From positions 1 through 64,000 of the IMG/VR virus record IMGVR_UViG_3300042890_002721: 64,000 nucleotides of DNA; one strand, given 5' to 3'. Shown here piece by piece: positions 1 through 64,000 of this stretch. Below the pieces are notes generated by a model. That model was not told the origin of the DNA. It was given only the letters and a program-made list of their open reading frames with translations, and ran no database searches. Each line of letters starts with the position of its first letter. The first letter of the stretch is position 1. A program made the position numbers and the translations under genes. This stretch comes from a virus.

Positions 1-464
1 GCACATGATTTATCAATATTGAATGAACTAGCATCCTCTGCTGGTAATCTATCTGAAGCATCAACCCAAACCACCAAATCAAAAATACCTTGTTTCAAAC
101 ATTCTTCAATCTCTTCTCTATCACGCATCCCTACATAACAATCAGAACGTTCTAAGATACCTTTGGCTAATCTTGCTCTATCATCTTTATTGTAATCACA
201 AATAGCTTTATACCACTCTTCTCTATGATTTACTCGGTCCTCAAAACATTCCTCTGGTGTTGAGTATCCGTACTTATCTTTCAACAAGTCATATAAGAAT
301 ATGTTTGCTGCTGATTGAGAAGAAGATTCAAATGTATAACCGAATTCAATATTCAATAATTCAGCTAGACTATCTTTTCCATGTCTCATATGCCCGATAA
401 TGAGCAACTTAGGTTTTATTTCTATACCTAAAAATTGTTTAAATAATTTTTCTCCTAATTCCAT
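1..464 (-). CDS. dNMP kinase-like P-loop protein, 3' end outside window
   Basis: An open frame runs from an ATG at 464 leftward off the window edge, so only the N-terminal ~154 residues are visible. A Walker A P-loop (GHMRHGKDS) lies near residue 24. It is followed by a helical segment and a strand reading FDLVVWVDASDR, as in phage deoxynucleoside monophosphate kinases of the T4 gp1 kind. Such enzymes phosphorylate dNMPs for phage DNA synthesis, which fits a genome that also carries a ribonucleotide reductase. The P-loop is seen directly; the dNMP kinase assignment is inference, and another small kinase of the same fold is possible. Confidence 0.6.
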   Translation of the reverse strand, partial: MELGEKLFKQFLGIEIKPKLLIIGHMRHGKDSLAELLNIEFGYTFESSSQSAANIFLYDLLKDKYGYSTPEECFEDRVNHREEWYKAICDYNKDDRARLAKGILERSDCYVGMRDREEIEECLKQGIFDLVVWVDASDRLPAEDASSFNIDKSC

Positions 465-482
465 CTTATTACATTTTTAAAT

Positions 483-740
483 TTAATCCCACTCTTCAAA
501 AGTTTGTTCTCTATTCTCGATTACACAACGTAACCCTTTTAGTATATCACAATGATATGTAACAAATTTACCATCAATCACCATCACTGTGTTCACACCC
601 AAAGCTGTAAAGAACTTATCTTTATCAATCTCATGTTTTTCTAAGATAGTCATTATCTCACTACCCAAGAATCCTTGCATATGTTTGGTTGGGTAGTCGT
701 AAATAAACGACTCAACATTTTCACTAGTTAACTTTTCCAT
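483..740 (-). CDS. hypothetical protein, 85 aa
   Basis: Small soluble protein, acidic at its C-terminus, with no family I recognise. An upstream in-frame ATG at 770 exists, but I chose the ATG at 740 because the sequence before it contains AAGGATAAAG, a possible ribosome-binding site. The longer form would run 10 codons deeper into the upstream 57-codon gene. With the 740 start, the two genes overlap by 17 nt and are probably translationally coupled. Confidence 0.6.
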   Translation of the reverse strand: MEKLTSENVESFIYDYPTKHMQGFLGSEIMTILEKHEIDKDKFFTALGVNTVMVIDGKFVTYHCDILKGLRCVIENREQTFEEWD

Positions 741-897
741 CTTTATCCTTATTTTTGTCGTAAAATTCAATATCTACAAGAATATAAGCACCAATCATCA
801 ACATGATTGTCTCAAAACCAAGAAAATAAGCCCATATCTTAAACATAATAAAATATAAGACGTATTTTGCTATTTGACTATTTAATAATTTTTCCAT
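724..897 (-). CDS. small membrane protein, 57 aa
   Basis: A short frame from ATG 897 to TAG 724 encodes two hydrophobic stretches (roughly residues 11-28 and 30-43) and a charged tail, DKNKDKDGK. A near-perfect host-type promoter lies immediately upstream (901-931), with only 3 nt between the -7 box and the ATG, so the message may be leaderless. It overlaps the next gene by 17 nt. Function unknown; a role at the inner membrane is inferred only from hydrophobicity. Confidence 0.55.
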   Translation of the reverse strand: MEKLLNSQIAKYVLYFIMFKIWAYFLGFETIMLMIGAYILVDIEFYDKNKDKDGKVN

Positions 898-900
898 ATA

Positions 901-931
901 CAAATATACAAAAATTATTTTGATTATGCAA
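901..931 (-). promoter_or_regulatory. Bacteroidetes-type promoter before 57-aa gene
   Basis: The minus strand reads TTG (929-931), 20 bp, then TATATTTG (901-908). The -7 box ends 3 nt before the ATG at 897. Confidence 0.7.
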
Positions 932-947
932 GTTTTATAAATAAAAA

Positions 948-970
948 AAACCCACCATAATGATGAGTTT
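948..970 (-). terminator. terminator of the tRNA locus
   Basis: A 10-bp stem with G-U pairs (948-957 with 961-970) has a 3-nt loop and is followed on the minus strand by a run of T. It closes the leftward RNA transcription unit. Confidence 0.65.
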
Positions 971-980
971 TTAATGTTTC

Positions 981-1061
981 AGAATAGAATTTGGGAATTG
1001 AACCCTTTCATTTAAATTTATGCAAATTTTAATTTAACCTTGTGTTTGCTGAATCTATTCT
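981..1061 (-). other. degenerate tRNA-like element
   Basis: The ends form a perfect 8-bp stem (AGAATAGA with TCTATTCT) and a T-arm-like GGGTTCAATTCCC lies near the 3' end. The centre can fold an anticodon-like arm with loop TTGCATA (Cys GCA), but one stem pair is broken. Spacing between the T-arm and acceptor is about 3 nt too long for a normal tRNA. It is most likely a decayed tRNA gene or a tRNA-like processing signal. Confidence 0.3.
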
Positions 1062-1066
1062 TTTTA

Positions 1067-1137
1067 GTAGCGAATCTGGAGTCGAACCAGCCCTTCGGGT
1101 TATGAGCCCATTATGCAACCACTTACACCATATCACA
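1067..1137 (-). tRNA. tRNA-Met(CAT)-like gene with unpaired acceptor stem
   Basis: A D-arm with GTGG in the loop, an anticodon arm with loop CTCATAA (anticodon CAT) and a T-arm CTGG-TTCGACT-CCAG are all present. The 5' acceptor strand (TGTGATA) does not pair with the 3' strand (TTCGCTA); only about three of seven positions match. Its 5' end is 6 nt from the stop codon of the HNH endonuclease gene. I infer that the 5' end was overwritten by that insertion and the gene may be dead. A real tRNA with 5' editing is less likely. Confidence 0.45.
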
Positions 1138-1142
1138 ATATT

Positions 1143-1637
1143 TTATTTGGTTGATTCCAATGATTTTTTAATTATATATGATATAGTACCTTTTGAAGAT
1201 ATGTCATATTTAACCATTAGTTCAGTGAAACTAAAACCGTTATTTCTATCATTAATAATATCATGATGATTGTATTTCAAATTAGCTTTACTAGCAGTAT
1301 ACACCCTTTTTTCTTTAGGTATATCTAACATGTTTTCACTTTGAGTTCCAATCCCGATATTTTCATATGAGTTATCCGTTGATACCCCGTTTAAATGTCT
1401 AACTACCATATCTTCGCCAAAAATAATATCACCAAATTTTTGAAAAGCTTGAAGTTTATGAACAAAAGACCTAGTTGGGTTTAACCCCTTCTCTAATCTA
1501 ATATTAAAAGATAAGTAACCCTTTTTAGTTTTACTCAATGATATTGATTTACCGTTGTTATTTGTAACAATACCGTTTTCATCAACAACATAACCTCTTT
1601 CATTACTATTTCTAGTAATCATCTCTTGTTTAGTCAT
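1143..1637 (-). CDS. HNH homing endonuclease, 164 aa
   Basis: The middle of the protein has an HNH_3-type core: VHKLQAFQKFG followed by VRHLNGVSTDNSYENI and TQSENM, with the expected His, Asn and downstream Asn positions. The C-terminus (FSFTELMVKYDIS) looks like a helix-turn-helix of the sort that follows many phage HNH enzymes. Such proteins cut a target gene and copy their own gene into the break. It lies between an intact tRNA-Met and a damaged tRNA-Met-like gene, so the tRNA array was probably its target. Start at 1637 follows an A/T-only leader. Confidence 0.85.
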   Translation of the reverse strand: MTKQEMITRNSNERGYVVDENGIVTNNNGKSISLSKTKKGYLSFNIRLEKGLNPTRSFVHKLQAFQKFGDIIFGEDMVVRHLNGVSTDNSYENIGIGTQSENMLDIPKEKRVYTASKANLKYNHHDIINDRNNGFSFTELMVKYDISSKGTISYIIKKSLESTK

Positions 1638-1716
1638 TTTTTTTTTATTAACTTCTTAGTCACCCAACATTAGGTGTGCAATAATCACTACGTGCAAGTG
1701 AGTTAATACGATTATC

Positions 1717-1789
1717 TAGCGACAGAAGGATTCGAACCCCCGACCTCAAGGTTATGAGCCTTGCGAGCTGACCACTGCTCCATGTCGCA
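1717..1789 (-). tRNA. tRNA-Met (CAT)
   Basis: Cloverleaf read on the minus strand: acceptor TGCGACA with TGTCGCT (six pairs, T-T mismatch at 1:72), D-stem GAGC/GCTC, anticodon stem CAAGG/CCTTG with loop CTCATAA, and T-loop TTCGAAT. CCA is not encoded. The anticodon stem lacks the three G-C pairs of initiator tRNA, so elongator Met (or lysidine-modified Ile) is likelier, although the 1:72 mismatch resembles initiators. Confidence 0.85.
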
Positions 1790-1794
1790 ATATG

Positions 1795-1866
1795 TCGGTT
1801 ATAATGGATTCGAACCATTTTTCTTCGTCCTCCATGGACGATGTATTTCCCTAATACTACTAACCG
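1795..1866 (-). tRNA. tRNA-Pro (TGG), atypical anticodon loop
   Basis: Acceptor CGGTTAG with ATAACCG (C1:G72 and A73, both proline features), D-stem GTAT/ATAC, anticodon stem TCGTC/GACGA, T-stem AATGG/CCATT with loop TTCGAAT. The seven-base anticodon loop is CATGGAG, giving anticodon TGG but A instead of the near-universal T at position 33. The stem could also extend to 6 bp and shrink the loop to 5 nt. Proline is the best reading. Confidence 0.75.
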
Positions 1867-1946
1867 AGTTTGACCAGAATCAATTTTTTTTCTTTATATA
1901 GTAGAGTTTAATTGCTGTAATGATTCTTTTGTCAATATCTTATCTC

Positions 1947-2132
1947 AAGGTGTAAGTTCGTTTTTATTTTACATGACTAACGTGTACATGGTAGTAGATT
2001 TTACATGCCCTCACAACATGTTCAGTTTTATTCAACGAACAACCACACCTAAGTGACTGCTTTTTTGTGTATAGAGACTGGACTCTTCCATCTTAGAATT
2101 TGTAGTTTTTGTTCGTTTGCTGAACACACCTT
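1947..2132 (-). ncRNA. candidate structured RNA upstream of the tRNAs
   Basis: There is no ORF here. The 5' segment (plus-strand 2122-2132) pairs with the 3' segment (1947-1959): AAGGTGTGTTC with GAAC, 2-nt bulge, ACACCTT. An inner 8-bp helix joins 2109-2116 with 2035-2042 (ACGAACAA/TTGTTCGT). A strong promoter begins 50 nt upstream (2182-2212) and the tRNAs follow on the same strand. I compared it with RNase P and 6S RNA and found no convincing match, so the class is unknown. Confidence 0.4.
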
Positions 2133-2181
2133 TTTAGATAATTTTTATAATAAGTAAAGAACGTTTGTTTTAATATATATG

Positions 2182-2212
2182 CAAATATACAACAAAAACA
2201 CACCCGTGTCAA
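2182..2212 (-). promoter_or_regulatory. Bacteroidetes-type promoter of the RNA locus
   Basis: TTG (2210-2212) in the context CTTGAC, 20 bp, TATATTTG (2182-2189). It drives the candidate RNA, tRNA-Pro and tRNA-Met. Confidence 0.75.
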
Positions 2213-2235
2213 GTAATTTTTAATTTATTTTTAAT

Positions 2236-2466
2236 TTATTCTGTAACTTGTTGATTATCAACACTAATTTCTTGTACTATTTCTTCAATAATCAAGAACA
2301 CATCTTGAGTCTTATTGAATGTATGTACCACATTGATTACTTTATGGTATTGGTCATTTAGAAAAATGTATTCATTAATTCTAGGGATAATAGATAATTT
2401 TAGGTTCCTTTTTATTGGTTGCCATTTACTATCTAATATTGATATAGTATATTTAAGTTTGAACAT
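2236..2466 (-). CDS. hypothetical protein, 76 aa
   Basis: A small, mostly beta-predicted protein with alternating hydrophobic residues and an acidic C-terminus. No recognised family. The ATG is 2 nt from a TATTTATA box, a spacing shared with several structural genes here, so it may be a late gene with a very short or absent leader. Confidence 0.55.
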   Translation of the reverse strand: MFKLKYTISILDSKWQPIKRNLKLSIIPRINEYIFLNDQYHKVINVVHTFNKTQDVFLIIEEIVQEISVDNQQVTE

Positions 2467-2468
2467 AG

Positions 2469-2476
2469 TATAAATA
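2469..2476 (-). promoter_or_regulatory. TATTTATA box
   Basis: Coding-strand TATTTATA, 2 nt before the ATG at 2466. Confidence 0.4.
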
Positions 2477-2501
2477 TATTTATTATTTTGTTATAGTAAA
2501 G

Positions 2502-2509
2502 TATTTATA
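2502..2509 (+). promoter_or_regulatory. TATTTATA box
   Basis: Plus-strand TATTTATA, 35 nt before the 22-codon gene at 2545. Confidence 0.4.
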
Positions 2510-2544
2510 GATAAATAATAACATACTTTTAATTCTTAGAAAAC

Positions 2545-2613
2545 ATGGGATGCGGATGCGGAAAACCAAAAGGTACTACACCACCACCACCACCACCACC
2601 ACCAAGCAGATAA
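2545..2613 (+). CDS. tiny Cys/Pro peptide, 22 aa
   Basis: A 22-codon plus-strand frame begins MGCGCGKPKG and ends in eight consecutive prolines and Ser-Arg. It lies in a minus-strand neighbourhood, yet has its own upstream TATTTATA box and a 10-bp terminator 21 nt after its stop, so I believe it is a real gene. The N-terminal Met-Gly-Cys-x-Cys resembles the start of the 109-aa membrane protein at 59858. The two cysteines could bind metal or be lipid-modified; both ideas are speculation. Confidence 0.5.
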   Translation: MGCGCGKPKGTTPPPPPPPPSR

Positions 2614-2633
2614 GCTTGATAGTTGTAGACACT

Positions 2634-2660
2634 AAAGAGGACCCATTATAGGTCCTCTTT
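2634..2660. terminator. bidirectional terminator
   Basis: A perfect 10-bp stem (AAAGAGGACC with GGTCCTCTTT) has a 7-nt loop and T-rich flanks on both strands. It serves the plus-strand tiny gene and the minus-strand gene ending at 2666. Confidence 0.85.
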
Positions 2661-2665
2661 TATTT

Positions 2666-2980
2666 TTAGTTTTGTTCACTAGGTTCGTCTGGTGTTTCTT
2701 CAATCGTAGGTTCTTGTTTTGGTGGTATTTCTTTTGAGTTTTTGTTTTTAATCGCATGATAAGTTGTCATACCAAATAATGCAGCTATAAAACTATAATC
2801 AATTGTTAAAACCATTTCTAATTGTGTTAGATTACCTAGTGTTAACCATTTTACATGAATAATAACAACCAAAAGGACAATAATAAAAGCTACTATTTTT
2901 CTAGTACTAAAACCACCTTCTTTTATATCTAAACTTTTAATTAGATTATCTGTAATTTTATCTTTTAATTCTTGTTTCAT
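2666..2980 (-). CDS. membrane protein, holin-like, 104 aa
   Basis: The N-terminal ~28 residues are polar. They are followed by a strong membrane segment (KIVAFIIVLLVVIIHVKW), a second weaker one (YSFIAALFGMTTYHAI) and a charged Pro/Glu-rich tail, the layout of many small phage holins. An in-frame ATG at 3034 exists, but the Met at 2980 gives a normal cytoplasmic N-terminus and is preferred. It is far from the lysozyme and amidase genes, so a holin role is only inferred. Confidence 0.6.
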   Translation of the reverse strand: MKQELKDKITDNLIKSLDIKEGGFSTRKIVAFIIVLLVVIIHVKWLTLGNLTQLEMVLTIDYSFIAALFGMTTYHAIKNKNSKEIPPKQEPTIEETPDEPSEQN

Positions 2981-3157
2981 AATATATTGTTTTATAATAA
3001 ATATCCACAAAAAAATTTTATTATAAAACAACAAAACCCCAACAAAGCGACTTGTTGAGGTTTAAAATTTCTTACTCAAAGGCGATACGTGAGCAGAATC
3101 ATATAGATTATTTGTTTTTATACTATCACTAAAAACCGAAAAGCACAAAAAACGGTC

Positions 3158-3527
3158 TGGTGGAGATGGGGGGAATCGAACCCCCGTGTTGAATATTCTT
3201 CAAAAGCCTTCTACATGTTTAGGTCATGATTTGCAAAACCATCCGAAACTTTACTACCTCTTTTTACCGTGTAATTTAAGCTTCACACCAGATGGATTAC
3301 CATTATCTTGGTGGATTACCACCATCGGTAGGTTACTACCATTAGCAATTATTAGGCAACTGCAACCTCTCCTCCAATTACAGACATGCTGCATTCGTCA
3401 AGGAAATTTTCTGATACGATGAAATCGTTGTCAATTCAATTGTTTAATAGACAGATTTAAGTGCTTCCAATCTAGCACTACATGCTTACCAATTACGACT
3501 ATAATCAGTCAATACCTTGGCATCCCC
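3158..3527 (-). ncRNA. ssrA: transfer-messenger RNA (tmRNA)
   Basis: A complete one-piece tmRNA. The ends form a tRNA-like acceptor, GGGGATG with CATCTCC, with a G3-U70 pair (alanine identity), then A and an encoded CCA. The T-arm is CGGGGG-TTCGATT-CCCCC. The 5' half has the conserved TAAGCATGTAG block. The tag frame ends GTT GCA GTT GCC TAA TAA (3349-3366). A likely resume codon is GGA, giving tag (A)GGEVAVA at 3349-3375, similar in shape to host GE...ALAA tags, but the same frame stays open upstream to 3432. It rescues stalled ribosomes and tags the products for ClpP-type proteases. A host-type promoter lies at 3601-3631. Confidence 0.95.
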
Positions 3528-3557
3528 ATAAAATTAAAGAACGTGTTTTATAAATAT

Positions 3558-3582
3558 GTGGGTTCTTACTAGAAAAACCCAC
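3558..3582 (-). other. hairpin in the tmRNA leader
   Basis: A 7-bp stem (GTGGGTT/AACCCAC) with an 11-nt loop lies between the tmRNA promoter and the mature 5' end. It lacks a T-run, so it is probably part of the precursor leader and not a terminator. Confidence 0.4.
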
Positions 3583-3600
3583 TATCTATATTTCTCTCTA

Positions 3601-3631
3601 CAAAGTTACAACATTTATAAACAAAATGCAA
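3601..3631 (-). promoter_or_regulatory. Bacteroidetes-type promoter of the tmRNA
   Basis: TTG (3629-3631), 20 bp, TAACTTTG (3601-3608). Predicted start is about 65 nt before the mature tmRNA. Confidence 0.7.
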
Positions 3632-3643
3632 GTAAAATCGTAT

Positions 3644-3793
3644 TTATTTTTCAATTAATTCAAAAATAACTTTATATAACTCATTAACTGCTGTTTCATC
3701 ACCATCAATAAAGTCATATTCAACATCATAATTATTCAATAGAGTTTTAATGTCTTTGTCTTTTACTTTTTGTCCTTCTAAGGTATCAGCCAT
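3644..3793 (-). CDS. small acidic protein, 49 aa
   Basis: A 49-codon frame starts at ATG 3793, whose last base is shared with the ClpP stop (TAATG), so translation is probably coupled to ClpP. It is rich in Asp and Glu with a helical C-terminus (NELYKVIFELIEK). A ClpP adaptor or inhibitor would be an attractive role given the coupling, but nothing in the sequence shows it. Confidence 0.6.
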   Translation of the reverse strand: MADTLEGQKVKDKDIKTLLNNYDVEYDFIDGDETAVNELYKVIFELIEK

Positions 3794-4491
3794 TATTTTT
3801 TAGGTTTTTTGATAATTATATCATCGATAATACCGTAAGCTTTAGCTTCATCAGCGTTTAACCACATATCACGATTTGTATCGATTAAAACTTGTGCTGG
3901 GTCTTTATCAGTGTATTCACCCAATAATCTGAATAACTCAGTGTTGTATTTCTCACCTTCAGCGATAGAAACACGAATGTCTTGTAAGTTACCAGAAGCA
4001 CCAGTTGATACTTGGTGTAACATTACTCTACTGTGAGCAAGGCTATAACGTTTACCTTTGGTACCAGCACCTAATAAGATACTTCCCATACTTGCTGCCA
4101 TACCAGTGTTGATTGTTGCAATATCAGAAGTAATGTAGTTCATAACATCAACAATTGATAAACCACTTTTAACACTCCCACCAGGTGAATCAACATGTAG
4201 TATAATATCTTTAACCTCTAAGTTATCCAAGAACATAAGTTGTGCTTGTGCAACTGTACTCATTCTATCGTTAACTGGTCCAGCTAACCAAATGATTCTA
4301 TCCATCATAAGTCTTGAAAAGATATCCATCTGAGTAACACGCATTTCTCTTTCTTCAAGAATGTATGGTGTTAATGATGCTTGTGCTCCGTATAGTCTAT
4401 CTTGAGTTTGCTCCCAATAGTGGAATTCTAAAGATGAAATACCCATATGCTTGATAGCATAGTTTTTAAATTCGTCTGTAATGTTGTTCAT
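3793..4491 (-). CDS. clpP: ClpP-like serine protease, 232 aa
   Basis: Proteolytic subunit of a Clp-type AAA+ protease. The catalytic triad is visible: Ser134 in GMAASMG, His159 in VMLHQV and Asp208 in TNRDMW; the DSPGGSV turn at 101-107 is also conserved. Length is normal, with a ~40-residue N-terminal extension over host ClpP. It follows a metal-peptidase-like and other small genes and lies upstream of the tmRNA on the same strand. It could form mixed or separate barrels fed by host ClpX, and phage ClpP is also sometimes used for capsid maturation. No Clp ATPase gene is seen in this window. Confidence 0.93.
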   Translation of the reverse strand: MNNITDEFKNYAIKHMGISSLEFHYWEQTQDRLYGAQASLTPYILEEREMRVTQMDIFSRLMMDRIIWLAGPVNDRMSTVAQAQLMFLDNLEVKDIILHVDSPGGSVKSGLSIVDVMNYITSDIATINTGMAASMGSILLGAGTKGKRYSLAHSRVMLHQVSTGASGNLQDIRVSIAEGEKYNTELFRLLGEYTDKDPAQVLIDTNRDMWLNADEAKAYGIIDDIIIKKPKK

Positions 4492-4500
4492 GTTTTCTTT

Positions 4501-4764
4501 TTATTTTAAAACTTCACTTACTTTAGTGAACCAATCTTTATTACCTTTTTTTCTTATTTTTTGTTTAACCAAAGCATAATAATATGTTTCATCTTTATAT
4601 AAAAATGACATTATATTATTATTATTTTCAATTTCAGTTAAACCATATTTTTCAACCATTTTATTAAACTTATTTCTACCAGCGTTAAGTTTTTTCATTT
4701 TAACATATGCTGAATAATTCATTTCAACACCATTATGTTCTAGTTTAAAATCTTCACCAGACAT
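4501..4764 (-). CDS. hypothetical protein, 87 aa
   Basis: A basic, lysine-rich protein with a polyasparagine run (EIENNNN) in its middle and an aromatic C-terminal half (YKDETYYYALVKQK). No family recognised. It stands 9 nt upstream of clpP and 3 nt after the next gene, in an operon with both. Confidence 0.6.
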   Translation of the reverse strand: MSGEDFKLEHNGVEMNYSAYVKMKKLNAGRNKFNKMVEKYGLTEIENNNNIMSFLYKDETYYYALVKQKIRKKGNKDWFTKVSEVLK

Positions 4765-4767
4765 ATT

Positions 4768-5073
4768 TTAAAAAAAATTTGTTGCTATTATTATTGGTGT
4801 ACCTTCACCCATCCATGCTGACTTGATGTTGTAACCGTAATAGTCCAACGCCATTTCTACTCTAATATCGAATTCATCTCTACCATCCAAGTCTTCTGGA
4901 TAAACTTCCATTTGTTCAGTTAGGATTTCGATTATCTTGTCTTCATCATAAGCCACTACTGGACCTAAGTTAGGTCTTTCAGCTATCCCCAATATAGCAT
5001 CATCAAACCCATCCATAAATAATGCTTCTGGGTTTGATTCAACTAATATTTCTTGTGCTTCTTCCCTAGTCAT
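4768..5073 (-). CDS. conserved phage protein, 101 aa
   Basis: An acidic protein beginning with an EF-hand-like helix and a FMDGFDDAILGI motif, ending in AWMGEGTPIII. I recall this arrangement (DGFDDA.IG near the start, GA/AW.GE.TP near the end) from an uncharacterised family widespread in tailed phages. No function is established. Its stop overlaps nothing, and its ATG shares a base with the stop of the upstream gene (5073). Confidence 0.7.
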   Translation of the reverse strand: MTREEAQEILVESNPEALFMDGFDDAILGIAERPNLGPVVAYDEDKIIEILTEQMEVYPEDLDGRDEFDIRVEMALDYYGYNIKSAWMGEGTPIIIATNFF

Positions 5074-5525
5074 TATGAGAATTGTTTTTTACCAGATGTT
5101 TTAGCATTTTTAGCTTCATCTTCTGCTTGTTTTTCAACATCGTAAAGTGATTTAACTGATTCTCTAAGTGTTTCAACAGTTTCAAAACCATATTTACGTA
5201 TTACACCACTAAATGCTGTAAAATCTTCTTTTTTGATTTCAATAGCTTCTTTTTCTTCATTGTAAAAGATACCAGCTAAAGATTCTTCAGCAATAATTAT
5301 TTGTTGCTCCTCTGGTAATTGCTCAAAAATCTTCTCATTTAAAACAATGATAATATCATCACTAGTTCTAAATTTCATCAAAGCATTAGCTTTTATTACT
5401 GTACTGATTTTCTTAGCTCTATTATCCGCTAAAATCGTGATGTTGATGTTTTCTAAGTTAGCATCTCCAATTAACTTAGTATACAAGTCTTGTGTGTCGT
5501 TAAACACTTCTTCGTATTTTGCCAT
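5073..5525 (-). CDS. possible metallopeptidase-related phage protein, 150 aa
   Basis: The order of elements (beta strand IIIVLNEKIFEQLPEEQQ, then a helix AEESLAGIFYNEE, then FTAFSGVIRKYG) resembles a family of small phage proteins sometimes annotated as putative metallopeptidases, but the HExxH-type zinc motif is absent here. A role is therefore unclear. The C-terminal 30 residues are charged and probably disordered. First gene of an operon running through ClpP, with its own promoter at 5560-5590. Confidence 0.55.
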   Translation of the reverse strand: MAKYEEVFNDTQDLYTKLIGDANLENINITILADNRAKKISTVIKANALMKFRTSDDIIIVLNEKIFEQLPEEQQIIIAEESLAGIFYNEEKEAIEIKKEDFTAFSGVIRKYGFETVETLRESVKSLYDVEKQAEDEAKNAKTSGKKQFS

Positions 5526-5559
5526 AAAATTAAAATTTATTTGTTTATATTATTTTTTA

Positions 5560-5590
5560 CAAATGTACTACTATATTACATAACATTCAA
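5560..5590 (-). promoter_or_regulatory. Bacteroidetes-type promoter of the ClpP operon
   Basis: TTG (5588-5590), 20 bp, TACATTTG (5560-5567), 35 nt before the ATG at 5525. Confidence 0.75.
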
Positions 5591-5598
5591 GTTAAATG

Positions 5599-6606
5599 TT
5601 ACACATTTTCAAAATTCTCTAATTTTTCTTTTAATTCAATAACCAAAGCTTTGGTATCGTCATCTAAATTTTTAGGTATATCAACACTTAGAGTAATCAA
5701 TACATCACCACGATTATCTTTACCGAAAGCTTTAAGACCTTTATTTTGAATTCTTAATTGGGAACCAACATCACTATATTCTGGAATGTTCATTCTAATT
5801 TTACCACCATCTATGGTGTTTACATCAATTTTACCACCTAATATCAAATGTGGGTAAGATAATTTAAGTGTCATTTTTAAGTCATTACCGCTTCTAACAT
5901 AAACATCGTTAGGTATTTCATTGATTCTTATATGTAAGTCACCATTATTACCACCTCTAACACCATGTCCTTTTCCAGCCATAACAAATATCATATCTTC
6001 AACAACACCAGATGGTATTTCAACTTCAATGGTTTCTTCAGTTAGTTTAACACCTTTACCTTGACAAGAGTTACATTTTGTATCGTATGTTAATCCTATA
6101 CCATCACATGAATAACATGGAATTGCTTGTTGTACTTGACCAAATGGTGTACTAAATGTTTGTATAATAACCCCATTACCATCACAGTCAACACAATCAT
6201 GTGCACTATGACCACCATGACCATTACAATCACCACATTTGTCATTTCGTTTATATTTATAATTTTTTTTAACACCAGTATAAATCTCTTCTAGTGTTAC
6301 CCTAACAACTAAGTTCATATTTTCACCAACTTTTTCTTGTCTAGTAAAATGTGCTCTTTGTTGTCTAGCTTGTTGTACACGCCTAGCACCATCATGACCA
6401 AATCTATCATAACTAGCTTTTTTATCTTTATCCGATAAAACTTCATAAGCTTCAGAAACTTCTTTAAACTTATCTTCAGCATCTTTACTACCACCATTTT
6501 TATCTGGGTGTAATTCTTTTGCTAACTTTCTATACGCTTTCTTAAGCTCTTCTGGTGTTGATGATTTACTTACACCTAAAACCACATAATAATCCCTTTT
6601 TGCCAT
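5599..6606 (-). CDS. dnaJ: DnaJ (Hsp40) co-chaperone, 335 aa
   Basis: A type I Hsp40. The J domain (1-70) has the essential HPD at 33-35. A four-repeat zinc-binding region follows ([32 protein letters not shown]), then the C-terminal substrate-binding domain. The usual Gly/Phe-rich linker is replaced by a short Arg/Gln-rich segment ([10 protein letters not shown]), and the protein is ~40 residues shorter than bacterial DnaJ. It would direct host DnaK. Phages rarely carry a full DnaJ. It has its own promoter (6627-6657) and sits between the ClpP operon and a divergent plus-strand gene. Confidence 0.95.
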
Positions 6607-6626
6607 ATAAGTCTTTATTTTTTATA

Positions 6627-6657
6627 CAAATATACTACATTATAACCAGAAAAACAA
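6627..6657 (-). promoter_or_regulatory. Bacteroidetes-type promoter of dnaJ
   Basis: TTG (6655-6657), 20 bp, TATATTTG (6627-6634), 20 nt before the ATG at 6606. Confidence 0.75.
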
Positions 6658-6663
6658 ATTAAA

Positions 6664-7320
6664 ATGATATTTAGAGTAATATTAATTGCTAATGGTGTCT
6701 ATAAAAAGACTTTACATAAATCTAAAACAAGGGAAACTGCTTTCATAAATTATCATTCGATAAAAGAGAAAAACAACGTGCTTTATCCTAGGAAATTCAT
6801 TAACACTAATGAGATTAAACCAGTTAAATATCAGATATGTGTAACTAAAATAACCGAAGAAGGTGATACATTTAGATTATTAAGGGATGATTACGGTAAA
6901 ACATACACTGAAGAACCTATAGGTGATTGGACTATACTCGCTTCTGATGATTTCGAAGTTGAGGAAACATTTTGGTTATATGGATTTAACCCTAAAGCTG
7001 ATAGACCTAATATTAGTGAAGTAGTTAAAAAGTTAATGATTGGTGCTTATTCCAAAAAAATGGTAAAACAAATAATTGTTGTTTATAATAAGTTAATTAT
7101 CTATAATGAGGACCAATTTGATATGGTTATATGTAAGAACATGGAAGATGCTCAAAGACTTCACCATACGTTAGCTAAGATAGCTAAAAAGCAAAAGATA
7201 AAGAGTCTTTTGTTTATGGGGACAGCTAGTGATGTAATGGTTAGTAGGATGTATGATATTATTGTAGAGGAAACTGGTTGGAATATTATTAAAGTTCGTA
7301 GGACTACTACTAGACCTTAA
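6664..7320 (+). CDS. conserved hypothetical protein, 218 aa
   Basis: A plus-strand gene divergent from dnaJ. The N-terminal half looks beta-rich (RVILIANGVYKKTLHKSKTR) and holds a GDWTIL strand; the C-terminal half is alpha/beta with a predicted Rossmann-like strand (IKSLLFMGTASD). I do not recognise a catalytic motif or a family. Its stop overlaps that of the convergent 72-aa membrane protein by 4 nt. No clear promoter of either class is seen on its strand; the upstream 57 nt are shared with the dnaJ promoter. Confidence 0.65.
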   Translation: MIFRVILIANGVYKKTLHKSKTRETAFINYHSIKEKNNVLYPRKFINTNEIKPVKYQICVTKITEEGDTFRLLRDDYGKTYTEEPIGDWTILASDDFEVEETFWLYGFNPKADRPNISEVVKKLMIGAYSKKMVKQIIVVYNKLIIYNEDQFDMVICKNMEDAQRLHHTLAKIAKKQKIKSLLFMGTASDVMVSRMYDIIVEETGWNIIKVRRTTTRP

Positions 7321-7535
7321 GATTTATCTTTTTTATTACCACTATTAAAGTAGAACCCCAATACCATAGATAAAAGCATTTTAAGCTCATCTTGAATGGT
7401 TTGTCCAGTCATCAAAAGATATACAAAAGACATAACCAAAACGATAGTAACCATATTGGTCATTATGTCTTTCCAAACATGTGATTGTTCTTGAGTCAAT
7501 TGTTTTTCAATAAACCATTTAATAAAATCTTTCAT
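7317..7535 (-). CDS. small membrane protein, holin-like, 72 aa
   Basis: An amphipathic N-terminus (MKDFIKWFIEKQL) precedes a long membrane segment (MVTIVLVMSFVYLLM) and a second one ending GFYFNSGNKKDKS. The ending 'GFYF.S' with a basic tail is a pattern I associate with small phage holins or membrane proteins. A GTATTTAT box lies at 7553-7560. Function is inferred only from topology. Confidence 0.6.
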   Translation of the reverse strand: MKDFIKWFIEKQLTQEQSHVWKDIMTNMVTIVLVMSFVYLLMTGQTIQDELKMLLSMVLGFYFNSGNKKDKS

Positions 7536-7573
7536 CCGAGTATCTATATAACATAAATACCCAGATGTTTTAA

Positions 7574-7762
7574 TTAATTAAATAAAGATTCTAATTTTTT
7601 AACCAATAAATCGATTGTGATATTGTTTCTATCAATTTCTTCTTGTAGGTTTTGTGGGATATTAATTGCGTTTTCAGATTTAATCTTAGAATTGATTCTT
7701 TGTAATCTTTCACTTTCTCTGATACAATCATCATAGACTACTGCTTTTTGTTCATTTGTCAT
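7574..7762 (-). CDS. coiled-coil protein, 62 aa
   Basis: A short, wholly helical protein (residues ~17-60 show heptads of Ile and Leu). An ATG at 7807 would add 15 residues but would overlap the upstream gene by 41 nt, so I take the ATG at 7762, 4 nt past the upstream stop. No known family. Confidence 0.55.
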   Translation of the reverse strand: MTNEQKAVVYDDCIRESERLQRINSKIKSENAINIPQNLQEEIDRNNITIDLLVKKLESLFN

Positions 7763-7766
7763 AATC

Positions 7767-8111
7767 TTAACATTTACATGACCCATCTGGGTTTTGACCA
7801 CATTCACATGGTTTATTTTCTATTAAAATTTCCTCCTCATTTAAACCCATTTCAGCAGCTATTGAGAAGTTAGTTTTAATGTCTTCAATGATTGTATTGA
7901 TTTTATCCATATCAGCCTCTTTAATCATAATTGGGTTGATACATTCAACTCTTTCTTCACCAGTAGTTGGTAGGAAGAAAGCTAATGCGTTAGCATTTTT
8001 TTGGTGTAACATATTATTAACTCCTTCAACAAAAGGTGTTATAATTTCTGTTTGTTTCATCATTTCTAAATCTAGATAAAACACAATAATCAATGGGTAA
8101 GTTTTTTCCAT
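7767..8111 (-). CDS. protein with metallothionein-like Cys tail, 114 aa
   Basis: The first ~85 residues are an alpha/beta domain opening with a hydrophobic strand (YPLIIVFYLDLEMM). The C-terminus ends CECGQNPDGSCKC, four closely spaced cysteines suited to binding a metal ion. I chose the ATG at 8111, just past the neighbour's stop, over an in-frame ATG at 8129. Family unknown; metal binding is inference from the cysteine pattern. Confidence 0.6.
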   Translation of the reverse strand: MEKTYPLIIVFYLDLEMMKQTEIITPFVEGVNNMLHQKNANALAFFLPTTGEERVECINPIMIKEADMDKINTIIEDIKTNFSIAAEMGLNEEEILIENKPCECGQNPDGSCKC

Positions 8112-8115
8112 AATT

Positions 8116-8364
8116 TTAAGCTTGTTCAATTGTTATTTCTTCAATGTAATTTTTGTATTCATCTTTGGTTAATGTAGAAGGGAAAGATGTTAATAAAACC
8201 ATATGGATTCGTTCTCTTTTAGCTTCTTCACCAATTTCAGTAAAAGCTGAAACTCTAATATCACCTTCCATAAGGTATATCAAATATTCACTTATTGTTT
8301 TATTTCTAAAGTTTTGACTAGAATATTTGTCAATCTCTTTAATTATAATCTTTTTATCAATCAT
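8116..8364 (-). CDS. hypothetical protein, 82 aa
   Basis: A helical protein with a charged N-terminus (MIDKKIIIKEIDKY) and no motif I recognise. It is the first of three small genes transcribed leftward (8364 to 7574). A TAACTTTG box lies 34 nt upstream at 8399-8406, but no TTG is found 20 bp further, so the promoter is weaker than others here. Confidence 0.55.
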   Translation of the reverse strand: MIDKKIIIKEIDKYSSQNFRNKTISEYLIYLMEGDIRVSAFTEIGEEAKRERIHMVLLTSFPSTLTKDEYKNYIEEITIEQA

Positions 8365-8398
8365 TTTTTAAATTTAAATACTTCGTTATTTTTATATT

Positions 8399-8406
8399 CA
8401 AAGTTA
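8399..8406 (-). promoter_or_regulatory. -7 box TAACTTTG without -33
   Basis: Matches TAnnTTTG, but the position 20 bp upstream lacks TTG. Confidence 0.35.
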
Positions 8407-8440
8407 CTTAAATTAAACTATAGTGTAAATACTAAAAACA

Positions 8441-8470
8441 AAAAAACCCCATAAATTATGAGGTTTTTTA
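8441..8470 (-). terminator. terminator of the 168-nt RNA
   Basis: An AT-rich stem of about 12 bp (AAAAAACCTCATAA with its complement, one G-U pair) is followed on the minus strand by seven T. It lies directly after the structured RNA at 8473-8640. Confidence 0.75.
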
Positions 8471-8472
8471 AT

Positions 8473-8640
8473 GACTTGTTACAAGATACGGGGGTTTTTA
8501 CTTCTAACCCAGTAGAGAAGTTTGCCAATTTTAAAAGAAAGGTCTTGACAACCTACAGTGGAATCTTTAGGACTCCTTCATTTATGTAGCTATATTTGTT
8601 TTTTTTTTTGGTTGCAGAATGCATCTTTAAAAAACAAGTC
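8473..8640 (-). ncRNA. structured RNA beside Ro60-like gene, candidate Y RNA
   Basis: A 168-nt non-coding stretch lies between two terminators. Its ends pair perfectly (GACTTGTT with AACAAGTC). After an internal loop of 7 and 4 nt the helix resumes (GATGC with GTATC). Inside are a nested hairpin closed by CTACA/TGTAG with GGAGTC/GATTCC at its tip, AGGT/ACCT with a 7-nt loop, and CTTCT/AGAAG. A terminal helix broken by an internal loop is the general plan of Y RNAs, which bind Ro60 proteins, and the Ro60-like gene is immediately upstream on the same strand. The fold is seen in the sequence; the Y-RNA role is inference. No tRNA-like module was convincingly found. Confidence 0.55.
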
Positions 8641-8649
8641 AAATAAAAA

Positions 8650-8675
8650 TGAGTGACCAGTTACCCGACCACCCA
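8650..8675 (-). terminator. terminator of the Ro60-like gene
   Basis: A 9-bp stem with three G-U pairs (TGGGTGGTC with GGTCACTCA) has an 8-nt loop and is followed on the minus strand by TTTTTATTT. It starts 10 nt after the stop codon at 8685. Confidence 0.65.
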
Positions 8676-8684
8676 TTAATAATA

Positions 8685-10112
8685 TTATACTGTAACAGCA
8701 GCGTAACGCTCAGAGTCAATAACACTCAACATCATAGATATTGGAGTCATGTCTTTCCCACCTAACAAATTAGTAAGCAATGCTGGGCTGAACCCAGATA
8801 CCAATGCTGTACCTTCTTTATCGAAACGTACTGGTTTGTTGTTATCACCTCTTGATTGGATGTTCCAATATACCAACTTAGGCATTGTGTACCCAGCTTG
8901 AGCATAAAGAGATTCAACCATATCTTGAGCAGTCCACCCACGAACACTACCACAATTGAATTCCATGTCTGATAACATAAGAATCATTGTTGGCATTTCT
9001 TCTGGTGCAACATTTGACTCAACAGCTTTAGTTAAAAGCATTCTAAACGCTTTTTCAACATTAGTGTCGTACCCAACTGGACCTTGGATTTGTCTGTATC
9101 TCTCAGACAAACTACCTTTAAGGTATTGTAGTGTTGGGTTAGATGTGAACGTGATGAACGCATCTTTGAAGGGACCTTCGTTTCTTTCTGAGATGTATAA
9201 CCCCAAAGAGATTGCTACATCCATACAAGTTACGTTAGCATTTTGACCAGCTGGAGAACCCATTGACCCAGAAACGTCTACCATTGGTAAAAGTCTCTCG
9301 TTGTTACCTTCCATGTAGTTAGGCAAAGCATCCCATTGTACGTTAGCACCTTTGGTATTACCAGTCTTCATGTTTTTAACGATGTCGTATGGGTATACTG
9401 CACCAGCATTGATTTTAGCTTCACCTTTCTCAACACTTGTCAAGTAAGCTTGGAAACGCTCTAAATCATTTTTAGAGAAAGCTTTCATTAAATCACTCAT
9501 TGCTTTTGAAGGCAATTTAGAGTAATCGATTTTAGAGAATTCTCTAGAACACATTAATTGCTCAACAGTGTTAGAGTTTTCAACTAATAACTTACGGTAC
9601 TCTTTTGGAGATAAACCTAAGTGTTTTCTAAGTGCAGACGCTTGTCTTTTCTTATCACGATTACCAACATTTGGACGTGGCATCCATTTAGCACAAAGAC
9701 CATTTTTATCAGCTAAACCAGTAGCTATTAATGATAATGCTTGGTTTTCCAATGGGGTACCAACCAACACTAAAAGGTCATCCCATCTACCGTATTCAGC
9801 AAATAAACCTAAGTTTTTTGCAAGAGTTTCAGTACGATTTTCAGCCAAATAAGTAACGATATCTCTAAAGATTTGTCTTTCACCAGCACCACCACGTACA
9901 TCACGAGCCCAAAATAACAAACGCATAGCTGTTAATTGATTTTCACCAAAAGCTTTCGTAAATGCATTTATAAGACGAGTCTTATCTTGACCTCTCATCG
10001 CACCAATTTGGAAGAACAAGTCAACACAAAGGTTTAAAGATGATGAATTAGTTACCATACCGTTTTCAGTATAAGAATTTTTTGTTTGCATAGCTTTTAA
10101 TAATGTACTCAT
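8685..10112 (-). CDS. Ro60-like protein (DUF2828: TROVE-like plus vWA), 475 aa
   Basis: The N-terminal ~260 residues are helical repeats typical of DUF2828/TROVE proteins (FWARDVRGGAGERQIFRD; ALRKHLGLSPKEYRKLL). The C-terminal ~200 residues form a von Willebrand A domain with an intact metal site, DVSGSM near residue 277, and a later LSDMEFN strand. Ro60 proteins of this architecture form a ring that binds misfolded RNA and Y RNA. DUF2828 itself has no proven biochemical role. The gene has its own promoter (10141-10171) and terminator, and a structured RNA follows it. Codon use is somewhat richer in C and G than its neighbours, which hints at separate acquisition. Confidence 0.85.
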   Translation of the reverse strand: MSTLLKAMQTKNSYTENGMVTNSSSLNLCVDLFFQIGAMRGQDKTRLINAFTKAFGENQLTAMRLLFWARDVRGGAGERQIFRDIVTYLAENRTETLAKNLGLFAEYGRWDDLLVLVGTPLENQALSLIATGLADKNGLCAKWMPRPNVGNRDKKRQASALRKHLGLSPKEYRKLLVENSNTVEQLMCSREFSKIDYSKLPSKAMSDLMKAFSKNDLERFQAYLTSVEKGEAKINAGAVYPYDIVKNMKTGNTKGANVQWDALPNYMEGNNERLLPMVDVSGSMGSPAGQNANVTCMDVAISLGLYISERNEGPFKDAFITFTSNPTLQYLKGSLSERYRQIQGPVGYDTNVEKAFRMLLTKAVESNVAPEEMPTMILMLSDMEFNCGSVRGWTAQDMVESLYAQAGYTMPKLVYWNIQSRGDNNKPVRFDKEGTALVSGFSPALLTNLLGGKDMTPISMMLSVIDSERYAAVTV

Positions 10113-10140
10113 GATTTTTATATTTTTAAGATTAATATTG

Positions 10141-10171
10141 CAAAGTTACCATTTTTTTTGACTCGTGTCAA
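10141..10171 (-). promoter_or_regulatory. Bacteroidetes-type promoter of the Ro60-like gene
   Basis: TTG (10169-10171) within CTTGAC, 20 bp, TAACTTTG (10141-10148), 28 nt before the ATG. Confidence 0.75.
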
Positions 10172-10224
10172 GTTTTTTTGTTTATTTTTTTAAATTATTT
10201 TTTAAGTGACTGAAATATAGTTAC

Positions 10225-10749
10225 TTATAACTTAGTAAACCAAGCTTTAAATTTAGTACTAGTATCATATAAGTTTACAAATTCAACACCAATAATTTGT
10301 GAACCACTAGCAAAACCTAAACCTAATTGGTCAGTACTACAGTGCATGTAGTTAACTGGCATAAGTGGTTTAAATGTTAATGTCATATTATTTTGTGCTG
10401 AATATAATGTATATGAAGCACTGTTTGTTGTATCTGAACCAATATAATATTTGATATTAGTTACAAAGTGTAATGTATCATACATTATTGTTGTCCCAAA
10501 ACCGTTCATAATCTTTGTTAATAACCAAGTTGTACCAACTAAATCATTTGTTTGTGTTCCACTAGTCCAATTTGGTAATGTACCACCATTGGTATATTGA
10601 TTTTGCCAATTAGTAGTGTCAACACTTGTTGGTGGAACATACGGTGCTGGGTTATTTTTTTTACAACCAGTAACTGTAAACATTATTAACACTGTTGTTA
10701 TAATACCTAACAAAAAAGCAATGTTTTTATAAATTTTAAAATCTTTCAT
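10225..10749 (-). CDS. putative lipoprotein, 174 aa
   Basis: An N-terminal signal (KNIAFLLGIITTVLIMFTVTGC) carries a lipobox with Cys at about residue 29, followed by KKNN and a Pro/Thr-rich linker. The remaining domain begins GTTWLLTKI and is beta-rich, in the manner of small Bacteroidetes lipocalin-like lipoproteins. It would be exported and lipid-anchored in infected cells. Phage lipoproteins often alter the surface to exclude other phages; that role is a guess here. Own promoter at 10766-10796. Confidence 0.75.
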   Translation of the reverse strand: MKDFKIYKNIAFLLGIITTVLIMFTVTGCKKNNPAPYVPPTSVDTTNWQNQYTNGGTLPNWTSGTQTNDLVGTTWLLTKIMNGFGTTIMYDTLHFVTNIKYYIGSDTTNSASYTLYSAQNNMTLTFKPLMPVNYMHCSTDQLGLGFASGSQIIGVEFVNLYDTSTKFKAWFTKL

Positions 10750-10765
10750 ATTTTCTTATTTTTAA

Positions 10766-10796
10766 CAAAGGTAAACATAATATTTTGATTTACCAA
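10766..10796 (-). promoter_or_regulatory. Bacteroidetes-type promoter of the lipoprotein gene
   Basis: TTG (10794-10796), 20 bp, TACCTTTG (10766-10773), 16 nt before the ATG. Confidence 0.7.
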
Positions 10797-10797
10797 A

Positions 10798-11406
10798 TTA
10801 TTTAACAAAATTTTTCACATATTGTTTCCTATGGTATTTATTCGAACTATATTCTTTTAATGCTGAGATATGGTCTGGTGTTAAATAACCCTTATTTGAT
10901 GACCAATTATATTCTGGGTGTAGTTCATGTAATTTAACCATATAAGCATCACGTCTAACCTTAGCTACTATAGCTGCCGCTGCAATGCATATGTATGTAT
11001 CATCACCTTTAGGTACTAAATCAACACTAGCATTATTCACACCATTATATGGTTCCCAAACTGTACCATCAACAAGAATGTATTCTGGTTTAACCGCTAA
11101 TTCATCTAAACATTTTCGCATAGACTTAAATGTAGCTGGATTTATACCTAACTCATCAATACTAGTAACAGACCCAGCGTTACATGTAATGGCTATAGCG
11201 TTAGTTAATATTAATTCGTAGGCATTGAGTCTCTGTTTCTCTGAAAGCTTCTTAGAGTCTCTTATAAGCTCTGATTTGAAACCTTTAGGCATAATGACCG
11301 CAGCCGTAACTACTGGACCAGCACCACAACCCCTACCAACTTCATCTAAACCAACTACATATTGGTATTCACCGAAGTCTTCAAGAATCTTTTTCTGTTT
11401 TGCCAT
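10798..11406 (-). CDS. rnhB: ribonuclease HII, 202 aa
   Basis: Cleaves RNA in RNA-DNA hybrids and single ribonucleotides in DNA, so it can remove replication primers. The four metal-binding acids are visible: Asp21 and Glu22 in GLDEVGRG, Asp113 in YILVDG and Asp153 in AKVRRDAYM. DSKKLS (50-55) and the C-terminal SNKGYLTPDH are family signatures. Length is normal for bacterial RNase HII. It overlaps the upstream membrane protein gene by 26 nt. T4 uses an unrelated RNase H, so this is a cellular-type replacement. Confidence 0.95.
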   Translation of the reverse strand: MAKQKKILEDFGEYQYVVGLDEVGRGCGAGPVVTAAVIMPKGFKSELIRDSKKLSEKQRLNAYELILTNAIAITCNAGSVTSIDELGINPATFKSMRKCLDELAVKPEYILVDGTVWEPYNGVNNASVDLVPKGDDTYICIAAAAIVAKVRRDAYMVKLHELHPEYNWSSNKGYLTPDHISALKEYSSNKYHRKQYVKNFVK

Positions 11407-11647
11407 TTTTTATTTTTTTAAAGTAATCGTATAAAGCCCACATTGAGATAAGTGTCCAAGTAGCTTCAAGAATTATAAATGGTTCATATTGAATCATACA
11501 AGATGCTGTGCATGCAAGAATACCACCAATGATATTAAGAATAATATATAATGGATGGTCATTATCTAATCTATCTAGAATATTTAAGAGGAAAGCGAAT
11601 AGCATTAAAACCACACCAGCTGAACCTATCATATCGCTTATTGTCAT
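11381..11647 (-). CDS. CBU_0592-like membrane protein, 88 aa
   Basis: Three hydrophobic segments (IGSAGVVLMLFAFLLNIL; YIILNIIGGILACTASCM; FIILEATWTLISMWALYDYF), with the N..G in the second and the conserved Trp in the third. This is the pattern of the CBU_0592 family of small bacterial membrane proteins, whose function is unknown. It overlaps the start of rnhB, so the two are probably co-translated. Confidence 0.65.
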   Translation of the reverse strand: MTISDMIGSAGVVLMLFAFLLNILDRLDNDHPLYIILNIIGGILACTASCMIQYEPFIILEATWTLISMWALYDYFKKIKNGKTEKDS

Positions 11648-11660
11648 AATAATTTTTTAA

Positions 11661-11691
11661 CAAATGTACGATATATATTTTAATTAAACAA
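11661..11691 (-). promoter_or_regulatory. Bacteroidetes-type promoter before the CBU_0592-like/rnhB pair
   Basis: TTG (11689-11691), 20 bp, TACATTTG (11661-11668), 13 nt before the ATG at 11647. Confidence 0.75.
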
Positions 11692-11692
11692 A

Positions 11693-11923
11693 TTATTCTT
11701 GTGGTTTTTTACTTATTTTAACTAAAATACCATGTATAACCACTTCAAATTCATCTGTTGGGTCGAATTGTAAGTATTGTGGGTTAGTTTTATAAAAAAC
11801 TTCTTTATTTAATTTATTATGAGTATCTTCATCCAATACATAATGCATTGTTAAACCCAATTTATTTATTTTTTCGCTTACAGCCATTTCAGTAATGGTT
11901 TGTATTAATTCATCACATGTCAT
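11693..11923 (-). CDS. hypothetical protein, 76 aa
   Basis: A compact alpha/beta protein with a helical start (CDELIQTITEMAVSEKI) and a strand-rich end (EFEVVIHGILVKISKK). No family recognised. The next gene's stop is 1 nt upstream, so it sits in an operon with the Nudix gene. Confidence 0.55.
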   Translation of the reverse strand: MTCDELIQTITEMAVSEKINKLGLTMHYVLDEDTHNKLNKEVFYKTNPQYLQFDPTDEFEVVIHGILVKISKKPQE

Positions 11924-11924
11924 A

Positions 11925-12146
11925 TTAAAACTTTGTAAAAATATTTTTAATTATTATGGCTAATTTTTGGTACCAAGTTTTTTTTATAATTTTAACCTTA
12001 CTAGGATTTGATTTAATATCTTTACCTAAACCAGTTTTTAATTCATTTATAAATGTAACTTTTACTTTAGCAGTTTTATACATATCTAAAAGTTTTTCTC
12101 TTTCAGCACCTTCAATTTCTATATCTATAATGTTTTTTTTACTCAT
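11925..12146 (-). CDS. hypothetical basic protein, 73 aa
   Basis: Starts MSKKNIIDIEIEGAERE, then a lysine-rich helix and a hydrophobic, basic C-terminal helix (QKLAIIIKNIFTKF) that could lie on the membrane. The ATG at 12146 is chosen over one at 12158; it overlaps the Nudix gene's 3' end by 8 nt. Function unknown. Confidence 0.5.
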   Translation of the reverse strand: MSKKNIIDIEIEGAEREKLLDMYKTAKVKVTFINELKTGLGKDIKSNPSKVKIIKKTWYQKLAIIIKNIFTKF

Positions 12147-12579
12147 ATATATTGGCAATTTTTTCAGCTAAGCCTTTGTATAATGGGCTTGGTAGATTAT
12201 CTTTTGAAAACCAACCGTAGTTTAAGTTCTCATGGTCCAATATAGGTTTAAATTCTCGATTAGTAAACCCTTCAAAGTAATGAAATTCTCTATTTTTATT
12301 AGGTATGTGTTCAATATTTATTTTTTTGAATGTAATATCATTTGTTTTAATAAATAATTCCTCATATATTTCTCGTTTGATTCCATCGATTATATTTTCA
12401 CCTTCATCAATACCACCAGACATAAGAGACCATATTGGTGTTGTATCATTTCGTAATAATAGAAAAACTCTATCAGTTGTTTCACATTTAAGTAAAACAC
12501 CACCAATTACTTGTTTTTCATCATTATCATTCATTAGTCTTTGGTTTAATACTTCCCTTATATATTTTTTAGTTATCAT
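12139..12579 (-). CDS. Nudix hydrolase, 146 aa
   Basis: A complete Nudix box, G-x5-E-x7-REIYEE, occupies roughly residues 55-77 after the strand WSLMSGG. Nudix enzymes hydrolyse nucleoside diphosphates linked to another group, such as oxidised dNTPs, NAD derivatives, mRNA caps or alarmones. The sequence does not show the substrate. T4 has an unrelated-context Nudix protein, NudE.1. It lies upstream of two small genes in the same leftward operon. An ATATTTATTATAAAT sequence precedes the start and may be a variant late box. Confidence 0.85.
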   Translation of the reverse strand: MITKKYIREVLNQRLMNDNDEKQVIGGVLLKCETTDRVFLLLRNDTTPIWSLMSGGIDEGENIIDGIKREIYEELFIKTNDITFKKINIEHIPNKNREFHYFEGFTNREFKPILDHENLNYGWFSKDNLPSPLYKGLAEKIANIYE

Positions 12580-12631
12580 AACTTTTATACACTTATTTAT
12601 AATAAATATTTACTATTAATATTAGAATCCA

Positions 12632-12639
12632 TATATTTG
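12632..12639 (+). promoter_or_regulatory. -7 box TATATTTG before a plus-strand gene
   Basis: Matches TAnnTTTG, 11 nt before ATG 12651. The -33 position reads TTT, not TTG. Confidence 0.4.
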
Positions 12640-12650
12640 AATAAAAACTT

Positions 12651-12992
12651 ATGATTTCATTAACATTTATTTTGATTTGTTACGGAGCATGTAACAATAT
12701 GATTTACGGCTCAGTATTTGAAGGGTTTAGAAAGTTTATGTCTAGATTCGGGACAAGCGGTTATAGCTTGCATAAATTATTCACATGTTTTATGTGTCTT
12801 GGAACTTGGATGGGTTTTGCATTATCATTGATAATGGCACATTTCGGTTTTGAACATTTAACACCAATGGGTGCTTTAGGTATAACAAATTTAGGATTGT
12901 TAGTATTCTTAAATGGATTGTTGAGTGGTGGTGGTGTATGGTTAACTCACACACTACAAGAAGCCCTAGAACGAGCGTTCAATAAAGAGTAA
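12651..12992 (+). CDS. membrane protein with CxxC, 113 aa
   Basis: A plus-strand gene. Hydrophobic segments lie at the N-terminus (ISLTFILICYGAC), around WMGFALSLIMAHFGF and around LGLLVFLNGLLS. FTCFMCLGTWMG carries a Cys-x-x-Cys before the second segment, as in DUF1360-like membrane proteins of phages and firmicutes. Function unknown; the cysteines could be redox-active or bind metal. A terminator follows at 13018-13042. Confidence 0.65.
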   Translation: MISLTFILICYGACNNMIYGSVFEGFRKFMSRFGTSGYSLHKLFTCFMCLGTWMGFALSLIMAHFGFEHLTPMGALGITNLGLLVFLNGLLSGGGVWLTHTLQEALERAFNKE

Positions 12993-13017
12993 TAATATTT
13001 CGCTTTTTACTAAATAT

Positions 13018-13042
13018 AGCTCCTTATAGGGGCTTTATTTTT
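13018..13042 (+). terminator. terminator of the CxxC membrane gene
   Basis: AGCTCC and GGGGCT form a 6-bp stem with a 5-nt loop, followed by TTATTTTT. Confidence 0.65.
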
Positions 13043-13235
13043 GCTCTTCAGTTTCGTCTTGGTCGATGATTCTAAATCTAAGCAAAGGTTTACCGTTTAT
13101 GGTTATTTCACCCTTATCGTTTTCACCGATTTCTTTAACCTTTATCTTTTTATTCTTAAACTTACCACCAAGAATAGTATCACCAACGTTGATATCAATG
13201 CTTATAGCTTCATTAAATAGATTAGTTAATTTCAT
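13035..13235 (-). CDS. conserved small phage protein, 66 aa
   Basis: Starts MKLTNLFNEAISIDINVGD and continues with short strands (KKIKVKEIG, GEITINGKPLLRFRI), an SH3-like pattern. Similar small proteins starting MKLT(N/D)L.NEA occur in large phages as probable virion or operon-linked proteins. The ATG at 13235, 3 nt from a TATTTATA box, is preferred over one at 13271, which lies inside the upstream terminator. Confidence 0.6.
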   Translation of the reverse strand: MKLTNLFNEAISIDINVGDTILGGKFKNKKIKVKEIGENDKGEITINGKPLLRFRIIDQDETEEQK

Positions 13236-13238
13236 ATT

Positions 13239-13246
13239 TATAAATA
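13239..13246 (-). promoter_or_regulatory. TATTTATA box
   Basis: Coding-strand TATTTATA, 3 nt before the ATG at 13235. Confidence 0.4.
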
Positions 13247-13259
13247 TCATATAAAACAA

Positions 13260-13284
13260 AAAAGAGGCCACTTAAGCCTCTTTT
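13260..13284 (-). terminator. terminator after the 259-aa gene
   Basis: AAAGAGGC pairs with GCCTCTTT around a 7-nt loop with T-rich flanks on both sides; it lies 5 nt past the stop at 13289. Confidence 0.8.
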
Positions 13285-13288
13285 TATT

Positions 13289-14068
13289 TTAGTATCCTTT
13301 TGAATCTATGCATTTTCCGCACGCTTCATCTAGTCCACAATCACAATCGGTTTCATATTCATTTTCTGTTACCATCATTTCAACTTTTTTTCTTGGTGGT
13401 AATTCAACCTTCTTTGACATGTTTTTATTAGTTTTATTCTTTTTAGATTCTATTGCTCTCATATTTCTTTCAGCTCTAGCTTCTTCTTCGATTAATTCTA
13501 ATTCCTCATCTGTCATTTCAATTGGTGTTCCATTTTCATCAACATATGGAAGTGGGGTGTGTTTATCCGTTGGTGGAATATATTCATCCACATCGTCTTC
13601 ATACTCCTCTTCAAATGTTGGTTGTGGTGTTGATATTGGTTCATAGTTGATAGTCTCATCCATTTCATCATCAATATCAATATCAAAATCATTTAAGTTT
13701 GGTACTAATTCTTCATCACTAAAAGTAAAATTAAGTCTTTGTAGTTTTATTAAACTATTTTTCTTAAATACTTCTTTAAGTTCATTAACTTTAGTACGTA
13801 ACAAATCATGTTTCTTTTCTCTCTCAAGATTTAACTTGATTGTCTTATCAACATAACTTAACAACTCATCTAACCCTACACCTTTTACTTCACTAAAAAT
13901 CATATAATAGTTAAGTCCATCATCACCTTTAACTTTTTTAATACTAGAATCTTCTGGAACAGTCCAACCATCTTTGAATACAACATCAACAAGAGCTGTA
14001 CCTTCTAAGTATCTAATACCTATAACGTAAGGTTGTAGTGAATCTAATGTTTTTTGTATATTTGACAT
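13289..14068 (-). CDS. conserved hypothetical protein with Cys cluster, 259 aa
   Basis: The N-terminal ~120 residues form an alpha/beta domain (VIGIRYLEGTALVDVVFKDGW) with a helical region. Residues ~125-180 are very acidic and probably disordered. A lysine-rich stretch follows, and the C-terminus has five cysteines (CDCGLDEACGKC) that could bind a metal ion. I have the impression of relatives in other large phages with the same acidic middle and Cys tail, but no function is known. Confidence 0.6.
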   Translation of the reverse strand: MSNIQKTLDSLQPYVIGIRYLEGTALVDVVFKDGWTVPEDSSIKKVKGDDGLNYYMIFSEVKGVGLDELLSYVDKTIKLNLEREKKHDLLRTKVNELKEVFKKNSLIKLQRLNFTFSDEELVPNLNDFDIDIDDEMDETINYEPISTPQPTFEEEYEDDVDEYIPPTDKHTPLPYVDENGTPIEMTDEELELIEEEARAERNMRAIESKKNKTNKNMSKKVELPPRKKVEMMVTENEYETDCDCGLDEACGKCIDSKGY

Positions 14069-14082
14069 AGGTTATAATTTAG

Positions 14083-14295
14083 TTATAAAGTTATACCAGT
14101 GAATATCACTGTTATAACATATGAAATAGCTATACTTAATAAAATTAATGATGTATTTGAAACTCTGTATTTGTTTGGTTCTTCTTCTGTGGATGTCAAT
14201 AAAGCTTGAATAAAGTAATAACCATGTCTTATCGTTTTTAACAACGACATAAAAAACAATATCATCAATATCTTATTAAGTATAACTACAATCAT
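14083..14295 (-). CDS. small membrane protein, 70 aa
   Basis: Two membrane segments: MIVVILNKILMILFFMSLL at the start and SLILLSIAISYVITVIF near the end, separated by a short soluble loop. Function unknown. It lies between the Hc1 gene and the 259-aa gene with 11-14 nt spacing. Confidence 0.55.
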   Translation of the reverse strand: MIVVILNKILMILFFMSLLKTIRHGYYFIQALLTSTEEEPNKYRVSNTSLILLSIAISYVITVIFTGITL

Positions 14296-14306
14296 ATTTT
14301 TTATTA

Positions 14307-14486
14307 TTATGCTTCTTTTTTATTTTTGTTAGAAACTTCGATACGAAGTGCTTGAGCAGTTGTTTTAATCTCTTGTAAACCTTTTCTAAGTCTTACACCA
14401 GCAGCTTTATTATCTTTTTCGTAAAATTTAATTGCATCTTCTTCTAAAGAAGCAATAAGTGTTTTTAATTCATTAAAATTCTCCAT
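14307..14486 (-). CDS. histone H1-like protein (Hc1 family), 59 aa
   Basis: A small helical DNA-binding protein reading MENFNELKTLIASLEEDA, then FYEKDNKAAGVRLRKGLQ and a basic tail. This closely follows the short Hc1/histone H1-like proteins that are nearly universal in Bacteroidetes (ME.FNELK.LVASLE.DA.KFYEKGNKAAGTR.RKGLQ, from memory). It may coat or condense phage or host DNA. The start at 14486 is chosen by analogy with that family over the ATG at 14495. The gene overlaps its upstream neighbour. Confidence 0.8.
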   Translation of the reverse strand: MENFNELKTLIASLEEDAIKFYEKDNKAAGVRLRKGLQEIKTTAQALRIEVSNKNKKEA

Positions 14487-14715
14487 TTTGTTCATTGTTT
14501 AAAATGTTGTTATTGTTATTGATTGAAAACATAGATGTAAATTTAACTATGCTAGCTTCAACCATCACCATCTTAGATAGTAATTTTTTTATTTTTTTTG
14601 TTTTTTCATTGACACCTAGGTTGGAGTTAATAGTTGATTCCAATTCATCTTCTAATTTTAACACATCAGAATTTAAATCCATCATCACTATTTTAAAAAG
14701 TCTTTCTCCATCCAT
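14473..14715 (-). CDS. hypothetical coiled-coil protein, 80 aa
   Basis: Helical throughout with a run of Asn near the C-terminus (FSINNNNNILNNEQ). It overlaps the start of the Hc1 gene by 14 nt, so the two are probably co-translated. No family recognised. Confidence 0.5.
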   Translation of the reverse strand: MDGERLFKIVMMDLNSDVLKLEDELESTINSNLGVNEKTKKIKKLLSKMVMVEASIVKFTSMFSINNNNNILNNEQNGEF

Positions 14716-14766
14716 ATTTTAAAACTACTACATTATTATTAAAAATAAATACTAAAAACCTTTTTT

Positions 14767-15237
14767 TTAGATTATTTTCAATGATTTCTCAAAAATTCTG
14801 TAAATTTCAATTAATGTATCCATATCGGCATTGGTTTTAACCCTATTATAATCAAAAATATTATCCCATAAAGATAAGACGTTTTTACCAGAATTTTCAA
14901 ATATTACTTTATCTGTTGACGTATAGAATACTTCTAGCATAAATTCTAAGAAATAATTATATAGCTTAATATTTTGAAATATAATACCTTCAGTGATGAA
15001 ATTGGTTATGTTGGTATCCCAACACCATTTAAAATGATTTTCTTGGTCATCTATGTTGGTAACGTCATCACCCATGTAAGTATCAAATGTAAGCATTAAT
15101 AATGATTGCACAAAATCATTATAAAGCTCACATTTCTCATACTTTATATTATTAGCACCATAAATAATTATGATACTTTCTTTACTCATTGGTGTGTTGA
15201 TATAATCCAAAAAATTAATTCTATTTTTATTATCCAT
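14767..15237 (-). CDS. hypothetical protein, 156 aa
   Basis: An acidic, helix-rich protein with many aromatic residues (NHFKWCWDTNITNF; YNYFLEFMLEVFY). No motif or family recognised. It is a single gene between the Hc1 cluster and the damaged copy of the transpeptidase-like gene. No promoter of the TAnnTTTG class is seen before it; a loose TAATATTTATT lies ~45 nt upstream. Confidence 0.55.
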   Translation of the reverse strand: MDNKNRINFLDYINTPMSKESIIIIYGANNIKYEKCELYNDFVQSLLMLTFDTYMGDDVTNIDDQENHFKWCWDTNITNFITEGIIFQNIKLYNYFLEFMLEVFYTSTDKVIFENSGKNVLSLWDNIFDYNRVKTNADMDTLIEIYRIFEKSLKII

Positions 15238-15282
15238 TAATATTTTTCTAATAATATAATACCATTATTAGAAAAATAAATA

Positions 15283-15408
15283 TTATTTTATATCATTTGA
15301 TTCTATTAGTGTATAAGTAAATGAATTACCATGAATCTTAGCAGACTTTTTAACTATCTTCATGAATTCATCAAAATCTTTAACCCTCTTAAAAACTTGA
15401 CACCCTTC
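15283..15408 (-). pseudogene. orphan 3' end of the L,D-transpeptidase-like gene
   Basis: This stretch translates to EGCQVFKRVKDFDEF, continuing to a stop after SNDIK. It matches the last ~43 codons of the intact gene at 15972-16571 (EGCLVFKRVKDFDEF ... SNDVKH) with scattered differences. It begins exactly where the GIY-YIG gene ends. I read it as the original gene end, cut off when the endonuclease gene arrived with its own version of the 3' end. Confidence 0.85.
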
Positions 15409-15988
15409 ACGTAGCATCTTCAATTATATATCTTCTTTTTAATTTATAAGTATTTTTACACATTCGTATATTACTAGGTTTAGCATTAAGACCTATTGCA
15501 CAATCTTTAGAGTTATTAAAAAAATAAATTTCACCAGTTTGTGTGTCAGTAACTTTTAATGGTACTTTACTATTTGAATCACTTTGTTTCTTTTTAAAAG
15601 AATCATTGACAAATTTACCACCATAGTTAGGATTATTAACACCTTTATTAGCTTTAGAAATTTTTAAAATTATTTCACACCTATTTGGATGGTTAGAAAT
15701 AGTATCACCACCATCACCACCATTTGTCATATTAATCAAACTTCCGTTATTAATTTTACGACCAATACGATTAATCCAATATATTTCTCTTTCTAATGAT
15801 TCAATATTAGTTAACCCATCTTCCAATATTATAATATCATACCCATATTTATTTACAATACGATGCCAATATTTAGAACGACCATGTGTACTAACACATC
15901 TATCACCAAAACCTTTACCAACATAAAAAACAACATTTGTTGCTGTATTTATATGTGCATATACATAATATTTAGTGTTTAACATCAT
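15407..15988 (-). CDS. GIY-YIG homing endonuclease, 193 aa
   Basis: The N-terminal ~90 residues form a GIY-YIG nuclease (YYVYAHINTATNVVFYVGKG, then Arg and a Glu in ESLEREIYW). The C-terminal half carries NUMOD-like DNA-binding segments (ISKANKGVNNPNYGG; SKDCAIGLNAKPSNI). It is free-standing, like the T4 Seg enzymes. Its start overlaps the 3' end of the intact transpeptidase-like gene by 17 nt, and its stop abuts a second, orphan copy of that gene's 3' end. Its cleavage site is therefore probably in the conserved SEGC codons. Confidence 0.92.
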   Translation of the reverse strand: MMLNTKYYVYAHINTATNVVFYVGKGFGDRCVSTHGRSKYWHRIVNKYGYDIIILEDGLTNIESLEREIYWINRIGRKINNGSLINMTNGGDGGDTISNHPNRCEIILKISKANKGVNNPNYGGKFVNDSFKKKQSDSNSKVPLKVTDTQTGEIYFFNNSKDCAIGLNAKPSNIRMCKNTYKLKRRYIIEDAT

Positions 15989-16571
15989 TACTATTAATTA
16001 AAGTTAGTGTAAATGAATTACCATGAATCTTTGCTGCTTTCTTAACTATTTTCATGAACTCATCAAAATCTTTAACCCTCTTAAAAACTAAACAACCTTC
16101 TGACCAGTTTTCAACCCAAGTTGAATCTTTACCAGCTTTATGGATATTGATACCGAATACACCTTCATCAATCTTTGTTTCATCAAATACTAAATCTTTA
16201 TTTGGGTCACGATAAACCTTTACCGATTTTGCTTGTTTTAAGGCCTCGTACTTACCTTGGTGAAGACCTAACGCATGTGAACCTCTATATTGTCCTTCAA
16301 CAAGTCTAGCAACACCTTTAGCGTTGTGATATTCCATTACACCTTTCTTACCTGGTTCTGTTGTGTTCATCCATTCTTTATAAACCCAATTACCAGTCTC
16401 ATCTTTATATGATATTGTAATCATATCATCAAATACGTTTGTTACTTTATTTGCAGTTGATGAGTTTCTAACACCTACGATGTTTACATCATAAGATTTA
16501 TTTTTTATGTCATTAAAATAGACATAACCTTTTGAAGACAATGCCGCTTCAATTTGTTCTCTTGTATACAT
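15972..16571 (-). CDS. L,D-transpeptidase-like protein, 199 aa
   Basis: The C-terminal half contains GINIHKAG, then about 12 residues, then SEGCLVF. This His...Ser-x-Gly-Cys arrangement is that of YkuD-type L,D-transpeptidases, whose Cys attacks peptidoglycan stem peptides. The N-terminal half holds a beta-rich stretch and a short conserved-looking GQYRGSHALGLH. The gene lies next to the lysozyme gene, so a role in cell-wall attack is likely, but the family also includes virion proteins. The last ~43 codons were replaced together with the endonuclease insertion. Confidence 0.7.
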   Translation of the reverse strand: MYTREQIEAALSSKGYVYFNDIKNKSYDVNIVGVRNSSTANKVTNVFDDMITISYKDETGNWVYKEWMNTTEPGKKGVMEYHNAKGVARLVEGQYRGSHALGLHQGKYEALKQAKSVKVYRDPNKDLVFDETKIDEGVFGINIHKAGKDSTWVENWSEGCLVFKRVKDFDEFMKIVKKAAKIHGNSFTLTLINSNDVKH

Positions 16572-16575
16572 AGTT

Positions 16576-17037
16576 TTATTTTTTAAAATATAAATCAGCT
16601 TCAGCTTGCCTTCTTAATACTAAGCCTTTTAAAACTTTATTTGAAGCTTTTGTCCATTTCATGAACTCAGCTCTTATTGTTTCATCTTTTGCGTTTTTGT
16701 TGACTTTCTTCAATAATGTTGACGATTTTAGGTTTGATGGTCCTAAGTTGTAACAAAATGATACTAGTGCGTCAAATTGGTGTTGTGTGATTGTATCTAT
16801 ACAATATGAGTCAACATATTGTTCAAATTTTGACAACATATCTTTTAGTAGTTCAACACCTTCTGCTTCAGTCATTGGTTTATCAGCCATTGTAACTTTT
16901 TTACCGTTAGGGTAGAAGGTCGCTCCGTATGCTATTGTTGGAATCCCAGCTGGACACTTATATGGTTTAGACATAAACCCTTCAAACTTTTTGATTAGTT
17001 CGATACCTTCACTACCCGTTTTTGTAATTTTTTCCAT
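16576..17037 (-). CDS. GH24 lysozyme (endolysin), 153 aa
   Basis: Hydrolyses the glycan strands of peptidoglycan. The active-site pattern E-x8-C-x5-T is present: Glu19 in KKFEGF, Cys28 in KCPAG and Thr34 in IPTIAYG. In T4 lysozyme the middle residue is Asp; Cys at this place occurs in a subset of phage lysozymes. There is no signal peptide, so a holin would be needed. Length is typical. It lies 5 nt upstream of the L,D-transpeptidase-like gene and has a TATTTATA box at 17055-17062. Confidence 0.93.
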   Translation of the reverse strand: MEKITKTGSEGIELIKKFEGFMSKPYKCPAGIPTIAYGATFYPNGKKVTMADKPMTEAEGVELLKDMLSKFEQYVDSYCIDTITQHQFDALVSFCYNLGPSNLKSSTLLKKVNKNAKDETIRAEFMKWTKASNKVLKGLVLRRQAEADLYFKK

Positions 17038-17054
17038 AATTATTATTGTTTAGT

Positions 17055-17062
17055 TATAAATA
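17055..17062 (-). promoter_or_regulatory. TATTTATA box before the lysozyme gene
   Basis: Coding-strand TATTTATA, 17 nt before the ATG at 17037. Confidence 0.45.
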
Positions 17063-17073
17063 TCTTTTAAATA

Positions 17074-17102
17074 AAAAAGGTACCCGTTATGAGTACCTTT
17101 TT
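17074..17102 (-). terminator. terminator of the 617-aa gene
   Basis: A perfect 10-bp stem (AAAAAGGTAC with GTACCTTTTT) with a 9-nt loop, 19 nt past the stop at 17122. Confidence 0.85.
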
Positions 17103-17121
17103 TTATTTTATTTATATTTAA

Positions 17122-18975
17122 TTATTCTTCTTCGTCTTCTTCTTGTGATTCTTTAACCACACCTTCTTCTTCTTCTTCAGATTCTTCTTCAGATTCTTCT
17201 TCCATATAAGATTCGTTGATTGGTTCAAATCTAACACCACCTAACGTAATACCTTCAGTTATTGCTTCTTCTTTAGCAACAGTTTCTTGGTTAGCTGTAG
17301 ATTCTTTACCCATATGGATATGTTTCTTAGCTTCAGCAGCATGAGGTACATTTATATCTTCCCAATGACCAGCTTTAGCTTTTTTACCTTCAATGTTTTC
17401 ACCTTCAGTTTTAACTTTAGTAGTTTCTTCAACTTCTTCAGTTGTTACATCTTCAACACCTTCTTCTTCCTCTTCTTCTTCTTCTTGGTTAAAAGATTCT
17501 TTCATTGTTACGTGTTTAGTTGCATCAGCAGATTTTTTCTTAACATTTTCCCATTCACCTTTTTTAGGTGCTGGTGCTTTTGTACCTTTTTCAGTTGATA
17601 CAGAACCTTCTACATGAGCTTTAGCTTCAGCAGCGTGAGATACAGCATCATCTAAATCACCTTCTTTTGCAGCTGGTGCTTGAGTTCCTTTATCTTTAGA
17701 TACAGAACCTTCTACATGTTTAGTAGCTTCTGGTGCTTTTTTAGTTATACCATCCCATTCACCAGTTTTAGCTTTTGCGTTTTCAATATCTTCACCTTCT
17801 AACAACATTTTTGATTTGCTATAGATATCACCAAAAACAGCGTTTTCATTGATTCTAGCATTACCTTTTAAAAGACCAAGAGTTTCAGTTGATTTATAAC
17901 CCATAAGGTGTTTCATGTGAGCCATATCTTCAGATACCATTTTCTTATCAGATGCCATAAGTACAACAGCTCTACCTTCAGTTAAGTTACCTTCCCAACG
18001 GATTTTATAAGTTTCATTACCATCTGTCATTTCGAATTGTTTATTATCTACTCTGTAAGATTCTGGTATCATTTTAAGTGCATTTCCAACACCGTTAAAC
18101 TCTTTTTTAAATTTAAGTCTTTTCATTCCTTCTTTTATTTGTATTTTGTTGTTATCATTATTTTCGAACATACCACCTTTCATAGCTTTTTTATCTAACT
18201 TGGTAGCTGATTTTTTAGCAGTTTGCATTGCTAAAGTAAATTGTTTTTTATTTAATAAAGAAATTATCTTATTAATAGCATTACCATATTCCATACTATC
18301 TGGCATATCAGATAACATACCAGTTTCACTGTATCTATTTAATAATTTTTCAGCTACTTTATCAACACCAGTTTCAGCTATCCAACCACTTATGATTCTA
18401 GCGTTTTTTTCTTCTGGAGTTTCAATATTCTCATCTAAAGCATAAGGTCTATGACCAGTATCCTTTAAATCAGCTTGGATGTCTCTACCTCTAAGGTTAA
18501 GTGTTGGAGTTTGATTATTTCTTTTTTCAGTTGATGCTTTAACTCGTTTAACCAAATTTTTACCAAAGTCTGGACCAGTAAACCCTTGTTGTTTAGGTAT
18601 TACATTAGCCCATTCTGGGTTATTACCCATTCTAGTACTACCTTCGATTGCCTCTTCAGCTCTCTTTTTAAAGTTATCATCTGGTTTACTGTCATATTGA
18701 AGCATTTCTTGACCATTCATGATTTCCATTTCTTCATGATATGTTTTCTCAAAATCATCATCATAATTAAATTTGTTCTGAGCCATTTCTTGTTCATTTT
18801 TGTCAGCTTTAACATTTTTCTCAAATGCTGTGACATCTTTCTCAATAGCTTTAACACCGTCTTTGTTAAATTTACCAGATTCTTTATTGACAGCAGCTGT
18901 TACCGAAATTCCAGGTACTGTTTCCTCTGTGATAAATTTACTATTTAAGTGTTTTTTTATTATGTTTTTATCCAT
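17122..18975 (-). CDS. long acidic repeat protein, possible virion component, 617 aa
   Basis: The N-terminal ~270 residues are charged and helical. Residues ~400-520 hold three to four imperfect repeats built on GEWD..T.KAPEATKHVEGSVS followed by KGT.APA.K. The C-terminus is a run of Glu. The gene stands with its own TATTTATA box and terminator. Long acidic proteins with a nearby scaffold or virion cluster are common in large phages, but I know no family for this one. An internal scaffold or virion-packaged protein is one possibility. Confidence 0.6.
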   Translation of the reverse strand: MDKNIIKKHLNSKFITEETVPGISVTAAVNKESGKFNKDGVKAIEKDVTAFEKNVKADKNEQEMAQNKFNYDDDFEKTYHEEMEIMNGQEMLQYDSKPDDNFKKRAEEAIEGSTRMGNNPEWANVIPKQQGFTGPDFGKNLVKRVKASTEKRNNQTPTLNLRGRDIQADLKDTGHRPYALDENIETPEEKNARIISGWIAETGVDKVAEKLLNRYSETGMLSDMPDSMEYGNAINKIISLLNKKQFTLAMQTAKKSATKLDKKAMKGGMFENNDNNKIQIKEGMKRLKFKKEFNGVGNALKMIPESYRVDNKQFEMTDGNETYKIRWEGNLTEGRAVVLMASDKKMVSEDMAHMKHLMGYKSTETLGLLKGNARINENAVFGDIYSKSKMLLEGEDIENAKAKTGEWDGITKKAPEATKHVEGSVSKDKGTQAPAAKEGDLDDAVSHAAEAKAHVEGSVSTEKGTKAPAPKKGEWENVKKKSADATKHVTMKESFNQEEEEEEEEGVEDVTTEEVEETTKVKTEGENIEGKKAKAGHWEDINVPHAAEAKKHIHMGKESTANQETVAKEEAITEGITLGGVRFEPINESYMEEESEEESEEEEEGVVKESQEEDEEE

Positions 18976-18991
18976 TATTAGTATGTTTTAA

Positions 18992-18999
18992 TATAAATA
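18992..18999 (-). promoter_or_regulatory. TATTTATA box before the 617-aa gene
   Basis: Coding-strand TATTTATA, 16 nt before the ATG at 18975. Confidence 0.45.
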
Positions 19000-19020
19000 T
19001 CTAACTTTTTACTAAAGTTA

Positions 19021-20928
19021 TTAGGCTTTATTGTTTTTTGTTTTTATTATAGTTATCACTTCTTCAACTGTTTTACCAGTTTTTTTAGCAATTGTTTCAT
19101 ATATTTTGTTCTCACCTAAAGATGGTGCATTTATAGAACCTTTTTTATATTTAACTTTTAATGATGAAGCACCAGAGTTACAACCACCATTTTGAGCTTC
19201 TTTATTGTTATTGGGTTTAGAACATTCTGGTTGGTCAACAAAAGCACCGCCAGCCCATTGTGGGGTTGTTTCAGCTTTGGTTGTAACGTCAGAAAAATCA
19301 GTATGATTTTTTTTCATCTTAAATGCTGGTACTGTATATTCACCAGTTGAATCAGAACCACTAGTTGTTTCTTTTAATTCTCTACGAATCATTTCTTCTT
19401 CTTCTTCTTCTTCTTCTTCTCTCATTTTTCCAAACAATGGTGCAGTAAAAGCACCAGAAGAAGCAGCAGTTGTTTCATCAATCTCACCAGATTCTTTTCT
19501 TCTAGCTAATTCTTTAGCTCTAATATCTTTTATTTTTTGTAAGGTAGCAGCTTTTTCTTCATCTGATTTAACACTAGGCTCACCAGTAAATCCTTTACCT
19601 AAATCTTGTTTAATCTTTTCTCTATCAATAGCATGTTTAACAAAACTATCATCACTTTCTTGCATTGGATTTAAAGCGTTGGTTATGTTTTTATCTTTAT
19701 CATAGATATCAAGTAATTCAGCTCTTAATGTATCATCAATTTTAACCAAATTAGCATCAGATTCCCAACCTTGTACTCCTATACCTTTTGATAATGAGTT
19801 TAAATTCTCATCAACATATGTTGATAAAATCTCACCATCCATATCAAATTCACCATAAGTATAATCAGCGAAACCTTCTTCATCTTGGCCATCAGAATCC
19901 ATAGGTACTTTACCTAAATCTGAAGCAACACTAGCAAAACCTTTTTCATCTTCACTAGTTAAATAAAAATAATTAAAACACCATAAATCATTTCTATGTT
20001 TCATTATAGCAACTTCTTTATTGAAAGCTATTGTTTCAAAATCAGATGTTGGTGCTATACTTCTTTTTGTGTATTGTTGATTTGATTGGTTAGCTGGATG
20101 TTCTGAGTGTGAATCAAACCAATCACCTTCTTGTAGGTCAACTGTTGTGTCAATACCTTCAGAAATTGATGTTAATTTATCTTCAATTGCTTGTAAGGTT
20201 TGGTCTTTATCACCCATCGATTTCGTAATAACATAAGTATTATCTCCAGAGCTCTTAATTAATGGTGGGTTGTTTTTAAGCAATTCTAAGCATATTTTAT
20301 CAAAAGTTAACCCTTTCTTCTCCCAATATGGTGAAAGTTCGTTAGCTTTACCGTATAGTCTTGCTATAAGTCCTTTCATTTCAGTTTTGATATTACCTTC
20401 TGATTCTTCAGATATTGGTTTACCAAAATCTTGTATTGCTGAAGGTGCATCGGAAGTTTTTTGTTTTATGTTAAAATCTTTACCTTCAGCTTCTTCATCA
20501 ACTGGTTTTAAACTAACAACATCATTTGATACTGGCATTTCTTTTTTAAATGCTTTATCAACTCTAGCTTCACCACCTTTTATATCGGAATCCTCTTGAA
20601 GCTTATGCATTGTTTTAAACTTATCGTAAGCATAAACTAAATCTTGACCAAAAGCGTAAGTACCAACATCAACTTTACCATCTGGATATTTAGCCCAAAC
20701 ATATTGATATTTATTACCGTTCATCTCAAAAGGTTCTTCACCAGACATTTCTTTATAGTATTCAACATATAAAGGGTCTTTATCGATAGCTTTATCTTTA
20801 TCTTCTTTTAATATTTTAGAACCAAAAATCCTATCATATTGTTCTTGAGTGATTTTAAGTGTATTTTTAGTGTTTTTATTTAAACCTAAAAGTTCAGCTT
20901 GTCTTTCAGTAATTTTAATCTTTTTCAT
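19021..20928 (-). CDS. long acidic protein with AxSSGxFxAPLFG-type motifs, 635 aa
   Basis: Starts with two short peptides in succession (IKITERQAELLGL and LKITQEQYDRIFG), a pattern I have seen at the start of environmental phage proteins. Near residues 480-560 two related motifs occur: TTAASSGAFTAPLFGK and TTSGSDSTGEYTVPAFK, separated by a poly-Glu run. The end is a small basic helix domain (IAKKTGKTVEEVITII). Likely virion-associated by context and size; no function can be assigned. Confidence 0.6.
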   Translation of the reverse strand: MKKIKITERQAELLGLNKNTKNTLKITQEQYDRIFGSKILKEDKDKAIDKDPLYVEYYKEMSGEEPFEMNGNKYQYVWAKYPDGKVDVGTYAFGQDLVYAYDKFKTMHKLQEDSDIKGGEARVDKAFKKEMPVSNDVVSLKPVDEEAEGKDFNIKQKTSDAPSAIQDFGKPISEESEGNIKTEMKGLIARLYGKANELSPYWEKKGLTFDKICLELLKNNPPLIKSSGDNTYVITKSMGDKDQTLQAIEDKLTSISEGIDTTVDLQEGDWFDSHSEHPANQSNQQYTKRSIAPTSDFETIAFNKEVAIMKHRNDLWCFNYFYLTSEDEKGFASVASDLGKVPMDSDGQDEEGFADYTYGEFDMDGEILSTYVDENLNSLSKGIGVQGWESDANLVKIDDTLRAELLDIYDKDKNITNALNPMQESDDSFVKHAIDREKIKQDLGKGFTGEPSVKSDEEKAATLQKIKDIRAKELARRKESGEIDETTAASSGAFTAPLFGKMREEEEEEEEEMIRRELKETTSGSDSTGEYTVPAFKMKKNHTDFSDVTTKAETTPQWAGGAFVDQPECSKPNNNKEAQNGGCNSGASSLKVKYKKGSINAPSLGENKIYETIAKKTGKTVEEVITIIKTKNNKA

Positions 20929-20933
20929 ATTTA

Positions 20934-21188
20934 TTAGCTACTTTTGTTGCTTAAGTTATTCTGCCAAAGGCTTCTTTTATTCCAAAGTGTCTTATATAAA
21001 CTAGAAATAACATTTCCAGTTATTTCAACAATTTTATCTTCAAGCTCTTTGTCATCTTTAAGTTTATCCTTAACAATTTTTTCAATCTTAGTTTTAAATT
21101 CACTAGTATTCATATATACCTTAAGTTCTTTGGATATATCAGACTTTGTTAATTCTTCATTAATTTTTTTATTGTTTTGGGGTACCAT
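20934..21188 (-). CDS. conserved hypothetical phage protein, 84 aa
   Basis: A helical protein. Its C-terminal part, a core ISSLYKTLWNKRSLW, resembles the I..VL..LYK.LW.KR..W ending of short proteins found beside structural genes in large phages. Function unknown. Its stop lies 5 nt before the 635-aa gene and it has a TATTTATA box at 21200-21207. Confidence 0.6.
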   Translation of the reverse strand: MVPQNNKKINEELTKSDISKELKVYMNTSEFKTKIEKIVKDKLKDDKELEDKIVEITGNVISSLYKTLWNKRSLWQNNLSNKSS

Positions 21189-21199
21189 ATTGTTTTATA

Positions 21200-21207
21200 T
21201 ATAAATA
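21200..21207 (-). promoter_or_regulatory. TATTTATA box
   Basis: Coding-strand TATTTATA, 11 nt before the ATG at 21188. Confidence 0.45.
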
Positions 21208-21224
21208 TGTTGTCTAAAACAAAA

Positions 21225-21244
21225 AAAACCCAATCAAGGGCTTT
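21225..21244 (-). terminator. terminator of the 239-aa gene
   Basis: AAAGCCC pairs with GGGTTT(T) through one G-U pair around a 6-nt loop and is followed on the minus strand by eight T. Confidence 0.65.
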
Positions 21245-21264
21245 ATTTTATTGTGTTTTATAAA

Positions 21265-21984
21265 TTATACGATACTATACTTTCTTGGTTGTATTTTAAT
21301 ACTAGTAGTTGAAACATTATCGTCACCATATGTAAGTCTAGAGAAACCAATCCCATCAATACTACAATCATCCAATAAAATAGTTTCCAATACATCGTTG
21401 TTTGGTCCTAGTGTTTTTATTATAAAGTTAAAACTATGTTTATTAACCAACATCTCATTTAACCTAACGTTTAATTTGACATCATCATTTGTGATTAAAT
21501 CGTATAAATCAACTACTATTAGTGATATCTTTGGTTTAGAACTAATCTTTAACCCTAGGAATCGTTTCTCATCAAATGTTATTGTAGGTCTAGATATTGA
21601 TTTTACTTGATTTTGTCTTATCCCTAATTCTTGTGGAAATACTACGATGAATCTAGTGTTACTCTTAACGTCTACATAATCTTTCTTAGGTTCTACATCA
21701 ACTTTTTTATCAATACCAGTAACAAAGATTGGTTTACCAAGCATTTCTTTTCTAGATTTGTCTGCAATACCATCAATTGTAAAGCCTTTACGTGTGCTCA
21801 AAGGATTAGGTTTCCCAGTCAATTCCTCATAATGTGGGTTGGCTTCACCAGTGTATGGGTCGTACATTGGTATCTCTCTAGCTTCTTTTGGAGCATCAGT
21901 TAATAACCCTTGTGTAGATGGGATTACCTTTTTGGTTCTTTTTTTATACCTTCTTTTAGGTTTTGGTTGTTCTTGATTTTCCAT
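21265..21984 (-). CDS. putative tail or baseplate structural protein, 239 aa
   Basis: The N-terminus is very basic (PKPKRRYKKRTKK) and Pro-rich, probably disordered. Residues ~105-239 are a beta-rich domain ending IDGIGFSRLTYGDDNVST, then SIKIQPRKYSIV. Endings of this kind, a turn followed by a long strand, are common in tail tube or tube-initiator proteins. That is a resemblance only. It heads towards a group of lysis genes upstream and shares one base with the spanin-like gene's stop. Confidence 0.45.
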   Translation of the reverse strand: MENQEQPKPKRRYKKRTKKVIPSTQGLLTDAPKEAREIPMYDPYTGEANPHYEELTGKPNPLSTRKGFTIDGIADKSRKEMLGKPIFVTGIDKKVDVEPKKDYVDVKSNTRFIVVFPQELGIRQNQVKSISRPTITFDEKRFLGLKISSKPKISLIVVDLYDLITNDDVKLNVRLNEMLVNKHSFNFIIKTLGPNNDVLETILLDDCSIDGIGFSRLTYGDDNVSTTSIKIQPRKYSIV

Positions 21985-22451
21985 TATTTATAAATTAAAA
22001 CGATTATTGGTGCTACAATAGCTGCTGTAAACCCCATTATTTTTAAGACTTTTTGTTTTATTATTTCTTTTTTTTGTTTTTTTATTGTTTCATTAAGTAA
22101 TGAAATTTCTTTATCTTTGTTTGTTATAATATCATTTAAATTGTTAACAACCTTAATTTGTAGTTCACTTTTTGTTTGCATATCTCTAAGCATAGAAAAT
22201 TGAAAACCTACAGTTACATCTTTAAGTGAGTCATTTATTTCATAATATCTAACTAGACTGTCTAATTTTTGTTTTTCTAAAACATCAGCTAATATTATCT
22301 TCGCATCAGATAATTTAAATTGTATTAACGTATCACCATTAATAACCACCGCAGTTACTCTATTATCTTTTATTGAGATAGTTTGTGAAAGTGTTTGCAA
22401 CGACATTAGCAGACATGCGATTAACAGTAGGTTTAATTTTATTTTTTTCAT
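21984..22451 (-). CDS. exported coiled-coil protein, possible spanin subunit, 155 aa
   Basis: An N-terminal signal (KKIKLNLLLIACLLMSL) contains LIAC, which fits a lipobox with Cys13, though signal peptidase I cleavage after LSQ is equally possible. A coiled coil occupies residues ~55-130 and a membrane segment (IMGFTAAIVAPIIVLIYK) closes the protein. This spans both membranes, as a one-piece spanin would. It overlaps the next gene by 89 nt in another frame, an arrangement typical of Rz/Rz1 pairs. The spanin role is inference. Confidence 0.5.
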   Translation of the reverse strand: MKKIKLNLLLIACLLMSLQTLSQTISIKDNRVTAVVINGDTLIQFKLSDAKIILADVLEKQKLDSLVRYYEINDSLKDVTVGFQFSMLRDMQTKSELQIKVVNNLNDIITNKDKEISLLNETIKKQKKEIIKQKVLKIMGFTAAIVAPIIVLIYK

Positions 22452-22719
22452 TTTTAAGTTTTTGTATTTGTAGTTTCAATTCATCTATTTTATCATTATT
22501 AATATTTAATAACGCTTTAGCTTTAATGAATTCAATATTTAATTTTTTAATAGAATCATTTAATTGATTATTTCCACTAATCAATTTTTTATTAGATTCA
22601 TGTAAACCAGTTATTTCAGTTTGATTATCTATTGGTGGTGTTTTACTATTTAAAATAAAATTTAACACCAATAAAAATCCCAAAACTAATATCATTATGG
22701 TTTTTATATCTAATTTCAT
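22363..22719 (-). CDS. membrane-anchored coiled-coil protein, possible i-spanin, 118 aa
   Basis: One N-terminal membrane segment (IMILVLGFLLVLNFIL) followed by a long periplasmic coiled coil (residues ~35-95). This is the layout of inner-membrane spanins (Rz). Its 3' end overlaps the 155-aa exported protein by 89 nt in a different frame. Together they could link the two host membranes and disrupt the outer membrane at lysis. Confidence 0.55.
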   Translation of the reverse strand: MKLDIKTIMILVLGFLLVLNFILNSKTPPIDNQTEITGLHESNKKLISGNNQLNDSIKKLNIEFIKAKALLNINNDKIDELKLQIQKLKNEKNKIKPTVNRMSANVVANTFTNYLNKR

Positions 22720-22720
22720 A

Positions 22721-23257
22721 TTAATTATTATTTGATTTGTATTCGTTAGTAAGTTTTAAGGCCCATTCATCAACCCAATTTTCATAATAACCTCTTAATT
22801 TTTGTAACACTAAACTAACTTTGTCATCTAGTTCAATATCTTTCATAGTAGTTTGTATATCACCAGCAGCTAAATCCATTTTAAAATGAATACCAGAATC
22901 TTCACTTTGTCTTTGTAAGAATGTACCTTCAATAATAACATTTTGGTCTATTGGGTAAATCTTGAAGTTATTTATTTTAACTCTTGGGTCTACAGTATCT
23001 TGTAGTTTTTTCAATTCATCATTAAATACCGCATCTCCAGATACTGGTGATATAGTATCACCTTCAATTTCTTTTGGTTCATTGTTATCTATTGGTTCTG
23101 GTAAATCATCACCAGCTTCTAATGGTACCACATTATTAGGTGCCATTTGAGGTTCAGCAATTTCATCAGCTTCAGTGATTAATTTGCTTTTAAAACCATT
23201 TCTGATGATTTCCATCATTTCTTTGGTTTTGTCGTGTTCGTTTATATTTTCTTTCAT
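22721..23257 (-). CDS. conserved hypothetical protein, 178 aa
   Basis: The N-terminal 80 residues are acidic and Pro-rich (PEPIDNNEPKEIEGD). The remaining domain alternates strands and helices (KINNFKIYPIDQNVIIEGTF; VSLVLQKLRGYYENWVDEWA). It starts MKENINEHDKTKEMM, resembling short leader peptides of phage structural proteins. No family recognised. Spacing to neighbours is 1-3 nt, so it belongs to the lysis operon transcript. Confidence 0.55.
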   Translation of the reverse strand: MKENINEHDKTKEMMEIIRNGFKSKLITEADEIAEPQMAPNNVVPLEAGDDLPEPIDNNEPKEIEGDTISPVSGDAVFNDELKKLQDTVDPRVKINNFKIYPIDQNVIIEGTFLQRQSEDSGIHFKMDLAAGDIQTTMKDIELDDKVSLVLQKLRGYYENWVDEWALKLTNEYKSNNN

Positions 23258-23260
23258 ACT

Positions 23261-23872
23261 TTAGTTTGTTTCTATTTTATTTTTAAACTCTTGAAAATCC
23301 CAAGCTGGTGATAAATCAGTAAAGTGTCTTTCTAAATTACTTTTATAAATAACACCTTCATAACCATTGAAATTTTCAACCTTTGTATTATGTATTATAG
23401 ATGTCATTGGTATATCGAATTCATTACATAATAACTTAACTAAATCTTTAGCTGACTCCATTTGTTCTTCAGTATATGGTGTCCAATAATTATAACCTCT
23501 CCATTTTTTTTCAATTATTTTAATTGGTTCTTTATAAATATGACCAACCCATGTAATATATTGGTTTTTTATTTTATCTTTCAACAACCAACCATCATTG
23601 TCTAATAATATCACAATACTTTTATCCTCTAATTCTTTATCACCAAAATATTTGGATTGAAATTTTGGTTCAAAGTGTTTATAAATAGAACCAGCCGCAT
23701 CAATTGTAAATGCAGCTGTTTTTTGGTATTTACCATTATATCTATGTAACCAACCATTATAATGTTTCATCTCATTATTATTGGTGTGACCTATAACTAT
23801 TTGTTTTTTAGTATTTTCAATTTGCAAATAATTACTAGATGGTAATTTATATTTAATCTCATCAATTATCAT
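23261..23872 (-). CDS. N-acetylmuramoyl-L-alanine amidase, 203 aa
   Basis: An amidase_2-type zinc enzyme that cuts the bond between muramic acid and the stem peptide. Features in order: IVIGHTNNN with a zinc His near residue 28, KTAAFTIDAAGSIYKHF, KSIVILLDNDGWL, YWTPYTEEQMESAKDLV, HNT near 160 and RHFTDLSPAWDF, where the second zinc His and Asp are expected. Length suits a phage or virion amidase. There is no signal peptide. It overlaps the membrane-protein gene upstream by 4 nt. Confidence 0.82.
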   Translation of the reverse strand: MIIDEIKYKLPSSNYLQIENTKKQIVIGHTNNNEMKHYNGWLHRYNGKYQKTAAFTIDAAGSIYKHFEPKFQSKYFGDKELEDKSIVILLDNDGWLLKDKIKNQYITWVGHIYKEPIKIIEKKWRGYNYWTPYTEEQMESAKDLVKLLCNEFDIPMTSIIHNTKVENFNGYEGVIYKSNLERHFTDLSPAWDFQEFKNKIETN

Positions 23873-25122
23873 TGTTTACGTCTGAAAAAAAACTTGTTGT
23901 TATCACCATCCTTGATGTGTTTGTTTGAACCTATCCTTTCAATTGTGTTTGTACCTTTTGATGGAGGAACTGGAACTGAATAACCTCTATTCTCTTTAAC
24001 CTCTTTAATATCTTCAACTTGTATTTTCCCATTAGGTATTACTGGTTCTTTTTTATAAATTGGAACCTCTATTTCTTTTTCACTAACAAATGTTGTTATT
24101 TCTGGTTCTTCAATAACTTCTTCAATAACTTCTACACCCTCATTTACAGCATCATTTGGAGTATCACTTACGGCATCATTAATAGCTAACCAAGATGATG
24201 GCACTTGTGGTTCTATGGTTTCTTCATTTTCAACATCATGTCTCATGTAAACATTTGGTGTTGCTGGGTCTGGAATCCCATCCCAAACTTTCATTTCTGT
24301 TTGTGTTAGTTTAGGTTCTAGTGGTGTTTGTTTACCTTCTAGTTGAAAGATTCTATTGGTTGCTAATATCAATGCTATTGCCAATGGGTCAAAAACAAAT
24401 ATAAGTAGTAAAATCATATAGTTAACAACATTATCCATTGGTATACCAGTTAACCCAGAAATATATTTTAATGGTCCAACTTCACCAGCTACATCACTAC
24501 CAGCTTTTAATTCTAATGCTTGTACATTATATTTACTAACTGAGTCAGATAATGAGATATTTTTAGTATTTAATTCATCAATCTCAAGTGATAATTTTTG
24601 AATCTCTTTATTTGAACCTTCGATATCTCTCCTTACCTTATCTTTACTGTAGTTACCTTGGGTGTTATCAATTCTATTTTCTTGGTTTGTTCTTAACCCA
24701 GATAATTGATTTATTCGTTTAGTTTTAGTTTCAATTATTGATTTATTTTCAGTTATTGATTTATCAAATATTTCTTTTTTAGCTATTAAAACATCAACCT
24801 CACCTTCATGAATCTCTAATTTATTCGCAGTCTTTTGATATGCGTTTGATAAGAAGCCATAAATACCAGCAGATGTTATAATCATAAGTACACCAACACT
24901 TATAGTTAAATAAATTTTAAGTGTTGTTGCTAATTTATCCCAATACGTGTGTAATGCTGTTGTTGTAACTATTTTACCTAATTCTAAAACACTGGCCATT
25001 ATAATAACAGCTGTACTAGCACCAGCAAATAACTGACTAAGACCCCATATAGAAAAATATGCAGCACAACCAGCAACGGCTAATGCTAACACCAACATTA
25101 CATAACTAAACCTAATTTTCAT
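23869..25122 (-). CDS. large membrane protein with coiled coil, 417 aa
   Basis: Membrane segments near residues 5-30, 35-55, 70-95 and 235-255 surround a long coiled coil (~105-205). The C-terminal ~160 residues are acidic, with IEEVIEEPE repeats and a basic end. I recall related large membrane proteins in phages of marine bacteria, with unknown function; they may reshape the host envelope or host membrane transport. It has a TATTTATA box at 25138-25145. Confidence 0.65.
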   Translation of the reverse strand: MKIRFSYVMLVLALAVAGCAAYFSIWGLSQLFAGASTAVIIMASVLELGKIVTTTALHTYWDKLATTLKIYLTISVGVLMIITSAGIYGFLSNAYQKTANKLEIHEGEVDVLIAKKEIFDKSITENKSIIETKTKRINQLSGLRTNQENRIDNTQGNYSKDKVRRDIEGSNKEIQKLSLEIDELNTKNISLSDSVSKYNVQALELKAGSDVAGEVGPLKYISGLTGIPMDNVVNYMILLLIFVFDPLAIALILATNRIFQLEGKQTPLEPKLTQTEMKVWDGIPDPATPNVYMRHDVENEETIEPQVPSSWLAINDAVSDTPNDAVNEGVEVIEEVIEEPEITTFVSEKEIEVPIYKKEPVIPNGKIQVEDIKEVKENRGYSVPVPPSKGTNTIERIGSNKHIKDGDNNKFFFRRKQ

Positions 25123-25137
25123 TGTATATATTTTAAT

Positions 25138-25145
25138 TATAAATA
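25138..25145 (-). promoter_or_regulatory. TATTTATA box
   Basis: Coding-strand TATTTATA, 15 nt before the ATG at 25122, between it and the sigma gene's stop. Confidence 0.45.
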
Positions 25146-25973
25146 CTAATCATTAATTAAAGTGAACAAATCATGTGCATTATGTCTTAATTTTCTAAGT
25201 GCCTTTTCTTTGATTTGTCTAATTCTTTCTTTTGTTAAACTATATTTTTCACCTATAGCTTCAAGTGTCATTGCTTCACATTGTGTATTAACACCAAAAT
25301 AAGATTCAATAATTTCTCTTTCTCTATCATCTAAAACACTAAGAGTTTTATTTATTTGGTCTTTAACTCTTTTATCGATTATTAATTCTTCTTCTTCAAC
25401 TTCACTAGCTATTAATTGAATCAATTCATCACCTTCTTCATTGATACTCTCATTCAAAGATGCACATTTAGGGAAGTATAACATACTTGAAGTGTCTTTG
25501 TCTTTATCTTTGATTTCACCAAATACTGGTTCTCTTTCATTTTCATATTCAAATTTAGCAATTTCTTTATTTAAATATGATATTTTGTTAATTACATTTG
25601 CTGGTAATCTAACCATTCTAGCATTATCGTTAAGACCTTGTATGATTGATTGCCTAACCCACCAAACAGCGTAAGAGATAAATCTAAAACCACGTTTATG
25701 GTCAAATCTAGAAGCAGCTTTTATTAAACCATAATTACCCTCATTAATCAAATCGGATAATGGTAATCCTTGTCCTTGATATTCTTTAGCAACAGAAATT
25801 ACAAATTTTAAATTAGCTTGAACCAATTCATGCATTGCTTTATCATCACCATTTTTTATTTTCTTAGCTAATTCAACTTCTTGTATAGGTGTTAATATTG
25901 TTGATTTTCTAACATCTTTAAAATATTTACCTATGCTATCATCATTGTCAAAATTTACGTATTTTTTACTCAT
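25146..25973 (-). CDS. sigma-70 family factor, Bacteroidetes RpoD-like, 275 aa
   Basis: All core sigma regions are present in order: region 1.2 (SIGKYFKDVRKSTILTP), 2.1-2.4 (HELVQANLKFVISVAKEY; GNYGLIKAASRFD; ISYAVWWVRQSI), region 3 and region 4.2 (MTLEAIGEKYSLTKERIRQI). Region 1.1 is absent and the size (275 aa) matches the ~287-aa primary sigma factor of Bacteroidetes, so it was probably captured from a host. It would recruit host RNA polymerase to TAnnTTTG promoters, many of which are seen here, including one at its own gene (26017-26047). The T4 late sigma gp55 is much shorter and different. Confidence 0.95.
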   Translation of the reverse strand: MSKKYVNFDNDDSIGKYFKDVRKSTILTPIQEVELAKKIKNGDDKAMHELVQANLKFVISVAKEYQGQGLPLSDLINEGNYGLIKAASRFDHKRGFRFISYAVWWVRQSIIQGLNDNARMVRLPANVINKISYLNKEIAKFEYENEREPVFGEIKDKDKDTSSMLYFPKCASLNESINEEGDELIQLIASEVEEEELIIDKRVKDQINKTLSVLDDREREIIESYFGVNTQCEAMTLEAIGEKYSLTKERIRQIKEKALRKLRHNAHDLFTLIND

Positions 25974-26016
25974 TAAAATTCATAATTTCTTATCTTTTCG
26001 TTATTTTTGTATTATA

Positions 26017-26047
26017 CAAATATACGCATAAAAACCTTAAAAGTCAA
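26017..26047 (-). promoter_or_regulatory. Bacteroidetes-type promoter of the sigma factor gene
   Basis: TTG (26045-26047) within CTTGAC, 20 bp, TATATTTG (26017-26024), 43 nt before the ATG. A weak stem (26031-26054) overlapping the spacer could end the upstream gene. Confidence 0.75.
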
Positions 26048-26060
26048 GGGTTTTAGCATA

Positions 26061-26591
26061 TTAAATCCATAAAAAACTTAAAATTTCTTTTTCATATTCA
26101 CTCATATTTTCAACACCATTATCTATTATTTTATCTTGTAAGTCGTTCTTCTCTTTATGAGTCATTTTACTTATATCGTCTTTGGTTAGTCTATCAGTTT
26201 TTAAAGATTGTCTTAATGGTCTAATATGACTTTTAATATCTTTTGTACTTGATGACATCTCAACATCTTTTAAGAATTCAACAGCTCTTTCATCTAAATC
26301 ACTTTCAGCCATTTCTTTTAAAAAACCAAATAACCCATCATTAACTTCTTTTTTATTGATATTAAAACCAGAATTTTCCTCATTTAAATCAAATAATAAA
26401 AAGTTCCTTTGGTTCAACTTAAAAAAATCACTTAACTCTTTAGGTGTTAATGCTGATGTGAATGTAGCTAGTAAAATACCTCTAGCATCTAATAAATTAA
26501 TTTTAGAATCCGAAACTTTTTCGATTTCTAATTTAATACTACCATGGGTGTTAGCACCCATTATAACTATACAATAATTTCTAAATTTCAT
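26061..26591 (-). CDS. hypothetical protein, 176 aa
   Basis: The N-terminal 75 residues are strand-rich (RNYCIVIMGANTHGSIKLEIE) and resemble small regulatory beta domains; the rest is charged and helical (HIRPLRQSLKTDRLTKDDI). No recognised family. It has a strong promoter 18 nt upstream and sits between the gp46-like and sigma genes, so an early or middle function in replication or transcription is plausible. Confidence 0.55.
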   Translation of the reverse strand: MKFRNYCIVIMGANTHGSIKLEIEKVSDSKINLLDARGILLATFTSALTPKELSDFFKLNQRNFLLFDLNEENSGFNINKKEVNDGLFGFLKEMAESDLDERAVEFLKDVEMSSSTKDIKSHIRPLRQSLKTDRLTKDDISKMTHKEKNDLQDKIIDNGVENMSEYEKEILSFLWI

Positions 26592-26608
26592 AATAACTTT
26601 ATTTTTAA

Positions 26609-26639
26609 CAAAGATACTAATAATTATCTAACAAATCAA
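26609..26639 (-). promoter_or_regulatory. Bacteroidetes-type promoter
   Basis: TTG (26637-26639), 20 bp, TATCTTTG (26609-26616), 17 nt before ATG 26591. Confidence 0.75.
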
Positions 26640-29012
26640 CTATTTTAAATTTAAGCTTGATATATTATCATTACCTTTAACAACTGTAACAACGTTATCT
26701 GCCCAATCCTTAACCAAGTCATTGTGCGTAATTAAGAATACAATATCATACATATCTTTTATTTTATCAAACAATGGTTTAAGTTTTTCAATGTTTTCTG
26801 GTGCTACTTTACCTAACACTTCATCAAATGTGATGAAATTAGGCATTGGTAATGTGGATATTTTACCTAGTACACCTCTCAATGCTAAACTAGATGCCGT
26901 TTTTTCAAACCCACTACCAGATTTCAATAATTTAGATACTCCATCTTTGATTATTAAAAACTCAACGTCATTCTTATCATTCATAAATATCTCGATTTCG
27001 AAATCACACACATCTTCTAATAATCTTTGAACCTCAGAGTTAATAATTGGTAATACTGAACGTAATACTAATTTACTAATACCTTTTTTACCCACCAAAT
27101 CAATATAGACCTTAAATACTTTTTCTACCTCTTCTTCTTTTTTAATTGTTTCAATCAATTTATTTTTAATCTCAATTGAAGATTTATTTAAATTAATATC
27201 ATTACCAACTCTTTCAATATTGGTTATTGTATCATCTTTGGTTCTATTAGAAACAACTAATTTAGTTTTAACATTCTCAACTTCACTATCAACTCTTTTG
27301 TTTAGTTCAATAGCTTCTTTGTTAAGTTTATACTTCTTAAGTTCATTCATCTTAGATGAAACATCGTTTCTTAAAGCACCAATTTCAACATCAATTCTAT
27401 CTCTACTTAATTCTAATTTATTTTTATTATCGATTACTTCTTTGATAGTGTTTAAAGATTCTAATTCTTCATTGATACTTTTGATTAATAAACCTAATTT
27501 GGTTACATCACTTTTGATTAATTCGATTTGTTTTTTATGACCATCTATGTGTTCAGAGTTATCAACATCATCTAATTTTCTGTTACATGATTGACAAATA
27601 CCACCAGCAACCAAATCATCAACAACTATTTCCAATCGACTAACCTCGGCACTCTTAACGGCCTTATCAGATGTTTGTGTTGTTAAATCTTTTGTTAATT
27701 CGTGGTGACGGTCCTCATCAAAACTAACTTCACCAATCTCTTTAATTTCATCAACAACTTTGTTAAAGTTAGCTAATAATATTTTACCATTTTCGGTTAT
27801 TGTTTTAATATCACCTTCTAATTTAGATGGATTAAGCTCAGAAATAGTAACATCTATTTTTTCTTTACTATTTAACAATCTATCATTCTCATTACTTAAA
27901 TCAGTAATTTCTTTTTTGGTTGATTCAAGACGTTCATTTAATGTTTTTTCTAATTCAACTGCTAAAACACCTTTTTCTTTGTGGTCATCAATTTCTTGAT
28001 TTAATGTAATCACATCAAAATCATTAGATTTTTTCTTTTTAGCAAATTCATTATACATAGTTCTAACAGCAGCTTCTTTCATTTCTAAAACTTCCAGACC
28101 AATAAGTCTAGTAAGTATCTTTCCAGATTCTGTTGTTGTTAAACCAATCAAATCATCTAAATTATTTTCAGTTGCCAATACAAGCATCTCAAAATCTTTT
28201 TCAGTACCAATAGTTTCTTTTAATTTTTTAGTAGTTGCTTTAGCATCTTCCTCATTTAATTCCTTTTCAGTACCATCTGGTAATAACTCATAGTAATTAA
28301 CTTTATTCGTAACTGTCCATTCACCAGTTTTCTTTTGTGAACGTCTCATTTTACGCTCTATAATGACTTCATCACCTTCTAAATCAATCATACCACGCAC
28401 AACTAATTCATTTTTATCACTATATGTATTAAAAATTTGCTCATTCTTATCTGTTTTGGTTGTTGTACCATGACACAAGAATTTAATACCATCAATTGTG
28501 AATGTAGTTTTCCCACCTTGATTAGCTGGAACTGAATTAACAACTGTTAAACCTTTTAATTTAGAAAATGGAACATAATTATCCTCACCAAAACATAAGA
28601 AATTATTAACCATAAGCCATTTCATTGACCATGTTTTATGTTGTGAAGAATTTAAATCCACATTTAGCTCACCATTAACTTTGTTATCCAAAGCTATTAT
28701 TCTATCAAAATCGATAACTTTACCATCTCTTTCAATAATCTCTTTCATAAGAGCTCTTTGGTAATTAACATCCATGATATTTTCAATACCAGCACCACTA
28801 ATTTCAATTAATTCACCCTTTTCATTCTTCTTAACTGGTCTATAGACAACATTAATATTGTTCCTATTCACACCGTATTTAGAAGCAAAATAGTTTCTAA
28901 TTTTAATCTTATTATCTTTACTGTAATTATGTGGTAAATCATCCCAATACACTTTAATTTTAGAGTGTGTTGATATCATTGTTTTATCTAGTGTTTCAAT
29001 ATTATTCTCCAT
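26640..29012 (-). CDS. gp46/SbcC/Rad50-like recombination ATPase, 790 aa
   Basis: Large subunit of the recombination nuclease that resects DNA ends. A Walker A-like PANQGGKTTF occurs at ~162-171, coiled coils flank a zinc hook (CQSC) near residue 495, and the C-terminal lobe has the signature SGSGFEKTASSLALR and Walker B FITFDEVLG. Unusually, about 130 residues precede the ATPase core, which normally starts at the N-terminus. The partner gp47-like nuclease gene lies 1.1 kb upstream in the same operon. Together they feed recombination-dependent replication. Confidence 0.93.
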   Translation of the reverse strand: MENNIETLDKTMISTHSKIKVYWDDLPHNYSKDNKIKIRNYFASKYGVNRNNINVVYRPVKKNEKGELIEISGAGIENIMDVNYQRALMKEIIERDGKVIDFDRIIALDNKVNGELNVDLNSSQHKTWSMKWLMVNNFLCFGEDNYVPFSKLKGLTVVNSVPANQGGKTTFTIDGIKFLCHGTTTKTDKNEQIFNTYSDKNELVVRGMIDLEGDEVIIERKMRRSQKKTGEWTVTNKVNYYELLPDGTEKELNEEDAKATTKKLKETIGTEKDFEMLVLATENNLDDLIGLTTTESGKILTRLIGLEVLEMKEAAVRTMYNEFAKKKKSNDFDVITLNQEIDDHKEKGVLAVELEKTLNERLESTKKEITDLSNENDRLLNSKEKIDVTISELNPSKLEGDIKTITENGKILLANFNKVVDEIKEIGEVSFDEDRHHELTKDLTTQTSDKAVKSAEVSRLEIVVDDLVAGGICQSCNRKLDDVDNSEHIDGHKKQIELIKSDVTKLGLLIKSINEELESLNTIKEVIDNKNKLELSRDRIDVEIGALRNDVSSKMNELKKYKLNKEAIELNKRVDSEVENVKTKLVVSNRTKDDTITNIERVGNDINLNKSSIEIKNKLIETIKKEEEVEKVFKVYIDLVGKKGISKLVLRSVLPIINSEVQRLLEDVCDFEIEIFMNDKNDVEFLIIKDGVSKLLKSGSGFEKTASSLALRGVLGKISTLPMPNFITFDEVLGKVAPENIEKLKPLFDKIKDMYDIVFLITHNDLVKDWADNVVTVVKGNDNISSLNLK

Positions 29013-29406
29013 AAAAATCTCTTTTATTTTTGTTTCGTTCTAATTCTAACTTTTGTAACGTACTATTCCATTCTTTTTGAAAATGTTCAGAATCTTTCTT
29101 ATAAGAATCACGTTCCCCTTCAAGTTTTGTTACCTTTTCAGATAGTTCTTTTGTTTGTGAATCGTCAGTTATATAAACTTCTTTTTCAACTGTAATTTCT
29201 TTTATAACTTCCACAATCTTTTCAACTGGTACTTCTACAATCTTCTCAATTATTTTATCTTTTGGTTGAGCTATTGGTGATGAACCAAATTTTTCAGCAG
29301 TAAAGCCTTGTTTGATTAATTTTATTATAAATTCATCAATATTTGAGATATCATTGACTCTACAATAATCCCAAATCTCATCTTTAAGGTTCTTCGGTAT
29401 CTCCAT
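29002..29406 (-). CDS. hypothetical coiled-coil protein, 134 aa
   Basis: The first ~40 residues (EIPKNLKDEIWDYCRVNDI...) resemble a short helical domain found at the start of several phage proteins. A Val/Glu repeat (VEKIVEVIKEITVEKEV) and a long charged coiled coil follow. It overlaps the gp46-like gene by 11 nt and may be a structural partner, but this is only context. Confidence 0.6.
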   Translation of the reverse strand: MEIPKNLKDEIWDYCRVNDISNIDEFIIKLIKQGFTAEKFGSSPIAQPKDKIIEKIVEVPVEKIVEVIKEITVEKEVYITDDSQTKELSEKVTKLEGERDSYKKDSEHFQKEWNSTLQKLELERNKNKRDFYGE

Positions 29407-29623
29407 CTAGTCCTAATATTAAATCTTTAACATCTTTATCTGTTTGGTGAAGAAATTGAATTTCTCCGTTGTTGGTATCCACATATACCGTCAAAACTTT
29501 GTTATTTGTCATAACATAAGTATTTCCATCTCTAGCTAATCCGAACTCACCATTTACAATGATAAAGTCATCCATATCAGCTGGAATGCTATTAATGTAC
29601 GTTTTTAATTCTGTTAACTTCAT
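29384..29623 (-). CDS. hypothetical protein, 79 aa
   Basis: Starts MKLTELKTYINSIPADMDDF and continues with strands reading FIIVNGEFGLARDGNTYV; similar short beta proteins occur in phages. It overlaps both neighbours by 23-32 nt, so the reading frames are tightly packed. No function known. Confidence 0.55.
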   Translation of the reverse strand: MKLTELKTYINSIPADMDDFIIVNGEFGLARDGNTYVMTNNKVLTVYVDTNNGEIQFLHQTDKDVKDLILGLDGDTEEP

Positions 29624-30107
29624 TTATCTTCATTTTTAATTTTTTAACATTTTCATACTGACTAAGTAATTTTTCTAATCGATTTGGTTTTAATGTTTTA
29701 TATGTAGAATCTAAAAATTCAATAGCTGAGTTTTGGTTGAAGTTATCTAAAAGTTCCTTAGCAATATCATTTATGATTTCTAAACCATTATCTATCTCTA
29801 ATGAATAGTCTATACTTTCAACACTTTCCTCTATTAAGTATGGTGTGAATAAGTTAATTAATTCTTCTAATTCAAACTCTGGTATTCTAAACCATTCGGT
29901 TCTACTTGTTTTACCAGAGTTTTCATTAACAGCTAATATCCTATGTCTACTATACCTATTATGTAATTCAATTTCTGGTATTTCTGAAATACCAATTAAA
30001 ATAAGTGTCGGGTTATTGGCTCTTATTTGTTTGTATCTTCTATCTATATTATCCGTTTTTCCAATCTTGTATAAACCATTGGCTTCCATTAAATAAGTAA
30101 TAATCAT
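29592..30107 (-). CDS. T5orf172-type (GIY-YIG-like) protein, 171 aa
   Basis: The N-terminal ~85 residues match the T5orf172/MUG113 pattern: YLMEANGLYKIGKTDNIDRR, then a short insertion, HNRYSRHRI and EWFRI. These are compact relatives of GIY-YIG nucleases. The remaining ~85 residues are helical. It lies inside the gp47-gp46 operon, overlapping both neighbours by a few bases. I saw no duplicated gene end beside it, so it may be a resident nuclease. Confidence 0.8.
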   Translation of the reverse strand: MIITYLMEANGLYKIGKTDNIDRRYKQIRANNPTLILIGISEIPEIELHNRYSRHRILAVNENSGKTSRTEWFRIPEFELEELINLFTPYLIEESVESIDYSLEIDNGLEIINDIAKELLDNFNQNSAIEFLDSTYKTLKPNRLEKLLSQYENVKKLKMKINEVNRIKNVH

Positions 30108-30916
30108 AAATTAGTAATTTTCTCAGAACCACTTTCAATATCTTCAAGTGATTTTATTCTAAATTGATAATAAGGAAATCTATTATCAACATCATGTTCT
30201 GTAAATGTTTTTGATTCAATATCCCAAAACAAAAAACCATGCTTAGTAACGTTTTCACCAAAATCTTGTTGAATAAGACTTGATGGGTAAGCAATTGGAA
30301 TACCTTTATGGATAAATGATTGTCTTTTATGTATATCACCTAACATAACAATATCACACCCTTCAAATATATCTAAACCAGCACCATGGTCAAAATCATA
30401 ACCAATATCTGTTTTAGCATTCATTATTGGTGCATGGAACAACCCAATGTATGTTTTATCATCACCAAATTCAATTCTAGCACTTTCAATATCTGGTTTA
30501 CTATTATCTTCAAATATTGAATATACACACCAAACAATATTGTCATCCAAATAACATTTAGACTCTTTGAAATAATTTATATTTGCATCTGGTAAGAATT
30601 GTACCATTGGTGTGATACTATCCATACGGTCTTTATTATTCTCTAATAAATCATGGTTACCAGCGATAACTATAACTGGTGCTATCTCTTCCAATTTTCT
30701 TAGAAACCATGTCCCTAACATAAGTTGTTCATTTGATATAACAATCTTTTGATGAACCAAGTCACCAGCAACAAGTATTCTAACTTCATCCTTTTCATAT
30801 CCTTCAACCAACTCGATAATGTCTTTATATAGGTTTCTAAAAACCTCTTTATACTCATTATGTAGTCTCATTGTTCTGATATGAATATCAGCCATGTGTA
30901 TAATTTTCTTTACCAT
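30104..30916 (-). CDS. gp47/SbcD/Mre11-like nuclease, 270 aa
   Basis: A metallophosphoesterase with all conserved blocks: ADIHI (residues 9-13), GDLVH (51-55), GNHD (~91), GLFHAP (~162) and MLGDIHKRQ (~192). It is the nuclease partner of the gp46-like ATPase. At 270 residues it is shorter than T4 gp47, with a reduced C-terminal capping region. It overlaps the T5orf172-type gene by 4 nt. Confidence 0.93.
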   Translation of the reverse strand: MVKKIIHMADIHIRTMRLHNEYKEVFRNLYKDIIELVEGYEKDEVRILVAGDLVHQKIVISNEQLMLGTWFLRKLEEIAPVIVIAGNHDLLENNKDRMDSITPMVQFLPDANINYFKESKCYLDDNIVWCVYSIFEDNSKPDIESARIEFGDDKTYIGLFHAPIMNAKTDIGYDFDHGAGLDIFEGCDIVMLGDIHKRQSFIHKGIPIAYPSSLIQQDFGENVTKHGFLFWDIESKTFTEHDVDNRFPYYQFRIKSLEDIESGSEKITNL

Positions 30917-30922
30917 TTATAA

Positions 30923-31258
30923 TTATTTTTTATATCCGTTTAATCTTTTTATTTGTCCATTAAGTTTTTCAACTTCTTTATTAATATATTCATTTAAAGA
31001 AAAAATAGCATCTTCTATATAAATAAAAATTCCAAAACCAACAGATTTATTTCCATCATTAATAATTTCTGGTTTTTTCTCCCATTGTTTACCGAAACTT
31101 AATCGAATACCATTCCATTCACTTTTTATTTCACGGTATTCACAACTACCCATACTTAATTCAAGACCTTCAATCATTAACTCTACTATAGTAAAATTTT
31201 TATCATCAACGTAATAAATTGTATCACCTAATTTTAAGTCTTTACCAGTTTTGAACAT
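30923..31258 (-). CDS. hypothetical protein, 111 aa
   Basis: An N-terminal strand-rich part (GKDLKLGDTIYYVDDKNFTIVEL) and a C-terminal coiled coil (EYINKEVEKLNGQIKRLNGYK). The GDTIYYVD pattern is a small SH3-like motif common in phage proteins. It sits between the gp47-like and PD-(D/E)XK genes. No function known. Confidence 0.55.
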   Translation of the reverse strand: MFKTGKDLKLGDTIYYVDDKNFTIVELMIEGLELSMGSCEYREIKSEWNGIRLSFGKQWEKKPEIINDGNKSVGFGIFIYIEDAIFSLNEYINKEVEKLNGQIKRLNGYKK

Positions 31259-31259
31259 A

Positions 31260-32042
31260 TTAAGCGTTTTTCATTATGTTATAGTGGTGCATTTCAATAA
31301 GTTTTTTAGCTTCGTGTTTTAAATACATTATTTGAATCTTTTCGAATGACATTTTCTCTTTATCCCAATAACCAACACATATTTGACGACATTTACGATT
31401 TGGGTGCTCTAATTCGTACATATAAGCGTACACAGATAACTGTAATGTATAAATTGACCATTGACATGCTTGTAAGTGGTCAAATGGTTTAAAAAGTGTC
31501 TGATAACCAAATTCATTGAAGAAGTTAAATACTCTATTTGTTTTCCAATCCCATACATCAAAGAAAATTGGGTCTATATCTATTATTAAATCCGACATAC
31601 CAGCTAACTCATATTCTTCAGAAAAAAGGATTCTTTCTGGCCACATAGCAATACCTTCATTAATCTTCAATGCTTCATAACCTTCAATAACTTTTTGTTC
31701 AAATAACCCATCTTCTGACTCATCTGGAAAATACCATTTATTAGCTAATAAATAACGCTCAACTATATCATGGACTTTTGACCCATATATATTAGCATCA
31801 TCATTTAATTTTTGCCAAAAATCAAGTATTTCTTGTTGTGACAAACCAACGTAACGTTCTTGTTTTGCGTTATCTAATTGATTAAATATTGCCAATGAAA
31901 CAGATTCAGAATCAAAATGAGGTTCAATGGATGAAAGTGTCGTAGTTACCGACTTATATGTTTTACCAGTTTCCCTATGATGATATTTATGTTCTATTGG
32001 TTCAAGGTAAACTGGACCAACCCATAATTTCGCTTTACTCAT
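31260..32042 (-). CDS. PD-(D/E)XK nuclease, RecB/Cas4-like, 260 aa
   Basis: Core motifs in order: GSKVHDIVE (~86), EYELAGMSDLIIDI (~145), FFDVWDWKTNR (~160) with the D...K pair, and a QWSIYTLQLS helix. These match the RecB-family exonuclease superfamily used in phage recombination and DNA degradation. It is the first gene of the gp47/gp46 operon, transcribed from a promoter at 32060-32090. Whether it degrades host DNA or processes phage DNA cannot be told. Confidence 0.85.
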   Translation of the reverse strand: MSKAKLWVGPVYLEPIEHKYHHRETGKTYKSVTTTLSSIEPHFDSESVSLAIFNQLDNAKQERYVGLSQQEILDFWQKLNDDANIYGSKVHDIVERYLLANKWYFPDESEDGLFEQKVIEGYEALKINEGIAMWPERILFSEEYELAGMSDLIIDIDPIFFDVWDWKTNRVFNFFNEFGYQTLFKPFDHLQACQWSIYTLQLSVYAYMYELEHPNRKCRQICVGYWDKEKMSFEKIQIMYLKHEAKKLIEMHHYNIMKNA

Positions 32043-32059
32043 TATTTTTTTTTTTATTA

Positions 32060-32090
32060 CAAATATACCATTTTTTTAACTTACATGCAA
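32060..32090 (-). promoter_or_regulatory. Bacteroidetes-type promoter of the recombination operon
   Basis: TTG (32088-32090) within CTTGCA, 20 bp, TATATTTG (32060-32067), 17 nt before the ATG at 32042. Confidence 0.75.
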
Positions 32091-32112
32091 GTATTTATCT
32101 ATAAAATATTAT

Positions 32113-33279
32113 ATGGTAAATAGTAATATGAAAAATTTTATAAAACAAAAATTAAACGAAGCGTTATTGAAAGAGAAATTAATGCTTAAAGATTGGGATT
32201 TATATATTCAATTGGTAGCTAAGGCTTATGCTGAAGCACCAGACTTCGATGCTAGTGTTGTAAACGCTTGGAATGCTCTTAATCAATCTAATTATACATT
32301 ATTTAATAGAATCTTATCAAAGGTTAATTTAATCTTCATAACTTCAGATAAGAATAAAGTTGGTTCTATTGAAATAAATGGTAAACTTTATAAAGTTAAA
32401 TTAGCAGAACTTGGTGATGAGTATAATACTCAAAGTGAGATGAAAAATTCATTCAATGAAACTGGTATACTTAAAATTAGTATGGATTATTCTGAACACC
32501 CTATATTAAGTGTTAAAGATAATATTGTATTTAGAAGTGTTCATGATTACATTGCTCATATATTAGGTAATCATGATTTTGGTGCTAAGGGTGAAATAGC
32601 TTGTTATAATTTACACGCTAAAATGGCACCTAATGCAGCAATACCAGCGTTGTTTACTGAAGTGGTTGGACAAGCATCAACAACAATAGTAACTAATTCT
32701 TACCCTAAACAAAAAATAGCTATATTAAAAGGTTTTGATTACACAAGGGTAGGTCTAATTGATGATGATAATTATGTGATTGTTGATAAGGTTTTAGTTC
32801 CTAAATCACAAGCTGAAAATCCAATTATAAGTAAACCAATCGATAGAACTGAACCAAGTGTTGTTCCACAAAAACAAGAATTTGAAGAACCTTCATTAAC
32901 TGAGTATTATGATGATTTTGATTATGATGATATGGATTTTTTTGAACCAAAGAAAGCTAAGAAATCCGATAAGGTTACTTTTATGGCTAAATTACCAGAT
33001 GTGATTAGATTATACAGAATACTTGTTGCTGATTCAATAGAAGATATCGATACAACATTCTTAGGTTATCATTATTCAATGGATAAAAATAATCTATTAA
33101 GAACACACAGCTTTTTAAAAGGTAAAAAATACTTCTTGGCGACTGTAGATGCTAAAAAATCTTTGGTGGATATAAAAACTACTATGGATAATAATGCATT
33201 ATATCCTAATGAAAAAGAAATAACCCTTAAAAATAAAGGTAGAGGTGTTGATGTTATATCTATTGAACCGTTGAATTAA
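32113..33279 (+). CDS. two-domain protein, possible ADP-ribosyltransferase C-domain, 388 aa
   Basis: Plus-strand gene, divergent from the recombination operon. The N-terminal ~210 residues contain VFRSVHDYIAHILGNHDFG and a following GE, a His-rich run that could hold a metal ion. An acidic linker (~235-285, TEYYDDFDYDDMDFF) follows. The C-terminal ~100 residues read IRLYRIL, then GYHYSMD, then NEKEITL, an order like the Arg, Ser and Glu-x-Glu motifs of arginine-type ADP-ribosyltransferases. T4 uses such enzymes to modify host RNA polymerase. The resemblance is by eye only. TATTTATC at 32092-32099 may be its promoter. Confidence 0.5.
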   Translation: MVNSNMKNFIKQKLNEALLKEKLMLKDWDLYIQLVAKAYAEAPDFDASVVNAWNALNQSNYTLFNRILSKVNLIFITSDKNKVGSIEINGKLYKVKLAELGDEYNTQSEMKNSFNETGILKISMDYSEHPILSVKDNIVFRSVHDYIAHILGNHDFGAKGEIACYNLHAKMAPNAAIPALFTEVVGQASTTIVTNSYPKQKIAILKGFDYTRVGLIDDDNYVIVDKVLVPKSQAENPIISKPIDRTEPSVVPQKQEFEEPSLTEYYDDFDYDDMDFFEPKKAKKSDKVTFMAKLPDVIRLYRILVADSIEDIDTTFLGYHYSMDKNNLLRTHSFLKGKKYFLATVDAKKSLVDIKTTMDNNALYPNEKEITLKNKGRGVDVISIEPLN

Positions 33280-33382
33280 CTATATTCATTATAATTTAAT
33301 TTTCTGGATGTTCTAAGTAAAGCAACTACACCCTTAGACCCATATTGTTCAAACAATTTAGATGGGTCATAACCTTCTGGTG
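33276..33382 (-). pseudogene. orphan 3' end of the primase gene
   Basis: On the minus strand this encodes PEGYDPSKLFEQYGSKG followed by VVALLRTSRKLNYNEYS and a stop. It matches the last ~36 codons of the intact primase gene (PEGYDVSLINQVYGSKG ... LLRTTRKLKYDELN). It lies on the far side of the HNH gene and ends inside the stop of the 388-aa gene, so this was the original primase 3' end. Confidence 0.85.
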
Positions 33383-33402
33383 ACTTTTAAGTAAATTATA
33401 TG

Positions 33403-33410
33403 TATTTATA
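33403..33410 (+). promoter_or_regulatory. TATTTATA box before the HNH gene
   Basis: Plus-strand TATTTATA, 13 nt before ATG 33424. Confidence 0.45.
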
Positions 33411-33423
33411 TTAAAACATATAA

Positions 33424-33993
33424 ATGCCTTATAAGAACCCAGAAGATAAAAAAGCACATAACAAAAAACGTTATGAAAATAATAAAGAAAAATTAATTTT
33501 ACAAAATAAAGAAAATAAAAATAAAAAAATTAATAATAAAAAATATCGAGATAAAAATAAAGAAAAAATTAATGAAAACCAAAAAATATACGCATTAAAT
33601 AATAAAGAGAAAATTAATACATATAAAAGAGAATACGAAAAAAATAGAATGGAGATTGACCCATTATTTAAAATGATTAAAAACATTAGAAACTTAATTG
33701 GTGTTTCAATAAAAAGACAAGGGTTCGATAAAAACTCAAAAACTATTACCATACTTGGTTGCTCATTTAATGAATTCAAGTCATATCTAGAATCAAAGTT
33801 TGAAACATGGATGGATTGGGGTAATAAAGGTAAATATAATGGTGAATTAAACCATGGTTGGGATATAGACCATATTATACCAATATCTTCAGCTATAACT
33901 GAAGAAGATGTGATTAGATTGAATCACTATACGAATCTTCAACCATTGTGTAGTAAAATAAATAGAGATATTAAAAAGGATAACTTAATTTAA
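33424..33993 (+). CDS. HNH homing endonuclease, 189 aa
   Basis: The first ~80 residues are extremely Lys/Asn-rich and helical (KKRYENNKEKLILQNKE). The C-terminal part is an HNH nuclease: HGWDIDHIIPIS with the paired His/Asp and HYTNLQPLCSKIN with the final Asn, plus a preceding SYLESKFETWMDW segment common in phage HNH enzymes. It is on the opposite strand to the primase gene, converging with and overlapping its 3' end by 9 nt, with a second copy of the primase 3' end on its other side. Confidence 0.9.
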   Translation: MPYKNPEDKKAHNKKRYENNKEKLILQNKENKNKKINNKKYRDKNKEKINENQKIYALNNKEKINTYKREYEKNRMEIDPLFKMIKNIRNLIGVSIKRQGFDKNSKTITILGCSFNEFKSYLESKFETWMDWGNKGKYNGELNHGWDIDHIIPISSAITEEDVIRLNHYTNLQPLCSKINRDIKKDNLI

Positions 33994-34941
33994 CTCATCA
34001 TATTTTAACTTTCTTGTTGTTCTAAGCAATTTAATAACACCTTTTGACCCATATACTTGATTTATTAAACTAACATCATACCCTTCTGGTGGGATACATA
34101 TTCTAATTCTATCGTATAAATCACCAAAATTTAATTGTTTGTATAAGTGTATCGCATCTTTTAGTGCATCATCATCTAATAACACCACAATATTAGATGA
34201 TGATTTATCATAAATCATTTCTAACAAGATTGGTGATATGTATTTACCTAACATTGGTATTGAATTCGGTACTACTATATGGTCAGTAACACCTTCAACA
34301 AGATATATTGTAGCATCCCAATTAATTTTAGACTCATTGAAAATTATTTCTTGTTTTTCAACATCTGGATTTAAATATTTTAATTTGGTTTTCTCTTTTG
34401 CAAACCATCTAGCGATAAAATAATTTAATTTACCTTCACTATCATAAGATGGGATAATAATTCTATTAAAATGTTTACCCTTGATAGTATAACCTATATC
34501 AAATTCTTTGATTATATCATCTGTAATACCACGTTCTCTTAGATATGTCATGGCCATATCATACTTAAAATTTTTGGATGTGGATTCGGATAACTTTTTA
34601 TAACTTTCTGGTAATTCAACAATAACTTCTTTACGTTCTTTACCAACCATGGTGTCAGCATCTGGTTTTAATAGTAAGTAATCACGTAAATTTTTTTGTG
34701 AACCGTATTTTTTGATTAGTTTGGTAACTGGCCCTTGCATGTTGTTTACCTCACCACAAGACCAACAGTGAAAAACACTTCTATTATAGTTTATTTCTAA
34801 GTTACCTTTACCATCACCTTCGAACATATTTTTCTCATACGAACACGCTGGACAATCAAAAGAGATTTGTCCAGTATCTTCATTGTGTTTTCTGTTTTCA
34901 CCTAGAAAACCTTCGAGTATATCTACTAATAATACTGACAT
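33985..34941 (-). CDS. DnaG-type primase, 318 aa
   Basis: Makes RNA primers. The N-terminus has a zinc-binding set (CPAC at 30-33; HCWSC at 58-62). The C-terminal half has a Toprim core: TIYLVEGVTD with the catalytic Glu and VVLLDDDALKDA with the metal-binding Asp residues. No helicase domain is fused. At 318 residues it is a short, phage-type enzyme. Its last ~36 codons were replaced with the HNH gene insertion (see 33276-33382). Its ATG is 4 nt after a -7 box, so the message may be leaderless. Confidence 0.88.
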   Translation of the reverse strand: MSVLLVDILEGFLGENRKHNEDTGQISFDCPACSYEKNMFEGDGKGNLEINYNRSVFHCWSCGEVNNMQGPVTKLIKKYGSQKNLRDYLLLKPDADTMVGKERKEVIVELPESYKKLSESTSKNFKYDMAMTYLRERGITDDIIKEFDIGYTIKGKHFNRIIIPSYDSEGKLNYFIARWFAKEKTKLKYLNPDVEKQEIIFNESKINWDATIYLVEGVTDHIVVPNSIPMLGKYISPILLEMIYDKSSSNIVVLLDDDALKDAIHLYKQLNFGDLYDRIRICIPPEGYDVSLINQVYGSKGVIKLLRTTRKLKYDELN

Positions 34942-34945
34942 ACCG

Positions 34946-34976
34946 CAAAATTACTAATTTATTATTGATTTTACAA
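34946..34976 (-). promoter_or_regulatory. Bacteroidetes-type promoter of the primase gene
   Basis: TTG (34974-34976), 20 bp, TAATTTTG (34946-34953), 4 nt before the ATG at 34941. Confidence 0.7.
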
Positions 34977-34983
34977 CTTTTTA

Positions 34984-35235
34984 TTAGAATTTTTTTAAAA
35001 TAAAAGATTTAACCAATAAATTTATGGTTGTACGTTTGTCTGAATAATACTTTGAATTATTGGTTGCAATGTATTTCTTTCTAACCATATCAAAAATATC
35101 TAGTATTGTTTGATTCCTTAATTCTAATGTGTAATTTAACTCAAAATATGTAATGTGAAAATCAACAACTGATTTGACAATAATCAAATCTTCATCAATT
35201 GTATTATCAATTAATTTATTTGTTTCACTTTCCAT
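34984..35235 (-). CDS. hypothetical protein, 83 aa
   Basis: A helical protein with a central YFELNYTLELRNQTILDIFD stretch and a basic, serine-rich end. It overlaps the RuvC-like gene by 25 nt. No family recognised. Confidence 0.5.
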   Translation of the reverse strand: MESETNKLIDNTIDEDLIIVKSVVDFHITYFELNYTLELRNQTILDIFDMVRKKYIATNNSKYYSDKRTTINLLVKSFILKKF

Positions 35236-35870
35236 AACTCATTTTTTTGCATATATCCAATACCAGCTACATACGCATCAGAAGTATCAAATGTTTCTTT
35301 TTTGAGTTTGTTTTTCTTATCGTAAAACCAAGCTACTTGTGGTTCTAATTCAGCAACCTTTTCCCATAACACATATTTCTTATCAACATCAAAAGAATAA
35401 TCACCAAATAATACTGGTGTATTTTTAGCAATGACTTTTTCAGTTAATGGTGTACCATCTTTTTTAAATTTTCTAATTGCCATTAATTCTGGGAATGCAT
35501 ATTTACGTGCATCATATGATGAAATAAAATCTGGAACAACACCAACTGTATCGTAAACAGATTTTGATATCATACCATTAAAACGTAAAAGAGTTGCAAT
35601 AGTATACACATTATTTGATTGTAATAATGGTTCTTCAATAACAACTTTAGTAATACCAAAGTCACTATAATTAGCTAAAAATTCTTGTTCAAATATTTCA
35701 ACCTTACGGAACAATTCTTCCATCTTACTTTGTGGTTGTGGTTTAACTTTTGGTGATACATGGTGTAATAATTTTAATTCACCATGGTCACCCATATCTT
35801 GGAATAACGCAATACCTATGCAACTTGTTGACACATCCAATGCTAATAAAAATTCTGGTTCTTTTGACAT
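35211..35870 (-). CDS. RuvC-like Holliday junction resolvase, 219 aa
   Basis: RNase H fold nuclease. The first acidic residue is Asp12 in LALDVSTSCIGIAL, the second is in VVIEEPL (~78) and the last pair in DTSDAYVAGIG (~195-198), matching the four-acid RuvC active site. It likely resolves branched DNA before packaging, taking the place of T4 endonuclease VII. Its longer central part (85-190) is divergent. It follows the tail genes on the same strand. Confidence 0.85.
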   Translation of the reverse strand: MSKEPEFLLALDVSTSCIGIALFQDMGDHGELKLLHHVSPKVKPQPQSKMEELFRKVEIFEQEFLANYSDFGITKVVIEEPLLQSNNVYTIATLLRFNGMISKSVYDTVGVVPDFISSYDARKYAFPELMAIRKFKKDGTPLTEKVIAKNTPVLFGDYSFDVDKKYVLWEKVAELEPQVAWFYDKKNKLKKETFDTSDAYVAGIGYMQKNELWKVKQIN

Positions 35871-35921
35871 ATAATTCTTTGTTTTATACCAATGTATAAA
35901 ACCTTACGAAAAAATAAAGTC

Positions 35922-37133
35922 TTAAAGCGTGATTTTTATCGATAATGCTAAAAATTCGTTTATATTTTTGTTTATTTGTCTATCAGTCTTAGCCATAGCT
36001 ATTAAATTACCAAAAGAATCATATAACCCAACTTCACTAAATCTAGGGATATCACTACCAGTAAACGTAACGTTTGTAGATGCCCCAAATTCACCTCTAG
36101 CCGCAATACAATTAATGCTTTGATACACTGAAGTGGATACGCTATTAAAAGTGACTGTAGACGCTGTTGTTGCCCCCGTTAATACACCACCAATATTATT
36201 AACTATTGTTGGGTCTGTGATAACCAAGAATCCTTTATCTAAATAAGCGATACCAACTATAGTATCAGCTGTTTTAGCAATATTACTATTGGTTGTTAAA
36301 TTATATAGTTGTTTACCATTACTACTGAAAGGTTTATCAGTGTTGTAACCAGTACCCCAACTTAAAGATGCATCACCACCATTTGGTTTCATGATTGAAT
36401 CCGAAAATAACAAGGCTATATTATCACCTAAAAATTGTGTTGTTAAAGATGTGTCTCTAAGATTAGCATCTTCAATATTTAATGAACTACCTTTGTTTTC
36501 ATAAGTACTATAAATATTATACGTACCAGCTGAGGTAGGTAAACTTAAATTAATAGTTTTTCCATCAATTAATTCACCATATGATACATTATTTATTCCC
36601 ATAACTAGTATGTTTGATTGTGCAATACCAGAAAGTGCTGTATCTGAAAAACCACCATTACTAAATGTAACACCAGTATAATTTATATCTTCAGTTGAAC
36701 CTAATGATAAACCGAATGAATAAAATAAATTAACCAATGGGTCTGTTGCATTGTTATTCCTATCGATTAAATTTTGTGTCAATGAAGTTCCAGAAACAGT
36801 TGTTACACCATTATATAAAACATCACTAATTATTTGTGTAGATTGAGTTTCAACTGGTTTTGTTAATGAACCAGTAGTATTAACAACCAATACACTTCTA
36901 AAATTAGTATTTGGGTTAGTTCCATTACCTAATGTTGAATTAGGTCCTATTTCACCACCTAAAGATGGGACTTGACCACTACCCAATGAGTTAACAGCAT
37001 TGTAGTTAGCATCTGAATCACCAAGACTAAAACTAGTAATTAATGTATTATTTGTTGAGACAAGTAATTGTCTACCTATTGGTGTTAACTTTGCTGTTAA
37101 CGATATAGTTGTTGCTGTGTTATTAAATCCCAT
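35922..37133 (-). CDS. tail protein, 403 aa
   Basis: Beta-rich with many Thr, Ser and Asn. The N-terminus (ISLTAKLTPIGRQLL then FSLGDSDANYN) is homologous in pattern to the start of the 715-aa neighbour (VSIKLTQTGREML then WAIGDSELNYN), and both end with SEVGLYD or SEVGIYD followed by a hydrophobic strand. The two probably share an attachment domain and fold, like tail fiber or collar proteins. Last of the tail cluster. Confidence 0.7.
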   Translation of the reverse strand: MGFNNTATTISLTAKLTPIGRQLLVSTNNTLITSFSLGDSDANYNAVNSLGSGQVPSLGGEIGPNSTLGNGTNPNTNFRSVLVVNTTGSLTKPVETQSTQIISDVLYNGVTTVSGTSLTQNLIDRNNNATDPLVNLFYSFGLSLGSTEDINYTGVTFSNGGFSDTALSGIAQSNILVMGINNVSYGELIDGKTINLSLPTSAGTYNIYSTYENKGSSLNIEDANLRDTSLTTQFLGDNIALLFSDSIMKPNGGDASLSWGTGYNTDKPFSSNGKQLYNLTTNSNIAKTADTIVGIAYLDKGFLVITDPTIVNNIGGVLTGATTASTVTFNSVSTSVYQSINCIAARGEFGASTNVTFTGSDIPRFSEVGLYDSFGNLIAMAKTDRQINKNINEFLALSIKITL

Positions 37134-37135
37134 GA

Positions 37136-39283
37136 TTAAAAATCCATACTAAGTTCAATTGTTATTGTGTTTGATGCAAGAGTGATTGGTGTACTTACTT
37201 TACCAACACATACTAGATTTTTATCAGTATCATAAATACCAACTTCACTAATCTTAATATTAGGTGGGTTAGTTGACATATCTTTACTTCTAGTTGGATT
37301 TGTAGTAGAGTTAAATGTTGATGAATTTACATTTACATTAAAAATTGTTTTATATATTGTAGCACCAATGTATGTATTTAAGTTTCCATAAAATAATCTT
37401 TCATCACCAAATTGTAATGCATCTGGTGTCATATTAGCAGCTAAATTTAATAAACTGATAAGGTCAAAAGTAGTTGATGTCGCACCATTTATCATGTCTA
37501 AAACAAAACCAGTTGTTGATGGTACTTGACCTTCAAGTAATTTAGGGTCAATAGTTTCACCAGAAACACCAGTAATAGCTGTTGAGGTTAAATCAACTTG
37601 TTTCCATGAACCAGCATCTGGTCTAGTTGTTGAGTCTGGAATTATTTGGTATAATAATTTAAATTTCTTAGCGTAAAAACCGTAACCATCATATGTAGCC
37701 GATTCATATTTACGCATAAATGGTAATAAATCAGTTGAATTGATTTTAAATGCTACATCCTTAGCAGTATTTGATTCGTTTGTTAATTTTACATATTTCT
37801 GACAAGGCATACTAGAAGTTAAACCAGTTCCTATTTCATTTTCAAGGCTATAAGTTAAATAGATTGTACTGTTTATAGGTAAAATACCAGTAGAAGTACC
37901 ACCAGAAGGTGAAGAAATCGTTGCAGATAATTCTGGAAGTGTCCAATTTCTATTTGATTTGTAAGATGTAGCAGCCACTATCTCATCATCGTGTAAAACA
38001 ATAGTTTTTAATTGTGGATATACTCTACCAACAACCATTGGTGTTGCTGAATTTGAAAGATATGAAGAATCCTCATATAAATCCATGTATTCAATATCAC
38101 TAGTACCAATATATTGTGTCAGACCACTCGCTGTAAATTTCATACCCATTGTAGTACCACTTTCAGTTGCGTAAGCACTTCTATGATACATAAGGTCTGG
38201 CATAACAATACTAACCGTTTTACCATTTTGTGTATCTACATAGAAAAATTCACCATATAGGTTAGAAATAGTGTTATTAGTATAATGAATGATTGACACT
38301 GATTTACTAATATCATCTGGATAACTAATCCCAGGTCCATTACAACTAAAAGATAATGTGGTAGCAGTGCTTTGACATAAATATTCTAAGTATGGGTTTT
38401 TCTCACCCAAATAAGTATAAGAACCAAATTTAGTGTAATTTTCATACAATTTAGTTTTTGTTAAACCAGTTACACCAGCTAAATCTTCACACCAAACATT
38501 ATTCATATTCCAAACTGGTACATCATGACATGTAATGTTTGAAGCTGAATCGAATGAAAGTGTTCCAGAATCCCAATATGCAGTTGTGTTTCCAGTAGCT
38601 ATCGTATCATATACTTCACCACCTCTATAAACAAATACTTGTGAATTACCAGTGAAACTAGAATAATTAGGTAAATTTCTATCGATAGTAATGTTATACA
38701 TATCAATAATATCTTGTATTTTAAACCATAGATTTGGTAACGGTCTAGTATTCTCATCTGGTATTATAGTTCCAGAATAATCATTAGCTACCTTAATCAA
38801 AACTATATCACCAATTGTAAATGCCGATGTTGGTCCAATATTTAAATTTGTTGTTCCATCTAATATTAAATTACTTATTAAATTAGTGAAAGCAACATAA
38901 GTTTCAGTAGATTTTGTTGTATAATTACCACCAGAATAAGTAAAAAAACCTCTTTCTTCAGCTTGATTATTTACAACAGCTTTTATAACATTTAAGTTAG
39001 TGTTAGTTAAATCTTGATAAGGTGTTGCTGCATTACTTGGAGTAATATACGATTTAAAATTTGGTTGTCTATCTAATGGTCTTAGTATTTTACTAGTTTC
39101 ACTAAGTGTAGTATCACCAACATTAATTGCTGCATCTACGATAGCTTCTCTATTATAATTAAGTTCAGAATCACCGATAGCCCAATATGTAAAATTAAGT
39201 TTTCCTTGTGCTAACATTTCACGCCCAGTCTGAGTTAATTTAATACTAACAAATGGATTTGTATTTTTTATTATATATGACAT
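37136..39283 (-). CDS. tail protein, 715 aa
   Basis: A larger relative of the 403-aa protein, with the same N- and C-terminal motifs and a large beta-rich insertion. Starts MSYIIKNTNPFVSIKL. Its first codons overlap the stop codon of the upstream homing endonuclease gene (39271), and a decayed copy of those first ~25 codons is present at 40198-40272. The start is therefore preserved despite an insertion. Probably a distal tail or fiber component. Confidence 0.7.
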   Translation of the reverse strand: MSYIIKNTNPFVSIKLTQTGREMLAQGKLNFTYWAIGDSELNYNREAIVDAAINVGDTTLSETSKILRPLDRQPNFKSYITPSNAATPYQDLTNTNLNVIKAVVNNQAEERGFFTYSGGNYTTKSTETYVAFTNLISNLILDGTTNLNIGPTSAFTIGDIVLIKVANDYSGTIIPDENTRPLPNLWFKIQDIIDMYNITIDRNLPNYSSFTGNSQVFVYRGGEVYDTIATGNTTAYWDSGTLSFDSASNITCHDVPVWNMNNVWCEDLAGVTGLTKTKLYENYTKFGSYTYLGEKNPYLEYLCQSTATTLSFSCNGPGISYPDDISKSVSIIHYTNNTISNLYGEFFYVDTQNGKTVSIVMPDLMYHRSAYATESGTTMGMKFTASGLTQYIGTSDIEYMDLYEDSSYLSNSATPMVVGRVYPQLKTIVLHDDEIVAATSYKSNRNWTLPELSATISSPSGGTSTGILPINSTIYLTYSLENEIGTGLTSSMPCQKYVKLTNESNTAKDVAFKINSTDLLPFMRKYESATYDGYGFYAKKFKLLYQIIPDSTTRPDAGSWKQVDLTSTAITGVSGETIDPKLLEGQVPSTTGFVLDMINGATSTTFDLISLLNLAANMTPDALQFGDERLFYGNLNTYIGATIYKTIFNVNVNSSTFNSTTNPTRSKDMSTNPPNIKISEVGIYDTDKNLVCVGKVSTPITLASNTITIELSMDF

Positions 39284-40158
39284 AAGTTTTCTTTTAATTT
39301 ATTTTTTATTTTTTCTTTATATGAAATTCTAATTAATTTTATCTTATTTTCAAGACAAAACTTATTTTTTATATTATCTTTTTTTTCTTGGTCAATTAAA
39401 CCATTAACACCACCCCATCTATCAATTATTTCAAAATGTTGTCTACCATCATATTCAATACATATATCCAACTCTGGGAGGTAAAAATCAAATGGTAATG
39501 GGTATTTATCCCTACAACCACTAAAAACATATTGTTGTATGTGTTTAATTTTATAATCTTCTAAAATAACCCTTATCTCACGCTCACCTTTTGATTCTTT
39601 ACATAATAAACAACCATGACCTTTAATATGTTTATCTGAAGATTGTTCAAATTCACCATGGATAGGACAAATTATTTTTATCTTTTTAAACGAACCTTTA
39701 TAATTCACTAATGAATAATCATATTTATTACCGTGTTTTTCTTTAACTTTATTAATATATTCTTCACTGTTTAATTGTCTACCAGAACACTTTAAACAAC
39801 CATGACCCTTTAAATGACTATTTGGTTCTTGTTCAAACGTGCCATGAACTGAGCATATTATTTTAACTTTTGTTTTATTATTTTTGTAGTCAACTAAAGA
39901 ATAATCGTATTTGTTGTTATGTAAATTAACTGATTCTTTTATAAAAGATTCGGTTGTTTTATTAACACCAGAACACTTTAAACAACCATAACCCCTTAAA
40001 TGACTATTTGGTTCTTGTTCAAATATATCGTGAGTTGGACATGTTATTTTTATTTTTGTTTTATTATTTTTGTAGTCAACTAAAGAATAATCGTATTTGT
40101 TGTTATGAATTAATTTTGCTTTTTCAATAAACGTTTCATTTGTTAATTTTTTACTCAT
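39271..40158 (-). CDS. DUF723-type homing endonuclease, 295 aa
   Basis: Three tandem zinc-binding repeats of about 60 residues (FIEKAKLIHNNKYDYSLVDY ... GCLKC type), each with paired Cys and His-Gly, followed by a C-terminal EDxHD/Vsr-like nuclease (PLPFDFYLPELDICIEYDG, then RQHFE). I begin the gene at the internal Met 40158 (MSKKLTNETF). The frame remains open upstream to 40272 through a fossil of the neighbouring tail gene start. The last codons, ending in CHI and stop, lie within the start codons of the tail gene. Confidence 0.85.
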   Translation of the reverse strand: MSKKLTNETFIEKAKLIHNNKYDYSLVDYKNNKTKIKITCPTHDIFEQEPNSHLRGYGCLKCSGVNKTTESFIKESVNLHNNKYDYSLVDYKNNKTKVKIICSVHGTFEQEPNSHLKGHGCLKCSGRQLNSEEYINKVKEKHGNKYDYSLVNYKGSFKKIKIICPIHGEFEQSSDKHIKGHGCLLCKESKGEREIRVILEDYKIKHIQQYVFSGCRDKYPLPFDFYLPELDICIEYDGRQHFEIIDRWGGVNGLIDQEKKDNIKNKFCLENKIKLIRISYKEKIKNKLKENLCHI

Positions 40159-40197
40159 ATTTTTATTTACTAATAAATATACACGAAACCAGAAAAG

Positions 40198-40272
40198 TGC
40201 TAATTGTTCACGACCTTTCTCCGTTAATTTAATACTAACGAATGGATTTGTATTTTTTATAATGTAACTCAT
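40198..40272 (-). pseudogene. orphan 5' end of the 715-aa tail gene
   Basis: Encodes MSYIIKNTNPFVSIKLTEKG and REQLA, close to the first 25 codons of the tail gene at 39283 (MSYIIKNTNPFVSIKLTQTG, REMLA). It then breaks off into the endonuclease leader, in frame. It lies at the place where the tail gene must originally have started, with a TATTTATA box still in front. Confidence 0.88.
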
Positions 40273-40276
40273 ATGT

Positions 40277-40284
40277 TATAAATA
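40277..40284 (-). promoter_or_regulatory. TATTTATA box
   Basis: Coding-strand TATTTATA, 4 nt before the relic ATG at 40272; a second copy lies at 40305-40312. Confidence 0.45.
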
Positions 40285-40329
40285 TGTTTTTATCTTATTT
40301 TAGTTATAAATATTCAATAGTAAATAATA

Positions 40330-41757
40330 TTAGTACGAATTTATTGAATTCGTTTGTATTATAATTGGTATTATTTCACTATATGTAGTATCATTGATTA
40401 TATCACCACATATAGTTTTATAATTTTTACTATTCTTGACTCTATAGTATAGTGTAGTTCCAACAGTACCCGTTGCTGTAAATGTATCGTTATAAGCTGG
40501 ATGACCAACAATATAAGGTGTGTTACCACTATAATATAAATTACTAAATGTTTTACCACTACTTACTTCCAATGAGAAAAACCCATTATTTAATTCTGGT
40601 GCTGTTTTTAATGTCCATGACACTAATGGTCTGTTTGTGTAAATACCATTTACAACGTTTGTTTTAGCGTAATATGCTAATGTAATTATATCATCCAATA
40701 ATAAATCCCCTTCTAGTATAATTCTATTTGGATTTGTTGTTGATTGATAATAATCAATACCATTCGCTAATGTAGCACCATTTATCATAACAATCATCGT
40801 GTTAGTTTCTGTAGGTGTTACATTCGTATAAATTTCGTACTTATCAGTTTCAGAATTATAATATGCTCTATTGGTACCTTCACCATTTGTTGAACCACTA
40901 ACAATTGGGACCGATATGAATATCGTATCACCTTGTAAGTTATTAGCAACACCATCAGTACCAGAAATAATCGTTATTATGTCATCTGAGACTGTTTCAC
41001 CAGAAAGTGTTATGATATCACCATTAACTACATAATCGTAGTTTTTAGCCAATATTAGACCGTTAAGAGTTATTAACACATTGCCAACAATTGTTGTAGG
41101 TATTACAATATTTGTTATTTTAGCTTCTGGGAATATTATTAATTGATTTATCCCTTTAGCTGGGATAACATTATCCGTTGTTGTTTGGAATATTGGAACT
41201 TCAGCTGCTTTTATAGCTCTAAAGAAAAAGTCATCATTTCCATCATATAACCCATATTCAGAACCACTTCTATATAGTAATGTATCCACAGTTTTACCTA
41301 ATTTATTCATATATTCACTAGAAACATTGAATTCAAAATATCCTTTAACTAAGTATTCACCATCCAAAGATAAACCACTTAATGGTATTATTTGAGTTGT
41401 CGCACTTGTTGCACTAAAACCAGAATATTGTAATACTTCAGATTTATACATAGGTGGAATGTAGAACATTTCAGCATCCGTATTATATTTATATATTTCA
41501 TATTTGAATGTAGCTGAATTTGCTGTGAATGAATTGGTATTGGCTGTAAATTGGAAAGTTAATGGTATTGTTGTTGCTGTAGTTATAACATATGTTGTAC
41601 CAGTATTTCTGCTGCAATCGATTTTTGAAGCACCACTTAAATTAAACATTGGGTTTTCGAAAACAGAAATATCTGAACTCATATTAACATTCAATATATC
41701 CCTATTTCTAACAGCACCGTTATCATTTTGTATGTATATTCTCTCTTGGTATCTCAT
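40330..41757 (-). CDS. tail protein with internal repeats, 475 aa
   Basis: Beta-rich. Two related units are seen, ITLNGLILAKNYDYVVNG ... DDIITIIS (~230-265) and VMINGATLANGIDYYQS ... LDDIITLAYY (~325-365); the 'NG..L..G.DY...G..I.L' unit is common in phage tail fiber proteins. The N-terminal region is likely an assembly domain. Host contact or fiber role is inferred. Its ATG shares a base with the stop of the 82-aa gene (TAATG). Confidence 0.65.
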   Translation of the reverse strand: MRYQERIYIQNDNGAVRNRDILNVNMSSDISVFENPMFNLSGASKIDCSRNTGTTYVITTATTIPLTFQFTANTNSFTANSATFKYEIYKYNTDAEMFYIPPMYKSEVLQYSGFSATSATTQIIPLSGLSLDGEYLVKGYFEFNVSSEYMNKLGKTVDTLLYRSGSEYGLYDGNDDFFFRAIKAAEVPIFQTTTDNVIPAKGINQLIIFPEAKITNIVIPTTIVGNVLITLNGLILAKNYDYVVNGDIITLSGETVSDDIITIISGTDGVANNLQGDTIFISVPIVSGSTNGEGTNRAYYNSETDKYEIYTNVTPTETNTMIVMINGATLANGIDYYQSTTNPNRIILEGDLLLDDIITLAYYAKTNVVNGIYTNRPLVSWTLKTAPELNNGFFSLEVSSGKTFSNLYYSGNTPYIVGHPAYNDTFTATGTVGTTLYYRVKNSKNYKTICGDIINDTTYSEIIPIIIQTNSINSY

Positions 41758-42005
41758 TAGTAGCTTATTTCTAGTGTTACCATTGGTAAATTATAATTAT
41801 ATTTATTTTTCAATCCAAAAGTAATTGGAATGGTTAACGCTTCAGTATATTCTGCTCTAGTTAAATTTTGTAAAATTGCTATAAAACCATTCATAGATAT
41901 ATAGTCTTCTAATTGTACTTCACCAGTAATAGATTTAACCAACACAACCTCACCAACTGGAGTTGTATGTATTTCACCTTGTATATTTCTTATTAATTGT
42001 GGCAT
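41757..42005 (-). CDS. small tail-cluster protein, 82 aa
   Basis: Short strands (VLVKSITGEVQLEDYI) and a helix; no family recognised. The TATTTATA box is only 3 nt before its ATG. It is coupled by TAATG overlap to the 475-aa tail gene downstream. Confidence 0.55.
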   Translation of the reverse strand: MPQLIRNIQGEIHTTPVGEVVLVKSITGEVQLEDYISMNGFIAILQNLTRAEYTEALTIPITFGLKNKYNYNLPMVTLEISY

Positions 42006-42008
42006 ATC

Positions 42009-42016
42009 TATAAATA
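42009..42016 (-). promoter_or_regulatory. TATTTATA box
   Basis: Coding-strand TATTTATA, 3 nt before the ATG at 42005. Confidence 0.4.
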
Positions 42017-42033
42017 TGTTTTTTTAACTATTA

Positions 42034-43056
42034 TTATTGGTTATTTTGAATTATCTCAATTGTACCCAAGTATTCTGAACCATTATCTATTTTTTTAATA
42101 TAAACACCAGTACATTTTTGTGTGTTAACATTACCTAATACTTTTAAATCAACACCAACATTGGTGTCTATTCCGATATATTCAACATCATTTTTTGGTT
42201 TAATACATGTATATAAATTACTTTTTTTATAAGCAAATTTTTGTTGGTCAAATATTGTATTCCCATAAATCTTAACACTACCCCATATCGTAGTTGCTGG
42301 TACAACTTGTTCAACAATATCAACCCAATATGAATCAATTAAATGTGAAAACTCATCCATATTAACATAATCAAAAGCTGAACTAGTTGTTGGACAATAT
42401 TCTGAACTATTAGTATATCTATCGTATAATGCTCTAAGTGTTGGATAACCAGATAAAACCTTTCTAGATTTAGCATCTATTAATTCAGAAGTTAAATAAT
42501 ATTCGAAATCTTCAATTGTTGTAACTGCTGATAATGGTTGTGTCATTAATAAATTAAAATCAACTGATTCATCACCATTACAACAATCATCTATATTGTC
42601 AGATAAATAACCTAATCTACCATTTCTAGACATACATTTACTAGTCTTTTTATCCCAATAAACACTAGGGAATGACTTATTTAAATAATTTGTATTTGTA
42701 TAAACTTCAGTATTTGCTGGATAACCAATATAAAAATAAGAATCAAAATATGATGTTGGAACTGATGGGAATTGTTCAATACCACTTTTCATAGCATTTG
42801 TTACATCATTTCTCATTTCATTAAACTTATTATTCATTACATTACATGAAGTTTCGGTTATTTGACTTGTAAAATTCTGTATATCATATGTACTACCAGT
42901 AAAATTACTAGAACTGTAGTAAACACCAAATGTTCCATCTGGATTATTTGTGTAAATATAATTACCAAATTCATAATGACTATACCAACCATCACCAATT
43001 CCAGTAATCATTGCCGCACTTATATCACCATAGTAACTATTATCGTAAAAATACAT
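42034..43056 (-). CDS. tail protein with WDxxTxKC motif, 340 aa
   Basis: Tyr, Asn and Ser-rich, with YWDKKTSKCMSRN near residue 135 and CC soon after. The 1222-aa neighbour holds a closely similar unit (QWDSTKRKCMAKN), so the two share a domain. The C-terminus is a compact beta domain. A structural role in the tail is inferred from position and composition. Confidence 0.6.
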   Translation of the reverse strand: MYFYDNSYYGDISAAMITGIGDGWYSHYEFGNYIYTNNPDGTFGVYYSSSNFTGSTYDIQNFTSQITETSCNVMNNKFNEMRNDVTNAMKSGIEQFPSVPTSYFDSYFYIGYPANTEVYTNTNYLNKSFPSVYWDKKTSKCMSRNGRLGYLSDNIDDCCNGDESVDFNLLMTQPLSAVTTIEDFEYYLTSELIDAKSRKVLSGYPTLRALYDRYTNSSEYCPTTSSAFDYVNMDEFSHLIDSYWVDIVEQVVPATTIWGSVKIYGNTIFDQQKFAYKKSNLYTCIKPKNDVEYIGIDTNVGVDLKVLGNVNTQKCTGVYIKKIDNGSEYLGTIEIIQNNQ

Positions 43057-43082
43057 ATATCTATTTTATTTATTTATTATCA

Positions 43083-46000
43083 TTATCCATTAATATACAA
43101 ACCATTTCTTGTAATCAATGTTAACACGTAATCTCTAGCAGCTAAAAATTCTTGTTTTTTATTTTCAATACTTCCAATAGCATCATTCACATCAAAAGTT
43201 TGAGTTGATGCAGTGGTTGGAAATTTAATCAATTTATTACCATCTTTTAAATTAAAATCATTGTTTGTTGCATAATAAGTATTACCAGATGTATCTATAA
43301 TATCTAAATGTACATAATAATTATCATTAAAATCAATAGCATCCACAGTATTATTCCCAGAATCAAAAAACGGCATACCAGAAGTACTACCAGTGATATA
43401 TGTTCCAAAAGGTATTTCATTATCATTTGTTGAATAATCAGATGCTAATGGGTTTGTATTATATTGAAAACCATTTGTATCAGCAACACCAATTGGTATA
43501 TTAAGACGAGATAACCCACGAATTGAAGTACTACTAACATAAGGTAACCCTAAACCAGATGATGAAGGGTCGTTAAGTCTATATTCTTCTTGATAAACAA
43601 TTGGACCATTTATCGAACCTTTTCTTATTGTTGTGGTAACATCAATTGGGATATAATCATAAGTTAACCCGTTGAATGGTTCTAATGGTCTATTACCGTT
43701 TATGTCTTGTATAGCTGTTAAATATAATCTTTTTTTTGATTGGGAGATTTCAATACCCATTATATTATTAACATTTCGATATTCTCTAACCCTAGTATTC
43801 ATATTACTATATTTAATACCTAAATCATTGTCTCTTATATCTATAGTTACATTATCTAATGTTAAAGTACATATTTTATTTATCGTTATCGTATCAATTG
43901 TTTTTGACACAACACTAGCACCAAATGTTATTCCATCACCATAAACATAATTACCAAAAGACACCATTGATGTATCAGAGACACCGCTAATTACATAATT
44001 ACCACCACTTAAAAATGTTGTTATACCAGTTATTGTAGTTATTAAATTAGATTGAATACTAAAATTATAAGTTATATCACCAGAAAAATCAGCAACACAT
44101 TGATTATAATCATTACCATTAATAGCGTAATATTTACAAAAGGTAATATAATCTTGTTTTAAAAAATTAACACTAAAAGCTTCTGGTATTGCATCCTTAT
44201 TTTTAGCCATACATTTTCTTTTGGTTGAATCCCATTGAACCGTAAATAAATCACGATAATCAAATAAATTACCATTTCCTTTTGTATTTACATTATCATT
44301 TACAACATAATTATTATAATTAAATGCATAAGCGGTATAATCATTTATGTAACCACCAATTACTGAACAAAATAATTGTGGTGTACCACTATAAGCTTTA
44401 ATTTGATTAGGGTTACCTTCATTTATATAACTATTTAAACTAACTAAAACATTTGTAGGTTCTAATGTAGCTGTTATATCTTGGATATAAACTTCTAATT
44501 CATCATTATTGTTAGATAAAAAATAAATAAAAACATCAGATGAGTTAATAATCATCAAATCACCACAATCACATTTAAGTATTCGAGGTGTTGGTTCGTC
44601 TAAATATTGGTATTCATTAGGTTTTGGTGTTACACCAAAAATATATGCTGGTTGGCTAAACGATACCTCACGATTAGCTTTATTATAAGCATTTTCAGTA
44701 GCAATACGCACTGCATCTAAATCTGGATTAAGGAAAACATTATAAGGGCTATCTTTAACCGTAAAATAAACATTTGCCGCTAAATCCCTTTCGTTCATTG
44801 ATTTTAACCATTGGTTTCTATGTTGTCTAATTGTAGTGTATATATCCTCTAAATCACCATAATTAGAATCCTTATAATCTATAATATTGAAACTACTTTT
44901 AAAACATGGTAATATTGGACAAGGACAATTATTTGTTTGAGTTAAAGCTGATAATAAACATGGGTTATCAGCAATATAACACCAAACATCTGTTTCTATA
45001 GCGGATGCAATGCTTATATCTAAATCAATTTCTTTTGTGTTTATTATAAGTCTTTCATCATTTACATCATAATCAGTTTGTCTAATAGGGTTTGTTGATA
45101 CATTATTTTTAATGTTAAATGTTCTATTTGTAAATGTTGTATTAGCAATCCATGATTTTTTATTATCAATTATTCTTTCTAATTCAAAACTAGGTGGTTT
45201 ACTTATAAACATTTTATTATCAGATACACGTGTACATGATTTATCCAAATGTATGTTATCAATCAACACACAAAAATCTGAACACGAATTATTTATCTTG
45301 ATACTTAATTTAATCTTTTTATTTGCGATAGAATTAATAATTGTTGGGTCTGATACAATTGTTTCATGATGTAACCATTTTGAACTAAATGAATTACCAC
45401 TTAATGAATTATTAAATAATGTTATATCAGATAACCCAGACTCAATAAATAAATCATCAATTAAATTTTCTCTTAATTCACTACATGAAAAAACATTATC
45501 TAATGAATTTATATCCATTGGAGTACAACCAGTTATACCTATAATAACTTCATTCCTATCTGGTTCACCACAAACTAAAAACCCAGTATCAATATTATTG
45601 ATTAAATAAGAATATAGATTACCAATACCTATTGGTGATAATAATGAATAAGTTGCAACTGTTGTTAAAGTATTATTCAATACAGCATCTAAAGTTATTT
45701 CAACATCTAGTGTCTCAAAAACATCGATTGGTTTTGTACATGTAGATGAAGATAATGTTGTTATACTAATTAACGTAGTGTTTAAGTTATTTAATGTAGT
45801 GATACATTGTGTTTGTTGACTAATAAAAGATTCTAAATCTATTAATAATTGTGTTTTAGTTCCAAATGGTGTTGTACACGCAAATGCTAATATTGGTTGT
45901 TGAACATTATTAGCATTGTTTAAAGAAATAATACTAGCATTTTGGTTGGCTAATATTTCAAAATCAGTACATGAATATGATGTTGCATCCCCATTTATAA

Positions 46001-46751
46001 ATCTATTATATCTATTACCTAATATTGTTGACCATGCAGCTAACCCTTCTTCTGTTAAACATAATATTTGTTTACCACTACTATATGATGGTGAAAAGTA
46101 TTGGAAAGGAATCGCACTATTAAAACCAGTATTTTTAAATGGAGATAGTAATGATTGTGATGATTGTGGGTTTATTTTTAATATTGGTTTAATAACTGTT
46201 GTTACACATTCAATACTATAACTAGTTTGACTAATCACTCGATTTAATTCAGTTATATGTTTAGATATAGTTTCACATAAAGACTCTTGTTCTAATATTT
46301 GGTTTTCAATATTTTTAATATCTTGACTAATAGAAATTTGTTGGTTTGATTGGTTTGATTGGTTTAATACTTCTGTAAGTGATTCACAATTAATTTTAAA
46401 TAAATAATCAAAACTAATTTTTAAGTCACAAACTTCATTACTATCATCAACATAAAATATAGTACCATCATTACCATATGGATTTATAGTTACTTTTAAG
46501 TTATCAATTAAACAATTTTCAGAAATAGGTTTCCATCTACATTTTTGAGAATCAATGTCAAATACATAATTTTTAGTGGAATCAAAAGTTTCACAGCACA
46601 TTTTATTTAAAAAAAATGGCCCATTAGGTGTGTATACTGATACGGTACCATCTGTATTTTCAACAACAGAACCGTTAATATCTTGTATATCATTTAGTGT
46701 TAAACATCTAGAGTAAATGTTTGATGCTCCACTTCCGTAAAAATAACCCAT
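43083..46751 (-). CDS. giant tail protein, 1222 aa
   Basis: The second longest protein here. Starts MGYFYGSGASNIYSRCL, with an N-terminal Cys-rich part (CCETFDSTKNYVFDIDSQKC) and a short coiled coil (~140-185). Long beta-rich stretches and a WDSTKRKCMAKN unit near residue 845 follow. Many paired cysteines may be metal-bound. It belongs to the tail cluster; baseplate or fiber assembly is likely, but no family is recognised. A TATTTATA box is at 46770-46777. Confidence 0.6.
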   Translation of the reverse strand: MGYFYGSGASNIYSRCLTLNDIQDINGSVVENTDGTVSVYTPNGPFFLNKMCCETFDSTKNYVFDIDSQKCRWKPISENCLIDNLKVTINPYGNDGTIFYVDDSNEVCDLKISFDYLFKINCESLTEVLNQSNQSNQQISISQDIKNIENQILEQESLCETISKHITELNRVISQTSYSIECVTTVIKPILKINPQSSQSLLSPFKNTGFNSAIPFQYFSPSYSSGKQILCLTEEGLAAWSTILGNRYNRFINGDATSYSCTDFEILANQNASIISLNNANNVQQPILAFACTTPFGTKTQLLIDLESFISQQTQCITTLNNLNTTLISITTLSSSTCTKPIDVFETLDVEITLDAVLNNTLTTVATYSLLSPIGIGNLYSYLINNIDTGFLVCGEPDRNEVIIGITGCTPMDINSLDNVFSCSELRENLIDDLFIESGLSDITLFNNSLSGNSFSSKWLHHETIVSDPTIINSIANKKIKLSIKINNSCSDFCVLIDNIHLDKSCTRVSDNKMFISKPPSFELERIIDNKKSWIANTTFTNRTFNIKNNVSTNPIRQTDYDVNDERLIINTKEIDLDISIASAIETDVWCYIADNPCLLSALTQTNNCPCPILPCFKSSFNIIDYKDSNYGDLEDIYTTIRQHRNQWLKSMNERDLAANVYFTVKDSPYNVFLNPDLDAVRIATENAYNKANREVSFSQPAYIFGVTPKPNEYQYLDEPTPRILKCDCGDLMIINSSDVFIYFLSNNNDELEVYIQDITATLEPTNVLVSLNSYINEGNPNQIKAYSGTPQLFCSVIGGYINDYTAYAFNYNNYVVNDNVNTKGNGNLFDYRDLFTVQWDSTKRKCMAKNKDAIPEAFSVNFLKQDYITFCKYYAINGNDYNQCVADFSGDITYNFSIQSNLITTITGITTFLSGGNYVISGVSDTSMVSFGNYVYGDGITFGASVVSKTIDTITINKICTLTLDNVTIDIRDNDLGIKYSNMNTRVREYRNVNNIMGIEISQSKKRLYLTAIQDINGNRPLEPFNGLTYDYIPIDVTTTIRKGSINGPIVYQEEYRLNDPSSSGLGLPYVSSTSIRGLSRLNIPIGVADTNGFQYNTNPLASDYSTNDNEIPFGTYITGSTSGMPFFDSGNNTVDAIDFNDNYYVHLDIIDTSGNTYYATNNDFNLKDGNKLIKFPTTASTQTFDVNDAIGSIENKKQEFLAARDYVLTLITRNGLYING

Positions 46752-46769
46752 TATAACTTAATTTTTTTA

Positions 46770-46777
46770 TATAAATA
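46770..46777 (-). promoter_or_regulatory. TATTTATA box
   Basis: Coding-strand TATTTATA, 18 nt before the ATG at 46751. Confidence 0.45.
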
Positions 46778-46802
46778 CTTTAATTTTTTTTTTATTTATT
46801 AA

Positions 46803-49430
46803 CTAAGGTCTATAAAACCCATTACAATTAACACTACCATTTTTTCTACCTAAATATGTTCTTAAAATAAAACTAGTAGATGGGTTCAACATATCATGTC
46901 TCCCACCACTTGTCAATTTACAAGCATAACCAACATTATTTGTGTATGGGTCAGTTATATTTGGAACAGCTACTGAAAATTTTCTCAAACAATTACACCC
47001 ATCTGGTGTTATTATTGTATGACTACCATCTTCCTTGATAAAATCAATATAACCATCTTTAGGTGTTGGGGCAGCTAACCATCCACATGCTAAAGTACAC
47101 CCACATTTACCACCACCATCACAACAAACATAACCAGAATTAACCACAACACCATTCACGACTTCAGTGTTTATAAATGGTGTACCGTTAAAACTTTTAC
47201 AACACTCCATTGTTGTGTAAATCGAATTAAGTTCAACTGGAGAGCCATTATTTGTGAAAATACTTCCATCACTATTATACTGATAATATGTGAAATTGTA
47301 AATACCAGTACTTGGATTATTAGTAGGTGATGTAATTAAACTATCACTACATGAACTGGTATTAATTTCATCTTTTTTCTTTATACAAAGACTCATAACG
47401 TTATCAACACCCTCACATGGACATCCACATGCATTATTAACCGTACCACCACTGTATGGGTCTGAAATGACCGTTGGTGTGAATACATAACAGTTTGATA
47501 AGTCTTCACCATCAAGTCCAGTTAAAGATACAGTATTAACAGTTGTGTTAGCTGTAGTTTCATCATACGTTCCAGATTGGTTGTTAACAAATAAATTGGT
47601 TGAACCAGAAGTAATCGTTTCAGCTGTTATTGTTACTGCTGAAAAATTAGGTATTAAATTAACAAATTGGTTGATGTATTGAAAACCACCATCATAAGGT
47701 CCTAAATGTGGGTTATTACCAGTAAGTATATCTACATCAGATAACCCCCCACCAGTTTGTCTATACCATAACCCTTTATTTTGGAAATACATATCTGGTG
47801 TATCAGCCAATGGTCTTGGGAATCCGTCTGAATCAATAGGGTAAATGCTTAAATCAGTATCCAAACCGTTTAATTCTAATACCTTTATAAATAATTCAAT
47901 ATCTATTGGTTCTTTGGCTTTATAAACGTATTCATTGAATTTAACAAGACCTTTTGGAGCCCCAATAAATCTAAGAAGAAATTCAATCGATTTTCTAGCA
48001 CCTTTAGATTTCCAAATCCATGGTGAGTTAAGTATAAGTCTTCTCCAAAGCTCAACATCAGCTTCAGCAGCTGTTAATCCAACACTTTGACCAGAGAAAC
48101 TTGAAGGTTTTCTAGTTATGTAATTTGATAATAAATTATTTTCAACAACAGATGAAATTAAATCCCAACCTAATACTCTAGCTAAGTCTTTTAAATAGAC
48201 ATCTGGTGTGTTATCTTGTTTATCATATGTTACTGTATGTGCGAATTCAATACCAGTTATTAACTTATTTACTTCATCAAATTCTCTACCATATATCCTA
48301 AGTGTTTTATTTGCTTTTTGACCAGATGTATCTTGGTCCAAATAACTTAAATGAACTGGTGTTGTATCAAAATCTGAAATAGATTCAGTAACTAAAAATC
48401 TGTTTATTAAATCACTAGATTTTAAATCGTTTTTATTCGAAATATCTACTAATTTATTAACATAACCAATATATTGAGTTGTATCGAAATCAATATTATA
48501 CCCATCAGATACTGGCCAAGTTACATCATTATTAATGTATAATACAATACCATTATCAGTTGTTATTGGATATCTAAATGATGCTGTATAAATTGGTGTA
48601 ACTTGTCTATTAAGTAAGTATGATTCGAAATCTGGTAACCCATTAAAGAATTGTTCGACTTGTTGTTCGTTTGGTTTGATATGGTAAGTAGTTGTACCAC
48701 TACTAGAACCACTAAATGGATTACCAAAAGTTTTGAAAAATAAATAATCATTTGCTTGAGTAGTTGAACCAGTGAAACCAATCAGAGGGTATTCACCACC
48801 ATTAACTAATATAGAATAAGATAAATATTCAACTGTTAAATCTCTTAATGGATTATTTTCATTGAATGAATTTAAAATAGTACCATTAGCTAAATAATTA
48901 ATTTGAAATTTATTGTTTATAAATCTAGTATCTACTTTAAATGTTGTTTGATTTGTAATTAAATCATAATTATTATCTTGGAATGTTGCACCACTTAAAG
49001 CATCACCATTTATATCTGAAGAGTTTGGGTTTAGGTATAATGATGCTGGCCAATTTGTTATTATTTCTTCTAATGAGACTCTAACGAATTCAGTTAAAGA
49101 ACCAAACAATGCATAATAATTTAAATTTGTTTTATCTAAATTAAGTTTTGGCTTTATATTATCATTTAATATTGTTTGTGATTGTACTTGTGTTAAATCT
49201 AAATCATTTAATGTAACAAATTTTGAGAACTTACTAGTAATAAATGTTTTATCATTTTTAGGTTCCATATTTGTTGTAATAGTAAAATTACCCATTGTAA
49301 ACAATGTAGTTCCACTATTACTAGTTAATTGTGTTCCAACTAAATCTGGACTAAATGGTCTATATTCGATACCATTCCCAAAAAATTCTTTTTTAGCGTA
49401 TCCAACGACTTTTATTCTATTATTACTCAT
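46803..49430 (-). CDS. large tail or baseplate protein, 875 aa
   Basis: An N-terminal two-thirds of mixed structure with FTMGNFTITTNMEPK and a distinct helical block (AEADVELWRRLILNSPWIW, then KSIEFLLRFIGAPKGLVKF). The C-terminal ~220 residues are Cys-rich (CGCPCEG, MECCKSF, CCDGGGKCGC), similar in flavour to the 1222-aa protein. The helical block resembles segments of baseplate or tail proteins that bind neighbours. Not assigned to a T4 counterpart. Confidence 0.6.
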   Translation of the reverse strand: MSNNRIKVVGYAKKEFFGNGIEYRPFSPDLVGTQLTSNSGTTLFTMGNFTITTNMEPKNDKTFITSKFSKFVTLNDLDLTQVQSQTILNDNIKPKLNLDKTNLNYYALFGSLTEFVRVSLEEIITNWPASLYLNPNSSDINGDALSGATFQDNNYDLITNQTTFKVDTRFINNKFQINYLANGTILNSFNENNPLRDLTVEYLSYSILVNGGEYPLIGFTGSTTQANDYLFFKTFGNPFSGSSSGTTTYHIKPNEQQVEQFFNGLPDFESYLLNRQVTPIYTASFRYPITTDNGIVLYINNDVTWPVSDGYNIDFDTTQYIGYVNKLVDISNKNDLKSSDLINRFLVTESISDFDTTPVHLSYLDQDTSGQKANKTLRIYGREFDEVNKLITGIEFAHTVTYDKQDNTPDVYLKDLARVLGWDLISSVVENNLLSNYITRKPSSFSGQSVGLTAAEADVELWRRLILNSPWIWKSKGARKSIEFLLRFIGAPKGLVKFNEYVYKAKEPIDIELFIKVLELNGLDTDLSIYPIDSDGFPRPLADTPDMYFQNKGLWYRQTGGGLSDVDILTGNNPHLGPYDGGFQYINQFVNLIPNFSAVTITAETITSGSTNLFVNNQSGTYDETTANTTVNTVSLTGLDGEDLSNCYVFTPTVISDPYSGGTVNNACGCPCEGVDNVMSLCIKKKDEINTSSCSDSLITSPTNNPSTGIYNFTYYQYNSDGSIFTNNGSPVELNSIYTTMECCKSFNGTPFINTEVVNGVVVNSGYVCCDGGGKCGCTLACGWLAAPTPKDGYIDFIKEDGSHTIITPDGCNCLRKFSVAVPNITDPYTNNVGYACKLTSGGRHDMLNPSTSFILRTYLGRKNGSVNCNGFYRP

Positions 49431-49440
49431 TCTTTTTTAA

Positions 49441-50364
49441 TTATAATGTTGTTACTGATGTAAATGATTTTGTGAAATCAATACTAGCTCTTTCTTCTCT
49501 AACCTCAAATAATGGTTTACCACTAAATTGGTCTTTGATTTCAAACAAGTTGTATTGTTTATAAATATCATTGTTGAAGTTATAGATAGTGTAAATACCA
49601 TCTTCAAGACTTTTACTTTGATTACCAAATAATGCAAATGCTAGAGTCTCAACATCATGTTGAACCATTTCAACCTCAACCATTATAGGGTTGAAAAATG
49701 TATTTGTTATAATTACTTGTTGGTTTGGTTGACCGATAAATGGTACTGCATTAGGTTTAACGTTTGATGCAGAACTTGGTGATACGGTACAATAAGTCAA
49801 ACTTGAGTTATCATTGAATCTATAACGAATAGCTTTTTGGTTACTATTTGTTAAATTTTGATTAACTGGTTCAGCTCTATTGTTTGATGTAATAACCCTA
49901 AAGAAATTATTTAACTTAGCATCATCAGCAGCTGTGTTTGTGTCTAAATACTCAATTCTATAACCAACAAGTCCATTATTCTCAAATTTATTTGCAAATT
50001 GAGAGGGGATTGATGAGATATCAAATAAAACACCTTTGATGTCTGGGTATGCTGAAAGAGCACCACAGTCAACTATTTTAGTTCTAATCTCAACTGGTTT
50101 GATGTAAATTGTATAAAAACCCTTTGCACCAAATGTTGCTACGGGTAATTTAAGTGTGTACATACCACCAAAAATTTCAAATCCAGATACTCCAGATTGT
50201 GTTTTATTTGGATTATCTATTTTGAATAAAACTTCGTTAGAATCCAATTTAATCAAGTCGTTATTACCAATCTTATCTCTAGATGGTGTGTAGTGGTAAA
50301 ACACTTCTACATCATCTGGTGATATATCTGCTGGTCTTACTATACCATACGTTCCAGTTGCCAT
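49441..50364 (-). CDS. virion structural protein, 307 aa
   Basis: Beta-rich with a sequence FGGMYTLKLPVATFGAKGFY, followed by IYIKPVEIRTKIVDCG. Such compact proteins between large tail genes are usually baseplate or tail components. No close family recognised. Its stop is 10 nt before the 875-aa gene's start. Confidence 0.6.
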   Translation of the reverse strand: MATGTYGIVRPADISPDDVEVFYHYTPSRDKIGNNDLIKLDSNEVLFKIDNPNKTQSGVSGFEIFGGMYTLKLPVATFGAKGFYTIYIKPVEIRTKIVDCGALSAYPDIKGVLFDISSIPSQFANKFENNGLVGYRIEYLDTNTAADDAKLNNFFRVITSNNRAEPVNQNLTNSNQKAIRYRFNDNSSLTYCTVSPSSASNVKPNAVPFIGQPNQQVIITNTFFNPIMVEVEMVQHDVETLAFALFGNQSKSLEDGIYTIYNFNNDIYKQYNLFEIKDQFSGKPLFEVREERASIDFTKSFTSVTTL

Positions 50365-50413
50365 AATTTTTTATCTTTGTATTAATATAACATTGTTTTG
50401 TTCAAAGTATATT

Positions 50414-51295
50414 TTATTGTTTATTTAGTTTGTAAAATCCATTACCATATCTACTTAATTCACCTAAGTTTTTGATTTCAGATAATCTTAAATGAATATC
50501 TAACACACTAGTCTGTCCTCTATCTATAAATACGTCACTTTGTACTTCTGGTGGATTAATTATACCAAATAAATACTCTTCTTTGGTAATAGCTGATAAA
50601 GATGTGTTTGTTTCATTCCATCCCTCACCAATATATTTAAATTGAGTAAGTGGAATTGTTGAATTGATGTTATCTATCACAACACTTCTAGTTTCCCCAG
50701 TATAATCTAAATACTGTAACCCATAAATTTGATTATTAGTCCCTAAATTACTATCATTAGGTGTGTTAAATACATATATTCTAGGTTCCCCCATAGAAAA
50801 AACCCTATCAACACCAAGTATATTTAAATTATTATAGTTAATGTAGTCTTGAGAATTGGTATCGAACCCGATTCTATACTGATTATTTCTATCATAAGAC
50901 TTAACATCTTCTAATTTACTATCAGTAAACCCAGTTATTAGTGAATTACCATAAACATAATAGTCTGATTCAACACTACTAGGCATTCTTAATATGTTTT
51001 TATTAGTACTAGTGATTCCAGTCATCGGTTGAGATGTTGCACCAGTCATAAATGGGAATGTAAAACCACTAGAACTTAATTTATCTACCAATAAAGTATA
51101 ATCTGGTGATGATGGGTTATTATTATCTTTAGGTATATATTCTATATCAGTAAATAAACCCATATCATCAACAGTTTGTGTTAAATTAATTTTTAAATAG
51201 AATGTTGTAGCCGTAATAGTTCCCCACGTAGGGCTATTATAATTTCTATCAATACTATCCTCTAATAATATTTTTCTTTTAATAACCGAACTCAT
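50414..51295 (-). CDS. virion structural protein, 293 aa
   Basis: Starts MSSVIKRKILLEDSIDRN, then beta-rich with many Asn and Thr. The first codons hold the stop codon of the upstream endonuclease gene, and a decayed version of the same start (MEVLKRKIL) lies at 52212-52241. Position between other tail genes suggests a baseplate or tail component. Confidence 0.65.
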   Translation of the reverse strand: MSSVIKRKILLEDSIDRNYNSPTWGTITATTFYLKINLTQTVDDMGLFTDIEYIPKDNNNPSSPDYTLLVDKLSSSGFTFPFMTGATSQPMTGITSTNKNILRMPSSVESDYYVYGNSLITGFTDSKLEDVKSYDRNNQYRIGFDTNSQDYINYNNLNILGVDRVFSMGEPRIYVFNTPNDSNLGTNNQIYGLQYLDYTGETRSVVIDNINSTIPLTQFKYIGEGWNETNTSLSAITKEEYLFGIINPPEVQSDVFIDRGQTSVLDIHLRLSEIKNLGELSRYGNGFYKLNKQ

Positions 51296-52181
51296 TTTTT
51301 AATTTTTCATTTACATCTTCGTTATAATTAACTCTAATTAACCTAATATCATTGTTTAAACAATAGTTTGTTTTTATTAAATCTGTTTTTTTGACTCTAT
51401 TAAAACCTTTCTCACCACCAAATATGTCAATTGGTTTAAAATGTTGTATTCCATCATATTCAATACATACATTATAATCTGGTAGATAAAAATCAAAAGG
51501 TAATGGTCTAATATCTTTACAATCATTAAAATATTTTTGTTTTATGAATTTTAGGTTATTACTAATTAAATAATTTCGCACCACTTTTTCACCTTTTGAT
51601 TCTTTACAAATTGGACAACCTTGTCCTAAAATATGGTTATTTGTTAATTGATTGAATTCTCCGTGTTTTGGGCAAAGTATTTTAACCTTGGTTTTTGTAT
51701 TGATGTAATCGACCAAAGAATAATCATATTTATCACCATGTTTTTCTTTTGCTTGTTTTATAAATTCATATAAATTTTTTCTTTTAACACCACCACAATG
51801 TTGACACCCACTACCTAAAAGATGGCTATGTGGTGTTTGTTCGAATTCACCATGTATCGAACAAATTATTTTAACTTTTTCATCATATTTTTTATATTCA
51901 ACCAAGGAATAATCAAAGATTCCATTATGTATATTCTTAGCTTTATTTATGAATTTATTATTAGATAAAGTTTTATTTAACTTAAATTTTTCACGACCAC
52001 AATATGGACAACCTTGATTATCTAGGTGACAGTTTGGTGTTTGTTCGAATTCACCATGTATCGAACAAATTATTTTAACCTTTGTTTTATTATTTTTATA
52101 GTCGACTAATGAATAATCATAAACGTTTCCATGTATCATCGCACATTTTACAATAAATTCATTTGTTGTTAGTTTTCTCAT
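51279..52181 (-). CDS. DUF723-type homing endonuclease, 300 aa
   Basis: Same architecture as the enzyme at 39271: three Cys/His repeats (YDYSLVDYKNNKTKVKIICS, HGEFEQTPNCHL, GCPYCG; then two more) and a C-terminal nuclease (PLPFDFYLPDYNVCIEYDG, then IQHF). It ends in EFGY and a stop formed from the first codons of the 293-aa tail gene (GTTATTAA in MSSVIK). A TATTTATA box is 4 nt before its ATG. Confidence 0.88.
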   Translation of the reverse strand: MRKLTTNEFIVKCAMIHGNVYDYSLVDYKNNKTKVKIICSIHGEFEQTPNCHLDNQGCPYCGREKFKLNKTLSNNKFINKAKNIHNGIFDYSLVEYKKYDEKVKIICSIHGEFEQTPHSHLLGSGCQHCGGVKRKNLYEFIKQAKEKHGDKYDYSLVDYINTKTKVKILCPKHGEFNQLTNNHILGQGCPICKESKGEKVVRNYLISNNLKFIKQKYFNDCKDIRPLPFDFYLPDYNVCIEYDGIQHFKPIDIFGGEKGFNRVKKTDLIKTNYCLNNDIRLIRVNYNEDVNEKLKNEFGY

Positions 52182-52185
52182 ATAA

Positions 52186-52193
52186 TATAAATA
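52186..52193 (-). promoter_or_regulatory. TATTTATA box before the endonuclease gene
   Basis: Coding-strand TATTTATA, 4 nt before the ATG at 52181. Confidence 0.4.
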
Positions 52194-52211
52194 TATTGTA
52201 AAAATTAAAAG

Positions 52212-52241
52212 TTATAAAATTTTGCGTTTTAATACTTCCAT
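52212..52241 (-). pseudogene. orphan 5' end of the 293-aa tail gene
   Basis: Encodes MEVLKRKIL and a stop. It matches residues 4-9 of the tail protein (VIKRKIL within MSSVIKRKIL), and its ATG overlaps the stop of the 271-aa gene (TAATG), the place where the tail gene would start without the insertion. It is short, so the match is weaker than the other relics. Confidence 0.6.
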
Positions 52242-53056
52242 TATGTTGCTAATATTTGATATAAGTTAACCGTAGCGTTATTTGTTGAATAAGATACGTT
52301 ATTTGAGTAAGTGTTATCAATTTCATAGTAGTACCCATTATTTTTCCTAACCAAAACATATCTAGTATATAATTTAGTTATCAATTGGTCTATAGGTAAT
52401 GCGGCATTACTTACCATAAGGTTAGTTGACTTACCACTTTTAGCGTTTTTAAAAGATGCTCTCATATAAAGATACTTTGGTGCACCATTAATTACTAATT
52501 CATCTTTAAAATCATATATGTAATAACCTTGTGCATTACCTATAGGGTTAAGTATAGGGTTATCAACAGAGAATGTTAAAAATATCTGACTAGCTGGTAT
52601 TGGTTGACCAACTGAAATATTTGGTCCACTAGTTTGGTATAAGTCCATTGGTGTTAAGCTGGGGTATAATGTGATAAAACTGATTAAGTTTTGTATTAAT
52701 GGGTTGTCACTATCGTAGAATGATAAATTAAGGAATGTTTGTTTGAACTTTTCAGTTTCAAGTTTAATATCATCATCAGTGAAACCAATATCACCATAAG
52801 TTAATTTACCATCCAAATTAACAACATATGTAATCTTATCAACATGATTACCTAGTAAATCTGTTGGTAAGAATCTAGTTTTTTCGTAATCAATAATTGG
52901 GTTTATTGCTTTTTCAATTTCAGTTTCAACAAATACTCGCTCAATTAATTCAGATTGGTCAACCAATTGGTATTCCATATTAATAGGAATATTAATAGTA
53001 GTTGCTGTAGCACCAGACATTAATGAAAGATTTATTTTATATTGATTAACAAGCAT
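52241..53056 (-). CDS. virion structural protein, 271 aa
   Basis: Starts MLVNQYKINLSLMSG, followed by a mostly beta N-terminal domain, a helical middle (FKQTFLNLSFYDSDN) and a C-terminal strand-rich part. Its ATG is shared with the last codons of the endonuclease gene (53046). Position between tail genes suggests a baseplate or tail component; no family recognised. Confidence 0.6.
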   Translation of the reverse strand: MLVNQYKINLSLMSGATATTINIPINMEYQLVDQSELIERVFVETEIEKAINPIIDYEKTRFLPTDLLGNHVDKITYVVNLDGKLTYGDIGFTDDDIKLETEKFKQTFLNLSFYDSDNPLIQNLISFITLYPSLTPMDLYQTSGPNISVGQPIPASQIFLTFSVDNPILNPIGNAQGYYIYDFKDELVINGAPKYLYMRASFKNAKSGKSTNLMVSNAALPIDQLITKLYTRYVLVRKNNGYYYEIDNTYSNNVSYSTNNATVNLYQILAT

Positions 53057-53945
53057 AATATTGTTTTAATTTATTAGTTATTTTTTCATCATATTTAATA
53101 ATTATCAAATCAATTTGTTTATCAACACAATAATTTAATTTTATTCTATCTCTTTTTTGTTGTTGTTTAAAAACCTTAAAACCACCAAAATAATTGATTG
53201 GTTTGTAATGTTGTTCACCTTGGTACTCAATACATGTATTATAATCTGGTAAATAAAAGTCAAAAGGTAGTGGTCTAATATCTCTACAATCTGGGAATCT
53301 ATGTTGTGGTAAGAAATTAATATTATTTTCTGTTAGGTATTTTCTTATTTCAGATTCACCTTTAGACTCTTTACATATCGGGCAACCGCCACCATTTAAA
53401 TGATGATTTGGTGATTTTTCAAACATTCCATGGATACTACATATTATTTTAATTTTTTTATGCGTACTTTTATATTCTGTTAATTTATACGAATATAAAA
53501 GACCATATTTACTAATTGCTTCAGTGATAAAATCTTCAGTGGTTTTTCCTCTACCAAAACATCTACCACAACCACTACCATTTAAATGGTCATTTGGTTT
53601 TATTTCAAAAACACCATGTTTACTACAAATTATTTTAATTTTTGTTTTATTATTAAAATACTCAACTAGTGAGTAATCATATTTATCACCATATACTAAA
53701 TTAGCCTTACAAATAAAATCCTCATTTACCATTCTTTGTTTTTCACTTCTATTTTCAACACCACATTTATAACAACCACTACCATTTAAATGGCTATTTG
53801 GTGTTTGTTCAAAATTTTCATGTTCTGGACATGTTATTTTAATTTTACTATATGAATTTACATAATTAGTTATAGAATAATCATATTTATCACCATGAAT
53901 TGATTTAGCTTTAATTATGAATTCTTCAGTCGTTAATTTTTTCAT
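53046..53945 (-). CDS. DUF723-type homing endonuclease, 299 aa
   Basis: Third member of the group: three Cys/His repeats (YDYSITNYVNSYSKIKITC; GCYKCG; GCGRCFG) and a C-terminal nuclease (PLPFDFYLPDYNTCIEYQG, then EQHY). Note Gln replaces Asp in IEYQG where the other two have IEYDG; this could weaken catalysis. Its last codons (YYAC stop) are formed by a repeated ATGCTTGTTAAT that is also the start of the 271-aa gene. A TATTTATA box lies 16 nt upstream. Confidence 0.88.
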   Translation of the reverse strand: MKKLTTEEFIIKAKSIHGDKYDYSITNYVNSYSKIKITCPEHENFEQTPNSHLNGSGCYKCGVENRSEKQRMVNEDFICKANLVYGDKYDYSLVEYFNNKTKIKIICSKHGVFEIKPNDHLNGSGCGRCFGRGKTTEDFITEAISKYGLLYSYKLTEYKSTHKKIKIICSIHGMFEKSPNHHLNGGGCPICKESKGESEIRKYLTENNINFLPQHRFPDCRDIRPLPFDFYLPDYNTCIEYQGEQHYKPINYFGGFKVFKQQQKRDRIKLNYCVDKQIDLIIIKYDEKITNKLKQYYAC

Positions 53946-53961
53946 TTATATTTCTTTTTAT

Positions 53962-53969
53962 TATAAATA
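53962..53969 (-). promoter_or_regulatory. TATTTATA box before the endonuclease gene
   Basis: Coding-strand TATTTATA, 16 nt before the ATG at 53945. Confidence 0.45.
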
Positions 53970-53989
53970 TAACAAACATTAAAAATTTC

Positions 53990-54001
53990 ATTAACAAGCA
54001 T
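53990..54001 (-). repeat. 12-bp direct repeat flanking the endonuclease gene
   Basis: ATGCTTGTTAAT occurs here, at the stop of the 592-aa gene, and again at 53045-53056, the start of the 271-aa gene. In a genome without the insertion the two copies would be one: a stop/start overlap. Confidence 0.75.
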
Positions 54002-55769
54002 CTTCTTCGGTATTAGTTGTAAATTTATCAGTCATTCGCTCACCTAATGGGTCAGCTGGAAATTTATAATAATACAAACCCCAATTATCAAAAGCGTCTT
54101 GTCTTCTTACAAGGAAACAATCATTTGTATACATATAATGACACCCATTTAAAAATGGGTAATCTAATGGTTTTTCATCTGATTGGTTATAACCAATGTC
54201 TAACAAGTCTCTCCATAAGTATCTACCATCACCTAAATTAACAGCATAAGATGGAATACCTTCAGTACTACTATCACCTTGTTCTATGTAAGTTGAAAAT
54301 TCTCTAATTTTAATAAGTTCATGTGCTTGATAAAAATAACCTTCTTGTCTTGGACCTAAATCTATATTTTTAAATGTTGGAGATTCACCTATTTTATCAA
54401 CATATGAGAAGTTAGCTAATGTTTCTCTATTCAAAGTGTTAAACCTATGTGATACATTAGCTAAAATCGTTTCTTGGACTTCATACATATTATATTCAAC
54501 CAAATCACCATAAAAATAATTATCATTTATAGAAACTTGAGGTTCTAGTGGTGTGTGTGTCTTAAACGGTAATAACCCACCGTTATGGATTAAATTAATA
54601 GCTGGAATTGATTGTAAAAATGTATTAGTTCCACTTGTTTTTAATTCTGGTATAAATGGTGTTTCAATACCAGAAGATACTTTAGTGAATAAACTGTTGC
54701 TACTAGTTTTAATTTTAGTTAAGTATAATTCACTCAATGGTCTACCTAAATTATCAACCAAATCACTAATATCTATATCCTCATTAAATACAAATTGAGT
54801 AATTGGGTCAGAATAAACATTTTCACTAAAAGATAATTTATATGTTTCATAATCATCTTGTTCAATCATTGGTGTACTTCTAGTTTTAATTTTTTTAAAT
54901 ACTCTAAAATAATATTCAGATTCTTTATCTGATACCATTCTTTTCATTCTTGAATTTGGACCAATATTACCACTATTAGGTACATCAATAACAAAATAAT
55001 AATCTTTATAATCACCATTATCTAATCCAGTTCGAATAACATTATAAACACCATTATAACCAGTTGTTCCAGTAATTTTAACTGTATCACCGATTATTAA
55101 ATTATGTAAACATGCAACACCAAATGCTGTCATTGATTTTGTCGCAACTATAGCTGGTATCGCTTCTATAACCATTAACCCACCATTAACCATTGTATGT
55201 CCAGTATCGTTATGATGTGGATATGTTATTGTTAATTCCCAATTCTTAACTGATGGTGAACCATTTTGACTATTATATGGTTTGGTATCTTGGATAAAAG
55301 AAAAACGATTTCTAGTTGGTTCCATATCATAATAATTACATAAAGAAGACTTGGTTTTATCTGGTTCATTATAACCAAACCAACCATTAACTTCTTTTAA
55401 GAAATTTTTAATAGAATCAACATAATTAACATCGTTTGAATCAGCTACATCACCATCTTTAGGATATGATGTATCAACAAAAACTAACTCATTAAAACCT
55501 TTCCACGTTTGCCAATTATTATTGGTGCTATTATCTAAATTAAATAAAGCATTTGAAATTGTAGGGTTTATTGTCCCTAAAACTCTATAATAATTACAAC
55601 GTTGTCTTTCTGTGTTAAATCTTTCACCAACATTAACTATTTTATTAATTTGGTCTGGAGGTAATAACCTTTCTTTACCATCCAAATTAATCTTCAAAAA
55701 CGTATCAGTATTTGTCGATTTTGTTGATGTTTCGTTGTTTAATCTTTGTTGTGTTCTATATGTAGTCAT
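53991..55769 (-). CDS. tail protein, 592 aa
   Basis: Starts MTTYRTQQRLNNETSTKS. Soluble, beta-rich, with a WKGFNELVFVDTSYPKDGD stretch and a helical linker (DSIKNFLKEVNGWFG). The C-terminus (GRYLWRDLLDIGYN; FLVRRQDAFDNWG) may interact with neighbours. In the same position as T4 gp8-like wedge proteins relative to gp6, but no similarity is visible. Its ATG and the upstream stop share a base. Confidence 0.6.
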   Translation of the reverse strand: MTTYRTQQRLNNETSTKSTNTDTFLKINLDGKERLLPPDQINKIVNVGERFNTERQRCNYYRVLGTINPTISNALFNLDNSTNNNWQTWKGFNELVFVDTSYPKDGDVADSNDVNYVDSIKNFLKEVNGWFGYNEPDKTKSSLCNYYDMEPTRNRFSFIQDTKPYNSQNGSPSVKNWELTITYPHHNDTGHTMVNGGLMVIEAIPAIVATKSMTAFGVACLHNLIIGDTVKITGTTGYNGVYNVIRTGLDNGDYKDYYFVIDVPNSGNIGPNSRMKRMVSDKESEYYFRVFKKIKTRSTPMIEQDDYETYKLSFSENVYSDPITQFVFNEDIDISDLVDNLGRPLSELYLTKIKTSSNSLFTKVSSGIETPFIPELKTSGTNTFLQSIPAINLIHNGGLLPFKTHTPLEPQVSINDNYFYGDLVEYNMYEVQETILANVSHRFNTLNRETLANFSYVDKIGESPTFKNIDLGPRQEGYFYQAHELIKIREFSTYIEQGDSSTEGIPSYAVNLGDGRYLWRDLLDIGYNQSDEKPLDYPFLNGCHYMYTNDCFLVRRQDAFDNWGLYYYKFPADPLGERMTDKFTTNTEEDAC

Positions 55770-58700
55770 TACCCATTAATTGTTTTAGTACACCCAACAC
55801 TATCAGTAAGTATTGTTGTTATATTCAGATTATTGTCATAGATAGGACTAACATAAATAGATGTTATGTTATATGGGTTACCAGTAACAGTTCCAATACC
55901 ACCAGATGAACTTATATTATGTTTATATAACGATGTGATTGATGGGTTTGTATTAAGTGTTGTACTTATACTACCATTTAATTCAATCGTTGGAGTTACC
56001 ATAGTTGAAGTTAATATATTTAAATCATCACTATAACAAGCTATAGTACCATATTTAGCTCTTATTTTAATACTAGTTGATACTAATGTTTTATCCACTA
56101 TGAATTTTAATGGTGTTGTATTATTAACATATGGCATTGAAATATCGTGCCACTGACCATTTATATCTTGGAATTGTAAATTTGATGTTGTAGGTGCATC
56201 AAATGAATAATCTAAATACACAGTAACTAAATACCTATCAATTTTACATTGTTTATTTAATTCACTAGTTGAGCCAGCAGTTAAAGTCATTTTTGGATTA
56301 ATAGAATCAACATTTGTTATAATAGTTACTGTTTCTGGTGTTGATAAACTATCAGTAATAATCGTTGTATATGTACCAGAAACTAAACTAACTAAATTAC
56401 TATTTGTAGAACTAAAACCATTAGGTCCAGTTGTTGAAAAAGAATAAGGTGGTTTACCACCTTGTGGTGTTATCGATATCTTACCATCAGTACTACCATA
56501 ACATGTTGTATCTATTTTAGTTGTAACACCATTTAAAATAGGTAACCCAGTTACTATTAATTTATCAACACTAACCATGGTACCAACACTATCGGTAATT
56601 TCAATAGTATATCCTATTGGGTCTTGAAATGGTATTCCAGTTATTACTGAAGGTGTTGCTGGTGATGGACCTCTAACTATTGTTCCATTAGCATCTTTTA
56701 ATACATATGTATATGGTTGAACACCGTTGTTTATATTATTTATTGTAATCTCACCATCATTACTAGAAACTGTTAAAGCGTTTTTACTAACAAAAGCATA
56801 CGCATCTAGTGGAGCTGGACCAGAAACAACTACATCTCTACTAATTACTCTACCTAGTGAATCAGTACCTTCAATAGTATAGGTACCCATACCCAATCCA
56901 GATATAAGTGTACTAGTATTTGATTGTATTGAGCCATTTATCGAATAGTTAGGTCCTACTACCGTATATGATATTGGAGCTTTACCACCTATAAAACTAA
57001 ATGTTATACTACCAATTTGTGTGTTACTTCCAGTTGATGTTGCTGTTGATTGAATTATAAATTCATCTCTCTTTAAAACAACACATTTAGTGAAGTATTT
57101 TGAATTCATTTTGTCTAATGATGTTTTACCTGGTAATAAACCAAAATAAAAGAAATAAGAATGTTTAGTTTGCCCATAATCATTATCACCATTCGTGAAA
57201 TTTCTAAACGATAAATAATCATTACCATTTTTAATTGGGCTAGTAAAATCATAAACACCATTATTTCCAGTATTAAAATCAGTTGTGGCACCACTAGTTG
57301 GTAAACTAAAACTAGTTGGTGAGGTAGTATTTTTATTTAATTCAAAAAATACATCTCTAAACCATTTACCATTATCATCGTCAATATCTAATGAACCAAT
57401 ATTACCATCTGGTGTAATAGGTGTACCAGCACTATCAAATGTAATTTCATCAATATTAACACCAAATTCACATATGTGTCTTAAATTTAAACAACCATTA
57501 CTATCTACGTGAATACCAACACAATCAACGTTAAAAAATAACCCACCATGTGTATCATTTAAATCGACAACACCAGTTGCCTCAAAAACACCTTCTTCAC
57601 TAATATCTGAAACATCTGGTGGTAATTTATATGTTGTGGGGATTAATAAATCATTAACTTTAGGAATTCCTTGCCAATCACATTCAAACACTGAACCTAA
57701 ACACATTATATCAGTTGCGAATAATTTATAACCAACATTATGTGTTGAAGCAGCATAATATAATTCTCCATTAACATTTTTTATAATACCTTCTCTTAAA
57801 CCACCAGTACTATAACCCCTATTTTGTGCATCAAAATCAATAATAATGTTAGAAAAACAAGAATCAACTAAATATTGTGTATGACAGTTATTGTCTGGGT
57901 TTCCATTATTATTACTATTAACACCAGTATAATTTGGGTCATTGGTGAAATCATCACAATCATATTCACAAAACTTTTCACTACCAGGTTTTCCATTATT
58001 TTTACGTTTTTTTTTATATTTTAACAAGAAACTAAATAAAGAACCATTAATCCAATCATTATAAAATTCGTATTGAAATAAACCCATAGATTTTGCCATT
58101 TGAAAAGCTAAACATTTAAGCATACTAACATTACTAGTGTCAACATTACCATATTCATTTGTTAATTCAGTATAACCACTATTAAATGGTTCGCCACCAA
58201 TTGTTACACAACCTGGTGCATACACCATGTTTGGTTCTTCAGATGGGCAAGTTATACTTAAACACTTAGCGTATTCTGGTTCTGGTATGTTTGGAATAGA
58301 TAAACCAAACCAATTTGCAACATCAATCAATGAATTTATAAAACCTATTATTTTTTTAATAACCCAAATAATAAAATTTATAATAGATATTATAACAGCA
58401 TTAATCAATATTATTATTGTTGATAATATTGACATGATAACACAAATATTTGTGAACATAGGGTTTACCTCTGTATCCACTCTATTATACGGGAAAGGTG
58501 TTTTATCACCAGCACATGCATCAACATTTTTAATCGCTGTCATGCCTCTTGTAGATGTTAATTTGTTTGTTTGGTATCTAGCAATGAAATTAGATACGGT
58601 ATATATTTTATTCCAATGTAAATCCTTAAAACTAGAATCTTTGGTTGCTGGACCATTATTAGTTTCTGGACCAAAATTATAATCTATCTCACCTTGGGTT

Positions 58701-59845
58701 GATGGATTATTAGGTACTAGAAATTTACCTCTAGTTCTAAGCCTACCTTGACCACCAGTTTCGTCCATACCTATTCTAAACCTAACACTAGCTCTAGTTG
58801 GTATGCCAATATTAGGGTCTTGTGAATAAATTAACCCACCAAATTCATCAGTAACCATATAATCTAAATTCATAGGTATCTGATATGACCATGAACCATT
58901 TTCATCTATAACTCTACCACCATCTACATCAAATCTTTCAATATCACCATCAATAGTTTTTCTAATCATTTCAATCGACCCTTCACCAGTAATTTGTTCA
59001 CAAAGGTTACCTAATTTATTTCTGGGTCTACAACGTTTATTAACACTTTGTTTATCTTGGTCACCAAAAATACTACCAGTAAAAATTGCAGATGGTATTA
59101 CAGTATGGTTTAAAGGTATATCTAATCTAGTGATACCTATCTCACAATTTTCTGTATCACCCCAGAATGGTTGTACGTTAACACCAGTATTAAATGTTTT
59201 AATTTGTACTAATTTATCTAGATTTTTACCACCTTTGAATTTTGTTGGACTATCAAACATTTTTTCTGGTGTACCTTGACTAATTAAGTCATATGGTCTT
59301 TGTGAAATTATACCAATATCTGAAACATCAACATCAACATGTACTGTATATGTTCCAACTGGAACACCAAATATCATAAAATCACCAGAATTGTTTGTTG
59401 TTGAAGTATATTTGTAATATTTACAATATACTTCAAGCATAGTTGGGTTATCTAATACTTCCCTTTTACTTGGAAAAGTACCTATTGTGGTAAAACAATC
59501 ATTATCTGGTGCACCATCTTTAGGTAGAAGATTATATCTAACACCTTCAGATGTTTTATCAGTGATTATTTCATAAGGGTATATGTTTTTAATCTCTGGA
59601 TTTGTTTTATCTGTATCATCTAGTGGAATAAAAACACTAACCTTAGCGTTTGGAACACCAAAACCATTATTTACTGTTACTCTACCTACAATAGTACCAT
59701 AATCAGAACAAAATCTTGTATATGCTTCTTCTTGAGATATCTTTAATGAAAGAATCTCAATAAAATCAAAATCTTGTTCTATATTAACTTTAATATATTT
59801 ATCATCACCATTTGGTGTTGTTTTTATTCTTACCGTATTTGACAT
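55769..59845 (-). CDS. giant tail protein with SprB-like repeats, 1358 aa
   Basis: Residues ~45-200 include two carboxypeptidase-regulatory-like beta units (IVGRVTVNNGFGVPNAKVSV; FMIFGVPVGTYTVHVDV). An unusually hydrophobic block (~477-525, ICVIMSILSTIIILINAVII) follows. The C-terminal ~400 residues hold three or more SprB-like repeats (SITFSFIGGKAPISYTV; GKISITPQGGKPPYSFS; each closing SGTYT or GTYTI ... TDS). SprB is the gliding adhesin of Flavobacterium-type bacteria. By position it could be the counterpart of T4 gp7; no sequence similarity was seen. Confidence 0.7.
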   Translation of the reverse strand: MSNTVRIKTTPNGDDKYIKVNIEQDFDFIEILSLKISQEEAYTRFCSDYGTIVGRVTVNNGFGVPNAKVSVFIPLDDTDKTNPEIKNIYPYEIITDKTSEGVRYNLLPKDGAPDNDCFTTIGTFPSKREVLDNPTMLEVYCKYYKYTSTTNNSGDFMIFGVPVGTYTVHVDVDVSDIGIISQRPYDLISQGTPEKMFDSPTKFKGGKNLDKLVQIKTFNTGVNVQPFWGDTENCEIGITRLDIPLNHTVIPSAIFTGSIFGDQDKQSVNKRCRPRNKLGNLCEQITGEGSIEMIRKTIDGDIERFDVDGGRVIDENGSWSYQIPMNLDYMVTDEFGGLIYSQDPNIGIPTRASVRFRIGMDETGGQGRLRTRGKFLVPNNPSTQGEIDYNFGPETNNGPATKDSSFKDLHWNKIYTVSNFIARYQTNKLTSTRGMTAIKNVDACAGDKTPFPYNRVDTEVNPMFTNICVIMSILSTIIILINAVIISIINFIIWVIKKIIGFINSLIDVANWFGLSIPNIPEPEYAKCLSITCPSEEPNMVYAPGCVTIGGEPFNSGYTELTNEYGNVDTSNVSMLKCLAFQMAKSMGLFQYEFYNDWINGSLFSFLLKYKKKRKNNGKPGSEKFCEYDCDDFTNDPNYTGVNSNNNGNPDNNCHTQYLVDSCFSNIIIDFDAQNRGYSTGGLREGIIKNVNGELYYAASTHNVGYKLFATDIMCLGSVFECDWQGIPKVNDLLIPTTYKLPPDVSDISEEGVFEATGVVDLNDTHGGLFFNVDCVGIHVDSNGCLNLRHICEFGVNIDEITFDSAGTPITPDGNIGSLDIDDDNGKWFRDVFFELNKNTTSPTSFSLPTSGATTDFNTGNNGVYDFTSPIKNGNDYLSFRNFTNGDNDYGQTKHSYFFYFGLLPGKTSLDKMNSKYFTKCVVLKRDEFIIQSTATSTGSNTQIGSITFSFIGGKAPISYTVVGPNYSINGSIQSNTSTLISGLGMGTYTIEGTDSLGRVISRDVVVSGPAPLDAYAFVSKNALTVSSNDGEITINNINNGVQPYTYVLKDANGTIVRGPSPATPSVITGIPFQDPIGYTIEITDSVGTMVSVDKLIVTGLPILNGVTTKIDTTCYGSTDGKISITPQGGKPPYSFSTTGPNGFSSTNSNLVSLVSGTYTTIITDSLSTPETVTIITNVDSINPKMTLTAGSTSELNKQCKIDRYLVTVYLDYSFDAPTTSNLQFQDINGQWHDISMPYVNNTTPLKFIVDKTLVSTSIKIRAKYGTIACYSDDLNILTSTMVTPTIELNGSISTTLNTNPSITSLYKHNISSSGGIGTVTGNPYNITSIYVSPIYDNNLNITTILTDSVGCTKTING

Positions 59846-59857
59846 AAATTATTTTGT

Positions 59858-60187
59858 TTAATTTGTTATGTGCTCAACATCTATAAGTTCATACTCATCT
59901 TCATCGTAGTCATCATAATCATCATCATCATCGTCATCATCGTCATCATCTTTATTAGGTGTTAATTTATTAACTAATATAGATAAAATTTCTGTTATAT
60001 TAACTTCTTTATTTAAAACTAAAGTTCTAAACATAAACCAAATAGCAGCACTTAATATTATTGGTAATAATATTAATGAAAATAAAAACACAACACTTCT
60101 TAGTGTGTAGTTAGTTATTTTTTTAGTTAAATTAACTTCTGAACCAACAGCATATTGGTCTTTTCCCGTTTTACAATTACAACCCAT
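59858..60187 (-). CDS. membrane protein with MGCNC start and poly-Asp, 109 aa
   Basis: Opens MGCNCKTGKDQYAVG, has a long membrane stretch (residues ~32-55, VVFLFSLILLPIILSAAIWF) and a run of 11 Asp interrupted only by Tyr further on. The MGCxC start recurs in the 22-aa peptide at 2545. It sits between the giant tail protein and the gp6-like gene. Role unknown. Confidence 0.55.
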   Translation of the reverse strand: MGCNCKTGKDQYAVGSEVNLTKKITNYTLRSVVFLFSLILLPIILSAAIWFMFRTLVLNKEVNITEILSILVNKLTPNKDDDDDDDDDDDYDDYDEDEYELIDVEHITN

Positions 60188-60254
60188 CTTTTAAAAATTT
60201 TTAATTTTGTTATATCCTTAAATTTACTAATTTAAATCTAATAAGGAAATAGTA

Positions 60255-62072
60255 TTATTTAACTCTAACCAATATATCTTTAGTTGGTTCTAGAATTTCA
60301 AACATACTAGTTGGTTCACCGAATAATGTATAATCACCACTTAAATCGATTTGTCTTGTGTCAGCATCTAAATAAGGTTGTGAAATCTCATTTAAGCTAT
60401 ACAAACCACCTACTTTATTATAAACTCTCAATTCAATGACGTTAATCACACCACCAACATTATTTATTTCTTTTAATAAATTAGAAATATAGATATTATC
60501 ACCCATTTGGTATTTATTGATATCCATATAAGATTGAACATCATTTATTACTTGTGATATTACTTGTGATTGGGTTACTTTTTTATCAATATATAAATCA
60601 ATCTCAAACCCTAGGTTAATAATTCTACCATCAGTTATTTGAACATAATCATTAAGCATTCTATAATCAGCTAAATAAGTTGAAATATTATCTTTTAATG
60701 CACTAGTAGAAGTATTTGATAATTGACTATTACCATTTAAACCTAAAACATATACATTTATTTTGTTTTGTTCTTCAAAAACACCACATCTAAATGGTAC
60801 ACCAAATTTACCTGGCATTTGTGTTATTCTAGTTTGATAATCTTTAATCGTTACGGCTCTATTTTGTGAAGCAAAATTATATTTAACCATATTTCTGATT
60901 TCATCAACACTAGGCACATCTCTACCACCTAAAGCTGGAAATGCATTATTAACTTTTAAAGAGTTTTTAACAGCATTATTTATTTGTTGGTCACTACCAA
61001 TAACACTTACATTAGCTAAACCAACAGTAGTTAAAACACCAGTACCAATATTTGTATCAGTACCACCACCTACTCTATATTTAACAAACATAGTGGTATT
61101 TGCTGTTGGGGTTTCACCTAAAGACATATTATTTATGAAATCACCTATTTGATTAACCAACGCTGTGTTGCTGTCAAAATCACAAAGACTAGATGTATCT
61201 TTGGTTCCAGAACCAAATATTGTCTTGGTGAAACCTAAATCAGTATATTCACTTATGAATTTTTTAGTAACAGATATGAATTTACCTGGTCTTACGCCAG
61301 CATTATCAGTTGTTTTTGTTGTATCTTCAATAAAAACCTTATCTTCAGCCAATGCATCCATCTCAAACCATCTGTTGGTTAAATCAATAAATTGAGCAGC
61401 GTTTGGTTCAGTTGTGAAATTAGTACCTTGGAGGGTTATAATTGAATCTATTGATAAAACATTTGTATCTGGTAATATAAGTTCAAAGAATGGTTTAACA
61501 TCACTTGCATTTATTACCCTTTTAAATATTTTAGTAAAACCATTTATAACCATTTCTCTTTTAATAAGAGTATAGTTTATTATTGTACCGTTTGAGTCAA
61601 CATTAGGTATTATCTTTCTATTAGGTATACCACCAACCGTAAATGGATTTGAAAAATCAATATCCACACTTGTTTCGAATACTTTACCAGCACCAGTAAC
61701 TTGAGTACCAGCTCTAATTATTGGAGCGTATGATGAATCAAATGTATCACCAAATACTGGAACTTTAACACTAAAATCTACAATAGTAACACTTGGTCGT
61801 TTACCAGGAATCTTTAAACCAAAAGTTCTAGCTAAAGATAATACAGATTTTCTCTCTTGTGCGTAATCGATTTGTGTCTCTTGAAACATCCTATCCGTAT
61901 TAACAGATAACATATCACCAACAGCAGCATTTAACTCTAATAACATCATACCAACACTAGCATCATTAAAGTCATTAAAGATATCTGGGTAATATTTTCT
62001 AACCATATCGATTAGTTCAGCTCTGATATCTGCGAAGTTTCTACTAGTGTAATTTATACCTTGATTTGCCAT
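60255..62072 (-). CDS. baseplate wedge gp6/baseplate-J-like, 605 aa
   Basis: Opens INYTSRNFADIRAELIDMVR, the typical baseplate_J start, and shows the conserved block GMMLLELNAAVGDMLSVNTDR with RTFGLKIPGKRP after it. The C-terminal domain carries the tail-tube-facing folds (VTIKDYQTRITQMPGK; LADYRMLNDYVQI). Length is close to T4 gp6 (660). It forms the baseplate wedge together with the gp25-like product encoded 12 nt upstream. Confidence 0.92.
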   Translation of the reverse strand: MANQGINYTSRNFADIRAELIDMVRKYYPDIFNDFNDASVGMMLLELNAAVGDMLSVNTDRMFQETQIDYAQERKSVLSLARTFGLKIPGKRPSVTIVDFSVKVPVFGDTFDSSYAPIIRAGTQVTGAGKVFETSVDIDFSNPFTVGGIPNRKIIPNVDSNGTIINYTLIKREMVINGFTKIFKRVINASDVKPFFELILPDTNVLSIDSIITLQGTNFTTEPNAAQFIDLTNRWFEMDALAEDKVFIEDTTKTTDNAGVRPGKFISVTKKFISEYTDLGFTKTIFGSGTKDTSSLCDFDSNTALVNQIGDFINNMSLGETPTANTTMFVKYRVGGGTDTNIGTGVLTTVGLANVSVIGSDQQINNAVKNSLKVNNAFPALGGRDVPSVDEIRNMVKYNFASQNRAVTIKDYQTRITQMPGKFGVPFRCGVFEEQNKINVYVLGLNGNSQLSNTSTSALKDNISTYLADYRMLNDYVQITDGRIINLGFEIDLYIDKKVTQSQVISQVINDVQSYMDINKYQMGDNIYISNLLKEINNVGGVINVIELRVYNKVGGLYSLNEISQPYLDADTRQIDLSGDYTLFGEPTSMFEILEPTKDILVRVK

Positions 62073-62084
62073 AATTTTTATTTA

Positions 62085-62471
62085 TTAAAGTTTAATTGTT
62101 ACAAAATCAGCTGTTTGGAAAACTCCATCAGTTATTGTGTAATCTATATTGATAACAGCAGCATATTCACTTTCTTCTGTTTCAGTAACTGTTATTTCAT
62201 TAATTGTTAAGTTTGGTAAATATCTTTTAACAACCGTTTTAATCTCACTTTTTATTTCTGATAATGTCATATCATCATTTGGTTGAAATATGAATCTAAG
62301 TAAATCCGTACCAAATTCTGGGTTGTATAATCGTTGACCTTTACGTGTTAGTATTAAGTGCATTAAATCAGCTTTAATTGCTGCGTTTGGGTCTGAATTC
62401 AAATCCAAAAAGAAACCATCATTACTATTCTTAAAGGGAAAATTTATATTTATATATGTTTTACTAGCCAT
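62085..62471 (-). CDS. baseplate wedge gp25-like protein, 128 aa
   Basis: Matches the gp25/GPW family: LTRKGQRLYNPEFGTDLLRF in the middle, then FQPNDDMTLSEIKSEIKT, PNLTINEITV and YAAVINIDYTI. Length is typical (T4 gp25 is 132 aa). It is an essential wedge protein that contacts the tail sheath. It lies immediately upstream of the gp6-like gene, the order found in many contractile phages. Confidence 0.92.
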   Translation of the reverse strand: MASKTYININFPFKNSNDGFFLDLNSDPNAAIKADLMHLILTRKGQRLYNPEFGTDLLRFIFQPNDDMTLSEIKSEIKTVVKRYLPNLTINEITVTETEESEYAAVINIDYTITDGVFQTADFVTIKL

Positions 62472-62533
62472 AACTTTGTTTATTAGTAAATATTATACTA
62501 TTTAATTTTTATAAGTAAATATGGTAAATAAAA

Positions 62534-62554
62534 AAAGGCCCTCATGGGGCCCTT
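62534..62554 (-). terminator. terminator of the ribonucleotide reductase gene
   Basis: GGCCC pairs with GGGCC, extended by G-U and two A-T pairs, with a 5-nt loop and seven T on the minus strand. It ends the nrdA transcript 8 nt past its stop. Confidence 0.8.
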
Positions 62555-62561
62555 AATTATT

Positions 62562-64000
62562 TTAGCTTGAACAACCGAAGCATTCAAATTGACTGTCTAC
62601 TGGTTTTTCTGGTGTTTTATTCTTATCCATATCGATAGCTAAGTGTTTTGCTTTATTTTCGACTGGTTGACTTCTTAAGTAATATTGACCAGTTTTTAAC
62701 CCTAATTTCCAACCCAATGTATGTGCTGTTGTTAATTTACCTACTGTTGGTGTATCGAAGAATATATTAAGACTTTGTGATTGGTCAATAAATGGACCTC
62801 TATCGGCAGACATCTCTATAAGTGCTTTTTGAGATATTTCCCACACTGTTTTGTAAACGTCTTTAATTTCTTGAGGTATAACTGGTATGTTTTGAACACT
62901 ACCTTCATTTTTAATCAATTCATTAAGTATATCTCTATTCCATAATCCTAAATTTTCTAAATCTCTAACTAAGTGTTTATTTACCATTGCAAATTCACCA
63001 CCAGTTACCTTACGAACATATAGGTTAGATGTGAATGGCTCAAAAGCTTCATTAGAACCGATTACACGAGCCGAACTAGCTGTTGGTGGACAAGTTGTTA
63101 GAAGAGAGTTTCTAAGACCATATAAAAGGATATCAGCTCTTAATTCATCCCAATCATACATACCACTTAAACCATCTTCTGTTAGTCCCCACATTTCCCA
63201 TTGGAAAATACCTTGAGATATTGGTGAACCTTCATAATGTTCATAGGTTAATCCAGTTTCTTTAGCTAAATCACATGATTGTCTTAATGCATTAAAGTAT
63301 ATTGTTTCAAATATATTTTTATTTAATAATCTAGCCTCTGATGATGTAAATGGTAATTTTAACATTGCGTAAACATCAGCTAACCCTTGAATACCTATTC
63401 CTAAAGCTCTTTGTTCTAAACCACCTTTTCTACCTTCTTGTGTTGAATACTCATTGATTTCAATAGCAATATTAAGTGATTTTGTGATAGAACGTGCAAC
63501 ACGACCTAATTCATTAAAATCATATTTACCATCTTTTACAAATTTTTGAACTGGGATAGATGTTAGTGTACAAATAGCTGTTGTATCTTTATCAGTTACT
63601 TCCATTATTTCTGAACATAAGTTACTAGAGTGAATCACACCAAAGTTCTTTTGGTTAGATTTCTCGTTAGCATGGTCTTTATAACACATATAAGGCATTC
63701 CAGTTTCGATTTGAGCTTCTAGTATCTTAAGCCATAAATCATGTGCTTTAATTTTTGTACCTAAACCCATTTCAACTCCTTTATTATATTCAGCTTCATA
63801 TTCATCACCATAAATCTCATACAATGGTTTTAACCCAGCTGTTTTAATATCGTGAGGACAGAATAAATACCAATCACCATTAGACTCAACAGCTCTCATG
63901 AAGTTATTTGGAATCCAAAGTGCAGTGAATAAATCACGAGCTCTTAAGTTTTCATCACCAGTTTTCTTTCTAATATCTAAAACATCAAACACATCTTTAT
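62562..64000 (-). CDS. nrdA: class Ia ribonucleotide reductase large subunit, 5' end outside window
   Basis: Only the C-terminal ~479 residues lie in the window; the frame is open to the right edge. Visible features: SSNLCSEIME with the Asn, thiyl Cys and Glu of the active site, TCPPTASSARVIGSNEAFEPF, GQYYLRSQ with the paired radical-transfer tyrosines, and the C-terminal ECFGC redox pair. It makes dNDPs for phage replication. Its small subunit is not seen here. A dNMP-kinase-like gene at the other edge fits the same pathway. Confidence 0.95.
   Translation of the reverse strand, partial: KDVFDVLDIRKKTGDENLRARDLFTALWIPNNFMRAVESNGDWYLFCPHDIKTAGLKPLYEIYGDEYEAEYNKGVEMGLGTKIKAHDLWLKILEAQIETGMPYMCYKDHANEKSNQKNFGVIHSSNLCSEIMEVTDKDTTAICTLTSIPVQKFVKDGKYDFNELGRVARSITKSLNIAIEINEYSTQEGRKGGLEQRALGIGIQGLADVYAMLKLPFTSSEARLLNKNIFETIYFNALRQSCDLAKETGLTYEHYEGSPISQGIFQWEMWGLTEDGLSGMYDWDELRADILLYGLRNSLLTTCPPTASSARVIGSNEAFEPFTSNLYVRKVTGGEFAMVNKHLVRDLENLGLWNRDILNELIKNEGSVQNIPVIPQEIKDVYKTVWEISQKALIEMSADRGPFIDQSQSLNIFFDTPTVGKLTTAHTLGWKLGLKTGQYYLRSQPVENKAKHLAIDMDKNKTPEKPVDSQFECFGCSS

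What the first reader, a model, noticed from the sequence alone, without database searches (positions are those of the whole stretch)
8473..10112. Phage Ro60-like protein with an adjacent Y-RNA-like structured RNA
The DUF2828/TROVE-like gene is followed on the same strand by a 168-nt non-coding region bounded by terminators. Its two ends pair perfectly over 8 bp; the helix resumes after an internal loop, then opens into at least three hairpins. Ro60 proteins are ring-shaped RNA binders whose Y-RNA partner genes usually lie beside them, and Y RNAs have paired ends with an internal loop. DUF2828 proteins have no demonstrated RNA partner that I know of, so a DUF2828-RNA pair in a phage could be new.
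Basis: partly seen in the sequence, partly recalled or inferred. Interest (0 to 1): 0.85.

Follow-up and report, generated by a model that had tools for sequence, protein, structure and literature searches.

The report
Phage Ro60-like protein's RNA partner family
Next to a phage gene for a Ro60-shaped (RNA-cage) protein lies a conserved structured RNA, and it proves to be one of a large, previously undescribed family of small phage RNAs that end in the same short helix-plus-motif as the 'Class I RNAs' of social amoebas and that in some phages carry a tRNA-like part as bacterial Y RNAs do.

Summary
The 475-aa protein has a full-length Ro60 fold (Foldseek: phage phiLo Ro60, Xenopus Ro60). The RNA at 8473-8641 (-) is conserved behind the same gene in about 30 related phage loci. 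Its closing helix and a pseudoknot covary: 97% of cells paired, 10 of 15 pairs with compensatory changes, 0 of 500 shuffles as good.

Its ends are a portable module: a ~6-bp helix, then NNNCHGCAA, an insert of any kind, the helix's 3' strand, then NG. The module recurs 102 times in 50 of 62 DUF2828 loci on the gene's strand (letter-permuted motifs 16.4; opposite strand 11), in phages of very distant hosts. T4, T5 and phiLo are at background. Inserts are short loops, pseudoknots, or circularly permuted tRNAs that the Rfam YrlA (Y RNA) model recognises below its cut-off. The short forms have the features of dictyostelid Class I RNAs (RF01414, 34 bits in this very genome), reported as unique to social amoebas.

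Best explanation: a phage Ro60-type RNP with Y-RNA-like partners bound through the module. Binding and transcription are inferred, not shown. A rival reading, a splicing motif of tRNA introns and permuted tRNAs, is not excluded.

The parts
8685..10112 (-). DUF2828/DUF7788 gene, Ro60-fold protein, 475 aa, with vWA-type DVSGS sequence
   Evidence: Pfam; AlphaFold2 model pLDDT 76, pTM 0.63; Foldseek top hits Trove domain 9kop, phiLo Ro60 9l5y, Xenopus Ro60 1yvr, E 3e-9 to 1e-7
8473..8641 (-). conserved structured RNA with the shared terminal module
   Evidence: homologues behind the gene in ~30 loci; covariation
8633..8640 (-). outer helix 5' strand GACUUGUU (pairs with 8473-8480)
8621..8627 (-). 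module helix 5' strand AAGAUGC (pairs with 8483-8489)
   Evidence: 6 of 7 pairs with changes on both sides across 26 sequences
8612..8620 (-). module motif AUUCUGCAA (consensus NNNCHGCAA)
   Evidence: invariant C..GCAA in alignment A2; enrichment
8501..8520 (-). pseudoknot stem 1: CUUC (8517-8520) with GAAG (8501-8504)
   Evidence: 97% of cells paired
8492..8510 (-). pseudoknot stem 2: GGGU (8507-8510) with ACCC (8492-8495)
   Evidence: 96% of cells paired; GGG/CCC, GAG/CUC, AGAU/AUCU compensatory types
8483..8489 (-). module helix 3' strand GUAUCUU, followed by conserved G (8482)
8473..8480 (-). outer helix 3' strand AACAAGUC
8648..8677 (-). terminator-like hairpin between gene and RNA (not present in all relatives)
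   Evidence: absent in L012, L025, L031
8441..8469 (-). terminator-like hairpin behind the RNA
1946..2132 (-). second module RNA: AAGGUGU-GUUCAGCAA ... ACACCUU-G, 5' of the tRNA genes
1875..1926 (-). third module RNA, compact hairpin GAAUCA-UUACAGCAA...UGAUUC-UG just 5' of tRNA-Pro
   Evidence: strict scan; Rfam RF01414 Dictyostelium Class I RNA model, full length, 34.1 bits, E 3.3e-6 in this genome
980..1060 (-). fourth module RNA: GAAUAG-AUUCAGCAA ... CUAUUC-UG, just 3' of a degenerate tRNA

Best explanation
The gene makes a Ro60-type ring protein, and the RNA beside it is one of several Y-RNA-like partners encoded by the same phage. The protein recognises a common terminal module: a ~6-bp helix joining the RNA's ends, flanked on one side by an (A)A/NG internal loop and on the other by NNNCHGCAA. 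Whatever lies inside the module (here a pseudoknot domain; elsewhere a short A-rich loop or a tRNA-like domain) is the effector part, as in Y RNAs, where the basal stem binds Ro60 and the variable part binds nucleases or gates the ring. Shown here: the conserved covarying RNA, the shared module, its linkage to the gene, the Ro60 fold, the Class I RNA likeness and the tRNA-like inserts. Inferred: transcription, binding, and the role (most likely handling or protecting phage tRNAs and other RNAs during infection).
For: Covariation. Module enrichment near the gene: 86 hits against 2.1 +/- 2.2 for letter-permuted motifs, near background inside the gene; 102 modules in 50 of 62 loci against 16.4 +/- 5.7 (max 29), opposite strand 11. 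Features not imposed by the scan agree: G two bases after the stem 87% against 21%, first stem base G 71% against 15%. RNA-only pattern scans of all IMG/VR lead back to the gene in 35 of 35 testable loci. The module is found with DUF2828 proteins down to 27-37% identity: Lak-B9, Staphylococcus CF9, Enterococcus EF1, Listeria A511, Mycobacterium Samty. T4, part of T5 and phiLo are at chance. Ro60 fold. YrlA model hits in KP2025 and, 129 nt behind the Ro-like gene, in Samty. Y RNA design described in PMC8394870.
Against: No RNA-seq or binding data. A few DUF2828 loci show no module within 1.5 kb (L040, L045, L096, L101). The module motif differs from the basal stem of YrlA, so recognition must have diverged. 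DUF2828 does not match Pfam's TROVE model. Many of these loci are also tRNA-rich, so the module could belong to tRNA biology rather than to the protein.
Confidence: 0.7

Rival explanations
1. The module is a splicing or circularising motif, not primarily a protein tether. In tRNA genes it is a small intron; in permuted tRNAs and in the closed RNAs the transcript's ends lie inside the intron, so splicing would give a tRNA or a small circular RNA. DUF2828 would be an assembly or quality-control factor for this.
For: Six tRNA-like genes in S13, Ci1, Ahp1 and B23 carry 38-48-nt inserts in the anticodon arm built of the module in circular permutation. ARAGORN calls none of the six unspliced with default settings and all six after removal of the insert, e.g. 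tRNA-Asn(GUU) with exactly 40 nt removed. Permuted tRNAs in Ci1 (Leu UAA) and KP2025 (Ser GCU) also give tRNA calls when rejoined. Enigmatic tRNA introns were reported in Lak phages, of which Lak-B9 carries DUF2828 and the module. RtcB and RNA ligase genes lie near DUF2828 in Listeria A511.
Against: Most modules close short unstructured loops that make no obvious product. ARAGORN results are the best of many tried deletions. The S13 permuted tRNA gives no canonical anticodon loop on joining. YrlA shows that a tRNA-like domain on a Ro60-binding stem needs no splicing.
Confidence: 0.2
2. The RNA is an ordinary 3'-UTR or terminator-processing element that merely travels with the gene.
For: In several relatives the RNA starts within about 20 nt of the stop codon without a terminator between.
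Against: The same module lies upstream of the gene in other phages (4_4572, A511, MS02, EF1, Campylobacter F341) and far from it near tRNAs in this window; its inserts are unrelated to each other.
Confidence: 0.05
3. Decoy RNAs aimed at host defence (for example anticodon nucleases or RNA-sensing systems), unrelated to the neighbouring protein.
For: Multi-copy, fast-varying stems and inserts, tRNA mimicry; [quoted passage not shown]
Against: Tight linkage to DUF2828 across phages of unrelated hosts; the conserved part is the module, not the insert.
Confidence: 0.05

Closest known systems
Ro60/Rsr with bacterial Y RNA YrlA (RF02553)
   Same: Ro60-fold protein with RNA genes beside it; helix of the RNA's two ends closes a modular insert; in KP2025 and Samty the insert is tRNA-like and the YrlA model aligns over its full length
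   Different: terminal helix carries NNNCHGCAA and NG instead of the YrlA basal-stem consensus; scores below the YrlA cut-off (40.1 and 37.9 against 69 bits); the window RNA has a pseudoknot domain and no tRNA-like part
Dictyostelid Class I RNAs (RF01414)
   Same: ~6-bp helix joining the ends, 11-nt motif next to its 5' strand (CCUUACAGCAA), AAG start and CUG end, variable A/U-rich rest, many copies per genome
   Different: known only from social amoebas, with a DUSE promoter element and an RRM-type binding protein; phage copies score below the cut-off (34.1 against 41.5 bits at best); the window's main RNA is far longer
Phage Ro60 of Thermus phage phiLo (PDB 9l5y)
   Same: same overall fold as the model of the window protein (TM-score about 0.58, 18% identity)
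   Different: phiLo has no DUF2828 match, and its genome shows no module above chance
tRNA introns of Lak megaphages (PMC6784885)
   Same: phages with tRNAs interrupted by small unexplained inserts; Lak-B9 carries DUF2828 and a module
   Different: whether the Lak introns carry the module was not checked; they were described without a protein or RNA family

Membership tests
Ro60 / TROVE proteins | ring of helical repeats followed by a vWA-like domain (overall fold) | tested here: met
   Foldseek E 2.7e-9 to 3.9e-7 to 9kop, 9l5y, 1yvr, 2i91, 1yvp over about 500 columns
Ro60 / TROVE proteins | match to Pfam's TROVE model | tested here: not met
   only DUF2828 and DUF7788 found at E<=0.01; a sister family of the same fold
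Ro60 / TROVE proteins | binds Y RNA on the outer rim and RNA ends in the hole | not testable with these tools
   needs biochemistry
bacterial Y RNA YrlA (RF02553) | window RNA scores above the family cut-off | tested here: not met
   no YrlA match for 8380-8700 even at E<=5, none in the own genome
bacterial Y RNA YrlA (RF02553) | 5' and 3' ends form a long stem that closes the RNA, gene next to a Ro60-type gene | tested here: met
bacterial Y RNA YrlA (RF02553) | tRNA-like domain (D, T and acceptor arms) | tested here: not met
   not in the window RNA; present in relatives beside DUF2828 in KP2025 and Samty with sub-threshold, full-length YrlA matches
dictyostelid Class I RNA (RF01414) | short ~6-bp stem joining the ends with retained pairing and changing sequence | tested here: met
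   38 different stem sequences among 68 canonical hits
dictyostelid Class I RNA (RF01414) | 11-nt motif with T3, C6, C9, A10, A11 next to the 5' stem strand | tested here: inconclusive
   all five met by the hairpin at 1875-1926; the main RNA has four of five (A at position 3); motif definition from PMC7919456
dictyostelid Class I RNA (RF01414) | score above the Rfam cut-off (41.5 bits) | tested here: not met
   best 34.1 bits, E 3.3e-6 per genome, at 1875-1926
dictyostelid Class I RNA (RF01414) | length about 60 nt | tested here: inconclusive
   met by the hairpin (52 nt), not by the main RNA (~169 nt)

The most novel reading that the evidence does not exclude
Phage module RNAs and dictyostelid Class I RNAs are one RNA class recognised by Ro60-fold proteins of the DUF2828 type: a third branch of Ro60-type RNPs beside Ro60/Y RNA and Rsr/YrlA, spread through tailed phages, in which some T4-like phages have moved the binding module into tRNA anticodon arms and permuted tRNAs.
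Probability: 0.4. Interest if true: 0.95.

Novelty: new variant of a known kind. Interest (0 to 1): 0.87.

Why it matters
DUF2828-type proteins occur in hundreds of phages (682 records here), annotated as hypothetical or RNA-binding proteins without a known partner; this gives them a candidate RNA partner with a defined recognition element. Class I RNAs of social amoebas were reported to exist in no other organism, and their function is open; finding the same design beside a Ro60-fold gene in phages predicts what kind of particle they form. The tRNA versions raise the question whether phages splice or permute tRNAs with this module. Each point can be tested in cultured phages (Felix O1, KVP40, Listeria A511, mycobacteriophage Samty).

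Tried and rejected
Rfam at gathering and permissive thresholds for the window RNA: only terminator-like chance matches. Known phage stable RNAs as relatives: T4 species 1 and 2 lack the module; T5's named stable RNAs were printed and the strict scan found no module in that region. A looser scan gave many chance hits in T4, T5 and KVP40, so the strict rule (ungapped >=6-bp stem plus [TC]G) was used for genome counts. A first motif with T at position 2 missed Samty and A511; relaxing it to NNNCHGCAA found them. A lone RF01414 hit in T4 (24.3 bits, 132052-132103) lacks a proper stem and is taken as chance, which also shows that single RF01414 hits at this level mean little; their coincidence with the modules is what counts. 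A second pseudoknot in the window RNA (GUAGG/CCU-UAC) was seen by eye only and is not claimed. No paper on the phiLo Ro60 structure was found in the library, so possible statements there on RNA partners are unknown to me.

Full report
Observation. The window is part of a 72.6-kb virus record. On its minus strand the gene 8685-10112 encodes 475 aa with DUF2828 and DUF7788. Folding of this one sequence is only modestly better than shuffles, so comparison had to decide.

The RNA is conserved. Eighty viral loci with the gene were fetched. In about 30 of them the stretch behind the gene shows the same RNA: a helix (AAGATGC/GCATCTT and variants), the motif ATTCTGCAA right behind its 5' strand, and at the 3' side CTTC-N5..7-GGGT-TA-GAAG-TAAAN-GCCC, which reads as an H-type pseudoknot. 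On a 26-sequence alignment, 15 pairs of helix and pseudoknot have 97.4% of cells paired, 10 pairs and 34 cells with changes on both sides, 0 of 500 shuffles as high, and slid partners collapse to 41-54%. The pseudoknot stem changes from GGG/CCC to GAG/CUC and AGAU/AUCU. So an RNA structure is under selection.

It is one of a family. Scanning for the 5' motif showed further copies with quite different insides: two or three in tandem behind the gene in more distant phages, and three more in this window near the tRNA genes (2132-1946, 1926-1875, 1060-980). What is shared is the module: helix of about 6 bp, NNNCHGCAA, insert, 3' strand, then NG. In 1.5 kb behind 78 genes there are 86 hits against 2.1 +/- 2.2 for letter-permuted motifs; inside the gene counts are near background. 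With the relaxed motif, 102 modules lie in 50 of 62 loci on the gene's strand; permuted motifs give 16.4 +/- 5.7 (max 29) and the opposite strand 11. Bases not used in the scan agree: G two bases after the stem in 87% against 21% in controls, G as first stem base in 71% against 15%. The motif was first defined on the viral loci and on phage S13; the other named phages were fetched afterwards and serve as a partly independent test.

Range. Modules were found beside or near DUF2828 in phage S13, Felix O1, Klebsiella KP2025, Aeromonas 4_4572 (eight hairpins upstream of the gene), Campylobacter F341, Vibrio KVP40 and MS02, Staphylococcus CF9, Enterococcus EF1, Listeria A511, Mycobacterium Samty and Prevotella Lak-B9, although DUF2828 identity falls to 27-37%. 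T4 and phiLo have no DUF2828 match and, like the T5 tRNA region (DUF2828 not searched there), show no more strict modules than chance (1 against 0.94, 1 against 0.34, 0 against 0.30). For KVP40 the genome count (3 against 1.9) is not significant by itself; its copies stand out by lying on one strand near the gene. Conversely, scans of all IMG/VR with RNA-only patterns returned 41 loci; in all 35 with enough upstream sequence the gene sits 78-475 nt upstream, and the other six end at a contig edge. Absences exist: L040 and L045 show no RNA, L007 has lost its 5' half.

The protein. AlphaFold2 on 34 aligned sequences gave pLDDT 76, pTM 0.63. The only PDB matches with E below 0.001 are Ro60/TROVE structures, among them Ro60 of Thermus phage phiLo and the Ro autoantigen with and without RNA. 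DUF2828 is thus a Ro60-fold family that Pfam's TROVE model does not cover. Jumbo-phage work already noted TROVE proteins in some phages as RNA-repair platforms (PMC7824862); a search of the held library for DUF2828 found only plant papers.

Link to Y RNAs. In S13, Ci1, Felix O1 and KP2025 the insert of one or two modules is a circularly permuted tRNA: T arm and 3' acceptor strand, a short linker, then 5' acceptor strand and D arm, opening at the anticodon arm into the module helix. Bacterial Y RNA YrlA has a stem of its two ends and a domain like the D, T and acceptor arms of tRNA; the stem holds the Ro60 relative Rsr, the tRNA-like part holds PNPase (PMC8394870). The Rfam YrlA model aligns full length to the KP2025 RNAs (40.1 and 34.3 bits) and to Samty 129 nt behind its Ro-like gene (37.9 bits, E 2.7e-8 in that genome), below the cut-off of 69. 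In these alignments the tRNA-like part matches and the terminal stem does not: same design, different recognition stem.

Link to social amoebas. The same search named a second family for the short hairpins: RF01414, Class I RNA of Dictyostelium, consensus GAUCUC-CUUACAGCAA-...-GAGAUC-UG. Class I RNAs are about 60 nt, with a 6-bp stem joining the ends, an 11-nt motif next to its 5' strand, AAG start, CUGU end and a variable rest, and were reported absent outside dictyostelids (PMC7919456). Run over the phage records, the RF01414 model's best hit is in this window's genome, exactly the hairpin at 1875-1926 (34.1 bits, E 3.3e-6); in 4_4572, MS02, CF9, KVP40, A511, Felix O1 and KP2025 its better hits fall on the modules found independently. 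All stay below the cut-off of 41.5, and a lone 24.3-bit chance hit in T4 warns against reading single hits. Whether common descent, transfer or convergence lies behind the likeness is open.

tRNA introns. In S13, Ci1, Ahp1 and the cyanophage B23, six tRNA-like genes are interrupted in the anticodon arm by 38-48 nt that hold the module turned inside out (3' strand, UG, short loop, 5' strand, motif; B23 with a varied motif). ARAGORN calls none with default settings and all six once the insert is removed. Lak phages were reported to have enigmatic tRNA introns (PMC6784885), and Lak-B9 has DUF2828 and the module. This fits either a tether placed on tRNAs or a real splicing element; I cannot decide and keep splicing as the main rival.

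Verdict. Solid: the conserved RNA, its family, linkage to the gene, the Ro60 fold. Probable: a Ro60-type RNP in which the module is the protein-binding part. Open: transcription, binding, function, and kinship with Class I RNAs.

Noticed in passing
window 3158-3527 (-): A tmRNA gene (Rfam RF00023, 74.8 bits) encoded by the phage; ARAGORN did not report it. A tmRNA-like stretch also seems to follow the permuted tRNA in phages S13 and Ci1.
   Followed up: no
window 1068-1137 (-): A degenerate tRNA-like sequence (24 bits, below the tRNA cut-off) with mismatched acceptor stem, directly followed by a module RNA.
   Followed up: partly
L091 10337-10450; L100 7866-7975; L084 4896-5138; L090 7893-8125: tRNA genes interrupted in the anticodon arm by 38-48 nt carrying the module in circular permutation; removal restores canonical tRNAs.
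   Followed up: partly
L084 5140-5302; L090 8133-8288; L085 8456-8592; L086 7690-7985: Circularly permuted tRNA sequences enclosed by the module helix; that of S13 includes an encoded CCA end.
   Followed up: partly
window 8116-8364 (-): A small conserved gene (82 aa, no Pfam match) follows the RNA in nearly all close relatives, with its own Bacteroidota-like promoter (TTTACAC ... TAnnTTTG) behind the RNA's terminator.
   Followed up: no
L049-L079, ~80-475 nt behind the DUF2828 gene: A second, ~300-nt structured module RNA (GGATCG-GTACAGCAA ... CGATCC) conserved across many contigs; its internal fold was not worked out.
   Followed up: no
L102 9369-12759: Vibrio phage MS02 carries a TerB/TerC/TerD gene set a few kb behind its DUF2828 gene.
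   Followed up: no
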